A DNA stretch of 64,000 nucleotides, taken from assembly GCA_015179125.1 (NCBI GenBank), contig WHVA01000048.1, positions 292,622 to 356,621 of the forward strand, in the 5' to 3' direction. How positions within the stretch are numbered: position 1 is the stretch's first letter; each line of letters begins with the position of its first letter. This document shows, in pieces, positions 1 to 64,000 of this stretch. The notes below the pieces were generated by a model, which did no database searches, was not told the origin of the DNA, and worked only from the letters and a program-made list of their open reading frames with translations. The translations under genes and the position numbers were made by a program. This DNA comes from Gautieria morchelliformis (lineage: Eukaryota; Basidiomycota; Agaricomycetes; Gomphales; Gomphaceae).

Positions 1-560
1 TCGCACAACTCTTCGTGCTCCACGTATTTTCCAAGCATGGAATCCCTTCCCATGTCACTTCCGACCGTGGATCAGAATTCGTGTCCTCCTTTTTCCGCAC
101 ACTCGGCAAGGCTCTCGACATGAAGCTCCACTTCACTTCCGGTTATCATCCCGAAGGAGATGGACAGACAGAACGTACTAATCAGACCCTTGAGCAGTAT
201 CTCCGTGTGTATTGCAACTACCAACACAGCAATTGGTCCGACCTTCTTCTGCTTGCGGAATTTGCCTACAACAATGTGCCTTCCGCCACCACCGGAATTT
301 CACCCTTTTACGCCAACAAGGGCTACCACCTGAATCTCGCCATCCACCCTGAACGCGACCTTGCCTCTGCCAGAGCCAGAGATTTCGTTGTGGAACTCGA
401 CGACCTTCACCAACACCTCCGAGAGAACATTTCTGCTGCCCAGAAGAGATATCAAACTTCCGCCGATCGGAAACGCCTTCCGCAACCGGCATTCGAGATT
501 GGCGACAAAGTCTTTATCAAAGCTGAAAACTTCCGCACCATTCGCCCCTCGAGCCCATAG
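1..560 (+). pseudogene. Ty3/gypsy integrase fragment, element 1
   Basis: Open frame running in from the left edge. It shows the second half of a retroviral-type integrase core: the second catalytic Asp in TSDRGSEF, and the catalytic Glu in the block GYHPEGDGQTERTNQ, followed by the usual LLLAEFAYNN and SPFYANKGY blocks and the start of the post-core region (FEIGDKVFIKAENFRTIRP). This family inserts retrotransposon cDNA. The frame stops at 558-560 where the linker to a chromodomain would be expected, and unrelated gypsy sequence follows. The N-terminal zinc finger and first catalytic Asp lie left of the window. It is a truncated relic; the superfamily call is secure, the lineage is not. Confidence 0.9.
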
Positions 561-601
561 GAATCGTACGGTCCGAGTCAGAACACATTCATGAAGAGGG
601 T

Positions 602-2620
602 GTGCCAGACTTACCCGTCTCTCTAAAAACGCTGACTCGTCCAGTGGTAACCGGCGCCGAAGCCTCCACTGAATTGGAATTCCAGCTGGCGGCCATACGA
701 AAAGCAGAGGCATCAGCAGCCACGGCAGGCCAAGCTCCAGCCGAAGGTCAAACCACGGCGAGGCATGTCAGTGAAAGACAGAGGCAAGCACCTACTACCA
801 GAGGCCATGACGATGCTCATGGTGTTGCCGTCCTGCCCATCTCAGAGAAAGCCCGAGCCGACCTGCTTAAGAAGCCGCAAGGAAAACTAGCTGGCAGAAC
901 ACATAATCAGCCACGGCCTCGCGTGGCAGTACAACGGCCTGACCCAAACGCAAGAGAGTCGGCCAGCATGGTGATGGAGCACAAGGAAATAATCTGGATG
1001 AAGAGGATCCAAATGTCAGTCTGGCATCGCAGAATGATAGTGCAAATTATAAGGAAAGCTACAAACCGCCTCCATTCACAGAAGTCATCTCCATGATGAA
1101 CCCTACTGTGGTATTTCCCGAGTGCCTAAAAGAATTATACGCGCAAGACAATTTTTTTACACGCATCACGCAAGATCCATCAGCGTACGGATCATTTTCA
1201 GTATGGAACGGATTATACCTTCTGGAAGACAAAGGCAACGAGCTACTGTGCATACCTAATGGTGTGCACAACGGCTCCTCCTTGCAGGAGCTCATAATAT
1301 CGCACGCCCACTCTTTGCTAGCACATCTATCAGGCAGGAAAACATTCCATTATTTGAGAACCCACATTTGGTGGCCTGGAATGTACCAGGATATCACGGA
1401 CTACTGCGCATCTTGCCATGTTTGCGCCACGGCCAAACCTAACAACCAGAAGGCAAGTGGGATGCTTAAGCCACTGCCGGTGCCCTTCAAACGATGGCAG
1501 CAGGTTGGAATTGACTTTGTCGGTCCGCTCCCTGCGTCTAGGAACCGCCACGGAGAATTTGACATGATCTGCGTCATAATAGATCATCTAATGTCAATGG
1601 TGCACCTGCTACCATCAAGGAGCACTTACCGTGCGAAGGACATCGCAGAACTGGTCTTCGAAAATGTATACAAATTGCACGGTGTGCCCAAAATCATCGT
1701 TAGTGACAGAGACTCTCTCTTCACCAGTGGGTTCTGGGAAGGGTGCACAAACTTACCGGGTCAGAGCTACGCATGTCAACGGCTTACCACCCGCAAACAG
1801 ACGGTGCAACAGAACGTGCAAACAGAACTGTAACGCAGATGCTGCGCCTGTCTGTTGCATCAGACCAGAAGGACTGGGTTTCGAAGCTGCCGGTCATAGA
1901 ATTCGCTATGAACACAGCACACTCAGATACTACAGGTTATTCTCCGTTTTATTTAAACTACGGGTCAGTCCCACGCCAAATGCTTTGGGACGCATCCATG
2001 GACACTCTGCCAGGGGTTCGTGCCTTCATAAAACGGTTGAGAGACGGACTAATCAACGCACATGACGCAATACTCACACAAAGAGTGAAACAGACTTACT
2101 ATGCCAATCGGAAGCATCGCCCAGCCCGTTTCCATCGGGGACCTTGTATATCTGTCCACAGAGAACTTGTCCATCCTGAAGGGTCGAGCTCGTAAGCTCG
2201 TACCCAAATTCATTGGGCCCTACAGGATAGTGCGAGAAGTTAGTCCCAAAACAAGCTTCAAGCTCGCATTGCCGTCAGACCTACTTAGCAAGGGTCTACA
2301 CACCGTGTTCCATGCTAGCCTGTTACGCATACATCTCCCAAACGACGACCATCGCTTCCCTGGACGGTCGACACAACGGGTCACTGGCCTGGGCTCATCG
2401 CCGGATGAGTCTCTCATCAAGGCGATCGTGTCTCACATCGGCCATGGACCGCTGCTTGGTTCGAGGTACTGTGGCAATCGGGAGACCGGACATGGTTACC
2501 ACATGGCGAGGTGAAACATCTTGCTGCCTTCGATGCCTATTTAGAAAATATAGGTATGGATGGGATGATCACCTACCTAGGGGTACGGGAAGCCCCCCCG
2601 CGATATCCTAGACCAAGTAG
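602..2620 (+). pseudogene. Ty3/gypsy pol 3' part, element 2: zinc finger, integrase, chromo-like tail
   Basis: Four successive frames form one decayed polyprotein end. 602-1096 is a low-similarity linker. From 1093 come the integrase HHCC finger (SHAHSLLAHLS, then CASCHVC), the core start GIDFVGPLP with the first Asp, and VSDRDSLF with the second Asp. A frameshift near 1745-1765 moves to the frame holding STAYHPQTDGATERANR with the catalytic Glu. A second shift near 2100 leads to VGDLVYLSTENL-type post-core sequence (here with changes) and FIGPYRIV. A third shift near 2440 gives a chromo-like end (WFEVLWQSGDRTWLP) stopping at about 2620. Sequence differs clearly from the integrase at 1-560, so these are two lineages joined. 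Multiple frameshifts make it non-functional. Confidence 0.88.
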
Positions 2621-2634
2621 AACATGCTGAAAAC

Positions 2635-3645
2635 ATGGTTGAGAGTGATCTCGAATTAAACTACGCTTTTGTCAGCAAAACCGGCGGGTATAAGAACAAG
2701 AGAACAGAGACACATACACGGTACTTCTCCAAGACCAACCAACATATGTCTGACTCCACTGACCCCACTTTGCTCGTTCGTTATTACGAGTACGCGTCCC
2801 AGTTGGTGGATGCCGCTCTTATCAACAGACCTAACCCAGGTCCACCCCCGCAGGCCTACACAGCCTGGGCCTCTGCGAACGGCAAGCCTAGAAGTATAAC
2901 GGAGGCACAAACAAACTGAGCCGTCCATCAGCAACCTTCACTGATCCGAACGGCGACGTACAATGGGTGGGACAGCACCCCGTCCCAGCTGCTGGCCCCC
3001 CAACCCCAGGCCCTTATGCATACCCATATGCTCCTTACCAACCCTATGCGGCACCCTCGCTCTCATCAGCGCACACGGGGCTGATGACCCCACTTGAGCA
3101 CTTATCGTATCTGGGCAAGATTCGCAATTATGAGCGAGAGGTCGCATGGGAAGCGGGACATCGCACCTACCGCGGTGGGGGACGGAACAAAGTCTGGCTA
3201 AACAATGGCAAGAAACCAGCGCCATACGACAAGTCAGCGGCGAAGTCCAAGGGAAAGCCTAAGGACGACATACCTGCTCCAAAACGCTTGTCCCAGGCAG
3301 AAATTGACACAATGGTGAAGTCTGCCATGGCGATGCTCGAGACGGCAAAGGAGCACATCGCAAAAAAACAAGGGAGACCGCGTCAAATGCGCTGAGAAAT
3401 GCTTAGCTGCTGCGCGACAGGTTATCATGGAAATTAGTGACGAACCTTCCTCTTCTGGTACAGTTCCGAACCACGAATCTTACCTGTATGAGATCCTTAA
3501 CCAGGTTTGCAGTGAAATCGAAGGACTGCCTGCAGCAGGAGGATGTTGAAATGACAACGGCCGCCGCCAGCGGAAATTTCGCCGGCGACCCCACTGACGA
3601 CAGCGAAGCAAGGGCAGTCGTGCCGGTGGTCTCATTGGTGTAGAC
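2635..3645 (+). pseudogene. Extra 3' open frames downstream of gypsy pol
   Basis: Between the pol end and the LTR lie short open frames in different registers: 2635-2919, 2967-3395 and 3428-3550 or so. The middle one encodes a Pro/Tyr/Ala-rich start (repeated PYxPY blocks) followed by a charged stretch ending KKQGRPRQMR. No domain is recognised. Position between integrase and 3' LTR makes it an additional 3' ORF of this gypsy lineage, now broken by frameshifts. It could alternatively be captured host sequence. No envelope signature (signal peptide, transmembrane anchor) is visible. Confidence 0.4.
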
Positions 3646-3888
3646 CACCAATGAGGGCCACTGCCTCATCAGTGTGCAAATGCAGACGAGAAGTGGTCTG
3701 ACCTGTTGGTGTACACGGACAACGGGGTCAACCTAGCAAGGGAAGGCGCTCGTAGCCGGCACTCACGTAACATATCAAAGATTCCACACTGTCTCGAACC
3801 AGGCATTGTATTTCTACTTACTAGCAATGTCATGGTATTTACATTTTTTTTTCATATATTTCCCTACTTTCCACCTTCTGTTCTCTTC

Positions 3889-3906
3889 GAGAGCAGGGAG
3901 GGCGAG
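3889..3906 (+). other. Polypurine tract of gypsy element
   Basis: A purine-rich run (gagagcagggagggcgag) lies immediately before the LTR start TGTAAGGA. This is where the plus-strand primer of an LTR retrotransposon is expected. Confidence 0.65.
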
Positions 3907-4133
3907 TGTAAGGAACCGGGCATCTACACCATTGGAGACTCAACTTAGGTCCCGAACAGATACCCATTTATTGCCGAGAAACAGGTACGAAGCTCTCGTA
4001 CAACAGTATATAAGATATTCTAGTTAGTTACTTGTACGTAGAGCTTCTTGACCCCGAACTACGACTTGGTAGTTACCTGTCCTCGGCGAATCTTTCTAAG
4101 TCTTTCGAGGTCCGCTCAATCCTAATCCTTACA
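3907..4133 (+). repeat. 3' LTR of gypsy element 2
   Basis: The 227-bp segment begins TGTAAGGA and ends TCCTTACA, an exact 8-bp inverted terminal repeat with the canonical TG...CA ends. It has a TATA-like motif (gtatataag, about 4008) about 100 bp in, and a polypurine tract directly upstream. The matching 5' LTR is outside the window, so a target duplication cannot be confirmed; the base pairs directly downstream are ccgac. The LTR lies after the pol relic in the correct orientation, so it most likely belongs to that element. Confidence 0.8.
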
Positions 4134-4489
4134 CCGACGTTGGCTGTCACTCTCGCACGCTACCTACCGGGATAAAATCAGGACCTGACGCTGTCTCTGT
4201 ACTTATAGGATATGCTGAACAAAATCTGTTAGAGGTCTTTACTGGTTATGAGTGTTCTGAATTTTGCTTATGCCTTGTTTTTTAATTTTCGTCCATAGTA
4301 TGTTACCGCGGATGCATATGCGCCTTGAACTAATTTCACGGTCAATTTGAAAATGGCTGCAGCAGGCTTGTATTGTTCTATAGAAGCAACTGACTAGTGT
4401 CTAAGCACGCCCACATGTAGATTCTTTTGTAGTCATAGTATGATTCGGCGCATTGCTGAAAAAGCAATTGGGGGTGCGTTAGTAGTATG
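4134..4489. other. Gene-free interval between LTR and hAT element
   Basis: About 350 bp with no convincing reading frame or repeat. It ends in the target-site copy GTAGTATG (4482-4489) of the following hAT element. Confidence 0.5.
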
Positions 4490-5022
4490 TAGGGATGCAC
4501 ACCGTGCCGTACATCCACGGCTGTATGGTACCGTATTACGCCCACGGCACCCGTACCGTCAAGGCTCGGTGTGCTGTGCTGACGGTACGGTTTGACACCA
4601 TATATACCGTACAAATACGGCCGTGTACGGTATGTATACGGCATGCATCGGTAAACGCCGAAAACCTGTTAGCCGAGCCAAAAACACAGCGCCTGACGGG
4701 CGCTACTGCTGGCAGGTACACATCAGGCATGCCTAATTAGTCTGCATAGGCTGACATAAAGCGCAGCTACCTGTGTAGGCCGCATAGGCAAGCATACTAA
4801 TATAATACAATGTCATAGTCTACGCGGATCGGTCACTAACCGATCTTCCAATAGCCCCACCGTATAGTATTGCCGTCAACCGTAATACGGCCGGTACGGT
4901 GCCGTACCGTACCGTCAGAGGGGAGAGGTCTTGACCATATGGACGGCATACGGTCTGCCGTATCTGTCAACCCGCCGTACATTATACGGCCATGGCCGTA
5001 ATACGGACGGTGTGCATCCCTA
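4490..5022. mobile_element. Non-autonomous hAT element (MITE), 533 bp
   Basis: Ends are a perfect 16-bp terminal inverted repeat, TAGGGATGCACACCGT at 4490-4505 and its complement at 5007-5022. An exact 8-bp direct repeat GTAGTATG flanks it (4482-4489 and 5023-5030), the target size of hAT transposons. The TIR fits the hAT start rule (T/C)A(A/G)NG. The interior has many short inverted tacgg/ccgta words and strong self-complementarity near both ends, which may be subterminal transposase-binding repeats. No transposase frame is present, so mobilisation would need an autonomous relative. The perfect TIR and TSD suggest a recent insertion. Confidence 0.88.
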
Positions 5023-5080
5023 GTAGTATGTGATGCTGGGATGCACTTAGGTGACAGGCGTTTGGATGGATTGGATGACT

Positions 5081-5570
5081 GGGTGACTTTCCGTAGACCT
5101 AAAATCCTAAACTCGCAGTTCTAAAGCAGGTTCGCGTGAGAAAAGTTGTAGGTTTAGACCAATTTTCAAACGAGAGTCGTAAGGTCCGAGCTGTCATCGG
5201 CGTACTGTCGGCATCTCGCTGGCGCGACTTCTAGCCAGGCTCCCGGGTCAGCCATCCGTTGTAGAGTGTGTTGATGTCCAAATTGGGCCAAATGTGATGC
5301 CAGCTGTCAGACATGGCTAGAAACCCCTTGCGTAGATTCAGAGTCTGGGCGATGGGACGAGGATCGGGCGGAGTTTTAATGTGCTTCTGTTCCGAGGCAT
5401 TTAGGAAAAGGAATGTAGCAGTTTAGGTCTACGGAAAGTGATCCACTATCGATTCGTGACTCATTAGAAATGGGAGGCCATCCTAAACCAAGTTCTCTGC
5501 CATCGGTAATGGCCGGCATGATGTTCTGGAAGATTTAGGACACATTATTTAGGTCTACGGATAGTCATCC
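5081..5570. repeat. Fold-back (TIR) repeat family, copy 1
   Basis: Begins GGGTGACTTTCCGTAGACC and ends GGTCTACGGATAGTCATCC, with an internal inverted match tttaggtctacggaaagtg near 5423. Much of the interior recurs at 23803-24771, including the stretch from the left terminus through agttctaaagcaggttcgcg and the sentence-like block around atgatgttc(t/c)ggaag. Multiple inverted copies of the terminal word suggest a non-autonomous DNA transposon or nested copies of one. No target duplication could be assigned, and no coding capacity is seen. Confidence 0.6.
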
Positions 5571-5649
5571 TTGTCTAGCGAATAACTTCTCCTAGCCTAA
5601 ATGTGCTACAGGTCGCGAGACAGCGTTAGCGCCTGACAGGCAGGAATGC

Positions 5650-5657
5650 TATAAGTA
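5650..5657 (+). promoter_or_regulatory. TATA-like box of family X copy A
   Basis: tataagta about 100 bp before the aligned start region; conserved with 26072-26079 of the paralogue together with the flanking leader, which suggests a retained core promoter. Confidence 0.4.
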
Positions 5658-5909
5658 TTTTCTCTCTCGAGCTAGGACCCCCCAAGTGCTCTCCAGAGTA
5701 CTTCTTTCTCCGTTTGTCGTCCACATTCAGAATCTTTTAACCGTTCATAAACATGTTCTCTCGCATCATCATTTGAGAACATTGAGCAGCAGCACTTGAC
5801 CGTCGTGCCGTGGTTTACGCTCGATGCCCTGGTGTGCCCGTGCGCGGTCACCGACCAGAAGCCAGTAGCCAGTAGCGATCCCGGTGCCTCAGCGGTCGAC
5901 AAGACCTCG

Positions 5910-6002
5910 GACTCACCTTGTTATTAAGAAACAGATCCCTATATTCCCACTCCAGTTCGGAGTGGGAATATAGGGATCTGTTTCTTAATAACAAGGTGAG
6001 TC
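5910..6002. repeat. Hairpin 1: 44-bp perfect arms, 5-nt loop
   Basis: Arms 5910-5953 and 5959-6002 are exact reverse complements. The right arm aligns to the paralogue at about 26403-26460 (ending in ttcttaatgaaaaggtgagtc there); the left arm does not, so the left arm is an inverted copy. It joins ancestral sequence at a shared gactc. Confidence 0.9.
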
Positions 6003-6044
6003 AATCTTCTGCATCAAACTCTGACGCGCAGGTTGACGAGGATC

Positions 6045-6111
6045 CGCGCCGGCGGGTGCGAGAAATCCCAACGTCTTGAAGACGTTGGGATTTCTTGCAC
6101 CCGCCGGCGCG
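6045..6111. repeat. Hairpin 2: 33-bp arms, 1-nt loop
   Basis: Arms 6045-6077 and 6079-6111 with one mismatch. The right arm matches the paralogue (ttgcacccgccggcgcgctc at about 26511); the left arm replaces the sequence expected there. Confidence 0.9.
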
Positions 6112-6130
6112 CTCCCTCGCCTGAAACGCG

Positions 6131-6193
6131 GCTTTCGAATATCACGCAGAATTGATTGTGTAACACAATCAATTCTGCGTGATATTCGAAAGC
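6131..6193. repeat. Hairpin 3: 31-bp perfect arms, 1-nt loop
   Basis: Arms 6131-6161 and 6163-6193. The right arm matches the start of the tandem units (tgatattcgaaagtcgcgac at 28376, 28902), so again the right arm is ancestral. Confidence 0.9.
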
Positions 6194-6340
6194 TGCGACT
6201 TGGACGAGGAACGAGGATGAGTAACATGTCGCGACTCAAACCACGCCCACGGTAAGTGCTTGGCTCCTGTTTCGCGGAATATCCTCCTCACGCTCTGCTT
6301 ATCAGTGTCCCTTCGCGCGACTACTGTTGCCGTCGACATA

Positions 6341-6403
6341 AGAGGCGTAGTTACAGTTTTGGGAGGTCTGTCACAGACCTCCCAAAAATCTAACTACGCC
6401 TCT
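6341..6403. repeat. Hairpin 4: 31-bp arms, 1-nt loop
   Basis: Arms 6341-6371 and 6373-6403 with two mismatches. The right arm (cctcccaaaaatctaactacg) corresponds to the unit sequence at 30402-30425; the left arm does not. Confidence 0.88.
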
Positions 6404-6433
6404 CTATACGGTATTTCAATCAAGATTTCGGCT

Positions 6434-8358
6434 GAGATAATGATCATGCCTGTCAACAAAAAAGCGTGAAATGTGACCGGGAGTAACAGATAAAGCAGGG
6501 ACATCGATGTTAAAAAACGGGTAAAGCGTCATACAACATAATCTTTGCAGGAACGGTCGGTATCCTTTGAGGTTGTGTCGACAGAACCCTCCCCTCCTTT
6601 CAGTCGGAGTCGGGGAATTCAATGATGACCTGGAAACAATAAATCAAGTGGCGAAAAGAATACATAAAGCGGATTGGTAGGGGTTCACTATCGATACAAT
6701 AATCTATCTAGTTGTGCAAGTGGGGTGGATTTGAACTTGTGAAGGACGTAGATTCACTGTAGGATTGGCAGATTAGCAACTTTAAGGTCGCACATCAACT
6801 TCGAGTCGACCATCCACCGAGACCTCGGTGGTGAGAATTCCACTACACGGCGCAATCGACTCGACATCATGACGTTCACACTCACGGATCTCTGCCGCAG
6901 TATTTCGGATGTTCAGCTATATATTGAAGTGTGTGAGTCGACCCAAAACAAACATCTTCATTGGGCACACATACCAATAGCCGGCAGCCAAGGATAGACT
7001 GTGAGCATATAAAACATCTTTAAATGAGATAAGTTGTTGTCATAATGGCAATGATTTTTTATACCAACCCGATAAACATCCCATAAAAAGGCACCTATAT
7101 ATATGTTGATATCAGCATCCAATGCAAGCAGAAGTGTGGACAGTATGGAAAGCTTACGGGTCTGATGTACCATGTAATAAAATTGGCCAGTGTCATCATC
7201 ATAACGCCGCCGAAGTACAGAAACGAATCTTTCAGGAGGACGAACACGAGACGCGGAGGCTGCAGCGCGGGGTCATGGATTATCCAAGTTGAAACAGCTC
7301 TCCACAGCGCAAGAAGTAGGAGGGTGGAATCAAATGTGACTGAGGGAACCCAGTAAGCCCAGCACCGGGCTGGTATGTCAATTGGCACACAACCCCTCGT
7401 AGCGACGAGATAATTGTCTATGGACTCGTCAATCGACCTTCGCGAGGGAGAATTGGCAACGTAATAGACTGACCATGAAACTCGTGGGTTACCACCCCTA
7501 TTATTATCATCTCTGTCGTCATAGTCAAAGCGTATCTTACAAATACGTATCAGGCTGCGTGGGATGTATGAAGTGGAATGATTTCGTACAGCACGAGCAA
7601 GGCGACCAACAGCCTTTTATTGCGATTGAACATGGCATATACGCGTATAATTAAAATAGCTATTTACGGGAAACGGGAATTACCAATGTTCTGTAGTATT
7701 TAGTTTGAAGCAGATCTACATACCTCCCACCACGAGATGTTCTGCGGTAGCCGAATATCCGGTGTATTGGAACCATAGCGTGCATCTGAAAAACGGCTCA
7801 ACAATGGACGCAGGACATAAAATCAACATACAACTGTAAATGGGGAAAGGTTGATGTGGTAATTCGGTTTGACTAATGGTGAAATTCTCTTACCGACGGG
7901 CTTGCCGGTTTCAAGGATAAGACTGCCCAAGGTAATATCAGAATGATACTTTGACAAGAAATACAAGCAGTACTAGTATTGTGGAGACTGATATAGTATT
8001 ACTCAGATAAGTCACGCAGCGCCAGTTGCATTGATCAACCACACTTACACCAAATTGGCGGCACTATTGTTCAGGGATATGCATTAGTGTGATGATCGAG
8101 AAGCTATAGCACTGCTTGATAAAACACTCACGGCCAATATCTATTCTATTTGGGTATTAAACGGCAAAGTTCTTCGAGGACTGCGCGACATCAAAGACAG
8201 CTCACAAACCCAGGATGGGTATTCCAGAAGTATTTCACCTAGACCCGACTGAATCAATGCTGTGAGATGCCCTAGCAGTACAATTGATTCCACCGCTCAA
8301 TTGCTTTTCTGTCTTGCTCACGCAGCCAGCACTACTAATCGCTTCGTGAATCATTGGC
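6434..8358. repeat. Segmental duplication copy A, first part
   Basis: Near-identical to 34948-37382 except for small changes and a roughly 500-bp block (36782-37285) found only in copy B. Copy A continues at 19750-19938 after the CACTA insertion and at about 23589-23803 after the PIF/Harbinger insertion, whereas copy B is continuous. The block carries a decayed seven-pass membrane protein gene on the minus strand. Confidence 0.9.
6958..7660 (-). pseudogene. DUF6533-like seven-pass membrane protein, copy A
   Basis: Minus-strand exons show hydrophobic segments of a fungal seven-pass family: a piece reading RVYAMFNRNKRLLVALLVLYE split in the text as RVYAMFNRNK then LLVALLVLYE (about 7600-7655), then a segment with WVPSVTFDSTLLLLALWRA and, after it, LVFVLLKDSFLYFGGVMMM (7095-7388), followed by an intron-like gtaagctttcc boundary. 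The order loop-TM, W-x-TM, then 'LLKDSFLYF' TM is typical of DUF6533-type proteins. The N-terminal DUF6533 block itself was not identified and no continuous gene model could be built, so I treat it as a relic. Its twin at 35471-36165 is equally incomplete. Confidence 0.5.
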
Positions 8359-8394
8359 CACTGTAGAAAGAATAAGCGCTATATTTCAGTTCCG

Positions 8395-8580
8395 CTTGCA
8401 CTACAGCTAAATTACAGTACCGATTTGTACTGAAATTTAGTCCCCAAAAAATAATTTCATACAGCACTAAAAATCAGTACTATACAAGTACTGAAATTTA
8501 GTCCCCAAAAAATAAATTTCATGCAGCACTAAAAATCAGTACTATACAAGTACTGAAATTTAGTACAGGAAAAAATGCAA
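8395..8580. repeat. CACTA left subterminal repeats
   Basis: About 65-70-bp units repeated two to three times, each holding agtactgaaatttagtcccc and cactaaaaatcagtactat. Inverted/direct copies of the aaaatcagt word recur at the right end, as expected for transposase-binding subterminal repeats. Confidence 0.75.
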
Positions 8581-8610
8581 AGTCCAATGACGAAGGAATT
8601 TTTTTTTTAC

Positions 8611-10995
8611 CTAATCAGGATCAATCTCTGGATCCACAAACACCGTCCTGGCGAAATCGCCGCTTCTGTCCACTATGCCCCATTCATTCCCTCGCTTCAC
8701 GCGCCCGATGACGCATTCCACGGTACGCAAATCGATTACTACAGAGACCCTCGTCTCTGTGTATGTCGTTACCTCACTGGTTGCATCCTTCCCACCAGTT
8801 GAGCACGGCTGCACAACAGCTAGGAGGTGACGTTTGGGAGTTGGTAGGTTGAGAGTGTGTGAGGGCGGTAGAATAACGTCGATGATGCTAAGAAGTTGTC
8901 CATAAAACACGCGTCGCACCAATGGGTCTTCACCACGGCGAACGCGATGGTTGGGGACCATTAGTGTATACTGTATCAAAGTTGTCCTATTAATTGAATA
9001 CACAGATAAATAATCCAGGACGTACTCGGACAAATGAGGAGTCACGCGTGCCCTTGGCTTGGGTGACGCTCACCGCGCACGATGCTCTGATTTTGTCCCC
9101 TCCATTGGCTATTCGCACCTTGCCCCAACGTGTCATGGTCTGCGGGAGTTTCGTGTCGATGTAGCGGGCCTCACACTCGTAAATTTGCGCAAAATAGAGG
9201 CAAATTCGTCGCCTCAGGTCTTGATCGGGTTGATATCCGAGCCTGCGTGGTGAACGGAGGATAGAGTGCAGATCTGTAAATATCACAGTGAACCAGAAGC
9301 ACCAAGAACATAAAAAATGACTTACATTCAGGGTACAGTGTCTCAGTTGCACTGAGTGCACCTTCTACTGTCTCCGCGCTCAGATGCTCCCAGACTCGCG
9401 CATAACAAGCCTTCAGCTGGGACAATTGCGCTGAGCGTCTGATGTACATACTAAGCGTTGCATATGGGTGGAGTGGGGAATTGATGCGCGATGCCAACTT
9501 CCCACAGAAGCGTTCCATTGGGAACGCCCAAAGCGTCCATGCAGGGCCGCAACGCCGTACGTAATCCGTAATGTGAAGCATCGCGTGAATGCTGAACGTA
9601 CAAACCGGCAAATTGGTTTCTTGATATTTGTAGTACCAGCTGCCGATGTGTCAGATGGGTCAGAAGGTTGCAATTAACAAGCCACTTACTGTTCATATTG
9701 TTGAACCCAAATCACGATCATTTTTTGCAACTCGTCAATTTCTTCCTCAGTTATCGTGAACAGTAAGCACTTTTTGATAATTTTCACCAAGTCACAGAAA
9801 TGACGATAATATTTGGCGTGTGGGAAACGATCGCGCAGGAGAACCGGCCCTATGTATTGAAACCAAAACGAGGTGTATTCCGCTTTGTACTTCGAATTGG
9901 TAATATCTGGGAGTGCACCAACGAATTCAGAAGGTATGGTCTTGTACGCTTCTGCCGTCTCACGCCCTATGACTTCCCAAATGTGAGGGGCGATGCGATA
10001 CCCTGCGTCTGCCGGCTCAACATGTTTTAACTTACCCGATCCCGCCCAATGTTCAAGTAGACGGGGGTGCACACGTTCTCGAAGAATAGGTGCGTGATGT
10101 CATGGGGGAAGGAGTCGGGGAAATGGAGGGAGCGAATATCAAGGACATCCGATAAACGATTGATCCCGTAATGCAATCCTAATGCTTCTTGATGTCCGCC
10201 TGTGGTACCTTCACTGATCTCGACTAAATGGCTATCTAGATTCTCACGTGTGCGTGGCGGAAGGTTATAAGGGTCCCATCCATCATCATGTGCTTCTCCT
10301 GGACGCCGGGGAGCCTTTAAAACTGGATAGTAAGTCGTATTCTTGTTACCTGCATGGCTTAATTTCTCCCCTCGGATGAGGCAAAAACGGCACGGACAAA
10401 AGGCCTTGTGCCCCCTGAGGCACAGCAATTTGGACATTGCCGGTAGATCGCCGGAGATCATGATTAGGTACGCATGTAGATCAAAACTTGTTTTAGACTC
10501 AGCATCGTACGTCCGTATGCCATGCGCGAGTTCGGCAAGTTCTTCATTCAAAGGAATGAAGAACGAATCCAGATCCTTCGGGCTGTGGGGTCCAGGGATA
10601 ACACCAAGCGGGATGAGGTTTTCAATGTGCATCCGAATTTCAGGTGGGAGGTTGAAATTGACCAGTATAATTGGCCAGGCTGAATTGCTTTTAGATTTGC
10701 CCATAGCAGGCCGGATGGCAAAAACCTGTAGAAATCCCTTATAAGGTTGAGTACTATTTACCAAGTAATTATGAGTACTAGCCTGGAAACCGTCTGTTGA
10801 AGCCCCCAGAGCAATGTCACGTCCGTCTGAAAAGTACATGTGCCTCAGCTCGGAGCCGTCGACTATGACTAACCTCTCGAGCGATCTCGGTAAACAGTGC
10901 CGGCAAAGACGTCACTGATTTCGCCTGGCACAGTAACCCGTCGGCTCCGATATTGCAATTTCTTGATCATCGGCAGGGACTCGTACAATCACGTG
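8611..10995 (-). pseudogene. CACTA transposase (Tnp2 family), C-terminal two thirds
   Basis: Minus-strand exons of a Tnp2-type DDE transposase. From the 5' side: LYESLPMIKKLQYRSRRV and GEISDVFAG just inside 10995, an intron-like gap, then the long exon 10839-10027 with FSDGRDIALGASTDGF, VNFNLPPEIR, LIPLGVIPGPHSPKDLD and CLRGHKAFCPCRFC. The exon at 10072-9686 continues it, then 9611-9300 (CTFSIHAMLHITDYVRRCGP, WAFPMERFCGKL) matches the family's DUF4218-like part, and 9045-8611 is the C-terminus. It starts abruptly at the CCTGG duplication bordering the nested element, in frame with the N-terminal part at 15013-15900. Role: cut-and-paste of the 8359-19749 element. Confidence 0.85.
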
Positions 10996-11439
10996 CCTGG
11001 AGTTTGAAAATAACCAGAGTTTGAAAATTTGGGTCGAAGCCGGCCATGAGGGCCCGAGTTAATGAACTCTGTAGGTAGAGTTGTTAGTAAATACTGAATC
11101 TTTCTTGGGACGCGTGGGGTCGCGAAGATCACGTAAAATGACCATGCACGACGTGTAATTTAGCACTGGAGAGCCTTCATGCACTCCTGAGACCTCTGTT
11201 TTGCTGGGATTTTGCATGATTTACATTTCATATAACCCTATTTGGTGTTTAGTCCTTAATTCTATGCCGGTGGCAGGGGGCTGGTGGGAGAAACAAGGGC
11301 TAGTCATGCTGCAGCTAATTACTCTGCGTGACAGGCGCCCGCACGGCCGGATCTTGGCATGAGACTCCGACTCACTCCGCCGCCTTTTGTTCTCTGCCAT
11401 CCTGCTATCCACATCCGCGCTAAGTACTGTACTGTACCC

Positions 11440-13090
11440 ATGCCTCAATCCAGCGGGGCAACCGCGATCTCGAGCCCTATGGACGAGGATGCGGGATCTC
11501 GAATGAAAGCGGCGTTAGTAGCGTTCCAATCAGGCCGGCACAAGTCGATGAGGGCGGCGGCGACCACGTGGAATGTTAAGTACAGCACCTTGCGCAACCA
11601 TATCCAAGGTAATCACCAGGCTCCACGGACGCTCATGAAAAGCAGAAATTGCTAAGCAGCCACGAAACCTCCGCGGTGGTCGACTGGTGCAAGTTCAAGG
11701 CGCTCAAGGGGGAGCCTCTCTCGCGCCTGGACCTGCAGCACACGGTTCACTCGTTGTGCGGCAAGGAGCCGAGTAAACGTTGGGTGGCGACGTTTCTCAA
11801 GACACATGCTGAGGAACTCAAGGCGCGTAAGCCCCGCGCGCTGGACCCGAAGCGAGCCCGAGCTTTCAACAGGATGAATGTCGGGTCTCATTTCAAGCTT
11901 CTCAAGGAGGTGCTGACCGAGTACGATGTCCCACCCAAGAACATTTACAATGAGGATGAGAAGGGCATCCAGCTCGGCGGTGGGAGGAAGGGGATCGCCA
12001 CGCAATATATTTTCACCAAAGGGGCGAAGGATAGGTACGCTCTGCGATCCGACTCCCTCACCAACATCACCGTTCTGGAGGCCGTTTGCGCCAACGGCAC
12101 CAAAGTTCCACCGTTGGTGGTGCTGACGAACGGCGCGGAGCCAGAAGGTTGGTGGAAATGCGCTGGATTGGGCGGGTGAGTCCTTCTGTACACATACGTC
12201 CTGTTCGCACTGATGTCTGGCTTCGTAGTGTTGCGTATTCTCAGAACGGCTGGACCGACGATGAGGTATATTTGGGCTGGTTCAGAGATGTTTTCCTCAA
12301 ACACGTATCCGCGAATAACCCTTCGGGCAAGCCTATCCTTCTTATTATGGACGGTCACAAATCCCATGAGACAGACGGCGTCCGGGAGTTAGCAACCAAG
12401 AACGACATCATCCTCTACTCCCTCCCTCCCCATACGACCCATAAACTGGCCCGCTTCAAATTGCGTGGGCCCTTCGATGCCAAAAGAGCGGCATTGAGCG
12501 GAGGCCAATCACGTGCCAAACCTTCGTGAAGGAATATCTCGCCGTCCGGGAGACGTCCATGACGACGAAGGTGATCCAAAGCGCGTTCAAGCGCTGCGGA
12601 ATCCACCCGTTTGACGACCAGGTGTTCACAGACGAAGACTTTGGACCCAGTCTGTCTACGTCGACGGCCGGTGGCGTTGTGCCTGACTTGTGGTCGGGGG
12701 ATCTTCCCTCCTCCCCTGAGAGTGCGGAGATGATGCCCGGGGAGGACCAGGAGAGTCAGGATAGTCAAGCGAGTGGCGGGTCTCCAGGCGCGCGAGGAAG
12801 GAATGACAATAATGAGGAGGATGACGAGGAAGATCAGGGCGAGGGCGAGAACGCCGAGGACGACGAGCACAACGATGAGGACGAGGACGAGGAGGCCGAA
12901 GACGAGGAGGCCGAAGACGAGGAGGCCGAAGACGAGGAGGCCGAGGACGAGGAGGCCGAGGCGGGGATGGTGGAGCAGCAGGGCGATATGGATGATAATG
13001 ATCCAGATTACGCACCGATTGTCCAGGACGAACCTGTAAGTCAAGCGTATTTCATGTAACGTCACGTAGGCTGGTGCTGATCAGCTATAG
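11440..13090 (+). pseudogene. Pogo-like transposase (HTH plus DDE_1), degenerate
   Basis: ATG at 11440 opens a helix-turn-helix start (MKAALVAFQSGRHKSMRAAA ... YSTLRNHIQG). A one-base loss near 11630 breaks the frame before LLSSHETSAVVDWC. The next stretch (11649-12179) has a CENP-B-type second HTH and the first catalytic region IYNEDEKGIQLGGG. An intron (12176 or so, gtgagtcc, to cttcgtag about 12227) leads to GWTDDEVYLGWFRDVF and ILLIMDGHKSH with the second Asp. The third catalytic block, normally PPHTTHKLQPLDVG, here reads PPHTTHKLARFKLRG, so the third acidic residue is lost next to another frame change. The C-terminus is acidic with five tandem EEAED repeats (12889-12963). Likely the mobilising enzyme of the 11001-15007 element, now dead. 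Confidence 0.75.
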
Positions 13091-13185
13091 GGCGTGATCC
13101 CAAAGAGCCCCCTCCCGACTCCGTGGGTGTCAAGTCACCCATTCCATGCCTATGGGACTATCGGTTTCTCTCACCACCCTCATCC

Positions 13186-14622
13186 ATGGATACCTCTTCC
13201 ATGACATCATCAGCACTCACAGGCTCCAGTGGCCATCGCTGTCACTCGTACGGCATTCGCAGCATTACGCAGGACAAGACGCGCCGCCTAAAGCTCCTGA
13301 CTCGACGTAATAGTGCGGCCCACTCCTCTGCCTCCTCATCCCAGCCCTCTGGCTCCGGTGCATTCTCTTCTCCTATGTCCATCCATGACTTGCCAGTTGA
13401 GAACCTGAGTGAGAGTCTCGTCAGCCAAATAAATGGCATGTTCCTTAACATGCATGCCGCCCAGGCAGACGCCAAGGCGGTCTGGGAAGAGAACCAGCTC
13501 TTGCGGGAGGACAGCCAGGCCTCACGGGCAGAGACCCAGGCCTCGCGGGCACACATCACACTTGCTGCCATGGAGATAGCTCATCTGCGCCAGCTGATAG
13601 AAGAGGGCACCAAAAAGCACCCCGCCAAACGGCACAAGACCCACGCTGGCCCCCGGGTGATAATGTGCCCCGCACGGGCTGCCCAATTTGAGGAAGAACA
13701 ACGAGGACGTGAGGCCCAACAGGCTGAGGAAGCCGCCAAAAAACAAGAGCTGGAAGCGGCTGCCCGAGCACGAGAGCTTCAACGCTCTCACAATGCGGTT
13801 TTAAAGACGTTTGAACAACCCATCGCAGCATATAAACATAAAGACGACTTGAAAGACATCGCAGCTGCCTTCGCCCTCGACCAACAGGGGACTATCGCAC
13901 AGTTGACATATCGGATCAAAGAGTACATGACCCTCCATCCTGAACTTGCCACCAACCCTCGCTTCCAGGCGCTTTTCTTAAAAGCGCGCTGAAGCCGCAA
14001 ACGATGTGCATCCATTGGAGACTCGTCTGCGGAGGTAAATCCCCCTCCGCCTGCCCTTCCCCCTCTGCCTGCCGTTCCGCCTCTACCTGCACATCTGCCC
14101 CATGCGCGCATGGCCCGTGGCTCAACCCCTGCTCATGACAGGTCATTCCCCGAGTTCGGCGGCATCCCTCTCACGCGAAACCCCGTGTACGTGGGCGCCC
14201 CCGTTCACCCTGGCATCCCCAGTCCCCATATGCCCTACGAGGACACGGCCCGTGGCTTGACCCCTGCCCACGACAGATCATACCGCAAGTTGGGCTCCGG
14301 TGTCCCTCTCATGCGAAACCCCGTGTATGCGGGCACCCCTGTTCTCCCTGGCATCCCCGGTATCCCTCTGCCCCACGCGCGCTCGGCCCGTGGCTCGACC
14401 CCTGCCCACGACATGGCGTATCCTGAGTTCGTACCCGGCTCATCCAGTGTCCCTCTCACGCGAAACCCCGGGTACACTGGCCTCCCTCCCTCTTCCCTTC
14501 CCTTGACTGGTTTTGGTCCCTCTCAGGCCAATCCCTCCTCCGCATATTCCATGTACCCTGAGGCATCCAGACGCCCTGATCAGTCCTACGACCCTTCGTT
14601 TTGGCCGTACCATCACTATTAA
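13186..14622 (+). pseudogene. Coiled-coil, SAP-like and tandem-repeat protein with one in-frame stop
   Basis: A single frame stays open from about 13123 to 14622 apart from one TGA at 13990. First ATG in a Ser-rich start is 13186. Residues in the middle are an Ala/Glu/Arg-rich coiled coil; before the stop lies a SAP-like helix-turn-helix (DLKDIAAAFALDQQGT...LTYRIKEYM). After the stop comes a proline-rich linker (repeated PPLPA) and then three tandem copies of a repeat with RGSTPAHD, PLTRNPVY and PGIP (14110-14480). SAP domains bind A/T-rich DNA, so a DNA-binding accessory protein of the nested element is plausible. Whether the stop is a mutation or removed by splicing is unknown; no obvious intron spans it. 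Confidence 0.5.
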
Positions 14623-15012
14623 GTGGGCCGCAAGTTCTATGTTTCATAGTACATGTGTCAATATGTAGTGTACTACTTACTTCCTCATGTACAGTAAGTA
14701 GCATACTTCTATAATGTACTGTACTGGACTGGACACTACTCTAATGGTGTGCCGTGACGGCACTCCTAGCCGAAAGAGACGGCAATGTGTGACCCAATGG
14801 TGACAGAATGTGATGGTTTGTGATGAAATCGCACGGCATCGTGTTCAAAGTCCTGTACAGCGGCTTCTGCTACGCAGGGCTCCCTTAAAAATTAAGAGAA
14901 CCTTACAGAGAACAAAATAACATTTGTAGTTTATAATCCATCCACTTTTCAGGTCTGCCTAGACTGGCATTCCGGTGCAGTAAGCAGTTTTATGCAATTT
15001 TCAAACTCCTGG

Positions 15013-15900
15013 TACCTGATAGTACCATGCTTTTATGCGAGGGATCAGGGGTAGGTACGACCACCTTGCGATAGGTTTGCCATTGGTATGGTATCTCGGG
15101 GCTTTGCAGTGGGGGCAGTGTGTGAGGGCGGCGTGTCATTTGACGTACAGACAACAAGATTTATTGCACATGTCGTAAAACCGTGGTGTCACCCCTGAGA
15201 GAATCTCCATTCGGCGATAAACCAGATATTCTGTGTCTAATTTTAACTTGTGCCTAAAAAACCGACGGAGGTTGTTGTATGTAGACCTTGAGAGCCCACT
15301 CCCTTCGAGTCGCAGAGCGAAAACACTGATGTTGTTGAGGTCCTCATCCGTAAGTTCATTGTCCCCTATGCAGTAGATTAGATCTGATCACAGTGATATA
15401 CTTAGAGGATTGACGCTCACGAAGATCGTGCAGCTGCTGCTGCCACACATCGCCGAATCGCTCCTGAAGCACTTGGATGAGATTCTCGTCGGTGATCTCA
15501 TCAGGTTCAAGTTCTTCCTCCTCTTCTTCAGTTGCAGAGGCTTCCACATCAGGTAGTTCCCCTTCGTCAGCCGATTCTGTTGTTCTGCTGCTCACAGATT
15601 GCTCGCCGTCGAACTCTATGTCAAGATCCATTGAATCCGAATCCTGATGAATCCAGTCCTGAGGCTGGTCCTCAAGTGCTTGATCAGGGGATCGGTCCAT
15701 CGAGACGCATCCTTGATCATGGTCGTTGTCGGCTAGACTGTCTGATGTCGGATCAGTACCCTCACCCGATGAGTCAATAGCGAGGGCTAGCGCATCCTCC
15801 AAGAGTTTGCGGTGACGATATCGCTGTCGACGCGAGAGTCGTAACGCGGCTGCTTGTCCACCATGGTGTGGATACGCGTCACTGCCTTTTTTTCCGTAAG
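15013..15900 (-). pseudogene. CACTA transposase (Tnp2 family), N-terminal part
   Basis: Minus strand. About 15880-15780 reads HHGGQAAALRLSRRQRYRHRK, split here as HHGGQAAAL and SRRQRYRHRKLLEDA, the family's usual SRRTxYRH start region. An acidic Ser/Asp/Glu-rich spacer follows (15802-15356). Then comes ELTDEDLNNISVFALRL, a YNNLRRFFRHKL-type helix, and a zinc-binding block FYDMCNKSCCLY ... HCPHCKAPRYH (about 15190-15080) interrupted by one in-frame TGA, ending PLIPRIKAWYYQVPG at the insertion site. The frame resumes at 10995 beyond the nested element. At least two stops mean the enzyme is not made intact. Confidence 0.75.
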
Positions 15901-17400
15901 TTTTTGATTCTCCGCTGCTTATATTGTTGCGTGGTCATCCATACCATAGGAATATTAATGCGTCGCTCCGTAGACGAAAGCATGAACAGCCGTTATGTTA
16001 CGGGAGTCGCGTGGAGCTGGTGACAAAGGTATATTCCACAAAAATTGCGCCGAATGTGTATTTCATCACTACTCTCAGAGAATGCTCTCGTGCTCTGCAC
16101 GGCCGTGCCCACTCTTCCTCGTCTCGCTTCTCCATGCCGTCCTCCACGCCCCGGCCCTTGCATGGTCAGTGCGTCGCGTCTTTCTCGTTTTCTGTTTGGC
16201 CCTGAGTTCGTGTTCCTTGTATGAGATATTCAGAATCCTTCATCCCTCCATATTCGATCCTTCCCTTCTCCACTCATTTCTTTCTCTTCAAGTGCTGTCC
16301 GCAGATGATCGTGGACCTCCAGCAGTCCTTCCCATTCCTGAATTCGCACAATCTCCTCCCGAACCGCCCGCTTTGCTTCCCGGACACATCTCCAGGCTTG
16401 CTTGGCTTCGGTCAGGGTGGGCCCCCGTTTCCAGTGACAATAATCAACAGTATCGCAAACAGTGTGGACATGAAGGTGAACCTCACGCCGTTGGCCGGCT
16501 AATTTTACGTCTTCACTCTGCTGTCCACCAACGGCTTCCCGTCACCGGCGTGCGCAGGCGTCGGGGTGAGTGCACAATACCATTACTGCATGGTCTGTTG
16601 ACGAATACACCAATGGCGCCACACCAGGATATCCAGCCGGGGACCACCGCACCCTCACCACCACTCTTCGAGCTGAGCTGCAGCACACGGCGGTTGACAG
16701 TCGTAAGCGGCGGGACCAGGTCGGGCAGCTGCCAACTGATCATGCACGACATATGCGGATCGTCGGGCCCGACGGTGCAGCAGTGTATAGCTACCTTGAA
16801 TTTGATGGGCGTGATGGCTATGCCTGTGGACCTGAAATGGGTGCCAACGTGAGCAGGTACGTGCTTGCCTTGCCATGCGGATTTTTAAAGGGGGGGGGGG
16901 GGGGGGCGGGTGGGGCTGATTCGAATCGAACCCGCTTGGACTCACGGTCAAATCCGCGTACTATTCCTTGTTTCTTCTCACTTCTCCTCATCATCGATCG
17001 CTGATTCATAGGAAACCTAGATTTGATGATCTCGAGCTTGTTATTAAGCAGTGGGTTGAGGGGATGAAGCCTCAGGGTGTTATCCTATCGGACGCCCTCA
17101 TTTGGTGTGCGATATTTCTTGTTTCTGATGCTCGTGGTTGAGTCTTGCCTTTGTCTGTTCGTTTAGCTCCAAAGCCAAGGAAGAAGCTCGGTGATTGGGA
17201 ATACTGGAGGATAAGTTTAAAGCGTCCTCCGGTTGGCTCCAAAATTTTAAGCACCGGGTAGGTATTCGCAAAGGCAAATACGAGCTTGTAATTGGGGCGG
17301 GGGAGGGTGGGGGTATTAATAACAAAGATGCATATATAAGACATATATCTCTCTCATGCTTGTAAACTAAGTAAATTTGGTGACATAAGTATACCTAAAT
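15900..17400. other. CACTA interior with no clear gene
   Basis: Several overlapping plus-strand frames exist (for example 15995-16852, 16221-16502 continuing past a TAA to about 16598). The 16221 frame reads FGQGGPPFPVTIINSIANSV and then, past the stop, FYVFTLLSTNGFPSPACAGVG before a gtgagtg that could be a splice site. This resembles a captured, decayed host exon, but I recognise no domain. A run of 17 G (about 16890-16906) is also present. Confidence 0.35.
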
Positions 17401-17435
17401 ATTGAAAGCCAGCGGAGGCAAAGTTCCATAGTGAC

Positions 17436-19258
17436 GTGGCTGCTTACGTTTACAATACTCAGTCGCTTCCTACCACCACCGCCACCTTCCTTCGGTGCCC
17501 TCAACTACATAGCTCGGCTTATACTCATGGATCGCATACTCGACGACCCCACGAACGCGTATGGCCGATCAAAGCGCTGATCCAACAGTTCCTCAAAAAT
17601 AGCTCAGAGCTCAAATGTGCATCTGCAAGGCGGCGAGAGGAACGATTGGCCCGCCTGCCATGTGAGGAGCCTCAAGCCCTCTCTGTTGCCAATACTAGTA
17701 AGAGTGCAGTGCCAGTGTCCTCGAGCAAGTTCACCATGAGCAAGTCGGCTTCTGCAAAAAAAAAAATTCCTTCCAATGTTTCTTCAGCGAGTGCCAGTAA
17801 CTCTATGACCAAGTCTACGTCGACTAGAAAGTTGGGTTCTGTGAACAACGGGACTGCCTCGCGCAAGGGTTCGACGACGGGTGCCGGGAAGTCCTCTGAG
17901 CCAACTCGCAAGGTGCGTTTATTATTGTATATTGTAATTCTATACCTAATCAGTGAACATGGCTCGCTCGCGCAAGGGTTTGACGACGGGTGCCGGGAAG
18001 TCCTCTGAGCCAACTCGCAAGGTGCGTTTATTATTGTATATCGTAATTCTATACCTAATCAGTGAACATGGCTCGCTCGCGCAAGGGTTTGACGACGGGT
18101 GCCGGGAAGTCCTCTGAGCCAACTCGCAAGGTGCATTTATTATTGTATATCGTAATTCTATACCTAATCAGTGAACATGGCTCGCTCGCGCAAGGGTTTG
18201 ACGACGGGTGCCGGGAAGTCCTCTGAGCCAACTCGCAAGGTGCGTTTATTATTGTATATCGTAATTCTATACCTAATCAGTGAACATGGCTCGCTCGCGC
18301 AAGGGTTTGACGACGGGTGCCGGGAAGTCCTCTGAGCCAACTCGCAAGGTGCGTTTATTATTGTATATCGTAATTCTATACCTAATCAGTGAACATGGCT
18401 CGCTCGCGCAAGGGTTTGACGACGGGTGCCGGGAAGTCCTCTGAGCCAACTCGCAAGGTGCGTTTATTATTGTATATTGTAATTCTATACCTAATCAGTG
18501 AACATGGCTCGCTTGTGCAAGGGTTCGACGACGGGTGCCGGGAAGTCCTCTGAGCCAACTCGCAAGGTGCGTTTATTATTGTATATTGTAATTCTATACC
18601 TAATCAGTGAACATGGCTCGCTCGCGCAAGGGTTTGACGACGGGTGCCGGGAAGTCCTCTGAGCCAACTCACAAGGTGCATTTATTATTGTATATCGTAA
18701 TTCTATACCTAATCAGTGAACATGACTTGCTCACGCAAGGGTTCAATGACGGGTGCCGGGAAGTCCTCTGAGCCAATTGGCAAGGTGCGTTTATCATTAT
18801 ATATCGTAGTTCTATACCTAATCAGTGAACGTGACTCTCGCGCAAGGGTTCGACGACGGGTGCTGGGAATCCCCATGCAAATTTTCGTTCAGTGGGCAAT
18901 CATGACCAGGCCACCAGCTCGATGAAAAGGAAGACGCCAGAGGATGGCGAACCGTCTATTCCAGTGGCGAAACGCTATAAAACACTGGAGGATGTGCCAG
19001 CTGTAAGTACATTCACCTATTCCACTACCCAGCCGCCTAACAACTTACACTTACTTGCTTCTAGCCCATGCATGCCAAAAGGGTAAGTGAACCATTTGTT
19101 GTATATATCAGTGTTAACAGCTACAGGCTGCCTCGAAGGCCGGTGCGACAAATAAATCAGCGCCCAGGAAAACGGCTCCCAAGAAAGCCGACCCTGAGCC
19201 CAGGAAGTCAAAGCGCCAGGTTCGTGCTCCTGCAAGACCTGATGCCGACTACGAGTAG
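17436..19258 (+). CDS. CACTA accessory basic nuclear-like protein (multi-exon)
   Basis: The 3' exons are clear: MKRKTPEDGEPSIPVAKRYK (about 18921) with a bipartite basic look, a gtaagt intron after LEDVPA, a tiny exon around 19065-19083, another intron, then AASKAGATNKSAPRKTAPKK continuing to an ADYE stop at 19258. The 5' exon (to 17912) is Ser/Lys-rich with TMSKSASAKKK and STSTRKLGSVN; an ATG is available at 17736 but the true start is unclear. Between them sits a nine-copy repeat containing intron-like segments (17860-18880). Low-complexity basic composition suggests nucleic-acid binding. Position near the right end of a CACTA element suggests a second transposon-encoded protein, but no homology is recognised. 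Confidence 0.5.
17860..18880 (+). repeat. 109-bp tandem repeat, nine copies, each with an intron-like segment
   Basis: Units recur exactly 109 bp apart at 17913, 18022, 18131, 18240, 18349, 18458, 18567, 18676 and 18785 (positions of gtgcgt/gtgcat). Each unit has a coding-looking 68 bp (ggtttgacgacgggtgccgg ... actcgcaag) and a 41-bp segment that begins gtgcgt, contains ctaat and ends cag. Using the later AG in cgcgcaag gives a 45-bp exon encoding GLTTGAGKSSEPTRK in frame in every copy; using cag puts a TGA at the exon start. The outermost copies are the most diverged. Confidence 0.85.
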
Positions 19259-19259
19259 A

Positions 19260-19749
19260 CACCTCGTAACGTCCCTTTTATATCTATGCCACTTTTAACT
19301 GATTGCTAACCCATTAGTTGTTACCACTTGCACTCTCCCTACCGACTCTGGCTCTTCACATATGCTCTTCAATGACCTAGCTTGGCCCGTTCATACTACG
19401 CTCATCGGTTTACTGCTCTTACCCTCACTCGCTCTGACATGCATCGGTGTCATTCACTAACTCGTCTCTGTCCTGTTTCCATCCGGTAGCCAATAATATG
19501 TGTACCTAAAAATCAGTTCTTAATGTACTTTTTATCAGTCCTAAATAAGCTAGAATTCAGTTCATTTTGAGCTAAAAAAACAGTGCAAAGTGGGACATTT
19601 TCACTACTAGAAATCAGTTCATGGTCAAAGGGGCCGAGAACGCTTCGGGAGCTAAAAATCAGTGCTCAAGTACTGATTTTTAGCTGGTTTTGTACTGAAA
19701 CTCAAGTTCCGTTTCATCTGATTTTTAGGTGCCGGCGCTTTCTGCAGTG
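19260..19749. repeat. CACTA right subterminal region
   Basis: Non-coding. From about 19505 to 19730 the words aaaatcagt, actgatttttag and cagtt recur in both orientations, mirroring the left subterminal repeats. The embedded cactactagaaatcag at 19604 is a second CACTA-like word. Confidence 0.65.
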
Positions 19750-19941
19750 TGGCTGCACCCAGCCTGAGGGCCAGCGTTACCTTGGGACTGACATCAACTT
19801 CTCCCACTGGGAACTAGAACCGAGATGGTTGATTAGTTCTGAGAGCCCGAATCTCATCAAACACGGGCTTGTTTGCAGGATACCGACAGTACAACGTAAG
19901 CTTTGAGCCTGAGAACTCACCGACCCAAACCTAATTATGTA
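19750..19941. repeat. Segmental duplication copy A, second part
   Basis: Matches 37382-37590 and is bounded by the CACTA and PIF/Harbinger insertions. No gene recognised. Confidence 0.85.
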
Positions 19942-20032
19942 AGGGCTGCTCAATTCTTAGTTCGGTTCGTTTTTTTCGTCTCGTCGCGCGTCGAAATTTT
20001 CGAGTCCGACCGTAAGCGAGCCAAAACAGCAT

Positions 20033-20113
20033 GTTTTGCTTCCGCAGGAAACCGAACTGGACGAACTGGTCCTGGGGCAGTTCGTCCAGTTCGTTTTGCT
20101 GCGGAAGCAAAAC
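20033..20113. repeat. Hairpin in PIF/Harbinger 1 5' region
   Basis: Arms 20033-20068 and 20078-20113 (36 bp, two mismatches), 9-nt loop. Lies between the left TIR and the transposase. Confidence 0.85.
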
Positions 20114-20544
20114 GACACCCTCGGTCTCGGTATGCAGGAGAGCTTAGAGGATGAAGGAGATCTAGATAATCATGAAATGGATGACAATCATGAGGGAGCT
20201 GTGCTTGAGAGCATCGGCGCAGGACTAATTGGCATCGCTCACACCCTTTCAGGCAATGGTTCGCAAGGGGGAGAGGGGGCTTATGATGCTTAAATTAATA
20301 AACTTTGATAGAACAAATAAAGAATATTATAGAGTAATTGTTATTTTAATTATTATGTATCTTGGAAGTTATACCCAAATCAAAGGGTTTTTTTATCAAT
20401 TCCTTGCATTGGCCAGACAGATGGTTCCGGTCCATGTACCGGTGAGATTTCATTTGCATGCTAAACTCGTTAATATGCTTAAATATGCAATGGGGAATGA
20501 CATAGGCTCAGTCATGGAACTTTCACATCCCTCTGTCATATGCT

Positions 20545-21651
20545 CCAGCCCCTACCTATTTTTCAATCAACTGGGAGGCGACCACAGCGACCGGCTGCAT
20601 TTCAACTCGCTTGCTTCCTCACTAGGTACAGTACCAGAGGTTCGGACTCTCTCAGGGTGGCACAGCAGCTTGCCATTGGCCATGGTACTGTTTTTCTATA
20701 CTGCCGTCGTATCACCCATGCACTTCGGTATTTAGGCCAGAAACATTTAGTCTGGCCAGATGAGGAGCGCAAAAAGGTGGTTCAGGATTGCTTTGAGGCA
20801 CAGTCGGGCTTCAGGGCTGTTGGAGCATGTGATGGCTCACTTATTAGGATTACTGAAGACCCACATGAGAGCCAGGGTGTGTACCGGTGTCGTAAAAATT
20901 CCCAGCGGTACGTGATTACTTTGGAAGAGATACAGACAGCTAATGTCAATTTCAGATAAATGTACAGGCTACTATTGATCATGAGAAAAGGTTTACATCC
21001 TATGATATGGGTTGGCCAGGGTCTGTGCCGGATGTATCTGTTTTCAAGGCATCGTATATTTGGAATAACCGTGCAGCACACTTCAAGCCAGGCGAGTATC
21101 TACTAGCTGACAAAGGTATGAACAAATTGGTCACAGACTACCAAAGTGTCTTCATATCAGTACATTCAGGTTACCCGTCATCACCTTACATCGTTCGACC
21201 ATTTAATGAACCAGAGATTCGGAGATGTACTTCGATAGAGAAGCAACGGCGGCATGACTTCAACAAACGGCTCTCTCATGTTCGCATATGGATAGAACAT
21301 GCATTCGGAATGCTCAAGGGCCGATTTCCTGCGCTCAAAGACATGGGGGGCGCTACGAATATTCAGGAGATATATCAAGCCGTTGAGGCACTGATGGTCA
21401 TGCATAATTTATGCATTGACATGAATGACCATCCGGAGGATATAATGGACTATGATCCTACCGATGATACAGAGTCTCAAAATGATGGGGAGGAATCAGA
21501 TGTTGACATAGGCATTCCGGTGTTTGGTCAGGCCATTCTACAACGAGTCCAGGTACCTGGGAGAGAGTCTGATGCATGGCTGCGTGCCCATGGTTTACAA
21601 AAGCGACAGCAGCTTCTAGGTCGTCTCTGCCCTCGAGACGAATACAGCTAA
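20545..21651 (+). CDS. PIF/Harbinger transposase (DDE_Tnp_4)
   Basis: Catalyses excision and integration of the 19942-23585 element. The frame before the intron has QLAIGHGTVFLYCRRITHAL (HTH-like) and AVGACDGSLIRI with the first catalytic Asp. A 44-bp intron (20912-20955, gtgatt...ttcag) joins SQRY to INVQATIDHEKRF. The second exon has GWPGSVPDVSVF (second Asp), YLLADKG and RIWIEHAFGMLKGRF (catalytic Glu), ending in an acidic C-terminus at 21651. All three acidic residues are present. Upstream exon(s) before about 20545 are unresolved: the frame there (20229-20735) seems to need another splice to supply the N-terminus. Possibly still functional. Confidence 0.82.
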
Positions 21652-21669
21652 CATAATTCAATTAGCTAC

Positions 21670-23166
21670 CTAACCCATGAGTGCTTGTAATATACTGTTT
21701 TTGGCAGCTGCCTTGATTTCTTCGTCTTCATGGTGCAGTAGCATTTGAGCCAACATCACCTTGAATTTTTTCTCCTCCAACACCTTGCACTCGCGAGCCT
21801 CCTCTGCCTCCCGAACCTCTCGCTGCTGCGCAATCTCCAAATGTGCCTCACGATTTCTAGCCTCACGTTCCTGAAGGTCCCGTTGAATATCCTGTGAGGT
21901 GGATTCTCGGTCCTCCCTTTTTACAAGCAGATCCAGACGCAGTTGGTCTGCACTAGTGCGGGACTTTAAGTAAGATGCGCTATTTGTAAAATAATCAGTA
22001 GCATCGGCACTCAGACTGTGGCATGCCCATGCAGCGGGCCTTGGTGCGAGGGATTTCTTCATAGACGCATCATCCGAGTCAGGATCAGAGACGTCGACAT
22101 GAGAGGATGAATGAGAATGCAAGGGAGAGAGCGGGCCACCTGAGTGACGGACCTTGTCCCGACGCAAATTGGGCTTTTCACTCATCCTGTGTAAGCAGGT
22201 TATCTTTGAGAATAGCTACTCACTTGCAGGCATTATAATACTCACCTGTTGTTAAAGAGCTCATACCAACCTTTCCTCTCCCAGTCCTGGACAATTTGCA
22301 CACTTAAATTCCCAACTGCGTGACCAGCCGCGCGGGCTCCGTCCAGTCTCCTTTTAAGTACCTTTTTATCGCTAGGATCTGTGTCCCCATCATCATCGTC
22401 TCCATCACCTCCACCATTCCCAGTATAACCATCAAATGCCAGTATATATTTATACGTTTTGAGGAGCCGATCCCAGCGGCCTTTGATCGCACTGGGGGCT
22501 CGAAGTCCAAAAAAGACCTCCTCGGAGGCCTACTAAACATCAGATCACTTATAGGATGAGGGGGTTTGCAAGACATACCTTTTTGAAGTAATGAGTTGGC
22601 AACTTGCTAAAACATTTATAGCGGTCCGTATTATCAGGTCCTAGCAACCACTCCAATAGCTTCGATGTTTCACTATCTGACCAGCGCCCCGATCCACCAT
22701 CATCCTCATCACTCGAGGCCTGCGGCTCATCCTCAACCCTCTCACCATATTCTGATTCCACGCCTCTCTTCGCTCTCTTCGGTGCCCTAGCCTTCTTATC
22801 TGCACTCACACCTTTAGGTTTCCTCTTCTTTTGCTCAGCATTTCCCCCTTTCCCCCCTAGTGTAGACTCTTGCATCTCCAGGGGCACGCCATCATCATGC
22901 TGGCGCTTTCGGGCCTTAGTAGGTGTGTCAACGACCATTTGAGGAATACGGCCCGGGGGGGGGGGGGCATCGGGTGCGCGAGCCTGATGTCGACGCGGGG
23001 ATGTGCGCAGTTGAACGGCTGGCAGATGGGGTGGCGCCATCATTCCAGCCACAGGCCGTGGTTGGATAGATGTGGAGGGAAAGGCCGAGGAGCGAAGAGA
23101 AGGGGCCGCCGGTTGATGTGGATGTGCACCCACTGCAGTTGACAAAGCAGGGGCTTGTGAGGACAC
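21670..23166 (-). CDS. PIF/Harbinger Myb/SANT-like DNA-binding protein
   Basis: Partner protein that in this superfamily binds the transposon ends and carries the transposase to the nucleus. First exon from ATG at 23166: Pro/Ala-rich start, basic patch KKRKPKGVSADKKARAPKR (about 22810-22750), then WSDSETSKLLEWLLGPDNTD, the first Myb helix. After an intron near 22560 (gtatgtcttgc...gtttag) comes GRWDRLLKTYKYILAFDGYT and an Asp/Gly-rich run, then WERKGWYELFNN. A third exon (22185-21670) holds ATDYF and a long Glu/Arg coiled coil, ending ILQALMG. No break seen. The gene converges on the transposase gene with fewer than 20 bp between stops. Confidence 0.8.
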
Positions 23167-23588
23167 CTGGTGTACTGGTTAACAAGTAGAATCCTGTATG
23201 AGAAACAGAACGGACCTGAAGTTGTGGATCAACTTTGGAGAGAGCGGCACCCTGCGCTGGTGGATGGTGGTAGCTAGCTCGGTGCATGAACACGTGTCTT
23301 ATCCATACATTGATGTAGTAAATGACATACATGATATTTCTCATTACCGGCCAACAGAAGAGCGTGGTAGGACCCAATGAGCTGCTGCTTCGCGTGCAGT
23401 GGTAATTATGCACGTTTACATAAGGCAAACTTGTCAATCTAGGCTCCGCCAAAGCTCCGCACAACAGTTCGAACCGAACCGAACTGAGTGCCTCAATTCT
23501 TACAGTTCGGTTCGTTGCAAAAAAAAACCGAACGACATTTTGCACAAACGAACCGAACGAACCGAACTAAGAATTGAGCAGCCCTGTA

Positions 23589-23803
23589 ATAAGCGTTGCC
23601 CTCGCCTTCAGGCTTCGTGCATTATGCTTTAATCAGGTGGTCAAAATGCCTAGGCCGATACCATGTTCCATCAGTGATGGATATAGTAGACTGAGAGGAA
23701 TTGAAGCTTCAAGTTGGGACATGGCGTTAAGTATAAGGAAGTTACAGAAATTATAAACTGCAAAGTTCATCGTTTTAACATTCCCCCGGCAAGAATGGCA
23801 ATG
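23589..23803. repeat. Segmental duplication copy A, third part
   Basis: Matches 37591-37803 and stops where the fold-back repeat begins at 23803. Non-coding. Confidence 0.85.
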
Positions 23804-24771
23804 GGTGACTTTCCGTAGACCTAAAATCCTAAACTCGCAGTTCTAAAGCAGGTTCGCGTGAGAAAAGTTGTAGGTTTAGACCAAGATTCAAACCGTAAGA
23901 CCAATGTACTCTCGGCATCTCGCTGGCGCGACTTCTAGCCAGGCTCCCGGGTCAGCCAGCCGTTGTAGAGTGTGTTGATGTCCAAAGTGGGCCAAATGTG
24001 ATGCCAGCTGTCAGACATGGGTCGGACCCCCTGCGTAGATTCAGAAGTCTGGGCGATGGGACGAGGATCGGGCGGAGTTTTAATGTGCTTCGCTGTTCCG
24101 AGGCATTTAGGAAAAGGAATGTAGCAGTTTAGGTCTACGGAAAGTGATCCACTATCGATTGGTCGTGACTCATTAGTGGCTGACTGGGATGAGCTTCAAT
24201 GGACGGGGGGAGGCCATCCTAAACGAAGTTCTCTGCCATCGATAATGGATGACTATCCGTAGTCCTAAAAACCTAAATCCAAAGTTCTAAGATGAGTGAC
24301 ACACGACAGCTGTCAGATTTAGACCAGTAGCTCGAACCGTAAGACCAAAATCTAATTTTCAGGTAACCTGTCACCGGCTGCGCACGGCAGCGCGTTTACC
24401 GAGCTCCGAGGACTTGGTACGGACTAATTAGTGGCTATGATGGACCGAGAGGGAATATGGGGGGGACGGTATGCCGTTCTGGGATGAGCTGTCAAATAAC
24501 TGTCAAATTTAAATGAAATGAAACGTTTAGGACTGCGAAAAAAGTTTAGGACGGGGGGGAGGAGGCCATCCTAAACGAAGGGTTTAGGACGGCGTTGGGT
24601 CGATCGGCGGAGTTTCAACGCACTTCTCTGTCATCGGCTAATGGCCGGCACGATGTTCCGGAAGATTTAGGGCACATTATTTAGGATTTTAGGTCTACGG
24701 ATAGTCATCCAATGGCCGGCACGATGTTCCGGAAGATTGACACATTATTTAGGTCTTACGGATAGTCATCC
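23803..24771. repeat. Fold-back (TIR) repeat family, copy 2
   Basis: Starts GGGTGACTTTCCGTAGACC as at 5081 and ends ggatagtcatcc at 24771. Longer than copy 1: additional inverted terminal words at 24128, 24246 (ggatgactatccgtagtcct) and 24690 suggest nested or tandem insertions of the same family; the block aatggccggcacgatgttcc occurs twice (24650, 24713). In the other duplicate the flank continues gatgcatcag (37803), so the repeat interrupts or truncates copy A here. Confidence 0.6.
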
Positions 24772-24913
24772 TTATGTGTCTATATCCGATCAAGTCTAGC
24801 GAATAACTTCTCCTACCCTAAATGCACCAGAAATTACGACACGCAAGTTGCTCGAGCAGGTGGGGAAATACCTGAGATTTAAATCTAGATATTAAGTGTT
24901 CAGCATCTTCTCC

Positions 24914-25682
24914 TTATCCCCGTGTGCCTAAACCTCCGCTGAGTGCCACAATGAAAAACATCAGGCCCAGTACCTGTCCGATCCTCACAGCAACTGGCTC
25001 TTTCCTGAGGCGATCCTCTCCTGTTTCAAACGGGGTACGACGTCCCGTTGCCCGCCGAACATGAGGAGACGAGAAGGGATCCCGTCCGGGTGGTGGCCAC
25101 GGTGGGTGACTACTTGGATGCTGTTTGAATGGTGGCGGGTGTGCTTGATAAGATGTACGTGTCCGACCACGCCGTGCATTTTCCCAAGCATAGCTGGCCC
25201 CTCGTCGGCGCGTTTCGTACATGGACGACGGGTCATAATAATGAGCGTGTGCTTGTGAAGGCCGCGGAGATGCCGAGTCACTCGGCGGGCGAGGAGTCAG
25301 TTCACGGTCATAGGCTCGTCTAGTTCATGTCACGTCTGCCAGCAGACTTATTATTTGAATACGTCCCCACCTTCGTCTATCGTCCCCTAAAACAGAATAG
25401 GCCTCGTTCACCGCCTGGAACTTCTCCTTGGCACCTTTGTCGTTGATATTGACGTCAGGGTGATATTTCTTGCTCAGCTAGTATCCAGTTAGTCTACAGG
25501 TCCTTCTGTTACAAGTTAGTATCGATCCGAACCTTGTAAAAGCTCGCTTTAATAGCTATCTTCGAAGCCGTTCTAGGCACAGATAACGTTTCATAGTGAC
25601 TACATCGTGCACTGGTAGTGGACAGCAAGCGGATTGCACGATATGGCTGAGCAGTCCTGGTCAGTCCCAGCGGGAACACCAT
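24914..25682 (-). CDS. J-domain membrane protein, probably mitochondrial (three exons)
   Basis: CDS is exons 25682-25533, 25477-25371 and 25319-24914; introns of 55 and 51 bp; 220 residues. Hsp70 co-chaperone of the DnaJ family. N-terminus [20 protein letters not shown] is Arg-rich without acidic residues, like a mitochondrial presequence. The J-domain follows: [20 protein letters not shown], the invariant HPD in KKYHPDVN, and [18 protein letters not shown], then RAYDRE. A Pro/Arg/Ser-rich middle leads to a single transmembrane helix at the C-terminus ([17 protein letters not shown]). Splice joints keep frame (phase 0, phase 2); the second donor is the unusual gtgggg. The first intron has a ctaac branch motif. 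It is an intact conserved gene between repeats. Confidence 0.85.
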
Positions 25683-25813
25683 ACTTCATGCAGGGGGTCA
25701 TCACGTGACTGATGCCTTGGTGACGTAATTTTACCCCAGACCAATGCTATTAATATTTTCATCTAGCCTTCGGGCGCTGCGACAGTCTCAGACACGACCG
25801 TCGTGTCCGCTGA

Positions 25814-25906
25814 AATAAATATTCGCGAATGTTCAGCAGGACCGACGGCATCTGGTGGCGGCCACTAGATGCCGTCGGTCCTGCTGAACATTCGCAAATA
25901 TTTATT
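25814..25906. repeat. Hairpin 5: 46-bp arms, 1-nt loop
   Basis: Arms 25814-25859 and 25861-25906 with two mismatches. A smaller palindrome (gacacga/tcgtgtc, 25791-25807) lies just before it. Located between the J-protein gene start and family X copy B. Confidence 0.9.
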
Positions 25907-25953
25907 GCAGTAGGATGGCATCCGCAATCGCCCACTAGCTGCTCGGGCACTGT

Positions 25954-26025
25954 CTTCTGCGTCAAGAGAGTAGCGAGTCGGATGTGACCAGCCACATCCG
26001 ACTCGCCACTCTCTTGACGCGGAAG
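25954..26025. repeat. Hairpin 6: 33-bp arms, 6-nt loop
   Basis: Arms 25954-25986 and 25993-26025 with two mismatches, ending directly before the conserved family X leader ttctacaggtcgcgagacag. Confidence 0.88.
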
Positions 26026-26071
26026 TTCTACAGGTCGCGAGACAGCCTTAGCGGCTGACAGGCAGGAATGG

Positions 26072-26079
26072 TATAAGTA
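26072..26079 (+). promoter_or_regulatory. TATA-like box of family X copy B
   Basis: tataagta about 95 bp before the ATG at 26174, conserved with 5650-5657. Confidence 0.4.
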
Positions 26080-26173
26080 TTTGCTCTGTCGAGCTAGGAC
26101 CCCCCAAGTGCTCTCCAGAGTACTTCTTTCCCCGTACATCTTTACCATTCAGAATCCCTTAAGCGTTCATAAC

Positions 26174-27136
26174 ATGTTCCAATTCTCTCGCATGATCGTG
26201 GCCGTGAAGGAGGCGTTCATTCGTAGTGTTGCCCTGGTGTGGCCGTGCGCGGTCACCGACCAGGAGCCAGTAGCCGGCAGCGATCCCGGTGCCTCAGCGG
26301 TCGACAAGACCTCGGACTCGTCGACTATGACGGTTCCCGCCCCGCCGCCTCTCGTCATCCCCACAATAATCATAACGGATTATGATGCAGAAAAAGCTGG
26401 CTTGCGCTCCGACGTAGAATGGCAGTATAAAAATTTATTTCTTAATGAAAAGGTGAGTCGATCTTTGGCATCAAGCTCTGACGCGCAGGTTGGCGAGGAT
26501 CCCAAGTCTCTTGCACCCGCCGGCGCGCTCCCTCGCCTGAAACGCCAAAAGAGGGTCACGCCGAGGAGGACCGCTGAGCAGCGGCCGCATTGTGTATGCA
26601 TCGCATTGTTCACATCACCTGATATATGCTCACGATCGGAACAGGGACTTCCAAGTCCTGGAGGAATCGCTGTCGTGGCGCCTCCCACCACGCGCGGAGG
26701 TCTTCGGACGACTGCAAAGTCGCCCAAGATCTGTCCGGAACGCAAGAAGTGGGGTGCCCCGAGGAGGACCGCTGAGCAGTGGCCGGATTATGTATGCATC
26801 GCATTGTTCACGTCACCTGATATATGCTCACGATCAGAACAGGGACCCCTCCCGGATCCAATTCCTGGAGGATTCGTTATCGTGGCGCCTCCCACCACGC
26901 ACGGTCTTCGTACGACCGCAAAGATGCTCAAGATCCCTCCGGACATGTTCCATTACATCTATACGACGGTGGCCAAATATACTGCGCAGGAGACGTATCG
27001 TCCTTCTCACGAGGGAATGAGCTTCATTAGTAAATTTTACGGGCATAGAATTCACGACCAGCGCTCCTATGATGCGTGGCTTGGATGGAAGGCCAAGCGT
27101 CCTGCGGAGGAGCGTGTGTTGTGGGTTGTGGAATGA
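26174..27136 (+). CDS. Family X protein, copy B (unrecognised)
   Basis: Open frame of 320 codons from the ATG at 26174 (MFQFSRMIVAVKEAF). No known domain is recognised. Visible features: a Pro-rich segment (PAPPPLVIPTIII), a charged block (LPRLKRQKRVTPRRTAEQ), and an internal tandem duplication of 198 bp (66 codons): RRTAEQ...SPDICSRSEQG...VVAPPTT...LRTTAK occurs twice. Within each repeat unit a 51-bp piece (26594-26644 and 26792-26842) begins gtatgc and ends aacag; it has no stop and a length divisible by three, so it could be either intron or coding. The C-terminus (FHYIYTTVAKYTAQETYRPS... WLGWKAKRP) is non-repetitive. A second, broken copy lies at 5.6-6.4 kb and related units follow at 27.9 kb. 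Could be a repeat-associated gene rather than a host gene. Confidence 0.5.
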   Translation: MFQFSRMIVAVKEAFIRSVALVWPCAVTDQEPVAGSDPGASAVDKTSDSSTMTVPAPPPLVIPTIIITDYDAEKAGLRSDVEWQYKNLFLNEKVSRSLASSSDAQVGEDPKSLAPAGALPRLKRQKRVTPRRTAEQRPHCVCIALFTSPDICSRSEQGLPSPGGIAVVAPPTTRGGLRTTAKSPKICPERKKWGAPRRTAEQWPDYVCIALFTSPDICSRSEQGPLPDPIPGGFVIVAPPTTHGLRTTAKMLKIPPDMFHYIYTTVAKYTAQETYRPSHEGMSFISKFYGHRIHDQRSYDAWLGWKAKRPAEERVLWVVE

Positions 27137-27850
27137 GCTCTGTTGGCTGAAAGAAAATGCAGTACGCAATTCACAATTTTTGATTGGTCCTCGCCATATA
27201 ACCATCTTGTTTCCAGCACCCTCTCAAAAAAAAAAAAAAAAACTTTTGTTGCCATCTCGTTTCCAGAAACCGTAATTTTTTATTCAACATTAATAATGAC
27301 GTGCTCCTCTGTCCCTTTTTTTTTTTTTTTTTTTTTATATCCATTTTTATCTATTGAGCATCTGTCCCTTTTCGTAGGTAAGCAAAGCGTAAGTATAGTC
27401 TCGCATTCCCACTCTCATTCGTTTTGGAAACACGGGGACCTGGACCGAGGAAGAAGGCGGGGAGCGCGTGGAAAGACCGTGGGTGGGTGCCGTGGACGGT
27501 GCCGTGGACGGGGACGTCGATGGGGGAGAGCGGGAGGGGCGGGGAGGAGAAGAAAGGCTGCGAGAGGCGGTATAAGGATTTGAACGGGAGTGGAATTTGA
27601 ACGGCCTGCGTGAGTGTCTCCCCGCGCCCCCACCCGAGCCGGAGGAGGCGTCGCTGATAGAACCCGTAGAGATCCTGAACAGGCCCACGACTTATTAATA
27701 TGCTTCAAAGTCAGTTCCGTTGTTATAGCGGAATACCTACTTATGTTTCATTTCATCCCTCAGTGTCCCTTCGCGCAATTATTGTTGCTGCCGACGTCAG
27801 ACCACACAAAAATGCAAACTACGCGGCAACGCTCAAGACATTTTGCTCTA
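27137..27850. other. Low-complexity interval after family X
   Basis: No gene supported. Contains homopolymer runs (A at about 27227-27241, T at about 27317-27335) and a G-rich, Arg-coding stretch (27430-27560) that gives unconvincing frames on both strands. Confidence 0.45.
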
Positions 27851-27855
27851 CTCAG

Positions 27856-30123
27856 AAAGCCGCGACTTGGACCGGGAAGGAAGACGAGTAACATATCACG
27901 ACTCAACCCACGTCCACGGTAAGTGCTTCGCTCCTGTTTGGCGGAATATCCTCCTCATGCTCTGCTTATCAGTGTCCCTTCGCGCAACTACTGTTGCCGT
28001 CGACACACAGACCCCCCCTAAATGTAACTACGCGTCTCATGCGGTATTTCAATCAAGATTTCGGTTGCTTGTCCCCCTGCCTTCCCCTCTCGATCCTGCA
28101 GATTCACATAGCCGTCGTTCGATGTCCCTCTTCCCGTATGGCGAGGAGCTTGCCGGATACCCTCCGGGGTGTTTTGGATCGTCTCCTAAGCGTACATGGA
28201 AGGGGTGTGCCTCTCAACGGCGGTCGGATGGTGTTTGCAGTCCTGATCGGGTCGGAAAGAGGCAGGTGGCTGGAGTGGAGATTGGGGTACCGGAGTGCGA
28301 TATGGGGTGAGCAGCAGACTCCAGCGGCACAAAGACAATCGGCAACGCTCAAGACATTTTGCTCTGCTCAACGTGTGATATTCGAAAGTCGCGACTTGGA
28401 CGAGGAACGAGGATGAGCAATATCACGACTCAAACCACGTTCACGGTAAGTGTTGGCTCCTGTTTAGCGGAATACCCTCATCATCCTCTGCTTATCAGTG
28501 TCCCTTCGCGCAACTACTGTTGCCGTCGACATACGGACCCCCCAAGATGTAACTACGCGTCTCATGCGGTATTTCAATCAAGATTTCGGTTGCTTGTCCC
28601 CCTGCCTTCCCCTCTCGATCCTGCAGATTCACATAGCCGTCGTTCGATGTCCCTCTTCCCGTATGGCGAGGAGCTTGCCGGATACCCTCCGGGGTGTTTT
28701 GGATCGTCTCCTAAGCGTACGTGGAGGAGGAGTACCTCTCAACGGCGGTTGGATGGTGTTTGCAGTCCTGATCGGGTCGGAAAGAGGCAGGTGGCTGGAG
28801 TGGAGATTGGGGTACCGGAGTGCGATATGGGGTGAGCAGCAGACTCCAGCGGCACAAAGACAATCGGCAACGCTCAAGACATTTTGCTCTGCTCAACGTG
28901 TGATATTCGAAAGTCGCGACTTGGACGAGGAACGAGGATGAGCACATATCACGACTCAAACCACGTTCACGGTAAGTGCTGGCTCCTGTTTAGCGGAATA
29001 CCCTCATCATCCTCTGCTTATCAGTGTCCCTTCGCGCAACTACTGTTGCCGTCGACACACAGACCCCCCCAAAACTGTCACTACGCGTCTCTATACGGTA
29101 TTTCAATCAAGATTTCGGCTGCCTGTCCCCCTGCCTTCCCCTCTCGATCCTGCAGATTCACATAGCCGTCGTTCGATGTCCCTCTTCCGTATGGCGAGGA
29201 GCTTGCCGGATACCCTCCGGGGTGTTTTGGATCGTCTCCTAAGCGTACGTGGAGGAGGAGTACCTCTCAACGGCGGTTGGATGGTGTTTGCAGTCCTGAT
29301 CGGGTCGGAAAGAGGCAGGTGGCTGGAGTGGAGATTGGGGTACCGGAGTGCGATATGGGGTGAGCAGCAGACGCAAGCAGCACAAAGACAATCGGCAACG
29401 CTCAAGACATTTTGCTCTGCTCAACGTGTGGTATTCGAAAGTCGCGACTTGGACGAGGAACGAGGATGAGCACATATCACGACTCAAACCACGTTCACGG
29501 TAAGTGCTGGCTCCTGTTTAGCGGAATACCCTCATCATGTTCTGCTTATCAGTGTCCCTTCGCGCAACTACTGTTGCCGTCGACATACGGACCCTACGCG
29601 TCTCTATACGGTATTTCAATCAAGATTTCGGCTGCCTGTCCCCCTGCCTTCCCCTCTCGATCCTGCAGATTCACATAGCCGTCGTTCGATGTCCCTCTTC
29701 CCGTATGGCGAGGAGCTTGCCGGATACCCTCCGGGGTGTTTTGGATCGTCTCCTAAGCGTACGTGGAAGGGGAGTACCTCTCAACAGCGGTTGGATGGTG
29801 TTTGCAGTCCTGATCGGGTCGGAAAGAGGCAGGTGGCTGGAGTGGAGATTGGGGTACCAGAGACGGATATGGGACGAGCAGCAGCACTCGAGACAAGCTG
29901 CCATGCTCTAAAATAACCAGAAACGCCGAGCCGCGTGGGGTCACACCCACATCAAACCCGACTGCTGCCCCGATGGGCAGCGAGTCTGGGGCGGCGAACC
30001 TCGGGAGCCAGGCCAGTGACAAGAGAGCCGGCCGACGAGGAGGGGGGGGTTTTAGTGGGTAAAAACCCCACACTGTTCTTCCTCAAAGGAAGTTCGTCTG
30101 CCAGCAGATTTCCCCTCCCTGGC

Positions 30124-30155
<32 letters not shown>

Positions 30156-30800
30156 AAAACTAAAAAAAAAAAAAAAAAAAAACAATCGGCACCGCTGAAG
30201 ACATTTTGCTCTGCTTAAACATAATCAGCTCTGTGTAATATTCGAAAGCCGCGACTTGGACCAGGAACGAGGTAATAAGCAACATATCACGACTCAAACC
30301 ATGTTCACGGTAAGTGCTTGCCTTCTGCTTAGCAGAATATCCTCCTCATGCTCTGCTTATCAGTGTCCTTTCGCGCAACTATTGTTGCCGTCGACATACA
30401 GACCCCCAAAAAATGTAACTACGCCTCTCTATATGGTATTTCAATCAAGATTTCGGTCGCCTGCCCCCCTGCCTTCCCCTCTCGATCCTGCACATGGACG
30501 CTGCTCTACGTCCCACTTCCCGCATGGCGAGGAGCTTGCCGGATACCCTCCGGGGTGTATTGGATCGTCTCCTAAGCGTACGTGGAAGGGGTGTGCCTCT
30601 CAACGGCGGTCGGATGGTGTTTGCAGCCCTGATAGGGTCGGAAAGAGGCAAGTGGCTGGAGTGGAGATTGGGGTACCGGAGAGAGATATGGGGATCAGCA
30701 GACTCAAGCAGCACAAAGACAATCGGCAACGAGATATTTTACTCTGCTCAAACATCATCAATTCCGTGTGATAGTCGAAAGGCGCGAGTTGGACCAGGAA
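27856..30800 (+). repeat. Tandem array of about 525-bp family X units (five copies)
   Basis: Units start near 27856, 28381, 28906, 29434 and 30241 (the word ttcgaaag(t/c)cgcgacttgg); spacings 525, 525 and 528 bp, with the fourth unit cut at about 29910 and the fifth displaced by a poly(A) retroposon. Each unit has an ATG (at ggatgagca), an intron-like 53-56 bp segment (gtaagtgc...ctgcttatcag), and a frame encoding MARSLPDTLRGVLDRLLSV then GSERGRWLEWRLGY. Differences between units in this frame are partly synonymous, favouring it over the other open frames. The TGA ending one frame overlaps the ATG of the next unit (atga). Frame across the intron is kept in some units and broken in others, so most copies are probably not functional. 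Confidence 0.75.
29930..30182 (+). mobile_element. Poly(A)-tailed retroposon fragment
   Basis: A 190-bp GC-rich segment (ccgatgggcagcgagtctgg ... ctgccagcagatttcccctc) unlike its neighbours ends in about 57 nt of nearly pure A (30126-30182), then the family X unit resumes. This is the form of a 5'-truncated LINE or a SINE inserted by target-primed reverse transcription. No clear target duplication was found, and no reading frame for reverse transcriptase is present. Confidence 0.45.
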
Positions 30801-31301
30801 CTTAGAATGAGTAACATAGATTTTCTGAAGCAACACATGAATTGCACTCATTAAAATATTTGCCATTGAACAAATGCGACACCGTGAGCCGCTGCAATTT
30901 TTCGCAAACCTTTTCGTTCTTTTCGAGGATTCGTCTGCTATATCATGATTATCGGTAGCGCCCGTCCCTGACTCCTCTTCATAGCGCGGGATATAAAAAG
31001 AGCACAGCCAAAAATAACGACGCGGGGGAAAAATTGATGCCGAACTCGAGATAATGATGGGAATCGCGGAAAGGTACTATAATACAATAGGGCCTATCAC
31101 AGTAGCGGTTTTGATGGGGATTTGAGAAGGCGTTTCGTGCCCGAAACCGACCCAAATTCCCAAAGCGCCTCTGGAGGCGATTTGGAAAAGTCGCGTCGTT
31201 TTGGATTTGGATTTCGGCCGGCACACCTAGCGGAGCTCCAAAGGCTGTCGCCATCTGCTACACCTTCTGAGCTGCCACATCATCGCATCGCCTTCCGAGA
31301 T

Positions 31302-33316
31302 ATGAGTCCCAGGAAGCGCAAACGTGCTGAACCTGTCACAACAGCTACGATAGACACCCTTTCTGTTCCACAGCTGGAAGCTCTGCTCCATGCAGCTAAG
31401 GTAAAAAAAGCTGACTCCTCCGTGAACAAAAGGCCTCGTAAGCCCAGTGCGAAGGCCGCTGCTATGACCAATGACGATATCGAGAACCCGAAGCAAAACC
31501 TGCCCTTGTTAAGCCGGGACATAAGGCGGAGGGCAAGAAACTCAGGGGAGATGAAGCCTCGATCCCCCCAGTGCCGTGAGTGCGATCTTCTGTAATGAAG
31601 CGCTGTTACTAACGTTGCCACCAGCTGGGCTAAGGAGCATGATCTCACAGACATGCTCCTAACGGTCCTTGAAGATGACCCAGTCATGCGAGCAGCGTTC
31701 AGTATGGACAAGGGTGCCGAGAGCAAGAACAAGAGCAGTGCGAAGACTGTTGCTGATCATCATTGCTCCCTTGCATTACGAGTCCTTATCCCTCATCACT
31801 CAGGCCGCTGGAAAGATGCGTCATTGGTACAGATGGGGAATGTAGTTAAAAACCGTGTCAATGCGTAAGTTCTTCTGTTCAGGTAGCCGTTGTAAACTAA
31901 TATCTTGATTTAGGATCAAGAAGTCTTATATGTCTGAAAAGACACTGCTTGGTGAGACTGGTGCTGTGAGGGCAACACTAATGACGAAGCCACAACCAAA
32001 GATACTCAAGGAGATAAGAGCCGATACTAGGACAATGACCAACTGTGTAGTGGGTATCCTCAGTTTATAACTCTACCAACGATAGATACATGGGGACTTG
32101 CCTGTGTAGTGGGTATCCTCAGAGATCAAGCTGAGGAAACGCCACCACACGGGCTACAGTCTTATAGCGCTGGCAAGGCTTACATAATAGGGGAGACGGA
32201 AACTTGTAGAAGGTTACGGAAGGTGATGGAATGTGACATGTGACGGAAGGTGATGGAAGGTTATGGAAACTGACGGAAGGTAACGGAAACTCATGGAAGG
32301 AAATAGAAACTTGTGGAAGGAAATGCGTGAACCCTGACAGGTGCTGGTCTGGTAGAGACCGAAGATATGGAAAAGGAAATCATAGTAGGTAGTGCTATCG
32401 ACAACTTGTGGGGTGCGTCTAACTTTACCTATATCTGATTGCGTTCTTACTGCCTGCAGGGGAAATCAAGATCCGGTTCCCTTGGTTTCGGCGAATGCAG
32501 CGGCTTATGGGCACTAGTCCCTTGGTTATTCGGGATGCTGTTGCGCATTCCACCTCACAGCTCAATTTAGACATCCTTGACCGTGTGTCTGCATCAGAGG
32601 TAGTGAAGAGCCCGGCAGAGAGCTCTCTGTTGGTATGTCACAGTGTGAATTGTGGTTATTGAGATAACTAACCAATAATGAAGGTAATAGACAACGATGG
32701 CGAACCCAGTATTGAAACAAGCGAAGATAACACACGGTACTCACCCTTTTCCTTTGATGCCGACCTTCCCTCTGAGGATCCCAACGATACCTACAATGAA
32801 CAAAGCGGCTCCTCAAGCAGAAGCAAACAGGTGACTGTATCTATGCAGAAGGCTAACATGAAGCCCGAGACTGTCACACGGGTGGCATTGAATTCCACAA
32901 CGGCAACCCGTCGCAAGGGTCTGCTTGATGGTCTGTCAGAAATGCAGGAGGCACGGCGAGCCACTACGGAGCGACTTGCAGGACAGCTAAACCGGTCCAG
33001 GGAGGAGCGGGTGAGAATACAGGTACTAGCTGACTTTGAGAAGGAGAAGTTAAAACTTGAACACCAAGCCCACAAGGAGGAGCTAGACCGTGCACATGCA
33101 TTAACTATGCAGCGGGAGCGCTATGAGTTAGAGATGTCAGCACGATATGGAACTATCAGGTCTAGTAGCCGAGTTCCCCTGTCAGCGTCAAGCTCCCGGG
33201 ATGGACAAAGCATGGCTAACCACGGAACGTCAGACATGCCGGAGACTTTTACCGGGGAAGATTGGCACGCGGACTTCCCTGGAGGTATGTCGGGAGTATG
33301 GTACGTCTATTCATAA
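31302..33316 (+). pseudogene. PIF/Harbinger 2 Myb/SANT-like protein, interrupted
   Basis: ATG at 31302 (MSPRKRKRAEP) opens a Lys/Arg-rich exon to about 31575, then WAKEHDLTDMLLTVLEDDPV (31623-31865) and IKKSYMSEKTLLGETGAV (31917 onward). After MTNCV (about 32045) a 400-bp stretch interrupts before the frame resumes at GEIKIRFPWFRRMQRLMG (32460) and continues through a Ser/Asp-rich linker to a Glu/Arg coiled coil (32930-33150). Role as in element 1: DNA binding and transposase recruitment. The interruption has 20-bp direct repeats (tgtgtagtgggtatcctcag at 32043 and 32103) and may be an inserted LTR-like piece or an expanded intron; with stops inside, I treat the gene as damaged. Confidence 0.6.
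32043..32455. repeat. Insertion-like block with direct repeats inside the Myb-like gene
   Basis: Two copies of tgtgtagtgggtatcctcag 60 bp apart, then about 150 bp of degenerate ggaaggt/ggaaact repeats (32190-32320). The purine-rich repeat resembles that near 63560-63600, suggesting a shared LTR-like family; alternatively an intron that gathered repeats. Confidence 0.4.
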
Positions 33317-34680
33317 TCTAGTCTTGCTAACAGAGCGTTCTTAAGGTCCTCTCGTTTAACTTTTCCTTCCAACAGAGCTACCTCCCGAGTTGCCTCCTGT
33401 ACCTCTGCCAGAGCCGCTTCTCCACCCATCCCTATAACACTCTCCTCCTCTATAATTCGTAGTCCCTCACGAAAGAAATCATCGCTTGTGATGTCTGTGC
33501 CTGCCTCATGTGACATAGCATACGTATGAACTGCAATACACACAGTAATCCAAAATGTGGCGATACCCAATTGGTGAACCTGGTTTATTTGTACACGAAG
33601 GCCTCGCAGGGAGCCGAACCGCCCTTTGATGAATCCAACGCAGTGCTCAGACTTCACGCATACTCGAGAAACCCAGTAATTGAACCGTGCATTCTCTGGG
33701 GTATCCTTCTCAGGTCTAAAGAGCACTTCTAAGGTACAGCTTAGAGATTGAGCTAGTAGCTTACTTCTTGTACGGCGTGCATAGCCACTTCTGCAATGGA
33801 TACGCAGAGTCCGCCCATATCCACTCACCTTCCCGCAATAATGTAGCATGCTCCTTCGGTAAGCGAGTCTCGTTCCAGGCACGAGCATCGTGCTGACTTC
33901 CTGGTAATCCAACACCATAGTCAATGATGCGGAGGTCAGGGGTAGAGATGAGCTAGAGTAGCAGTTAGCTATACACCTATTTATTTATGAGAGAACTTGC
34001 CTGCACGTTCATTGAGTAATTGCTCTTCCTATCGTACCATGTATTTCCATAGAACCCTGGTCGCTGGAATAAGGGCACTAGCCTACCATCAACCATCAAC
34101 CAGCCGTCACACCACTCGGGGCCTGAAGCTTCCTCAACCCACTGCTTTGCTCTCTCCCTCTCTTCATCGGTTGGCCACTTTACAGCTACACGGCGGAATT
34201 CAGGGCGGCATAGAGCCTTGATTACATGGCGTGTGCTTCGGTCAACAGTCCCAAAACCCAACCGGCCCACAGAGCGACCTCCTGCATACTCACTGCATTC
34301 CCAAAGTGGCCAAAGCAATAAAGTGCTACGGCAAGCTGATATGCAACGGGGAGCTGGGCGTTGTGAGAGTTGTTATGGAATACGGTGTCACCTTGTATCC
34401 TTTCAACGATGGCATTGAACGTCTGAGGCCAAACCCGCAATTATTGTCAAAATATCTCGGGCCGGCTATATCTGTAGTTGGAGAGGGTGGTCATAAGGAG
34501 CGACATCGGCTTGTTGACTTTAACCCGGGAGTGAAGGTATCGTCTGGAGTGGAGGTCGGCCATCAGTAGTGTCTTCAAGGTAGACATCTAGCTCAGCATC
34601 TTCCTCAAGAAGGAGCTCCAACATAAGACACTGAAGGAGGGCATCGTTGAGCTCCATCCTATCAGTCTTTGTCATGGCGT
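33307..34680 (-). pseudogene. PIF/Harbinger 2 transposase (DDE_Tnp_4), frameshifted
   Basis: From the 5' side: an acidic start (MELNDALLQCLMLELLLEED, about 34655), then QLAVALYCFGHFGNAVSMQE and VALWAG in one frame, after which the frame shifts (about 34255) to FGTVDRSTRHVIKALCRPEF. The first Asp is in WLMVDGRLVPLF, the second in GVGLPGSQHDARAWN, the Glu in RVCVKSEHCVGFIKGRFGSL. An intron (gtaagctact...accttag, about 33770-33735) separates the last two blocks. Catalytic residues remain, but the frameshift and at least one stop in the N-terminal part inactivate it. Confidence 0.75.
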
Positions 34681-35470
34681 TGGCAGCAGAGAACAAGAAG
34701 CTAGAGCCGCTCTGGCCGGTGACGGCAGGAGCAACAAAAGCCCCATCGAAATCATATCAAAACGTGAGTTCAAAACTAGCTTATCACAGTTAAAACCGGT
34801 TTTCGGGGCTTTGTCGGAGCTTTATAAATGTTTCAAATCCTCGTCCAAATCCGCTCCAAATCCCCATCAAAACCGCTACTGTGATAGGCCCTAATATCAC
34901 CTGGACGGGGCAATGAGAATAAGGACAAAGACAATCTTATAAGAGGCCGAGATAATGATCATGCCTGTCAACAAAAAGGCGTGAAATGTGACCGGGAGTA
35001 ACAGATAAAGCAGGGACATCGATGTTAAAACAGGGTAAAGCGTCATACAACATAATCTTTGCAGGAACGGTCGGTATCCTTTGAGGTTGTGTCGACAGAA
35101 CCCTCCCCTCCTTTCAGTCGGAGTCGGGGAATTCAATGATGAGCTGGAAACAATAAATCAAGTGGCGAAAAGAATACATAAAGCGGATTGGTAGGGGTTC
35201 ACTATCGATACAATAATCTATCTAGTTGTGCAAGTGAGGTGGATTTGAATTTGTGAAGGACATAGATTCACTGCAGGATTGGCAGATTAGCAACTTAAGG
35301 TCGCACATCACCTCCAAGTCGACCATCCGCCGAGACCTCGGTGGTGAGAATTCCACTACACGACGGAATCGACTCGACATCATGACGTCCACACTCACGG
35401 ATCTCTACCGCAGTATTTCGGATGTTCAGCTATATATTGAAGTGCGTGAGTCGATCCAAAACAAACATCT

Positions 35471-36165
35471 TCATTGGGCACACATACCAATAGCCGGCAG
35501 CCAAGGATAGACTGTGAGCATATAAAACACCTTTAAATGAGATAAGTTGTTGTCATAATGGCAATGATTTTTTATACCAACCCGATAAACATCCCATAAA
35601 AAGGCACCTATATATATGTTGATATCAGCATCCAATGCAAGCAGAAGTGTGGACAGTATGGAAAGCTTACGGGTCTGATGTACCAAGTAATAAAATTGCC
35701 CAGTGTCATCATCATAACGCCGCCGAAATACAGAAACGAGTCTTTCAGGAGGACGAACACGAGACGCGGAGGCTGCAGCGCGGGGTCATGGATTATCCAA
35801 GTTGAAACAGCTCTCCACAGCGCAAGAAGTAGGAGGATGGAATCAAATGTGACTGAGGGAACCCAGTAAGCCCAGCACCAGGCTGGTATTTCAATTGGCA
35901 CACAACCCTTCGTAGCGACGAGATAATTGTCTATGGACTCGTCAATCGACCTTCGCGAGGGAGATTGGCAACGTAATAGACTGACCATGAAACTCGTGGG
36001 TTACCACCCCTATTATTATCATCTCTGTCGTCATAGTCAAAGCGTATCTTACAAATACGTATCAGGCTGCGTGGGATGTATGAAGTGGAATGATTTCGTA
36101 CAGCACGAGCAAGGCGACCAGCAGCCTTTTATTGCGATTGAACATGGCATATACGCGTATAATTA
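35471..36165 (-). pseudogene. DUF6533-like seven-pass membrane protein, copy B
   Basis: Same exons as copy A with few substitutions: IDESIDNYLVATKGC, WVPSVTFDSILLLLALWRA, LVFVLLKDSFLYFGGVMMM (35608-35988), and the NRNKRLLVALLVLYE loop-helix (about 36115-36160). Fungal proteins of this type are membrane proteins of unknown role. The same splice-like junctions and the same missing N-terminus occur in both copies, so decay predates the duplication or the gene model is unusual. Confidence 0.5.
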
Positions 36166-36781
36166 AAATAGCTATTTATCGGGAAACAGGAATTAGCAAT
36201 GTTCTGTAGTATTTAGTTTGAAGCAGATCTACATACCTCCCACCACAAGATGTTCTGCGGTAGCCGAATATCCGGTGTATTGGAACCATAGAGTGCATCT
36301 GAAAAACGGCTCAACAATGGACGCAGGACATAAAATCAACATACAACTGTAAATGGGGAAAGGTTGATGTGGTAATTCGGTTTGACTAATGGTGAAATTC
36401 TCTTACCGACGGGCTTGCCGGTTTCAAGGATAAGACTGCCCAAGGTAATATCAGAATGATACTCTGACAAGAAATACAAGCAGTACTAGTATTGTGGAGA
36501 CTGATATAGTATTACTCAGATAAGTCACGCAGCGCCAGTTGCATTGATCAACCACACTTACACCAAATTGGCGGCACTATTGTTCAGGGATATGCATTAG
36601 TGTGATGATCGAGAAGCTATAGCACTGCTTGATAAAACACTCACGGCCAATATCTATTCTATTTGGGTATTAAACGGCAAAGTTCTTCGAGGACTGCGCG
36701 GCATACCATAAAAAAAAGACAGCTCACAAACCCAGGACGGGTATTCCAGAAGTATTTCACCTAGACCCGACTGAATCAATT

Positions 36782-37285
36782 CACGTGTTGGACAGGCCAG
36801 TGAGGCCATCACGTACTTCCATATCTAGAGTGAGGACTAGATTGAAGAGTCAAAAAATGGAAGAAGACCGCAAGGACAAGTACACGCACGAATGTCGTAA
36901 ATAAGGAGGCACAGGGGCATGACTATGCCACCCTTCATCATGAGGTGCGGCGTTGTGTGCGAAGTATTGACAACTTACTCCACAAGGACCCAGTGATGCG
37001 GTACACTTCCGCCAATTCCTCTGAGTCAGAGTACGGAAGGCTTCCCGTGGAATCGGAGGTGAAGTTGGACATACTCCTGAGAATATTAGATAAATCCTGT
37101 AGGTTAATCAATGAAAGAGAGAATCGATGCTCACCTTGAACCCAGAGAGTATATATATATGCCGCGGCCGGAAAAGATGGCGAAATTGATCGAGAAGCAA
37201 AAAACAATGTCATGCGCATGTCGGAGCAATCCGTGGCAACGATGATGTTTGGGATAGTTTGGACAAAAACGCCACCTATCTATCT
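36782..37285. other. Block present only in copy B
   Basis: About 505 bp with a plus-strand stretch SIDNLLHKDPVMRYTSANSS...VKLDILLRILD (about 36960-37100) that could be a gene fragment; no family recognised. Either lost from copy A or gained in copy B; no terminal repeats were seen. Confidence 0.4.
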
Positions 37286-38090
37286 GTGAGATGCCCTAGC
37301 AGTACAATTGATTCCACCGCTCAATTGCTTTTCTGTCTTGCTCACGCAGCCAGCACTACTAATCGCTTCGTGAATCATTGGCTGCATCCAGCCTGAGGGC
37401 CAGCGTTACCTTGGGACTGACATCAACTTCTCCCACTGGGAACTAGAACCGAGATGGTTGACTAGTTCTGAGAGCCCGAATCTCATCAAACACGGGCTTT
37501 TGCTGTTGTCACACTCCACCTAGATTGCAGGATACCGACAGTACAACGTAGGCTTTGAGCCTGGGAACTCACCGACCCAAACCTAATTAATAATCATTGC
37601 CCTGCCTTCAGGTTTCGTGCATTATGCTTTAATCAGGTGGTCAAAATGCCTAGGCTGATACCATGTTCCGTCAGTGATGGATATAGTAGACTGAGAGGGA
37701 TTGAAGCTTCAAGTTGGGGCATGCCATTAAGTATAAGGAACTTACAGAAATTATAAACTGCAAAGTTCATCGTTTCAACACTCCCCCGGCAAGAATGGCA
37801 ATGATGCATCAGACCCATGAAAATGGCCATCATACGTGTGACGTTTCTATGGTAGGCAGTTGCATAGCAATTTGTGTCAGAGGTGAACCCGGTTCGCTTG
37901 CCTATTTAGTGTAGACCTGATCCTTGTTTAGACGGAGTTTGATGGACCTTATTACATAACTGTAGATCAGCTGAATTTGATGGACGGTATTACATAACTG
38001 TGGGCCGGGATCAGCCAGCGCAAGGCCAAAGTAGCGTGCTCGTCATATGCCGGTGAGAACCAATGATTATGAAGCAAGAATATATTATCG

Positions 38091-39201
38091 TCATGGATCA
38101 CTGGACGTCTCCTGGTCAGCCAGCAGGAAGCTAAAACTCTCTGTTCTGTGAGATTCTTTTTCCTTTGTGAGTTGCGCTTCCAGCACCGGAGTTCCACTCC
38201 GACCGGCTTTCAACCTCCTCAAGGACCCCTTCGACGCTGCCCCAGGAGCTGGGCTCGACCGCCTAGACGATGATGGTGTCGTCGAAGGTGTCCGTCCTCG
38301 CAAACTAGCACCGCCCCCATGTGGCATCTGCAATTGTATTTGTGGCTGCGGTTGCTTCGCTTTCCGCCATGGCACTGATAGGAAATCAAACCAGCTTCCT
38401 CGGGTGGCGCGTTTCTGTTCTTCGCGCTTTCGCTCAAAGGCGCCGCGGTATCGCTCATAAGACTCCCGAAAGGACGGTTCGACACGAGACGAGAAGATGA
38501 GTTCACCTCGCGGATTTGAAGTTGGAGGTATTGGAGGAATTGCGGGCGCTCGCCGAGGACTGGACGCGCGGGGTGCAGCGTTTGGTAGTTGTTGAGGTGT
38601 AGTTAAGGGCGATCGTGGAAAAAAATAGGAGAAAGGGTTTAGTGATGAACGCAATGGTGGCGAGCGGACGTTGAGGTACACATTGAAAGACCGTAGTGCG
38701 CGGTTCGCGTGCGGGACGTACCTGGTAGCCATGTACTTCAGGATGTAAGATCCAAACGACTTTGTGCCATACCTGTTTGCGTATGCGATCTTCTCTGCAT
38801 AGAGGCCACTCGCATAAAAGAGAACAAGTGTGGTAACTGCAATGAAGAGCAGGCCTGACGTGACGTATTGGTGAGCTACGATCGCGGGGCGGTCGGGCCA
38901 TGTACGACCGAGGAGGAAATTAAGAGGAAGCACAAGAAATGAAGTATCAAGCAGGACATCGGAGAGTAGGATGGCGATGACGAGCAGCAGTTGTGCCAAA
39001 AATACTAAGGAAGGCTGAACGTTAGAAAAGCAAAGGCGTGTCATCGAAGCACAACGTACGTTGGTATCTAGATTTACGCCTCTTCAGACTGGCTGCATTA
39101 GTCTTCAGACGCTCCTCAAAGAGGAGAAGATCGCGATATGTAGACGCGTCGTTTGGTGGATAGAAGGAACCCCGTTGAGGTGGTGGTGTCGAGCGGGGCA
39201 T
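38091..39201 (-). CDS. SPO7: Spo7, regulatory subunit of the Nem1-Spo7 phosphatase
   Basis: Two exons, 39201-39060 and 39004-38091, with a 55-bp intron (gtacgt...ccttag); 351 residues. Spo7 anchors and activates the Nem1 phosphatase at the ER/nuclear envelope, which dephosphorylates the lipin Pah1 and so controls phospholipid versus triacylglycerol synthesis and nuclear shape. The N-terminal signature TYRDLLLFEERLKTNAASL (residues about 21-39) leads to two transmembrane helices (LFLAQLLLVIAILLSDVLL, then GLLFIAVTTLVLFYASGLY), then YANRYGTKSFGSYILKY. The long C-terminal tail is Pro/Ser/Arg-rich and probably disordered. The ATG at 39201 is the first in frame with this signature. Transcribed divergently from fzo1, 1.4 kb apart. 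Confidence 0.85.
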
Positions 39202-40390
39202 CAGTCTTCCGAGCCGCGCAGTAGAGAACCAGATGTAATCTTATATTGTTATCTGTGCCATACGTCTCAATCTATTGGAACAAGGGTTCATAGGACAGAC
39301 ACACACTTACTGACGCTTTTGCTCCCATCGAGTGTGACAAGTCGTGACCATCATGTCCCCTGGCTCCACAGGATGAAGCTACAATCTGCATGGGATATAT
39401 ACCTTTGGCAGTATTACCTGGCAGCATGCACAACTTTTCACTGTCGCGTCCAATCTCAATCCAGCTTCTTTTTCGATCTGATCACTCTGCTAGTGGGCCT
39501 TTTCCCTTTCAACAACAGCTGCCAGTCCGGACACATCTTGCTTTGCGTGACCTTACATCGTTCAACGACTCTACGACTCCACGCCCTAAGTTCAGGGCTC
39601 AAGGTCGGGGTTGGGTTCTGATTCGGGTGGGCATGGAAAAACCTATGGCAAGTTGCCACCGCATCGTGAATTTGCTCCTGCTCGCGCCCAATATTGCTCG
39701 GTCGATGCGTATCCCGTAGGGCCGCTCCGCCAGGCTAGTGTTCTGTGCGCTAGCATCGTCGAAATGTAAGGACGTACCTCAATGGTATGTGTGTGTTTTG
39801 TTTGGTGAGGGGTGAGAGGTGAGGGGTGAGAGAAATCAAGTATTGAAGGTGTCGCCTGTTGTTCATGGGAGAGGGGAGTAGCAAGATGAACGCTGAGGTC
39901 GTGTCCTCAGGGTAGTCTCATTGATCTTCCGTCAGTGAATGTAGCGACTCACAAGATTCTACTAATCGTAACAAATTGCGGGCGACTCAGTTGGTATCAA
40001 CGATAAATTACAGAATTTCGAAAGTGTACTATACACGACTTCCAATGACCCGAATATGTACCTGGTGAAGGAGAGTCGAACGGGAATCAGTCACTCATGA
40101 GCCGTCGGACTCAGCCCGTGGTTGTTGGTAAATCGTCAGTATAAATTATTGCAGGGAACAATAATTTTCTTGACAATATCACCGAGTGATATTATTATAC
40201 ACATGTTTAGCATTAGGCTCGCATTTCCCTTTCCCTCCACCAATAAGATAGACCGAGTACATGGGGCTCGTTAAAAGTTAAATGTCCCTACCGACGGACT
40301 AGAAAACGTTAGGAGTAAAGCCCAGAGAGTGGGTCAAACTTACGGCTTCGAAACCTAAGCCGAGAATGCCATCGATACGACACAGAGCGA
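39202..40390. promoter_or_regulatory. Divergent spo7-fzo1 intergenic region
   Basis: Must hold both promoters. A plus-strand frame of 109 codons (39390-39719) has no recognised domain and no clear start context; I do not call it. Purine-rich gagaggtgaggggtgag repeats occur at 39806-39832. Confidence 0.45.
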
Positions 40391-40532
40391 GGTGGTAATC
40401 GACTTTCTCAGCGACTCCAGACACCACCTTTACACTCAATTTAGAACGACACTTGGAGTTTCCCAACCCACACCGGTTCTAAATTGAGTGTAGAGGTGGT
40501 ATTTGGAGTCGCTGAGAAAGTCGATTACCACC
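40391..40532. repeat. Hairpin 8 in the fzo1 upstream region
   Basis: Arms 40391-40447 and 40476-40532 (57 bp, three mismatches). The 28-nt loop contains cacttggagtttcccaaccc, which is repeated directly after the right arm (about 40532-40551). It ends about 58 bp before the fzo1 ATG, so transcripts may include a strong stem-loop. Confidence 0.9.
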
Positions 40533-40589
40533 ACTTGGAGTTTCCCAACCCGCACCAGAAGTACAATAGTCTAAGGATGTAGTCTAAGG

Positions 40590-43236
40590 ATGCAGATACC
40601 AGTCCGGATTGGATCGGAAGACGGCGGTTTCTTCCGACCGTACCTCGGCCAATCAGCTGCTGGGGCCGTGACTCTACTTTCACCAATGTCACAACTAGCG
40701 ACCCAGCGGTCGCCAGCTAGAGAGACTCTGGCAACAAATTTCGCAGACCTTCAGCGTGAGGACAAGCCGTTAAGAGATGATGATATTCAGGGTACATATC
40801 TAGATCACAAGGACAGGTGAGTTTACTGAACTGGACGCTGTATTCAATTGGTCAATCTGCAACACCAGGCTGGTAAACGCTATTGACACCACGAAAAACA
40901 TTCTGAATGATCTTCGCGTGTTCAATAAAGACTCTTGGGTAGTCAGGTATCCACAGCTATCGTCATTCAATGGGTCGTCTCAACGATCATTGTCATTCGT
41001 GGATGACCCCGCCTCTACCGCGGATGTTATCGTCAAGCCTGGTATTCAGCGCCCTGTGACTTTAGCACCGGTTTTACCCCCGCACGAGGAGCGAGAAGCC
41101 AAGGAGGGCACTAACCAAGACCTTTTATCTTCGGATTTCCGCGTTCTTCGTCTCGATCTCAAATTAGGGCCTCATGGGACCTCAACCGGGCCTGCATCGC
41201 TTGTATCTCAACTGGAGAAGTCATCTATTGCGAACCTTCTGGATGAACGTATTGCTGCATCGGTCAAACATGTCGACAAGCTGCGACTTCGAATTGAAGA
41301 TACATCTTCGAAAGTCCTTGTTACAGGTGACCTCAATGCAGGAAAGTCTACATTTGTCAATGCTCTCCTCCGTCGGCCAGTCATGCCAGTCGACCAGCAG
41401 CCTTGCACCACCATGTTCTGCGAGGTGCATGATGCGGTTGAAAACGGCGGCTTGGAAGAGGTGCACATTGCCAAAGAAGGCGCCGTGTATGACATCAAGG
41501 ACCAAGCGACATATACCCGTGCCTCACTCACCGAGTTGGAGACGATTGTCGGCCAGAACGAAAACGTGCAGCAGATGGTCAGGCTGTATGTCGCAGACGC
41601 ACGTCGGCCGTCAGAGTCCCTGTTACACAATGGCGTCGTGGACATTGCGATTATCGATGCGCCTGGGCTCAACCGCGATAGCTTAAAGACGACGGCACTC
41701 TTCGCCAGGCAGGAGGAGATTGATGTCGTTGTATTTGTCGTGTCGGCCGAAAACCATTTCACGCTGTCCGCGAAGGAGTTCCTGTTGAATGCGAGCAACG
41801 AGAAGGCATACCTATTCATCGTTGTGAATCGTTTCGATCAGATCAGGGACAAAGAGAAGTGCAAACGCCTTGTACTTGACCAAATCAAACAGCTCAGCCC
41901 ACGGACATACGATGACGCTGAAAACCTCGTCCACTTTGTCGATTCATCTTCCTCCCAACACTCCACATCTTCCAATACCACTTTCGACGGCCTGGAGACT
42001 TCTTTACGGTCGTTTGTCCTCGTGAAGCGTGCTAAGTCTAAGCTCCATCCCGCCTCGACTTACCTTTGCCATCTTTTGTCGGATATCGATCTTCTAGCAA
42101 GAAGCAATGCTATCGTTGCTCAGACCGAACTTGACCAGGCCAAAGACGATATCGGTAGAGCTCGGCCCATTCTCGAGAAGATGAAGCATGGGCGAGAGGA
42201 CTTGGAGGAGAATCTAGAGATTGTTGAGGAGAGTGGCGCCAGAAAAGCTGGCGGCAGGACCAAGTCAATTCTTGTTTCCGCACTTGAGAAAGTTGGTAAC
42301 GGCGAACTGGGCATTGACAACGGCATAATGATGCCGACATACCCTGGCCTGCTAGGGCTGTGGGAGTACACACGAGATGTTCGCAGAACGCTTCTCACCA
42401 GTCTGGATATGGCCGTAAAACTTGCTCAAGACGAGGCGAGGGTCACCACCTCTTCGGCAATTGAACAGATTGCTACCCTTGGCGAGAAACACCTCCCCGA
42501 GGGTGTAGAACGCTCCAAGCGTGTATTCATGCCTGAGCGTATGTTTTCGCCTAAAAAGGGAGGCCGCAGCACTGTTGTGGCCGGTGGTGTTCACGGTCTT
42601 GGTCTTGGGCTGGCCCAGCGTTCTGAGCTACTGGACATTACATTCTTCGACGTCTTCGATGTCCGCCATCACCTCTCAGTACATTTTGGGGATGGGTCGG
42701 ATGCAAAGAATATGGAAGACGAAGACTCACAGACTACGGCATTGAGTGTTGTTTCAGTGGGTGTCGGCGCATTGACTATGATCGGTGGCAAGACATTAGG
42801 CGCTCGAGGGATAATAGAGGGTATTGTGCGTATTACCGACTTATTCGGGAATGAGATAGTTCGCAAGTGGGCTGCTCCCGTTATTGGCGCCTTTACCATT
42901 GGTCTCACCGCATACTTCATCCTCGAACTTCCGAATTCGATCCCTCGCACCGTTGGCCGTCGGATCCGAACTTCTCTTGTTCATACTGCTGAGGGCGACT
43001 CAGAAGAGACGATGTACGTTAACGCGCATGCCACCAGGGTATCCCGTGAGACCCGCAAAGTCCTGAGGCTTGCTTCGTGGGATCTCAGAGAGCGCTTTAG
43101 GGTGGCAATGGATGAAAGGGGCAAGGAGGTCAAGTGTGCTGAAGAACTGGAAAGAAAGGCAGGGAAAGCGTTGGAATGGTTCACTGATGTCGGGAAGAGG
43201 ACCGCCAACGCCAGGTCCACGGCTGGCTTGGCTTAA
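40590..43236 (+). CDS. FZO1: Fzo1 mitofusin, dynamin-like GTPase of mitochondrial outer membrane fusion
   Basis: Exons 40590-40816 and 40869-43236, 52-bp intron (gtgagt...caccag); 864 residues. The ATG is the first after an in-frame stop at 40572. GTPase motifs: P-loop GDLNAGKST (about 229-237), switch threonines in QQPCTT, G3 DAPGLN (about 339), G4 NRFD (about 396). A helical stalk region with coiled-coil character follows (about 460-520). Two closely spaced membrane segments near the C-terminus, ALSVVSVGVGALTMIGG (about 700) and WAAPVIGAFTIGLTAYFIL (about 743), place both ends in the cytosol; a C-terminal heptad-like helix follows. Length and order fit fungal Fzo1. The N-terminus is short and poorly conserved. 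No damage seen. Confidence 0.93.
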
Positions 43237-43749
43237 ACAAGGGGTGCGTCAAACACTTCGACTTCAGTAATTTTTTCCCGTCAATGTCGTTATGCCATTT
43301 CGATTACTCACGATCCTTATTGCACCTATCCACACGGTCCTCGTCTCCTCCTTTCGCATTCTCATTCCACTCATGTTTTTCATGTGTATATATGACGAGA
43401 CATGATAAGTATTCTACAGTACTACGATCTTTCGAACCACTCGATGCTATGAAACTATTGGCTCGTACTAGCTAGGGGTGATAGCAGGCTGCGACGTGGC
43501 CACACTGAATTGACCAAGCTGGTCGCCTTCGCAACCTTGTGGCCATGTCACAGATGGCCTGCAATGGACTTCCAAATTCCAAGGCCCATGGCTGTCGGTC
43601 AGATTTTGAAGTCAAGGCAGGCTGTGCCAACAAGTATCGAAGGAGCTGTGAATGACCGTTTGGCGGGAGACTTTAGGAACCTGACAAGCAATGCAGCAGT
43701 CGGACTTTGAAATAAGCACTTGCAGCTTTTTTTTCCTACTTTCATCTCG
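43237..43749. other. fzo1-zuo1 intergenic region
   Basis: About 510 bp; fzo1 terminator and zuo1 promoter expected here. No gene seen. Confidence 0.5.
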
Positions 43750-45240
43750 ATGGCGTCCATAGTGGAACTACCACCGGTCTCTATATCCTTACCCGCAGAC
43801 CGGAAACCTACCGAAGCCACTGCGTCCTCATTGTCAGGTTGGTTCAGTTTTTGTCTGTACTTAACGGAGCCTTTAAACGACTTCAACCCATGCAGCCCCG
43901 ATCAGGCGCAGGCTCCTTCCTACAGGCGCAGCATACCACGCACATGTGCGGCGCACCGTGCACAAGCGTACGTTTGATGAGGATGAAATTGCTCAAGCGG
44001 AGGAATCGCGCCGGCGAGCTCAGAGCAACGTCAATGGCGACGACAAAAACGGGGCAGATGACCTTGGTGTGGGTGATGAGGAGGAAACTGTGGACTTATT
44101 GCTATTAGACCCGAAAGAGTGGAAGGTGCAGTCACGTCTCTTCTCGAACGCTGCCATGCGGTATGGCATGCTAATGCTATCTGGGTTAGAAACAAGATCA
44201 TTACAAGGTGCTCGGGTTGTCGCATCTAAGATATAAGGCGACGCAAGACCAGATTAAAATTGCTCGTTAGTCATGACTTGTGTGTTAGATTATGCGGCAC
44301 TAACGTGTATGATCAGATCGTAAGAAAGTGTTAAAGCACCATCCAGATAAGAAGGCTGGAGCCGGCGACGCAAATGATGATGCCTTCTTCAAGTGCATAC
44401 AAAAAGGTTGGCTCTCCTTTAACACCACCCTGATGCTTTTTCAACGCAAGGTTACTTAGCGATGGAGGTCCTTTCGCACTCGGAAAAGAGGCGTCAATTT
44501 GATAGTGTTGACCCTTATTACTTGGATCTCGAAGAAAGCGTGCCCATACCAATTAAGGATTGGGAATCGAACGTATTCTTCTCTGAGATGGCACCAATTT
44601 TCGAGCGGGAAGCGCGATTCTCGCGTGTGCAGCCTGTACCAATGTTGGGTGGCGTTGATGACCCAAAAGCCGCGGTGGAAGGCTTCTATGACTTTTGGTA
44701 CAACTTTGATTCGTGGCGAAGCTTTGAGTACTTGGACAAGGAGGTCAATGAGGGAAGCGATAGGTACGTTCCGTGTCTTTGTGTCCTTTGCGTTTGTCAA
44801 CTCTTTTGCGCGGGTAGCCGTGATGATAAGCGATACACGGAGAAAAAGAACAAATCAGAGAGGGCCCGCCGGAAGAAAGAGGATACTGCTCGACTGCGTG
44901 GACTGGTAGACATGACCCTGCAACATGATCCCCGTATCAAGCGTATCAAGCAGGAGGAGAAAGAAGCCCGAGAAGCGAAGAAGCGGACCAAAGGCAATGC
45001 GGGATCTGGGACCAGTACTCCCTCACAGACAGCACAGGAGGAAGCAAAGAAGAAGGAGGAGGCAATGGCAAAGGAAGAGGCAGAGAAAGTGAGTTCGAGT
45101 AATCAAGACTGTCTTATTTCTGATGCTGAGAATGGTCATTTCAGGCTGCCAGGGCTGATGCAAAGAAGGCAAAGGCTGCTGCTGCAAACGCGGCAAAGAA
45201 GGCTCGACGTGCTCAGCGGGCAGTTGAGGAAGGCGCTTAG
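43750..45240 (+). CDS. ZUO1: Zuotin, ribosome-associated J-protein (seven exons)
   Basis: Exons 43750-43837, 43896-44125, 44190-44265, 44317-44406, 44460-44763, 44818-45088, 45145-45240; all introns GT...AG, 51-64 bp; 384 residues. Zuotin pairs with the Hsp70 Ssz1 in the ribosome-associated complex and stimulates Ssb on nascent chains. Exon 2 carries HVRRTVHKRTFDEDE; the J-domain starts QDHYKVLGLSHLRYKAT and has the invariant HPD (KVLKHHPDKK, exon 4). VDPYYLDLEESVP, FYDFWYNFDSWRSFEYLD and YTEKKNKSERARRKKED are the zuotin homology region, followed by a Lys/Glu/Ala-rich charged helix and an Ala/Lys tail. The tail ends earlier than in budding yeast, so the four-helix C-terminal bundle seems to be absent. 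The splice pattern preserves frame throughout. Confidence 0.92.
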
Positions 45241-45318
45241 TCATAGCTGAACATACCTTAGACGCCTACTACGTAGTTATGCCACTCCTTTCATAATTAC
45301 TTGCGTGAGACCTTCGAA

Positions 45319-45795
45319 ATGGCTCGACCTTGGAAACCAAGCATCGAGGACTATGATAAGTGTAACAGGGTAGCACATGCTCGTTTTTCTCTGTCATGTC
45401 TCTGGTTTGACCGATCTACATCTGCATAGCAAGCTCGCAGAGACGGGATATTTGCTGGTGTAACAGGGGGACTTATTGCAGGTAAGTAGAGTCTTTTTCA
45501 ACTCAACCGTGTACAAGGCCGCCTGAGTGCACGGAGTTGCTAGCTATTTTTGGGCAGCGTGTGCTGAAATTTGACCGTAACAAAGCACTGTACTCGGGAT
45601 TATGTGAGTGAGACAGCTGCTAATTGCTATGTTCATCAATACTCGTGCTTTGCAGTGGCAGGTGCTCTATCGGGATACTTTTTCTCCCAGGCCTTTCTGT
45701 CGTCGTATATAAGCCAGCTCGAGCGTCAAACCTTCCAAAGGGCCGCGTTGACGACGAAAGCAGAGGGCCAGGACGATGTACATGCTGCCCCTTGA
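45319..45795 (+). CDS. Small membrane protein, unrecognised (three exons)
   Basis: Proposed exons 45319-45369, 45430-45481, 45656-45795, giving 80 residues: MARPWKPSIEDYDKCNRQAR, a hydrophobic stretch GIFAGVTGGLIAVAGALSGY (likely one transmembrane helix), then FFSQAFLSSYISQLERQTFQ and a short polar tail. The gene sits 78 bp after the zuo1 stop, same strand. Introns are 60 and 174 bp; the first donor (gtagca) is weaker than an alternative gtgtaac 10 bp earlier, which breaks the frame. Small single-pass proteins of mitochondria or ER look like this; no family recognised. Confidence 0.6.
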
Positions 45796-46387
45796 TGTTG
45801 ACATGATGATGAACCAGATTGACCATTATGTCGGAGAAATGGGAGGGCAAGTATAGAGAAGTAAGTCTTGACGTGACATTTTGTGCTAGTGGTGCCTTGA
45901 CTGCATCGTCTAGTCTTTTTTTACTGGTGATCTCGTTGCTGTATTATCAAAGTCATGTGCATGATTATTCGAAACGCTACACCATTTGTAACCGATGATA
46001 CCGAAGCATTCGCTTATCTTGGTACGTATATATCCCAGGCGGCACAAACTCACCTTGGTCTGCATGACCCTCTAACGCTGTTGCGTTGGAGATTGGCTTA
46101 AATCACGAGAAAGATGATGCGGACAAGAAAATGATGTCAGCACCTTGTGTATAATGGTATTGGGTAGCTGTCCGTTTGACGGCGTACTGGGAGCAATGGG
46201 AGACGAAGTGGGAATGTGGCGAAAACGCTCGTCTTACTCTTATATATTTTTTTTTCGCGACAATCAATCAACTCAACTAAGAAGCTTCCAGCCACCCTCA
46301 GATCCCAAAACTCCGAGCCCTCTCCCACCAAAAGAACAAAAAAGGCAGGTGGCACATCCTACGTTGACCGTTCAGCGATAGAACAGC
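45796..46387. other. Convergent intergenic region
   Basis: Between convergent genes. No convincing frame; a T-rich tract at 46246-46256. Confidence 0.45.
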
Positions 46388-48292
46388 TCACAGCTTACAC
46401 CCCTCCGACGTGCTCTGCTCCTGCGTTACTGTCTTTATCTGTCCTTCCGTGTTGTTCCGTGTCCCCGTTCCTGCCAGGGCATGGTAAATAGCACCAGCTA
46501 AGCCACTGGGCGCCATCTGCACGATCTACAATCCACAAAAGAAAGAAAGTCAGCGATAGACTCTTCTCGTACCGACATCCCCGGGACGCTTTGAACGGAC
46601 GAAACGAACATGCTTGTAGTGGCGAACGCTTCAAATGAACCGAACCGGCCCTCGAAAGGAGGACGCGTTTGAAATGGCGCGTGCATTCCCTCTTTCGAAC
46701 ATGCTCGGGATCGAGGAAATAGAATAACTGGAACAATCATCCCGGACAGACGTAGTCGATGCAAATCAAATCATGCGCTCACTCACCAAATGTCCAGCTC
46801 CCTCCACGCGCGTGACAGATGCCATCTTGCGGCCCGTGTTCGCGTCCGTTACGCGGTCCTTAATTCTGCGATCACTGGCGCACGTCGCGTTGCTCAGTTT
46901 ACACATTCTTCGGCAACACCACATGAACGGGATGAGGAAGGAATCACAGCACACGCGCAAAAGGGAGGGAAACGGAACGAGGAAAGCAAAAAACAAACGG
47001 GAATAGGCAAGGGACATACAGAGCATCGTCTATCGCCCCCCATATTACATGCACAGGGACGCGTGCACAGAGCATGGGGAGGAAGTCGTAGATGCGTCGT
47101 GAGCTCACGCCATCACGGTAACAGGCCTGTAGGATGTGACATTTTTTTTTGCAGGAGGAGGAAGGTGAGTGTGTGGCATTACATAAGGAAGAGATTGAGA
47201 AAAAGGGATCATTTATTGGAGGAAAGAGCGGAGGTGTGTTGGGGACGTACCGCTTCCTGGACCTTGGTACATTTAAGCGTTACACCTTCCTTGTCTGGGT
47301 ATGTCGACGTCGGTAGAGGTCTGAATCCATATTTCTACACAATAGTGAGCTTCCTCGCACGACTGGGATTGGAGAGACGTAAGGAAGACGGACCAAATAA
47401 GCTTCTAGCACCTGCTCATCCCACTTCTTAAAGGACCGGCGTGATCTAAGGTATTTAGAGGCGTCTTCAAGGCTCGGCCAGACGTCCCTCCTTGTCTCTG
47501 TTGCTGATACCAGCGTCTGGGATACACGCATCATGGGGTCCGTATTTGTTATGTCCGTCGGCGCGAGCATCGGCTCGCACAGGACGAGGTGAGAGAAACG
47601 TGGGGAATGTGGGTATGTTTGGGTGAGGCACCTAGGCAAATCAAATACAATAAGTGATATCAGGTGAAATATAATGAAGTAGACTAAAGGCAAAGGAGGA
47701 TGCACACAGAGATATAGCCCCCATAGAATGGCCGATACCTATGAGTTTGTGGCCGCCCACAGTAAAGTTCAGGCGGGGGTTGGGGTTGTCCGCTAGGAAG
47801 AGGTAGAGGATATGGGCGTATTCGGACCACGAGACTGTGCAGTTGTGAGTAGGTGAATTGTGCGCGTGAATTGAGTAGGTGGGGGGTGTTTAGGGAGAGT
47901 GCAGGTAACTCGAAGGAAGAGACAAAGCACTCACACACAAGATCATAACCCCCCCGCTGTAATACCGCATCATTAAGAACCGCGCCGTCCCCGTGGTTTG
48001 GGCACTCCACAGACCAGGCTTCGCGGAAGGCAAGCGCACTACCACTGCTGTCCGAGTACTGTTCCGGTTCCGGTTCCCGCCCATGCCCTCGGGAGAGCTC
48101 AAACAACCGTTCAAGCGTAGGCTCCCACTGCTCGCCATGGAAACCGGTGCCGTGTGCGAGGATCGCGGTGTAGCCATCATTGGGAACAGGTGGGTCGGAG
48201 AACCCGTCAGTGTACTGGTATCGCTTAGCGCACACGACGAGCGGGTAATTAGGGCGCCAGTCGAAGGTATGAGATTCAACGAGGAAAGGCAT
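46388..48292 (-). CDS. Alpha/beta hydrolase (multi-exon)
   Basis: Minus strand, about seven exons. ATG at 48292: MPFLVESHTFDWRPNYPLVV, then the oxyanion-region AILAHGTGFHGEQWEPTLER and REAWSVECPNHGDGAVLND (to about 47945). Next WSEYAHILYLFLADN and IGIGHSMGAISLC (about 47740-47705) with the nucleophile Ser. Then FSHLVLCEPMLAPTD...RRDVWPSLEDASKYL and KKWDEQVLEAYL (47620-47390), RPLPTSTYPDKEGVTLKCTK (about 47310), RDGVSSRRIYDFLPM and VHVIWGAIDDAL with a candidate Asp (about 47110-47010), TGRKMASVTRVEGAGHL with the catalytic His (about 46830), and a last exon IVQMAPSGLAGAIYHALAG to the stop at 46388. Exon borders near 46900 and the 270-bp last intron are the weakest points. Substrate unknown. Confidence 0.78.
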
Positions 48293-49538
48293 GCAGACAG
48301 GCGTGGGGGCAATGTTCAATCTCGAGCTTCAAGCCAAGGTTCAATTAAGCTTCGAGGTAGGGTTCAAATTCAATCAAGCTTCAAGTTGGAACGGGATATT
48401 GCACAAGCCTAGCAGCCACCACGTACCTTGCACCTTACAGCGACTTCGGAGATCTGATGCCTGATGATAAGCGTGACGAGCTTGTCACACAGAATATGAT
48501 CGGATGATCGGAAACCCGTCAGGGCCTTCGATGTCCAGGCCTTCGACGTCTTTTCATAACAGTTTTGATTGGCTGGCTTTCTCACTGCGCGTTCTCGTGA
48601 CAACTCTGCCACACCATATCCTTGATCCATATCCCCTTTCTAGCCCCTTCGACGTTCCACTGATTCTTTACGCTTACCGTGCGTATTCGTTGTGCTAGGC
48701 TGGGGTTCGCTGCGAAATTGCCTTATGTCTCTGTCCGAAATATGCCAATTGTCACTTTATTGCTCGGTTGCGAAATGAGATTCTGAAGCTACTTCCTGTC
48801 TCCTTATCTCGGATTTGCATCCGGTACAAAGGAGTCTCGGTGTCGTCTGATGAAGAATTTCCTGCTGGCTTCGTATTGCTGGTTTGGAACTCGTACTTGA
48901 TTGTTACCAGCCCGACTATCTGGATAGGCACCCTTTTCGGAGGCAGGGCCGTCCAACGCACCGGTATTTATCGTTTATTCAGTTTCGCCACAACATTATT
49001 TGATCTCAGAAATTAGGTTGAGCTTTCATGGTCACAGTGTTAACGGATGCCATTTTAGAGGTTGTTGTTTTTGTGTTCTATGAATGCACATATAATAACA
49101 TCTTGTGGAGGGCGGTCTTACTTCGCGATTTTCGAAAGAATGAGAAAAAGACATACGCTTGCGTTATATTATCCGATTCGTGTCTAGTGCTGCACGGTGG
49201 AACCAGAATGATACTACCAATGGGTTGTTGAGATACAGGATCTCCCAGAGAGATCAATGACGGCGAGAGGATAATTCGGTCCCCGTCTACTTATATGCCG
49301 CGAAATTTGGTATGCCACCTTCTACCTATCTCAGGATTCGACTTGTGTCCTTAATCCTCTATTAGGCCAAGTTTTCACGGGAAGGGCGCCAAACTCTATT
49401 AGCCGCCCTTTCGTCAAACGCGGTGAGTTTGATTTGCAAACATAGCTGACATCGCCGTTACCGGCACGAGTTGCGATTATTCTCAACCTTATCCTTAAAT
49501 ACATATCAGCGTCTCTTCCACCAGCACTGCATCTAGCT
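48293..49538. other. Gene-poor interval
   Basis: No gene supported on either strand; short hydrophobic frames (48768-49016) lack splice partners. Direct words aattcaatcaagcttcaag/ggttcaattaagcttcgag at 48338-48380 are a small local repeat. Confidence 0.4.
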
Positions 49539-51160
49539 GTGCGAGGAATCCGAGGCCCTCTTGACCACACATCCCCCGCCCCCCCACAATCGTCTCAGAT
49601 TACGTGCTCCCAAGAACCCCGAATATTTCTTGATGTGCCATGGCCTAACTCGTACTCGTGTTACAACGTTACTCCCTCGGCATGTCCGCTTCCCCGCCTC
49701 TGGCATTCCACCGCCAAATATCGACCCTCAACGTCTGGAACGTACGGCAAATTAGGTTCAGATTCCACGAACGACACTCCGACCCGTCTGAATCCCCCAT
49801 GTCGACATGGTCATCCCCTACACTGGCGTCCCCGCTCCCTTTTCCCTTATTCGCTCGTCTGCCCCCGTATACCAAATATCGACGCTCTTGCTCTTGCGGA
49901 ACCCCCCTCGCCCCTCCCATCACAATTCTCTCACGTTGTAGATGGAAATATACATGATAATGGGGCTTGAACCGCATCTTGCCGCGTGGCTGGCATCCCC
50001 GAGCCGTCTGTTTGATGCGCCAAAAGGGAACTGTGGACATCATATCTGAATATCTAAATATTATGTCCCGTCTGTGACAATCACGCATGCATGCCACTCC
50101 TGCCACTCGTGGAGCAGATTAAAAGGATACGATAATACAGGCGAAGAGATCGACACCACATAGAAAGCACCTTTCCGGCCTCGTTTGAGTGGTGTTATGG
50201 CCTTTCCTCCCTGTGAGTTCAGCCTGGGTTGTGGCGTTGCCTAGCCGTTTAATACGTCTGTTGGCAGTTAACCCCCCTCGATCTTCTCAAGGAAACGAGC
50301 AGTGTACGTGTAACACGTCGTGGGCTCTCTGTTGCTTGCAGTTTTTGACAGTGCTCATCCCACAGCCACACCTATCTATAATGGCAACTGCATCGTTACG
50401 GCTAAGGGTCAATATCACTACCTTCCGCCCTCGGCAACATACGAAGGGTTCTTGGGAAGCATGATTTTCTACAGGGGTCTGTATGAGTGGATTCCTGTGG
50501 ACATCGCCCCCGCGACAGTCACACGCGCAATTCCCGGTGATGGGCAAATTTCGTTCATGGATGGATATGGATCACTTGTCGCAGTGCACTTTCTCCCTCC
50601 CACGACCCCAGCTGCCCTTGAGACTCTTACTTTCCCACATGAACTGATGTCAGAGTCCACGTATCAAACGAGTGTACCCAGCAATCCGAATGAAGCAATA
50701 AGTGGGCGCTATCGTTCCGTCCCCAACACGAGCTCCGCGCTCGCTACCAGTTCGTCATTCCTATTCTTCCATCATTTATGTCGAAGCTTACTGCGTTCTC
50801 ACGAACATCATATGTTTTAGTCCCCCCTCCCAATGATCCCTCGGTTTCCCGTCTCCCCGTGTTATCACATACACCCAAGCTCTTTCCGAGTGTTGTTGGA
50901 TCACATTCGTATCAAATAATCGAGGGCGACATAGAGGACAGTGAAGCGGATAAGTACATCATCCCCACTGGAAGCAAATCATTCAAATGTATCGCCCCTG
51001 TGTGCACCGTTCACAAGACCCGCACTCTCGATTGCCCAAGTACCTGCACATTGAAACCGTGCAACGAGACCTTGCACAAGACCAAAATAATGGCCAGGAT
51101 TCATTTGAGGGGTCATTATCAAAAAGAGCAAAGGTTTCTTTGCACTGACTGGTGAGCCCT
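49539..51160 (+). CDS. Possible zinc-finger-type gene, model uncertain
   Basis: Three natural-looking plus-strand pieces: a Pro/Ser-rich stretch ending ALAEPPSPLPSQFSHVVDG (to about 49972); after a likely intron ending in ttgcag at about 50341, VFDSAHPTATPIYNGNCIVT, SATYEGFLGSMIFYRGLYEW and a Ser/Thr-rich tail (to about 50735); then in another frame QIIEGDIEDSEADKYIIPTG, SKSFKCIAPVC and CTLKPCNETLHKTKIMARIH ending near a gtgagc at 51150. The Cys/His spacing in the last part resembles a degenerate C2H2 arrangement of fungal regulators. The pieces could not be joined with canonical splice sites (a frame change near 50740 is unexplained), so it may be two genes or a pseudogene. Confidence 0.3.
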
Positions 51161-53000
51161 TATACGTGATCCTATTCTACTGGGGGCGATGATGGGTATC
51201 TCAATGTAGCGAAGACGCAACTTTTCGACGAGAGGGAGATGCTAAGAAACATCGTGACTCTAAAAACGGTAAGCCTTATGACCAGGTCTATGTACGTGTT
51301 CCTAATTCTAACAAGTTCCAAAAGGAAAGGCGAAAGCGAAATAAATATGTATGCACCTCTGGTTACAGGGTGCACCTCCACGCCGTTGCATACATAAGGG
51401 GGACAAGTGATTATGACGGGATTCGATTTTTTTTCTTTTGACCTTATCCGTTAATAGCTAGATAGTTGTAAAGCATAGAATCAAGTTGTTTTCAAACGTG
51501 TATCTGAAATTGATCTTTGAAGGGTCATATATATCATCTCATCCCGGTTTCCATGTATGTATGCCAACCACAAAATTCCCCACTGCTCAAGGTCGCCCTG
51601 GGTCAAGGTCAATGGCATGCCCTCCTTACATACAAACTCCTAATTCGAGACGACGGCACGTCAGTACATGTAAGTTTAATAAGACTATATGAGAGGTCAA
51701 CTCAGCGTCTGCATATATAGGGTTACAGATCATTCTGCACATGTATGCTCGCCATAACGCGCGACCGGGGACTGCGCGGACGTGACAGCGCAGGTCCGGT
51801 GCTCTCGGGGGTCTCTATGCCAGAAGATCTATTTTTAGGGTCTTGTCGGAGATCGGCCGTGTGGCCGCCGATAGCGAGTCGTAACAATCGACTATGGACT
51901 CGTTTTGAGCTTGACGGTATCGGAGAGGCTGTGACAACTCTTGAGTGTAAAGTCTAGACACGTCAACAGCGTGCCGGACTTGGAGCTTGGGAGGTCAGAT
52001 CTTCAACAAAGGCAGACCAGTACATATTTATCAATTGCGAAAATGGACCGACTTGGGCGGGGGAACTTTATGTAAGCATGTTCAAGTGGCACAAATTATG
52101 TAAGGTACGTTGAGAAAATAACCAAGTGCGTCACGAGCTCAAACGCCCTCGCTCCTATGCAGCTGTAGCATTCCTTGAGGCGTGACTATCATCTCAAATT
52201 CGTCTCTCTGAACTGTAACAATAACTATACGATGAAACCTCAGTGTTTGCTCGGATTGCAAACAACTATTTTATTACCTATACGATGAAACCTACAAGCG
52301 TATAGATAAGTAATGGACACAAGACTCGTAATAAATGTCTTACCTTAGTGTTTGCTCGGATTGCAAACAACTGAGGAATAGGACTCGCTAGCTAACTACT
52401 TTATAGGCTAGCGAACAATGGAAAAATATAACAATGAGACTGCGGAATAATCTATTTATATACTGTGGACAATGGCACTCTATGAGACAATGGTACCTGG
52501 ATCATTTGTCACATGCCGTGACACGGGGTGACACGGTTTGCTTGCGTCACCCCTCCAACATGAACCGCGTGTCATCATCGTCACGACCGGTGTGTTGCGC
52601 GACCAGAGATACTGACCGTAGCTTCCTCCGAGCCCTGTCCTCTCCACAAAGAGCCCATTGAAAGAGACAGTAAGAGGCCATCACTTCTCAGAGTCTCAGA
52701 CATGGTACACCAAACTTGTTTCATTTTTGAGGAGTTGAGTGCTCACTGATGGTGGTGAATGGAGGCCGTATCTTGGGGGTTGAGTGTGGGGTGAGTGAGT
52801 AAAGAGAATTATAATTAAAAAAAAAAAGTATCCAATTTAAATCACACAGATTTCATTTCTTCTAATAATTTAAACTTCAGTTTAATACCCTATAAAAAAA
52901 AGCAATTTTTGTACTAAAAAATCCTATCTAAAAAAGTGATTTTCTGTTTTGCAAAAACAAAAAAATAATAAAAAATAAAATGACGTGTGAGAGGCGAATG
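51161..53000. other. Gene-poor, repeat-containing interval
   Basis: No gene supported. Contains the direct repeats at 52224-52375 and an A/T-rich tract at 52810-52985 with A-runs. Confidence 0.4.
52224..52375. repeat. Pair of interlaced direct repeats
   Basis: ctatacgatgaaacct occurs at about 52225 and 52279; agtgtttgctcggattgcaa at about 52242 and 52350. The two repeats overlap in order, suggesting a rearranged duplication. Confidence 0.65.
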
Positions 53001-53499
53001 ATGATCAGGGTGCGAGTCCTTGCTCACAGTGGCTCGGCTTTCTTGAGTCCTCACTCCCAGTGAGAATCGACACTGCTCTGCTTGGGCGACATCGTGGCAA
53101 ATCGTACCTGCAATATCAGTACGAGCACGCCCGACCAGGTCCGCCGAAATGGCACAGAATTCGTGCTCTGGCAGTACGAGATCGGACCACATCTATTGTA
53201 CATTCTTCGTGACCTAATTACAATACAATCTGAATTTTTCCTGGCGGTCCGATCTGGATCGGACCACATCGACTCCCGGACTCCCGGTCCGATACCAGTA
53301 GTACTCGCTCACAGTCAGTGTGTTCACAAGGACGATCTTCCTGTAAATAGGCATAAGTGAAAAGTATTAGTGACTACGAGCACATACCAGAAGTGATAAA
53401 GAGGGGGCAGATTGCAAGCTTGGCCGTGAGCAGTGCGGTCCACGCTCGGCTCGACACAGTTTGCTTATGGCCGTACGTAGAACTATGCATATATCAGAA

Positions 53500-54110
53500 A
53501 TAAAAAAATATGGAACAACAAGGAAAGACATGACTTGTCGAGAATAACGTAGCACCGACGATGGATAACGCCGCGTATGCCACTGGTACAGATGCCGCAA
53601 GCACAAAGATCGTCGAGTTCGCGGTATGGCCGTGCCGGCGTAGACGTAGGGCGAGCACGCTGACCGCACTCAGCACGTCGAAATTGACCAACAGCCCTAA
53701 AGTACTATAGATGTTATACAGCAAAGCAGAACAGATACGGCAAACAACGCACAGCGGTTCACCATCCATCCCCACTCAAGCTAGTGAGCATGTCTTTAAA
53801 GAGCAGAAGGCCTTGAAACACCTTAAGAGTTACAGGGCAGTCCAAACACAACTCACCGGAGAACACCGCCATGCCTACGTGGATAATGTGGCGGTAACCA
53901 TGACGAGGCCGTACACATCCGATGCGAGAAGTGCCGCAGAGTCAGAAGAGTACAACACCCACAAGGGAAGCGAGGACGCCGATGGCGGAATACGCGCCTA
54001 CATAGAACAGCGGGTGCAGCACCACCTGCCTCTGCTTTAACATCTGGCTGTCCGTTCGAGTCGAGCGTCGTCTGGGTAAGACCCGGGCTAACAGCTATAG
54101 GACCCCGCTC
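53500..54110 (-). pseudogene. ABC transporter (ABCC/MRP-like) membrane-domain relic
   Basis: Minus strand. About 54035-53940 reads LHPLFYVGAYSAIGVLASLV then GVVLF; the next frame reads ASDVYGLVMVTATLST (about 53930-53880); 53775-53500 reads LLYNIYSTLGLLVNFDVLSA and VPVAYAALSIVGATLF. The order (PLFYVGxYxxIG helix, a RAS-type coupling segment ending TATLST, then VNFDVLSA helix) is that of the second membrane domain of fungal MRP-type ABC exporters. Frame changes and a stop separate the pieces and no nucleotide-binding domain is visible nearby, so it is a fragment. The identification rests on pattern memory and is tentative. Confidence 0.4.
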
Positions 54111-54139
54111 GTCGTGGCCGGACGCGTCATACGACATAT

Positions 54140-55605
54140 CTACGCGTTTCTCTACTGGAATATTGAACTATGTTGGTTAATGTGTAGTTATTCGACGTCC
54201 CAAGTACCGGTATAGGAGGTGTGGTAGAATTGGATGATGAAAGTTGTGGGCAAGCGGTGTTTGTCACGTACCGCACAATGCGTCACACAAATGCTACTAG
54301 CATCATATTGGATCCAGAACTTAGACAGAAGTGCAACGACAGGCAGGCGGTCACTAAGCGCGGTAACAGTAGGGAAGCTCGCACAACTCAGCAGAATTCG
54401 TCCAGTTAGTTGGCCGAAAGCCAGAGAATTAAGGATTCTGTACTGCGGAAAGTTTGTACCGAACGTTTGCACAGAATTAAAATAGCGATCCAGAGCCGAA
54501 AGTCTGTGTGAGTGCGACGCGAAGGCACGGTGTCATCCGAGGAGAGCAGATGTTCCCTGGGATTTGTCCTGGCGAGTCGATTTCGTACGATCTGCGACGA
54601 GGCGATTCTCACTGGGCCTCACTCCCCATCCCTTCACTATCCCCCCTTCCTCGCCTCGTCCCCTGCCTGGCAGCGTCACCCCCTCCTCCCCCGGGCCCCC
54701 ACACACGCCTTCCTTCTCAGGCGCCTACCCCCTGCTCTCTTCTCTTTTCCCTCCTCCTACTCCCTCAAAACCATGTTATCGCTCACAGTTCGCCGTCTTC
54801 CACACGATTCCTCCGCCGTCAGCTTCCATGGTACATCCCACCCTCCACACTAACAGGACCCGACAGGACATGATCAGGCCATCATTTTCCGTCTCCTCCC
54901 GTCTCTTGCCCGTCCGACACGGAAGATAACAGCGACCGCCTGGCGGCAACAGATAAACACTTACCGTGTGTACGCTCCCCGGCCCCAAAGCCACTGGCAT
55001 GCCATGCGCTTGTGTAAGCCTCTCTACGTACAGTCACAGTAGAGCCCTAATCACTTACTGTATGTAAACATGAACGGCGAGGTCGAGTCACACGGCCACA
55101 TGACGTGGCACCGTCGATCCTACTCGATCGGGCCCGGCCGTTCATACATGTTGAGTACGACAGCCTCGGATTCATTTACCTTCCAGCCCTGCAGGATGGG
55201 CTGGAATAGGTAGGTAGGTTCAGATTTCTCAACCCTATGATCAGATTTCCTGCCGGAGATGACGAACGAGCGACCCTGCGAGGGATCGCCAGGTCGCCAG
55301 GTCGGGGTACCTTACCTCGGTATATGTACAACCGTTAATGGTAAACCAGAGACGGAATCGCTCCTGCACCTACTCTGCAGCTATATCACGATATCCACCC
55401 TGACTCTGAGCGAAAGCTCGAGCTCGCGAAATCATGCATGATAGGACATACACTTCAGTCGTGCCTGATATCGATCCACATGCTGGCGACAACCCTAGCT
55501 TGATTACTTGAATGAACTGGGTGGAGTGCATGTTGATGGCTAGCGAGTGCCGCAGAGAGGGGCCTTTTCGTGGTTGCCATATATAATATGCTAGTTGACC
55601 GTGAA
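54140..55605. other. Gene-poor interval
   Basis: No gene supported; a pyrimidine-rich stretch (54610-54770) gives long but low-complexity Pro/Ser/Leu frames in all three plus frames, a composition effect. Confidence 0.4.
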
Positions 55606-55609
55606 AGGT

Positions 55610-55689
55610 ACTGATATGGTGAAATGGTATCATGCTTGCCTTCCGCTACGTCATAGCAAGCGGCCGGGGTTCGATTCCCCGTGTGCGTA
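55610..55689 (+). tRNA. tRNA-Gly(TCC) with short intron, acceptor stem imperfect
   Basis: Recognised by the A-box-like tggtgaaatggtatca and B-box ggttcgattcc. Anticodon stem cttgc (55635-55639) pairs with gcaag (55656-55660); the loop gives anticodon TCC at 55642-55644, with about 9 nt (55646-55654) as an intron in the usual position after base 37. T-stem cggggttcgattccccg is perfect. The acceptor stem (actgata with tgtgcgt) has two mismatches and one wobble, so the gene may be decaying. Confidence 0.6.
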
Positions 55690-56400
55690 AATTTTGGTTT
55701 TTTCTGAGTTGCGGTTATGTAATAAATAATTCAATCAACTATCTGCACCCCAGCCACGTGCATATTCGGGTGCCTAACACATTTGTTGAAATACCAACTG
55801 ACGCAATTTATGTTTAGTAAGTAACGCGTTTATCTTCATGTCGACAGCTCCGGATCCGCCCACACCCACACCTCCGCTCACTCGAACATGAGCATGTAAC
55901 TCGGCCTGCCAGCGCCTGTGGGTGGCATAGGCCACGCCGGTCGAATGTCGTCCCTGCCTATAGTGTACTACGGGAGGTATGGCATTCTATCCTAATTGGA
56001 GCCAATCTATTCACACGTGGACGTTGACTTCGGCTCCGGATCAGTCTCCTCAAAGATTCATCCATCAAGTATATATAGTATCCCCGTAGCGCCGTGTCTG
56101 CGTTGAGGTTTCTCCCCCGAATCTCAGCCCTGAGCAACATGCAATAAATCAGTAATTTATTTATGGGTCCAAATGGATGTCTATATAGAGGAGATCAAAA
56201 GAAATGGGTTCTAAAACGTGGACGGGTGCAATGGAATAGTGGAATCACTCGAATGGGCCTACTCATCGAAAAGGGAAAAGTGGGACACCTTGTGTTCCGT
56301 GGTATCGGTGATATAGGTGGTATACGGTATATACAGAATGAGGCTGGTGCCAATGCGGGTTATCAATTTGAAGCTTGGACGCGTGCGCCGTGCGCATCAC
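55690..56400. other. Interval without supported gene
   Basis: A plus-strand frame of 186 codons begins at 56163 but lies opposite hydrophobic minus-strand exons from about 56500 and has no domain; not called. Confidence 0.4.
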
Positions 56401-56499
56401 TGATGCGCCGTTCTGTCCGCATTAGCACGTACATCAAGGTGGGTATCTTGCAGATCGGTGAGCGGATAGGTGCGGTTGTCGCCCTCGCTGGATGCAGTC

Positions 56500-57130
56500 T
56501 GTCTGCTTTTACTAATTGTACGCCAAAACGTCAAGGTGGCCAAAGTTTCCTGAGACGAAAGTATAAATGCCAAAAGCATGAACACCATAGCATGAGGGCG
56601 TATACCTTGGTAGTACCCAGAACCAGAAATGCGACAAGAGGGACTTTGTATTGTAGTGTAGAAGTTGAGATGCGTCGAAGAACAAACAGAGGTCGATGGA
56701 GACTCACGTGCAGCTTGGGATAAATCAACCCAGACAGGGACAAAAAGATTGACATGTCTTGTGTCTCTTGTTTTTCTTCCAGTAGATAAATCTGTCAAAA
56801 TCCGATCGAGACTGTGGTTGAAAATAACACTGTCGCATACGCGCTATAATTGAAGAACTGGAGTTAACGTCTTATTATGATGGGAGGTTAAGGAGAAATT
56901 ATACATGGCAACGACTACACGGAAAAGGCTGAAAGCGGCCACCCGCAGGAGAATGGAAAGCGGGATAGCACTCTTGGTCCGGGAGAATCGGTAGGCCGAC
57001 CAGTGGAGATACATGGTTTTCACTAGCAGGACTTTGAAAGGTAAAGAATGTTGAGCACAGATTATCAGCCAAGGAGGAAGAAGTACCATCCCAGACGAGC
57101 GTCATTAGTAAGAACACAAGGACGATTCCG
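56500..57130 (-). pseudogene. Seven-pass receptor-like protein, C-terminal half
   Basis: Minus strand: IVLVFLLMTLVWDG (about 57120), then frames with LPILPDQECYPAF, ILLRVAAFSLFRVVVAMYNF (56930-56870 region) and VPLVAFLVLGTTKVYALMLW (about 56660-56590). This order of hydrophobic helices matches the second half of a basidiomycete seven-pass receptor-like family whose N-terminal helices occur at 58980-59420. About 1.8 kb of unrelated, repeat-rich DNA separates the halves. Frame changes between blocks may be introns, but no full model could be made. Confidence 0.4.
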
Positions 57131-58440
57131 TATGTAAAAAAGCGAAGTTATAGGAGCTTTAAAACAACCCAGATAAGCCTGATAAGCCTAACAAACACCC
57201 CAGCAAGTCTGGGGATGTGTGGTGAGTGCACAAGATAAGGGGCACTCTCCCACAGTCCCCAGCTGTTAGCTGGCGCTTTTTGGCTTATGTAAGCATGCCA
57301 AAAAGCGCAGATACAAAGGAAAGAGTCAACAAGAAGTCACTAACTACCATTGAGAAAAATACCAAGAAAATTAGAGGAAATGTAGAATGGATAGGGCTTC
57401 TAATATCACCATTCAACACCGTATTCAGCCCTCAGACTGGAAACCCGAGTGGTGAGCATTAGGAGAATCGTCAGCTCACAGCCTCGACTTACAACAAATC
57501 ACTTCTCGAGTTTAATTGAACAGTACAGTAAAAGATGTTTGTGATGGATGGCCCTCCAATTCTGATATTGGTGACCTATGTCATAAAAGCATGGTAATGC
57601 TGGTGAGGAGTAATCAAGACACGGGAGCAGCTGGGGCTCACATAACTTGCAGGGATGGAAAGGGATATAAACAAGAGCCAAGGAGACATAATAAGCTTTT
57701 TAACCCAAAGTTTTAGTTACGTAACAGATCTGCTAAATGGAAACCTACAACAATTGTGATCAATCAAGATTGTACAGGACTAATGGTGACCCCATATATT
57801 GCGGTACGCAGTCTGAGCCACAGCTTTGGGGGGTCATGTCAGCAAGGTGTCAGAACCGTCCACACCAGGCGTAAGATCCCAATGTTGAAGACCCTGCACT
57901 AAAAAGGGGTGCCTGTTCTGGTTGGTCGAAAGAGATAAGAAGAAGGACAAGTCTGAAGTAGACAAGCCTCGAAGTAAGAGATTGAGAGAAGAGAGACGAT
58001 AGAGTGAGCAAGGTATCCTCAAGTGCTTAAGGGCACAGGAGACGGTGTAACGTATATGATAACCAAACTAGCGAAATACATGGAGCAAGCTCTGGTATTT
58101 ATCTACTTTGGAAAAGGGGGATGAGTCAGAAGAGAATAGGAGGGATGAGTCACCGTGAGTCAGAATGAGTCAGAATGAGTCAGAGTGAGTCAGAGTGAGT
58201 CAGGTGAGTATGAGAAGGAGTCAGAACAACAAGAGGGATGAGTCACAATGAGTCAGAATGAGTCAGAACGAGTCAGAGTGAGTCAGGTGAGTCATGAAGA
58301 GGAGTCAGGACAATAAAGCTGATATGGTACACAATAGGGGAACTGAGTCATGATGAGTCAATGAAAACAAGAAGAGTGAGTCATGAGGGATACTGGTAAA
58401 TCAAGAGTGACTCATGGAGACAATAATGAGTCGTCCTAAC
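57131..58440. other. Repeat-rich block between receptor halves
   Basis: No gene. Holds a hairpin (gcgctttttggc ... gccaaaaagcgc, about 57269-57308) and the TGAGTCA-type repeat. Possibly an inserted LTR or similar element; ends not identified. Confidence 0.4.
58135..58390 (+). repeat. Degenerate (TGAGTCA)n repeat
   Basis: gagtcagaatgagtcagaat and related gagtca words recur about 25 times, 8-10 bp apart. gagtca is also the AP-1-like core, but the density indicates a minisatellite. Confidence 0.75.
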
Positions 58441-59016
58441 CCCTGAGCCAACCAACAATCCGGAACCACACATCTCTGCTCCAGACACACAGCCTCTGAG
58501 GCAATGCTTGACTTTCCAAGTCAATCGAAGGGGGTGGTGTAGGGTTAGGTGGTTGAGAGGGTTGGAAATGATCGAAACAATATGGGTCATAGCTGGTGCT
58601 AACCCCGCTTTCCAATATCTGAATCTCTACACTTCTCTTGCCCTCATGCACAAAGGGAATATAGTGCATAGGCATGTCAACTCGTCCTGAAGAAGGGTTG
58701 AAGAAGAGTTCATGGGGATCAAGGCTTCCCCAATCCATGCTGTCGGCACTCATCCTGCCAGATCGTCGCCTGGTGTGGACCGGTGATGGTGCCTGAATGC
58801 TTGGCGACATCTGCATAGGGAATGATGGCGTAGGCGCACGTGTGGGAGTGGCAGTGAAGCACATGGCACTGGAGGTGATGGCTCAACTTGGGGTATGAAG
58901 ATGTGATGGCAGTGGTCTGATGAGACGATTGGGGGAAAAGATTCCGTGTAAGCGCTCAGTGCAGTTGGTGAAATAAACCAGTTCATGACACAAGGGGTGA
59001 ATGGTGCGCGCGTCAT
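58436..59016 (-). other. Minus-strand open frames, possibly receptor tail
   Basis: A 142-codon frame (58864-58436) reads SADSMDWGSLDPHELFFNPS, VDMPMHYIPFVHEGKRSVEI and ends at 58436. It looks coding (mixed composition, few repeats) but no family is recognised. It could be a cytoplasmic tail of the 59420 gene or an independent gene fragment. Confidence 0.3.
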
Positions 59017-59420
59017 TCCCTACCTGGATTACCAAAGCGGCAGTAGAACAGGTGGTCATCGCCTGCACGCCAGGAATGAGACAGGCTTGTATAAAACACC
59101 GGCGGGTGAACAGGACACCACGGGAATAGATAGTGCCACCGTAGGGAGCATTAAAAGTGTGTCCTTGAGTGCCCTGATAGAGACTGGAGGCGAAGTCAGG
59201 GTTCAGCAATTCAAAAAAATTGTAGTACATACAGAACACAGAATACGACGCTAGAGACGACCCAAGTCAGACAGAAGTTGAAGAACACTGGGTCTCTATG
59301 AACTTTTCGGGATAAGATAGACACTAGGGCAAGGAGTGGGAGGCCAATATGGCCGCCAGCTATTTGAAAGGTGAAAAAGACCGTTTGTTTCTGTCTAACT
59401 TCTGCTTCAAAGCGTTCCAA
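58980..59420 (-). pseudogene. Seven-pass receptor-like protein, N-terminal half
   Basis: Minus strand from about 59355: IAGGHIGLPLLALVSILSRK, VHRDPVFFNFCLTWVVSSVV form the first two helices, then (59210-59020) QGTQGHTFNAPYG, and CFIQACLIPGVQAMTTCSTA with ALVIQ before a gtaggg splice-like donor. This 'GGHIGLPL ... HRDPVFFNFCLTW ... CFIQACL' arrangement is typical of a large agaricomycete family of G-protein-coupled-receptor-like proteins. Function unknown. The remainder is displaced to 56500-57130. Confidence 0.45.
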
Positions 59421-59599
59421 CGTGGACAGCCTACAAAATGCTCAAACACGCACGTTCATCTCGACGGTACAGATCATTCAAAAAGTCCGTCTGTGCCAGC
59501 GACAGTTGGAGCTGTACGTCGTCAACTTGGAATCCTCGGAAATGGCAATTGATCGCCATTTCTGTCATTACACATAAAACTTAGACCAAATATACAACC

Positions 59600-59998
59600 G
59601 TGAGGGTGTTTACCTGAGACAGCATACTGTCCATTGGCTGGCCCAGTAATTTGCGTAATGTTTGTACCGCTGTTGCACCAACTGATTGCTGCCCAAGCTT
59701 GGAGATTATCGGTTGTACAGCACGTGAAGGTCGTAATATTGCAAGGTTCCTGCCAGGTAGCCTGCCACGTGGCACGCGCAACAGTACACTGGATGGCAAG
59801 TGGTAAGCAGACAACTTTGCATAAGAAGCATATGTATTCGCATTGCTCGGCGGGCCAACAGTGACAGTAGAAACCAATCTATGCTGAGAAAGAGTGGTCG
59901 CTGGGGAGTCTACATCGATAAGATGTCCTGCACGGTAATAAGCAAATCTTACAGTCAACCACAGGAAAAAAGAAGAAAATCGTGGCCAGAGCACAAAT
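59600..59998 (-). other. Possible secreted Cys-rich protein fragment
   Basis: Minus strand begins with a signal-peptide-like MIMICALATIFFFFPVVD (about 59998). Further on one frame reads CTVARATWQATWQEPCNITT, FTCCTTDNLQAWAAISWCNS and GTNITQITGPANGQYAVS before a gtaaac donor at about 59615. The composition (paired Cys, N-glycosylation-like NIT) is that of small secreted fungal proteins. The middle could not be joined with standard introns. Confidence 0.35.
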
Positions 59999-59999
59999 C

Positions 60000-61069
60000 A
60001 TCATGGATCCTGCCAGTGTGAAAAGCGTCGTATTCTATAGATCTATAGATCTTATAGGGATTTTGCTACTTATATATATTGGCTCAACTGATTGAAAATA
60101 TTTGGCACATCATTCAGTTGAGCTAGTATCTATTGGTAGCAAAACCACTGACCGTCAGTTGCAATAATATACTGACACTCGAGTTCGTTGCACTGAGTCG
60201 AACCTTACGGACCAGCAAATACACGGATTGTCTCATGCAGTGCCTGTAGCATCATTGGCATTGATTGATATCGCTGCCCATCATGTACTACAGTACTTGT
60301 GTAATGCGGTCCAGCATCGTCTTCTGCATGAGAATGTATGTCGCCGGACTGGAAACCACCTGTATGGCACCAAACTGTAATCTAGTTAGACGCACACCCC
60401 ACATGTGTGGTCTATAAAGTCTAACTAGCAAATTCCTCGTGGTAAATCTATTCCGTAGTTTATTCCGCGAAACTGTGTCCAGGTCAGTAGTAGTTCCCTT
60501 GACCTGTATAGCCCTGTGGTCCCCTGCTGTGTGTGGACTCTGTACGGCACCGTCCGCCATCAAACTCCACCACCACACGGCCCCTGGCCATGGACGACCT
60601 CGACCCACATGTGCTCGTCGTCGCTGACGGTGAGCACAACACCTTTATAAATAATTACCCAGACATAAAAATATATCACAAATATGCTAAAAATCAGGAG
60701 ATGATGAATATAGCTAGTTCATCATTCCGTCCTAAGCGCCGATCCCATGCTCGCCATCTGCAACGGCGAGCAGGCCGTCTACTTCAAAACTAAATAGCCA
60801 GAAAGTAAAAATATATCACAAATATTCTAAAAATTAGGAGATGACGAATTGTTACTCGCGTGCTACTCGTGTGAGATCACGTGATGCAGTCACCCAATAT
60901 GGTAGTCTGAGTTCAAAGGGAAACCCTATCAGTTTTCCCTTCGAACTCAGGTGCGTAGTGCTAGATACTCACCGAGTAGATAGTAATCTACTCAGTTTTC
61001 CCTTCGAACTCAGGATTGCACGTGACAGGTTATGGGCCCTGCGCTATAATCCAAGGAAAAGATCTCAGT
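60000..61069. other. Non-coding interval with repeats before copia gag
   Basis: A 45-bp direct repeat (aaaaatatatcacaaatat) at about 60668 and 60806; an inverted pair ctgagttcaaagggaaa (60908) and tttcccttcgaactcag (60936), with a third copy of the latter at about 60994. Probably the degraded leader region of the following copia element; no 5' LTR bo rders could be set. Confidence 0.4.
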
Positions 61070-62589
61070 ATGTCCAAATCAGAAGCTGAAGGTCGCGCGA
61101 AAAGCGTCAGACTTACGGGCACGAATTACGATGTCTGGGCAACTGAAATGCAGGAGAAGCTCGTGAAAATAGACGCATGGCGAATAGTCATCAAAAACCT
61201 CAAAAGACCAATGGACGCGAGAGAAGTGGAAAAATGGCTCCTGAAGAGGGAGGAGGCTGCCGGCACCATACTCGAATCCCTAGCTCCGACACAATACATC
61301 CACATCGAGAACATCATGGAAAATCCCATTGAAATGTGGAAAAGGCTAAAAAGCAAGAATCTGGATGGAAGTACTGTCGCCGCAGGAAACAGAACCCTGA
61401 AGCGACGAGGATCCCTTGCATCACTTGCAGAGACACTATCCACATCCTGAGGAAAAGAGCAAAGTATGTCAAACAATGTCACAGAGGAACTCGCTGGGAA
61501 TGCGAACCTACGATCTTCGCCTTCATCATCAATCAATGGAGACACCAATCTGTGCTGGAACACGGACATAGGGGCCACCAGCCACATGACTCCTCATCGT
61601 CATTGGCTGTGGAATTATGAGTACTACAGAGTACCTATCAGACTAGCAACAAACGAGGTAGTGTACTTGGCGAGGTGGGGGCAAGTATTGTTTTCCCCCA
61701 TGATCGATGGGAAGCCGGCACAAGACATTTTGTTCTCGAAGGTTCTACATGTGCCCGCACTCCAGAACAACCTACTTGTGGTCCTCCACCTTACCACACA
61801 CCATAGCTTCACTGTCTGCATCGTGAAGGACCACATATCGTTTATCCGAGACAATAAATTGTGCTTCTGTGCTGCCATACGGAATGGGACGGGTTTCTTA
61901 ACTGGGAACACAGTCCCAAATCAAGAACTCGCACTCACCATCTCTTCACCAATTGTAGACCGACCATTACTCCACAGATGACTCGCACACATCAGACAGG
62001 CGTGGCTGGAGAAGCTCCTAGAAGATAACATGGTCGATGGAATATAGGTAAACTCAAATGGGACTGTTCCTCATATCTGCGAACCATGTATTGCTGCAAA
62101 GCAGCACCGCAACCCCTTTCCAAAGAGGAGCACCAACCGCATGTCCAACCCACTCGATCTTGTTGTCTCAGACGTCCATGGGCCTCTCCCAGTCCGCACA
62201 CCATCAGGACACAAATACTAGATTACTTTCATGGACGACTGCAGGAGGTATAGGACCGTTTATCTCCTGAAGACAAAGGATGAGGCGTTTGATGCCTACC
62301 GAGCCTTCGAAGCACTGGCAGAAAATCAATTAAACTTGAGAGTGAAGCGTTTTAGGGACGACAAAGGCGGGGAGTATATTGGTCATAAGTGGGACCAACA
62401 CTTCCAGCACCGCGGTATACTTCGCGAACATAGTACGAAGGGCACACCGCAGCAGAATGGCATCTCAGAACGGACGAATCGGACCTTCATGGAAGGAACG
62501 ATCGCACTACTACAGCAAGCCCATCTACCAGCGTCAATGTGGGGAGATGCCCTAAAATTATTGGTTCGAATCGTCAATGCCACTCCAAC
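61070..62589 (+). pseudogene. Ty1/copia gag-protease-integrase remnant
   Basis: ATG at 61070 opens a gag N-terminus (VRLTGTNYDVWATEMQEKLV, then MWKRLKSKN) ending at 61450, without the rest of gag or the zinc knuckle. The next frame has the protease CWNTDIGATSHMTPHRHW (active Asp), then the GAG-pre-integrase block and, across two stops (about 62046 and 62219), CEPCIAAKQHR, DLVVSDVHGPLPV (first Asp), FRDDKGGEYIG (second Asp) and GTPQQNGISERTNRTFMEG (Glu). It stops at NATPT near 62589; reverse transcriptase and RNase H are missing. Internal deletion, stops and 3' truncation make it dead. Confidence 0.85.
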
Positions 62590-64000
62590 TGTTTTGGAAC
62601 CCGTTGAACTAAACGTAAAACTGTGGTGTTAAACACAATTCTAAAGTTCAATCAGAGATTTGACTTTACAAGCACACGCAAGCTTCGAAACTATTTTAAC
62701 GGAGAACCCAATTAAGAAATTATACTCTGGTGAACAATCAGAATCAGTATTGGTACAGGAAGTGTAGCAATAGAGATTTAACTGAACACGTGTAGTTCTT
62801 AGATTGTGCAATACTTTGTGAGGTCAAAGAATGTTTATAGGCGTCCAAGGGTCCAGATACTTTAAGGGGGAAAGCTACCTAGAGTCTTAGGACCGCGGGT
62901 CGAGTGAATTAAAGACAACAATAATCCCCAAGACATGAAAAGATAGTTCTGCGCTTGAACTCTTCCTCAGTTCAAGTATGTCACTATTCTTGTGGCTTTT
63001 CTGGTTTTCCAACTCAACAAACGTAGGATATTAACTCACTTACCCTGAGTTAGGTTAATATCTGTAGTGCGTTGATTGATCAAGAAAGATCAATTACTCA
63101 AAAGGCTATTAACCCACTTAACTCAGAGTTAAGTTAATAATCTATTGTGTGAATTGAATAACTAATAACCAAGTCTATTAGATCACTGCTCAGAGTGGTG
63201 TCTAATGGTACAGGATTACTAATCAGTTACTCTTAGTAATGTTGCTGTTCGCAGCGCGATTAGTCAGAGCCTGCTGCAATTAAAATAGAGCACTCTTGTA
63301 CTTCTCAGAGCCAATCAGAGTTGCTGCAATCTTAGACTGTAGCCAAGTCAGTGAGCCAGTACTTCGGTACAAGGCTGTGTTGAAGTCACACTTCAGTTAC
63401 TCAAGGTATGAGTGGTTTGGGTGAAAGATGATTGATTGCTTCACTGCTAAAACTGCAGGCTATTTATACTGCATCTATCTAGCTTATGTAACTACTGCCA
63501 GGAACCTTGTAGAGGCTTCTACTACTGTGAAGAACCTTGTGGAAGCTTAGAGAAGCTTCAGGAAAGGTTTGGAAACTATTGGAAGGCTGTGGAAGGTTCT
63601 ATTGCTATATTGGGTTAAAGTCACAGCTCTGTGACAGTAAAGCTAAGAGTATGTAAGAAACTCCCACGCTCATGTGATTATCATGTGACGAAGGAAAGTC
63701 ATGTGACTTCATGCTGGATTGAGGTCATGTGACTGTGTCATGTGATTGTCAGGTGACCGTAGATAATCAAGTGACTTTGAGGTCAGGTGATTGTCAGGTG
63801 ACTGTAGATAATCAGGTGCTTTGAGGTCAGGTGATGTCAGGTGACTGTGGATGATCAGGTGACTTTGAGCTGTTTTGAGGTCATGTGATAGTCATGTGAC
63901 CGTGGGGAATTCTTAGCTAAACTATCAAGAGATTGTTGTACCTTGTGGACCCAATGTGAGTGTAGCATAGAATATTAATACAATTTCTTGAGGACATTTG
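62590..64000 (+). repeat. Long LTR-like repeat running off the window
   Basis: Copia coding sequence ends abruptly at 62589 and is followed by 1.4 kb of non-coding, repeat-rich DNA starting TGTTTTGGAACC. It has ttaacc/ttaagttaatat repeats (63030-63135), a TATA-like ctatttatactg at about 63461, ggaagg/ggaaact words (63540-63600) and about ten degenerate tcaggtga/tcatgtga words (63670-63900). A TATA box, a TG start and absence of coding capacity suit a long LTR, but the other end is outside the window. Confidence 0.4.

Follow-up and report, generated by a model that had tools for sequence, protein, structure and literature searches.

How did four near-perfect hairpins come to lie one after another between positions 5910 and 6403 of this stretch of DNA from the false truffle Gautieria morchelliformis? 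The stretch, called the window here, is the terminal 64 kb of a contig 356,621 bases long, in a genome of 122 Mb. At a probability of roughly 60%, we read the hairpins as mutational scars of fold-back repair, in which one end of a break bends back on itself, its own sequence is copied, and the end is then reattached via 0-5 nt of homology.

The four hairpins and their gene family

All four hairpins of the initial annotation were found, with the short loops that it had described (5, 1, 1 and 1 nt). Numbered H1 to H4 from left to right, they have arms of 44, 33, 35 and 31 bp; the arm of H3 had been given as 31 bp. H2 can be extended to 41-nt arms at 90% (6037-6119) and H3 to 47-nt arms at 87% (6115-6209). 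Scored with +1 for matches and -2 for mismatches, H1 to H4 reach 44, 30, 32 and 25. The best score in 40 dinucleotide shuffles of the window was 13, and a score of 18 was reached in 0/40. Three more hairpins of the window score at least 18 and had been missed before (20033-20113, 25810-25910 and 25954-26025).

H1 to H4 sit in copy A of an orphan gene family, at about 5.0-7.0 kb. This copy is a shortened relative of copy B (23.8-31 kb), and the further copies C, D and E are the loci L009, L010 and L011 (Table 1). With the 5' region and coding part of copy B as query (25954-27200) we obtained 46 matches on 20 contigs, a count that covers only the best candidates scored and in which several matches can fall in one locus. 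The hand-spliced product of copy B is identical to the hypothetical protein JB92DRAFT_3109966 of G. morchelliformis, its sole hit, and its introns are thus borne out by an annotated protein. No Pfam family was found at E 0.01 in the 351-aa frame at 26081-27136.

Elsewhere the window holds a tandem repeat with a 109-bp unit (17858-18869, 9.3 copies, 96% matches) and transposase reading frames at 10027-10839 and 21007-21651 (Transposase_21 (tnp2), DDE_Tnp_4). A phage search gave no match, and the sole Rfam match was a tRNA at 55610-55689, which ARAGORN did not report. At L036, L042 and L043, paired copies of the family 5' region lie head-to-head, about 0.2-0.9 kb apart.

Table 1. Hairpins, arms and family features in the window; ancestral and inverted states are as read from paralogue alignments.
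Feature	Position	Strand	Observation
H1	5910-5953/5959-6002	+	44/44 paired, loop AGTTC
H1 left arm	5910-5953	+	inverted copy of 5959-6002; B, C and E keep 95-97 nt in its place
H1 right arm	5959-6002	+	ancestral exon 1 end and intron 1 5' splice site
H2	6045-6077/6079-6111	+	32/33 paired, loop G
H2 left arm	6045-6077	+	inverted insertion; 1-nt homology at left join, read by hand
H2 right arm	6079-6111	+	ancestral exon 2 start
H3	6127-6161/6163-6197	+	34/35 paired, loop A
H3 left arm	6127-6161	+	inverted copy; 26545-like end meets 30218-like tandem unit; 3-nt homology CGC
H3 right arm	6163-6197	+	ancestral tandem-unit start
H4	6341-6371/6373-6403	+	29/31 paired, loop C
H4 left arm	6341-6371	+	inverted insertion into CGACATACAGACC
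H4 right arm	6373-6403	+	ancestral tandem-unit sequence
Hairpin upstream of copy B promoter	25810-25910	+	47/50 paired, loop 1; no paralogue informative on polarity
Hairpin at copy B promoter	25954-26025	+	31/33 paired, loop 6; right arm ancestral
Copy B, annotated family member	26174-27136	+	spliced product 274 aa; no hairpin scoring at least 14 in the coding part
Tandem units, ~530 bp each, downstream of copy B	27824-30817	+	show pre-event state of H3 and H4

Pre-event states and age of the arms

The state before each event was read from alignments with the paralogues B, C, D and E. These show that the right arm is the ancestral one in H1 to H4 and the left arm is its inverted copy. The H1 right arm is present in B, C and D together with its right flank, and in E as the arm plus 9 nt. 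That of H2 is whole in D and represented by 25/33 nt in C and 19/33 nt in B, that of H3 is whole in the tandem units of B and C, and that of H4 was found in units of these two copies. The paralogues were also checked for left arms in place. Left arms match in reverse complement, i.e. as the right arm, and the only plus-strand alignments over any left arm are gapped ones spanning the whole of H4. The proposal that the right arms align with related copies and the left arms do not is thus borne out for all four hairpins among B to E, as is inverted copying of downstream sequence with one polarity throughout copy A.

The initial annotation also held that each left arm had replaced what was there. 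This is true of H1, where B, C and E have 95-97 nt and D has 159 nt in the place of left arm plus loop, but H2 and H4 are near-pure insertions. In copy D only 3 nt separate the left flank of H2 from the complete right arm, which makes the left arm an insertion; in B and C the right arm is incomplete. H1 and H3 coincide with deletions, and the sequence lost at H3 amounts to 3.7 kb in copy B terms. Read by hand, homology at the left joins of H1 to H4 is 5, 1, 3 and 0 nt, the first being the shared GACTC already described; no homology was seen at the left join of H4.

These junctions bear on the main rival to fold-back repair, namely replication template switching (TSM or MMBIR), in which a stalled polymerase would have copied about 30-57 nt of the nascent or opposite strand and returned, without a double-strand break. 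It gives the same product, and the near-pure insertions H2 and H4 require no break, but the losses at H1 (95-97 nt) and H3 (3.7 kb in copy B terms) coincide with the hairpins. A reverse-complement copy explained by four switch points fits H1 to H4, while two events elsewhere in the family, D3305 and L041, need more switches. Serial switches at these two events would suit the mechanism, and copying of the opposite strand would put no constraint on loop size. On the other side, an inverted filler from the other flank at event C1403 suggests two ends. We regard this explanation as possible but unlikely. The earlier proposal of snap-back template switching in DNA or cDNA stands as regards inverted downstream copying; its cDNA variant was rejected because the copies retain intron sequence as well as a 5' region resembling a promoter.

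The arms of copy A still pair at 139/143 positions. Comparison of the four differences with the paralogues places the older base in the right arm at H2. Of the two H4 differences, one has the older base in the left arm and the other is ambiguous. At H3 the left-arm base occurs in 5/6 units shown, and the right-arm T is common to one (C:8930). The arms have evolved apart since the event, as those of an artefact would not. Fold-back chimaeras from assembly or library preparation have the same shape, and the available text of the genome paper describes the sequencing of its entire set no further than as 'Illumina and/or PacBio' (PMC7550596). However, the arm with the older base changes from site to site, and similar but more decayed hairpins occur in family copies on other contigs, so that we consider an artefact extremely improbable. 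With 139/143 positions pairing, several events on one molecule, as had been proposed, are possible for copy A. Hairpins in other copies, which range from intact (16/16 at L041) to decayed (35/41 at L039), suggest repeated events over time.

Recurrence and polarity in the family

Copies C, D and E each carry hairpins of their own. The hairpin at the copy B promoter is common to copy E, where 51/57 positions pair, and contains the repeated promoter motif GAGTCGGATGTGGC. Repeats of this motif upstream of family promoters were seen at 25969-26006 of the window, at L038:288-552 (both orientations) and at L041:324-466, and the motif is possibly a regulatory site.

Nine further loci were taken from the 46 matches regardless of hairpins, although the query itself includes the copy B promoter hairpin. 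In their 16,717 bases we counted 9 hairpins with a score of at least 13, at 8/9 loci. The background is one contig, the window's own (C537), with 7 such hairpins in C537:1-200000 and 1 in 30 kb (three other 10-kb pieces). Hairpin density in the family is thus about 15 times that in these 230 kb; 0.58 hairpins would be expected in 16.7 kb, and the Poisson probability of at least 9 is 1e-8. At score 16 there are 4 in the 16.7 kb of the nine loci against 4 in the 230 kb of background, and at score 24, 1 against 2. A stricter count, which leaves out three paired promoter motifs, one MITE-like case and one GC-rich case, retains 4 hairpins in the nine loci (P 0.003).

A foldback transposon or MITE was rejected as the source, since the arms of H1 to H4 match family loci only: searched against the whole genome, they gave 29 matches on C537, C286 and C322 among the best candidates, all of them family loci, and the paralogue alignments gave the same picture. 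As a separate observation, a short MITE-like repeat with a TCAGTACT-like end occurs in tandem at 8427-8564 of the window and as a small hairpin at 19650-19685 and at L042:1875-1910. Hairpins with an adjacent inverted copy are also found in other sequence families, at L022:3193-3247 and L017:8551-8689, and the process that makes them is not confined to this gene family.

Among the family events with a telling paralogue, the right (downstream) arm is ancestral in 10/11 (two-sided p 0.012): H1 to H4, C1403, D2506, D3305, E2429/B25954 (one event), L036-2011 and L039-1422. L041-694 has the opposite polarity, with the left arm ancestral. E2429/B25954 was kept despite its promoter motif; left out were B25810, C9079, W20033 and L039-336 (no telling paralogue), L009-7395, L037 (part of a longer inverted repeat), L042-1875 (MITE-like), and L035-358, L038-287, L040-1150 and L010-3878 (paired promoter-type motifs). 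When copy A is counted once the ratio is 7/8 (p 0.07), and without the promoter-motif hairpin it is 9/10 (p 0.02). Outside the family, the left arm is ancestral at L022 and L017 in the orientation fetched. A strictly fixed polarity was therefore rejected; the bias, not being absolute, is suggestive in the sequences compared. Under template switching it would fit a fixed fork or transcription direction, as discussed in the accessible part of PMC8794818.

Across the 16 hairpins tabulated the median arm is 42, and the commonest loop size is 1 nt (7/16). Hairpin-capped break ends with a 1-nt loop are made by hAT-type transposases, and if such ends were opened far from the tip, long palindromic P-nucleotides would result. 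The loop sizes agree with this, and D2506 is flanked by TCAT on both sides. However, known footprints of such breaks are only a few nt, we saw no common target-site length by eye, and several copied pieces would be required at D3305 and L041; we think this origin very improbable.

Inverted insertions fall inside the reading frame of several family copies. A stop codon lies at the hairpin left join in copy C and at the hairpin centre in copy D, while in copy A a stop precedes the hairpins and copy E has stops without a hairpin there. From these stops, and from the coding part of the annotated copy B, where no hairpin scores at least 14, the hairpins look like scars in decaying copies and not kept features, although the initial damage to a given copy may have had another cause. 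A contrary view is that the inverted copies were selected because they give rise to small RNAs antisense to the family. The left arms do have this orientation, and matches to Piwi (3 contigs) and Dicer_dimer (2 contigs) occur in the genome, so that transcripts of the hairpins might in principle enter an RNA interference pathway. Yet arm sequences and positions vary among copies, some hairpins are decayed (L039 and, with 23/28 paired, L037), and selection for silencing predicts no polarity, which leaves this view scarcely credible.

Proposed fold-back repair and its relation to known systems

Fold-back repair could account for these features as follows. A double-strand break or broken fork would leave a downstream end, whose antisense 3' strand would fold on itself. 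The folded 3' end would prime synthesis by a replicative polymerase and then unwind, and end joining would then link the extended end to the upstream one, the intervening sequence being lost in some events and kept in others. Such events would have recurred in copies of one gene family.

In its favour, the pre-event states in the paralogues appear to preserve possible fold points. The H1 fold point reads CTCC-GACGT-GGAG (stem CTCC-N5-GGAG) in B, C and E and forms a 6-bp stem in D (CACTCT-GACAT-AGAGTG), so this small stem is older than the event, and the H2 site in several paralogues contains a 7-bp stem (ATCCCAA-GACG-TTGGGAT). The insertion is the reverse complement of directly adjoining DNA in the family events, and the far join has 0-5 nt of homology at H1 to H4; C1403 and D2506 carry 10 and 8 nt of filler instead. 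Read by hand, the C1403 filler is an inverted copy from the left flank, D3305 consists of three successive inverted copies and L041 of two, one from each side. The C1403 filler and the serial copies of D3305 resemble multi-step templated repair.

By eye, a priming stem is clear at H1 and displaced at H2, and none was seen at H3, H4, D2506 or L039; for L039-1422, paralogues keep the loop ATATTC without a stem left of it. The main point that fold-back repair leaves unexplained is the 1-nt loop, which cannot be directly self-primed and requires either that a nucleotide was trimmed or added without a template, or that another strand was copied; a rule for the loop base (the ancestral base or its complement) failed by hand across H2, H3, H4 and D2506. 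Clustering and the polarity bias are likewise unexplained, as random breaks predict no polarity, yet 10/11 events agree. The copied arms also exceed most of those in yeast (about 5-34).

A six-frame domain search of the genome, which could miss intron-split domains, gave one match to DNA_pol_A, in the same 1312-aa frame as a DNApol_Exo match, the layout of mitochondrial Pol gamma; no Pol theta was therefore detected. It is conceivable, if doubtful, that a transcription-linked process with biased polarity has its hotspot in this family. In such a process the antisense 3' end of a break would switch again and again onto the strand it belongs to, and one untemplated nucleotide would yield the 1-nt loops. 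A fungus without detected Pol theta would then keep writing hairpins into one family and inactivating it.

Inverted-copy repair errors are of a known kind; their density here seems unusual. By title, literature on template switching, palindromes and foldback inversion in fungi or basidiomycetes and on pseudogene families yielded no such scars. The foldback insertions of the papers cited below come from engineered yeast breaks, whereas the Gautieria family is natural, has many copies and preserves several such events alongside the sequence that preceded them. This makes it possible to measure priming stems, loop sizes, homology at the joins and strand bias in a fungus without detected Pol theta. 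The events also represent one route by which a single step can create a near-perfect hairpin, from which small-RNA genes may be built.

The closest counterpart is found in yeast, where, according to the available text of PMC11724301, fold-back of one end, with Pol delta and NHEJ, yields local inverted insertions between 2 and about 150 bp long, and POLQ is not required. They depend on Pol32/Pol delta and NHEJ, and the far join has 0-5 nt of homology (median 2). As in Gautieria, the inverted copy lies beside the break and capture of the opposite end involves 0-5 nt of homology. However, most yeast insertions measure 5-34 bp, and one site has a loop of 41 nt, whereas ours are mostly 31-57 nt (16 nt at L041), lie directly beside their source and have loops of 1-8 nt; moreover, the Gautieria events have been fixed in evolution and are clustered in one gene family. 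In the foldback inversions of sae2/mre11 yeast (PMC7467729), synthesis is also primed at a resected end by a hairpin whose loop is short, with medians of 3 and 4 nt, but these inversions yield gross chromosomal rearrangements, and here small interstitial insertions are found.

Templated filler at short-homology joins is shared with theta-mediated end joining (PMC9779921), a pathway that its accessible text defines by Pol theta, of which none was detected here. The template switch mutations of PMC8794818 likewise produce a near-perfect hairpin from a reverse-complement copy in a single event, and strand bias is discussed there; in the part of that paper available, the cases were inferred in RNA genes, whereas the Gautieria events lie in decayed members of a protein-coding family, and some of their sites have also lost sequence. 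Symmetrical stwintrons and introner-like elements also place inverted repeats, of 45-55 nt, in fungal genes (PMC8469720). To judge from the excerpted source, these belong to one proliferating sequence family, whereas each Gautieria hairpin is made of its own local sequence.
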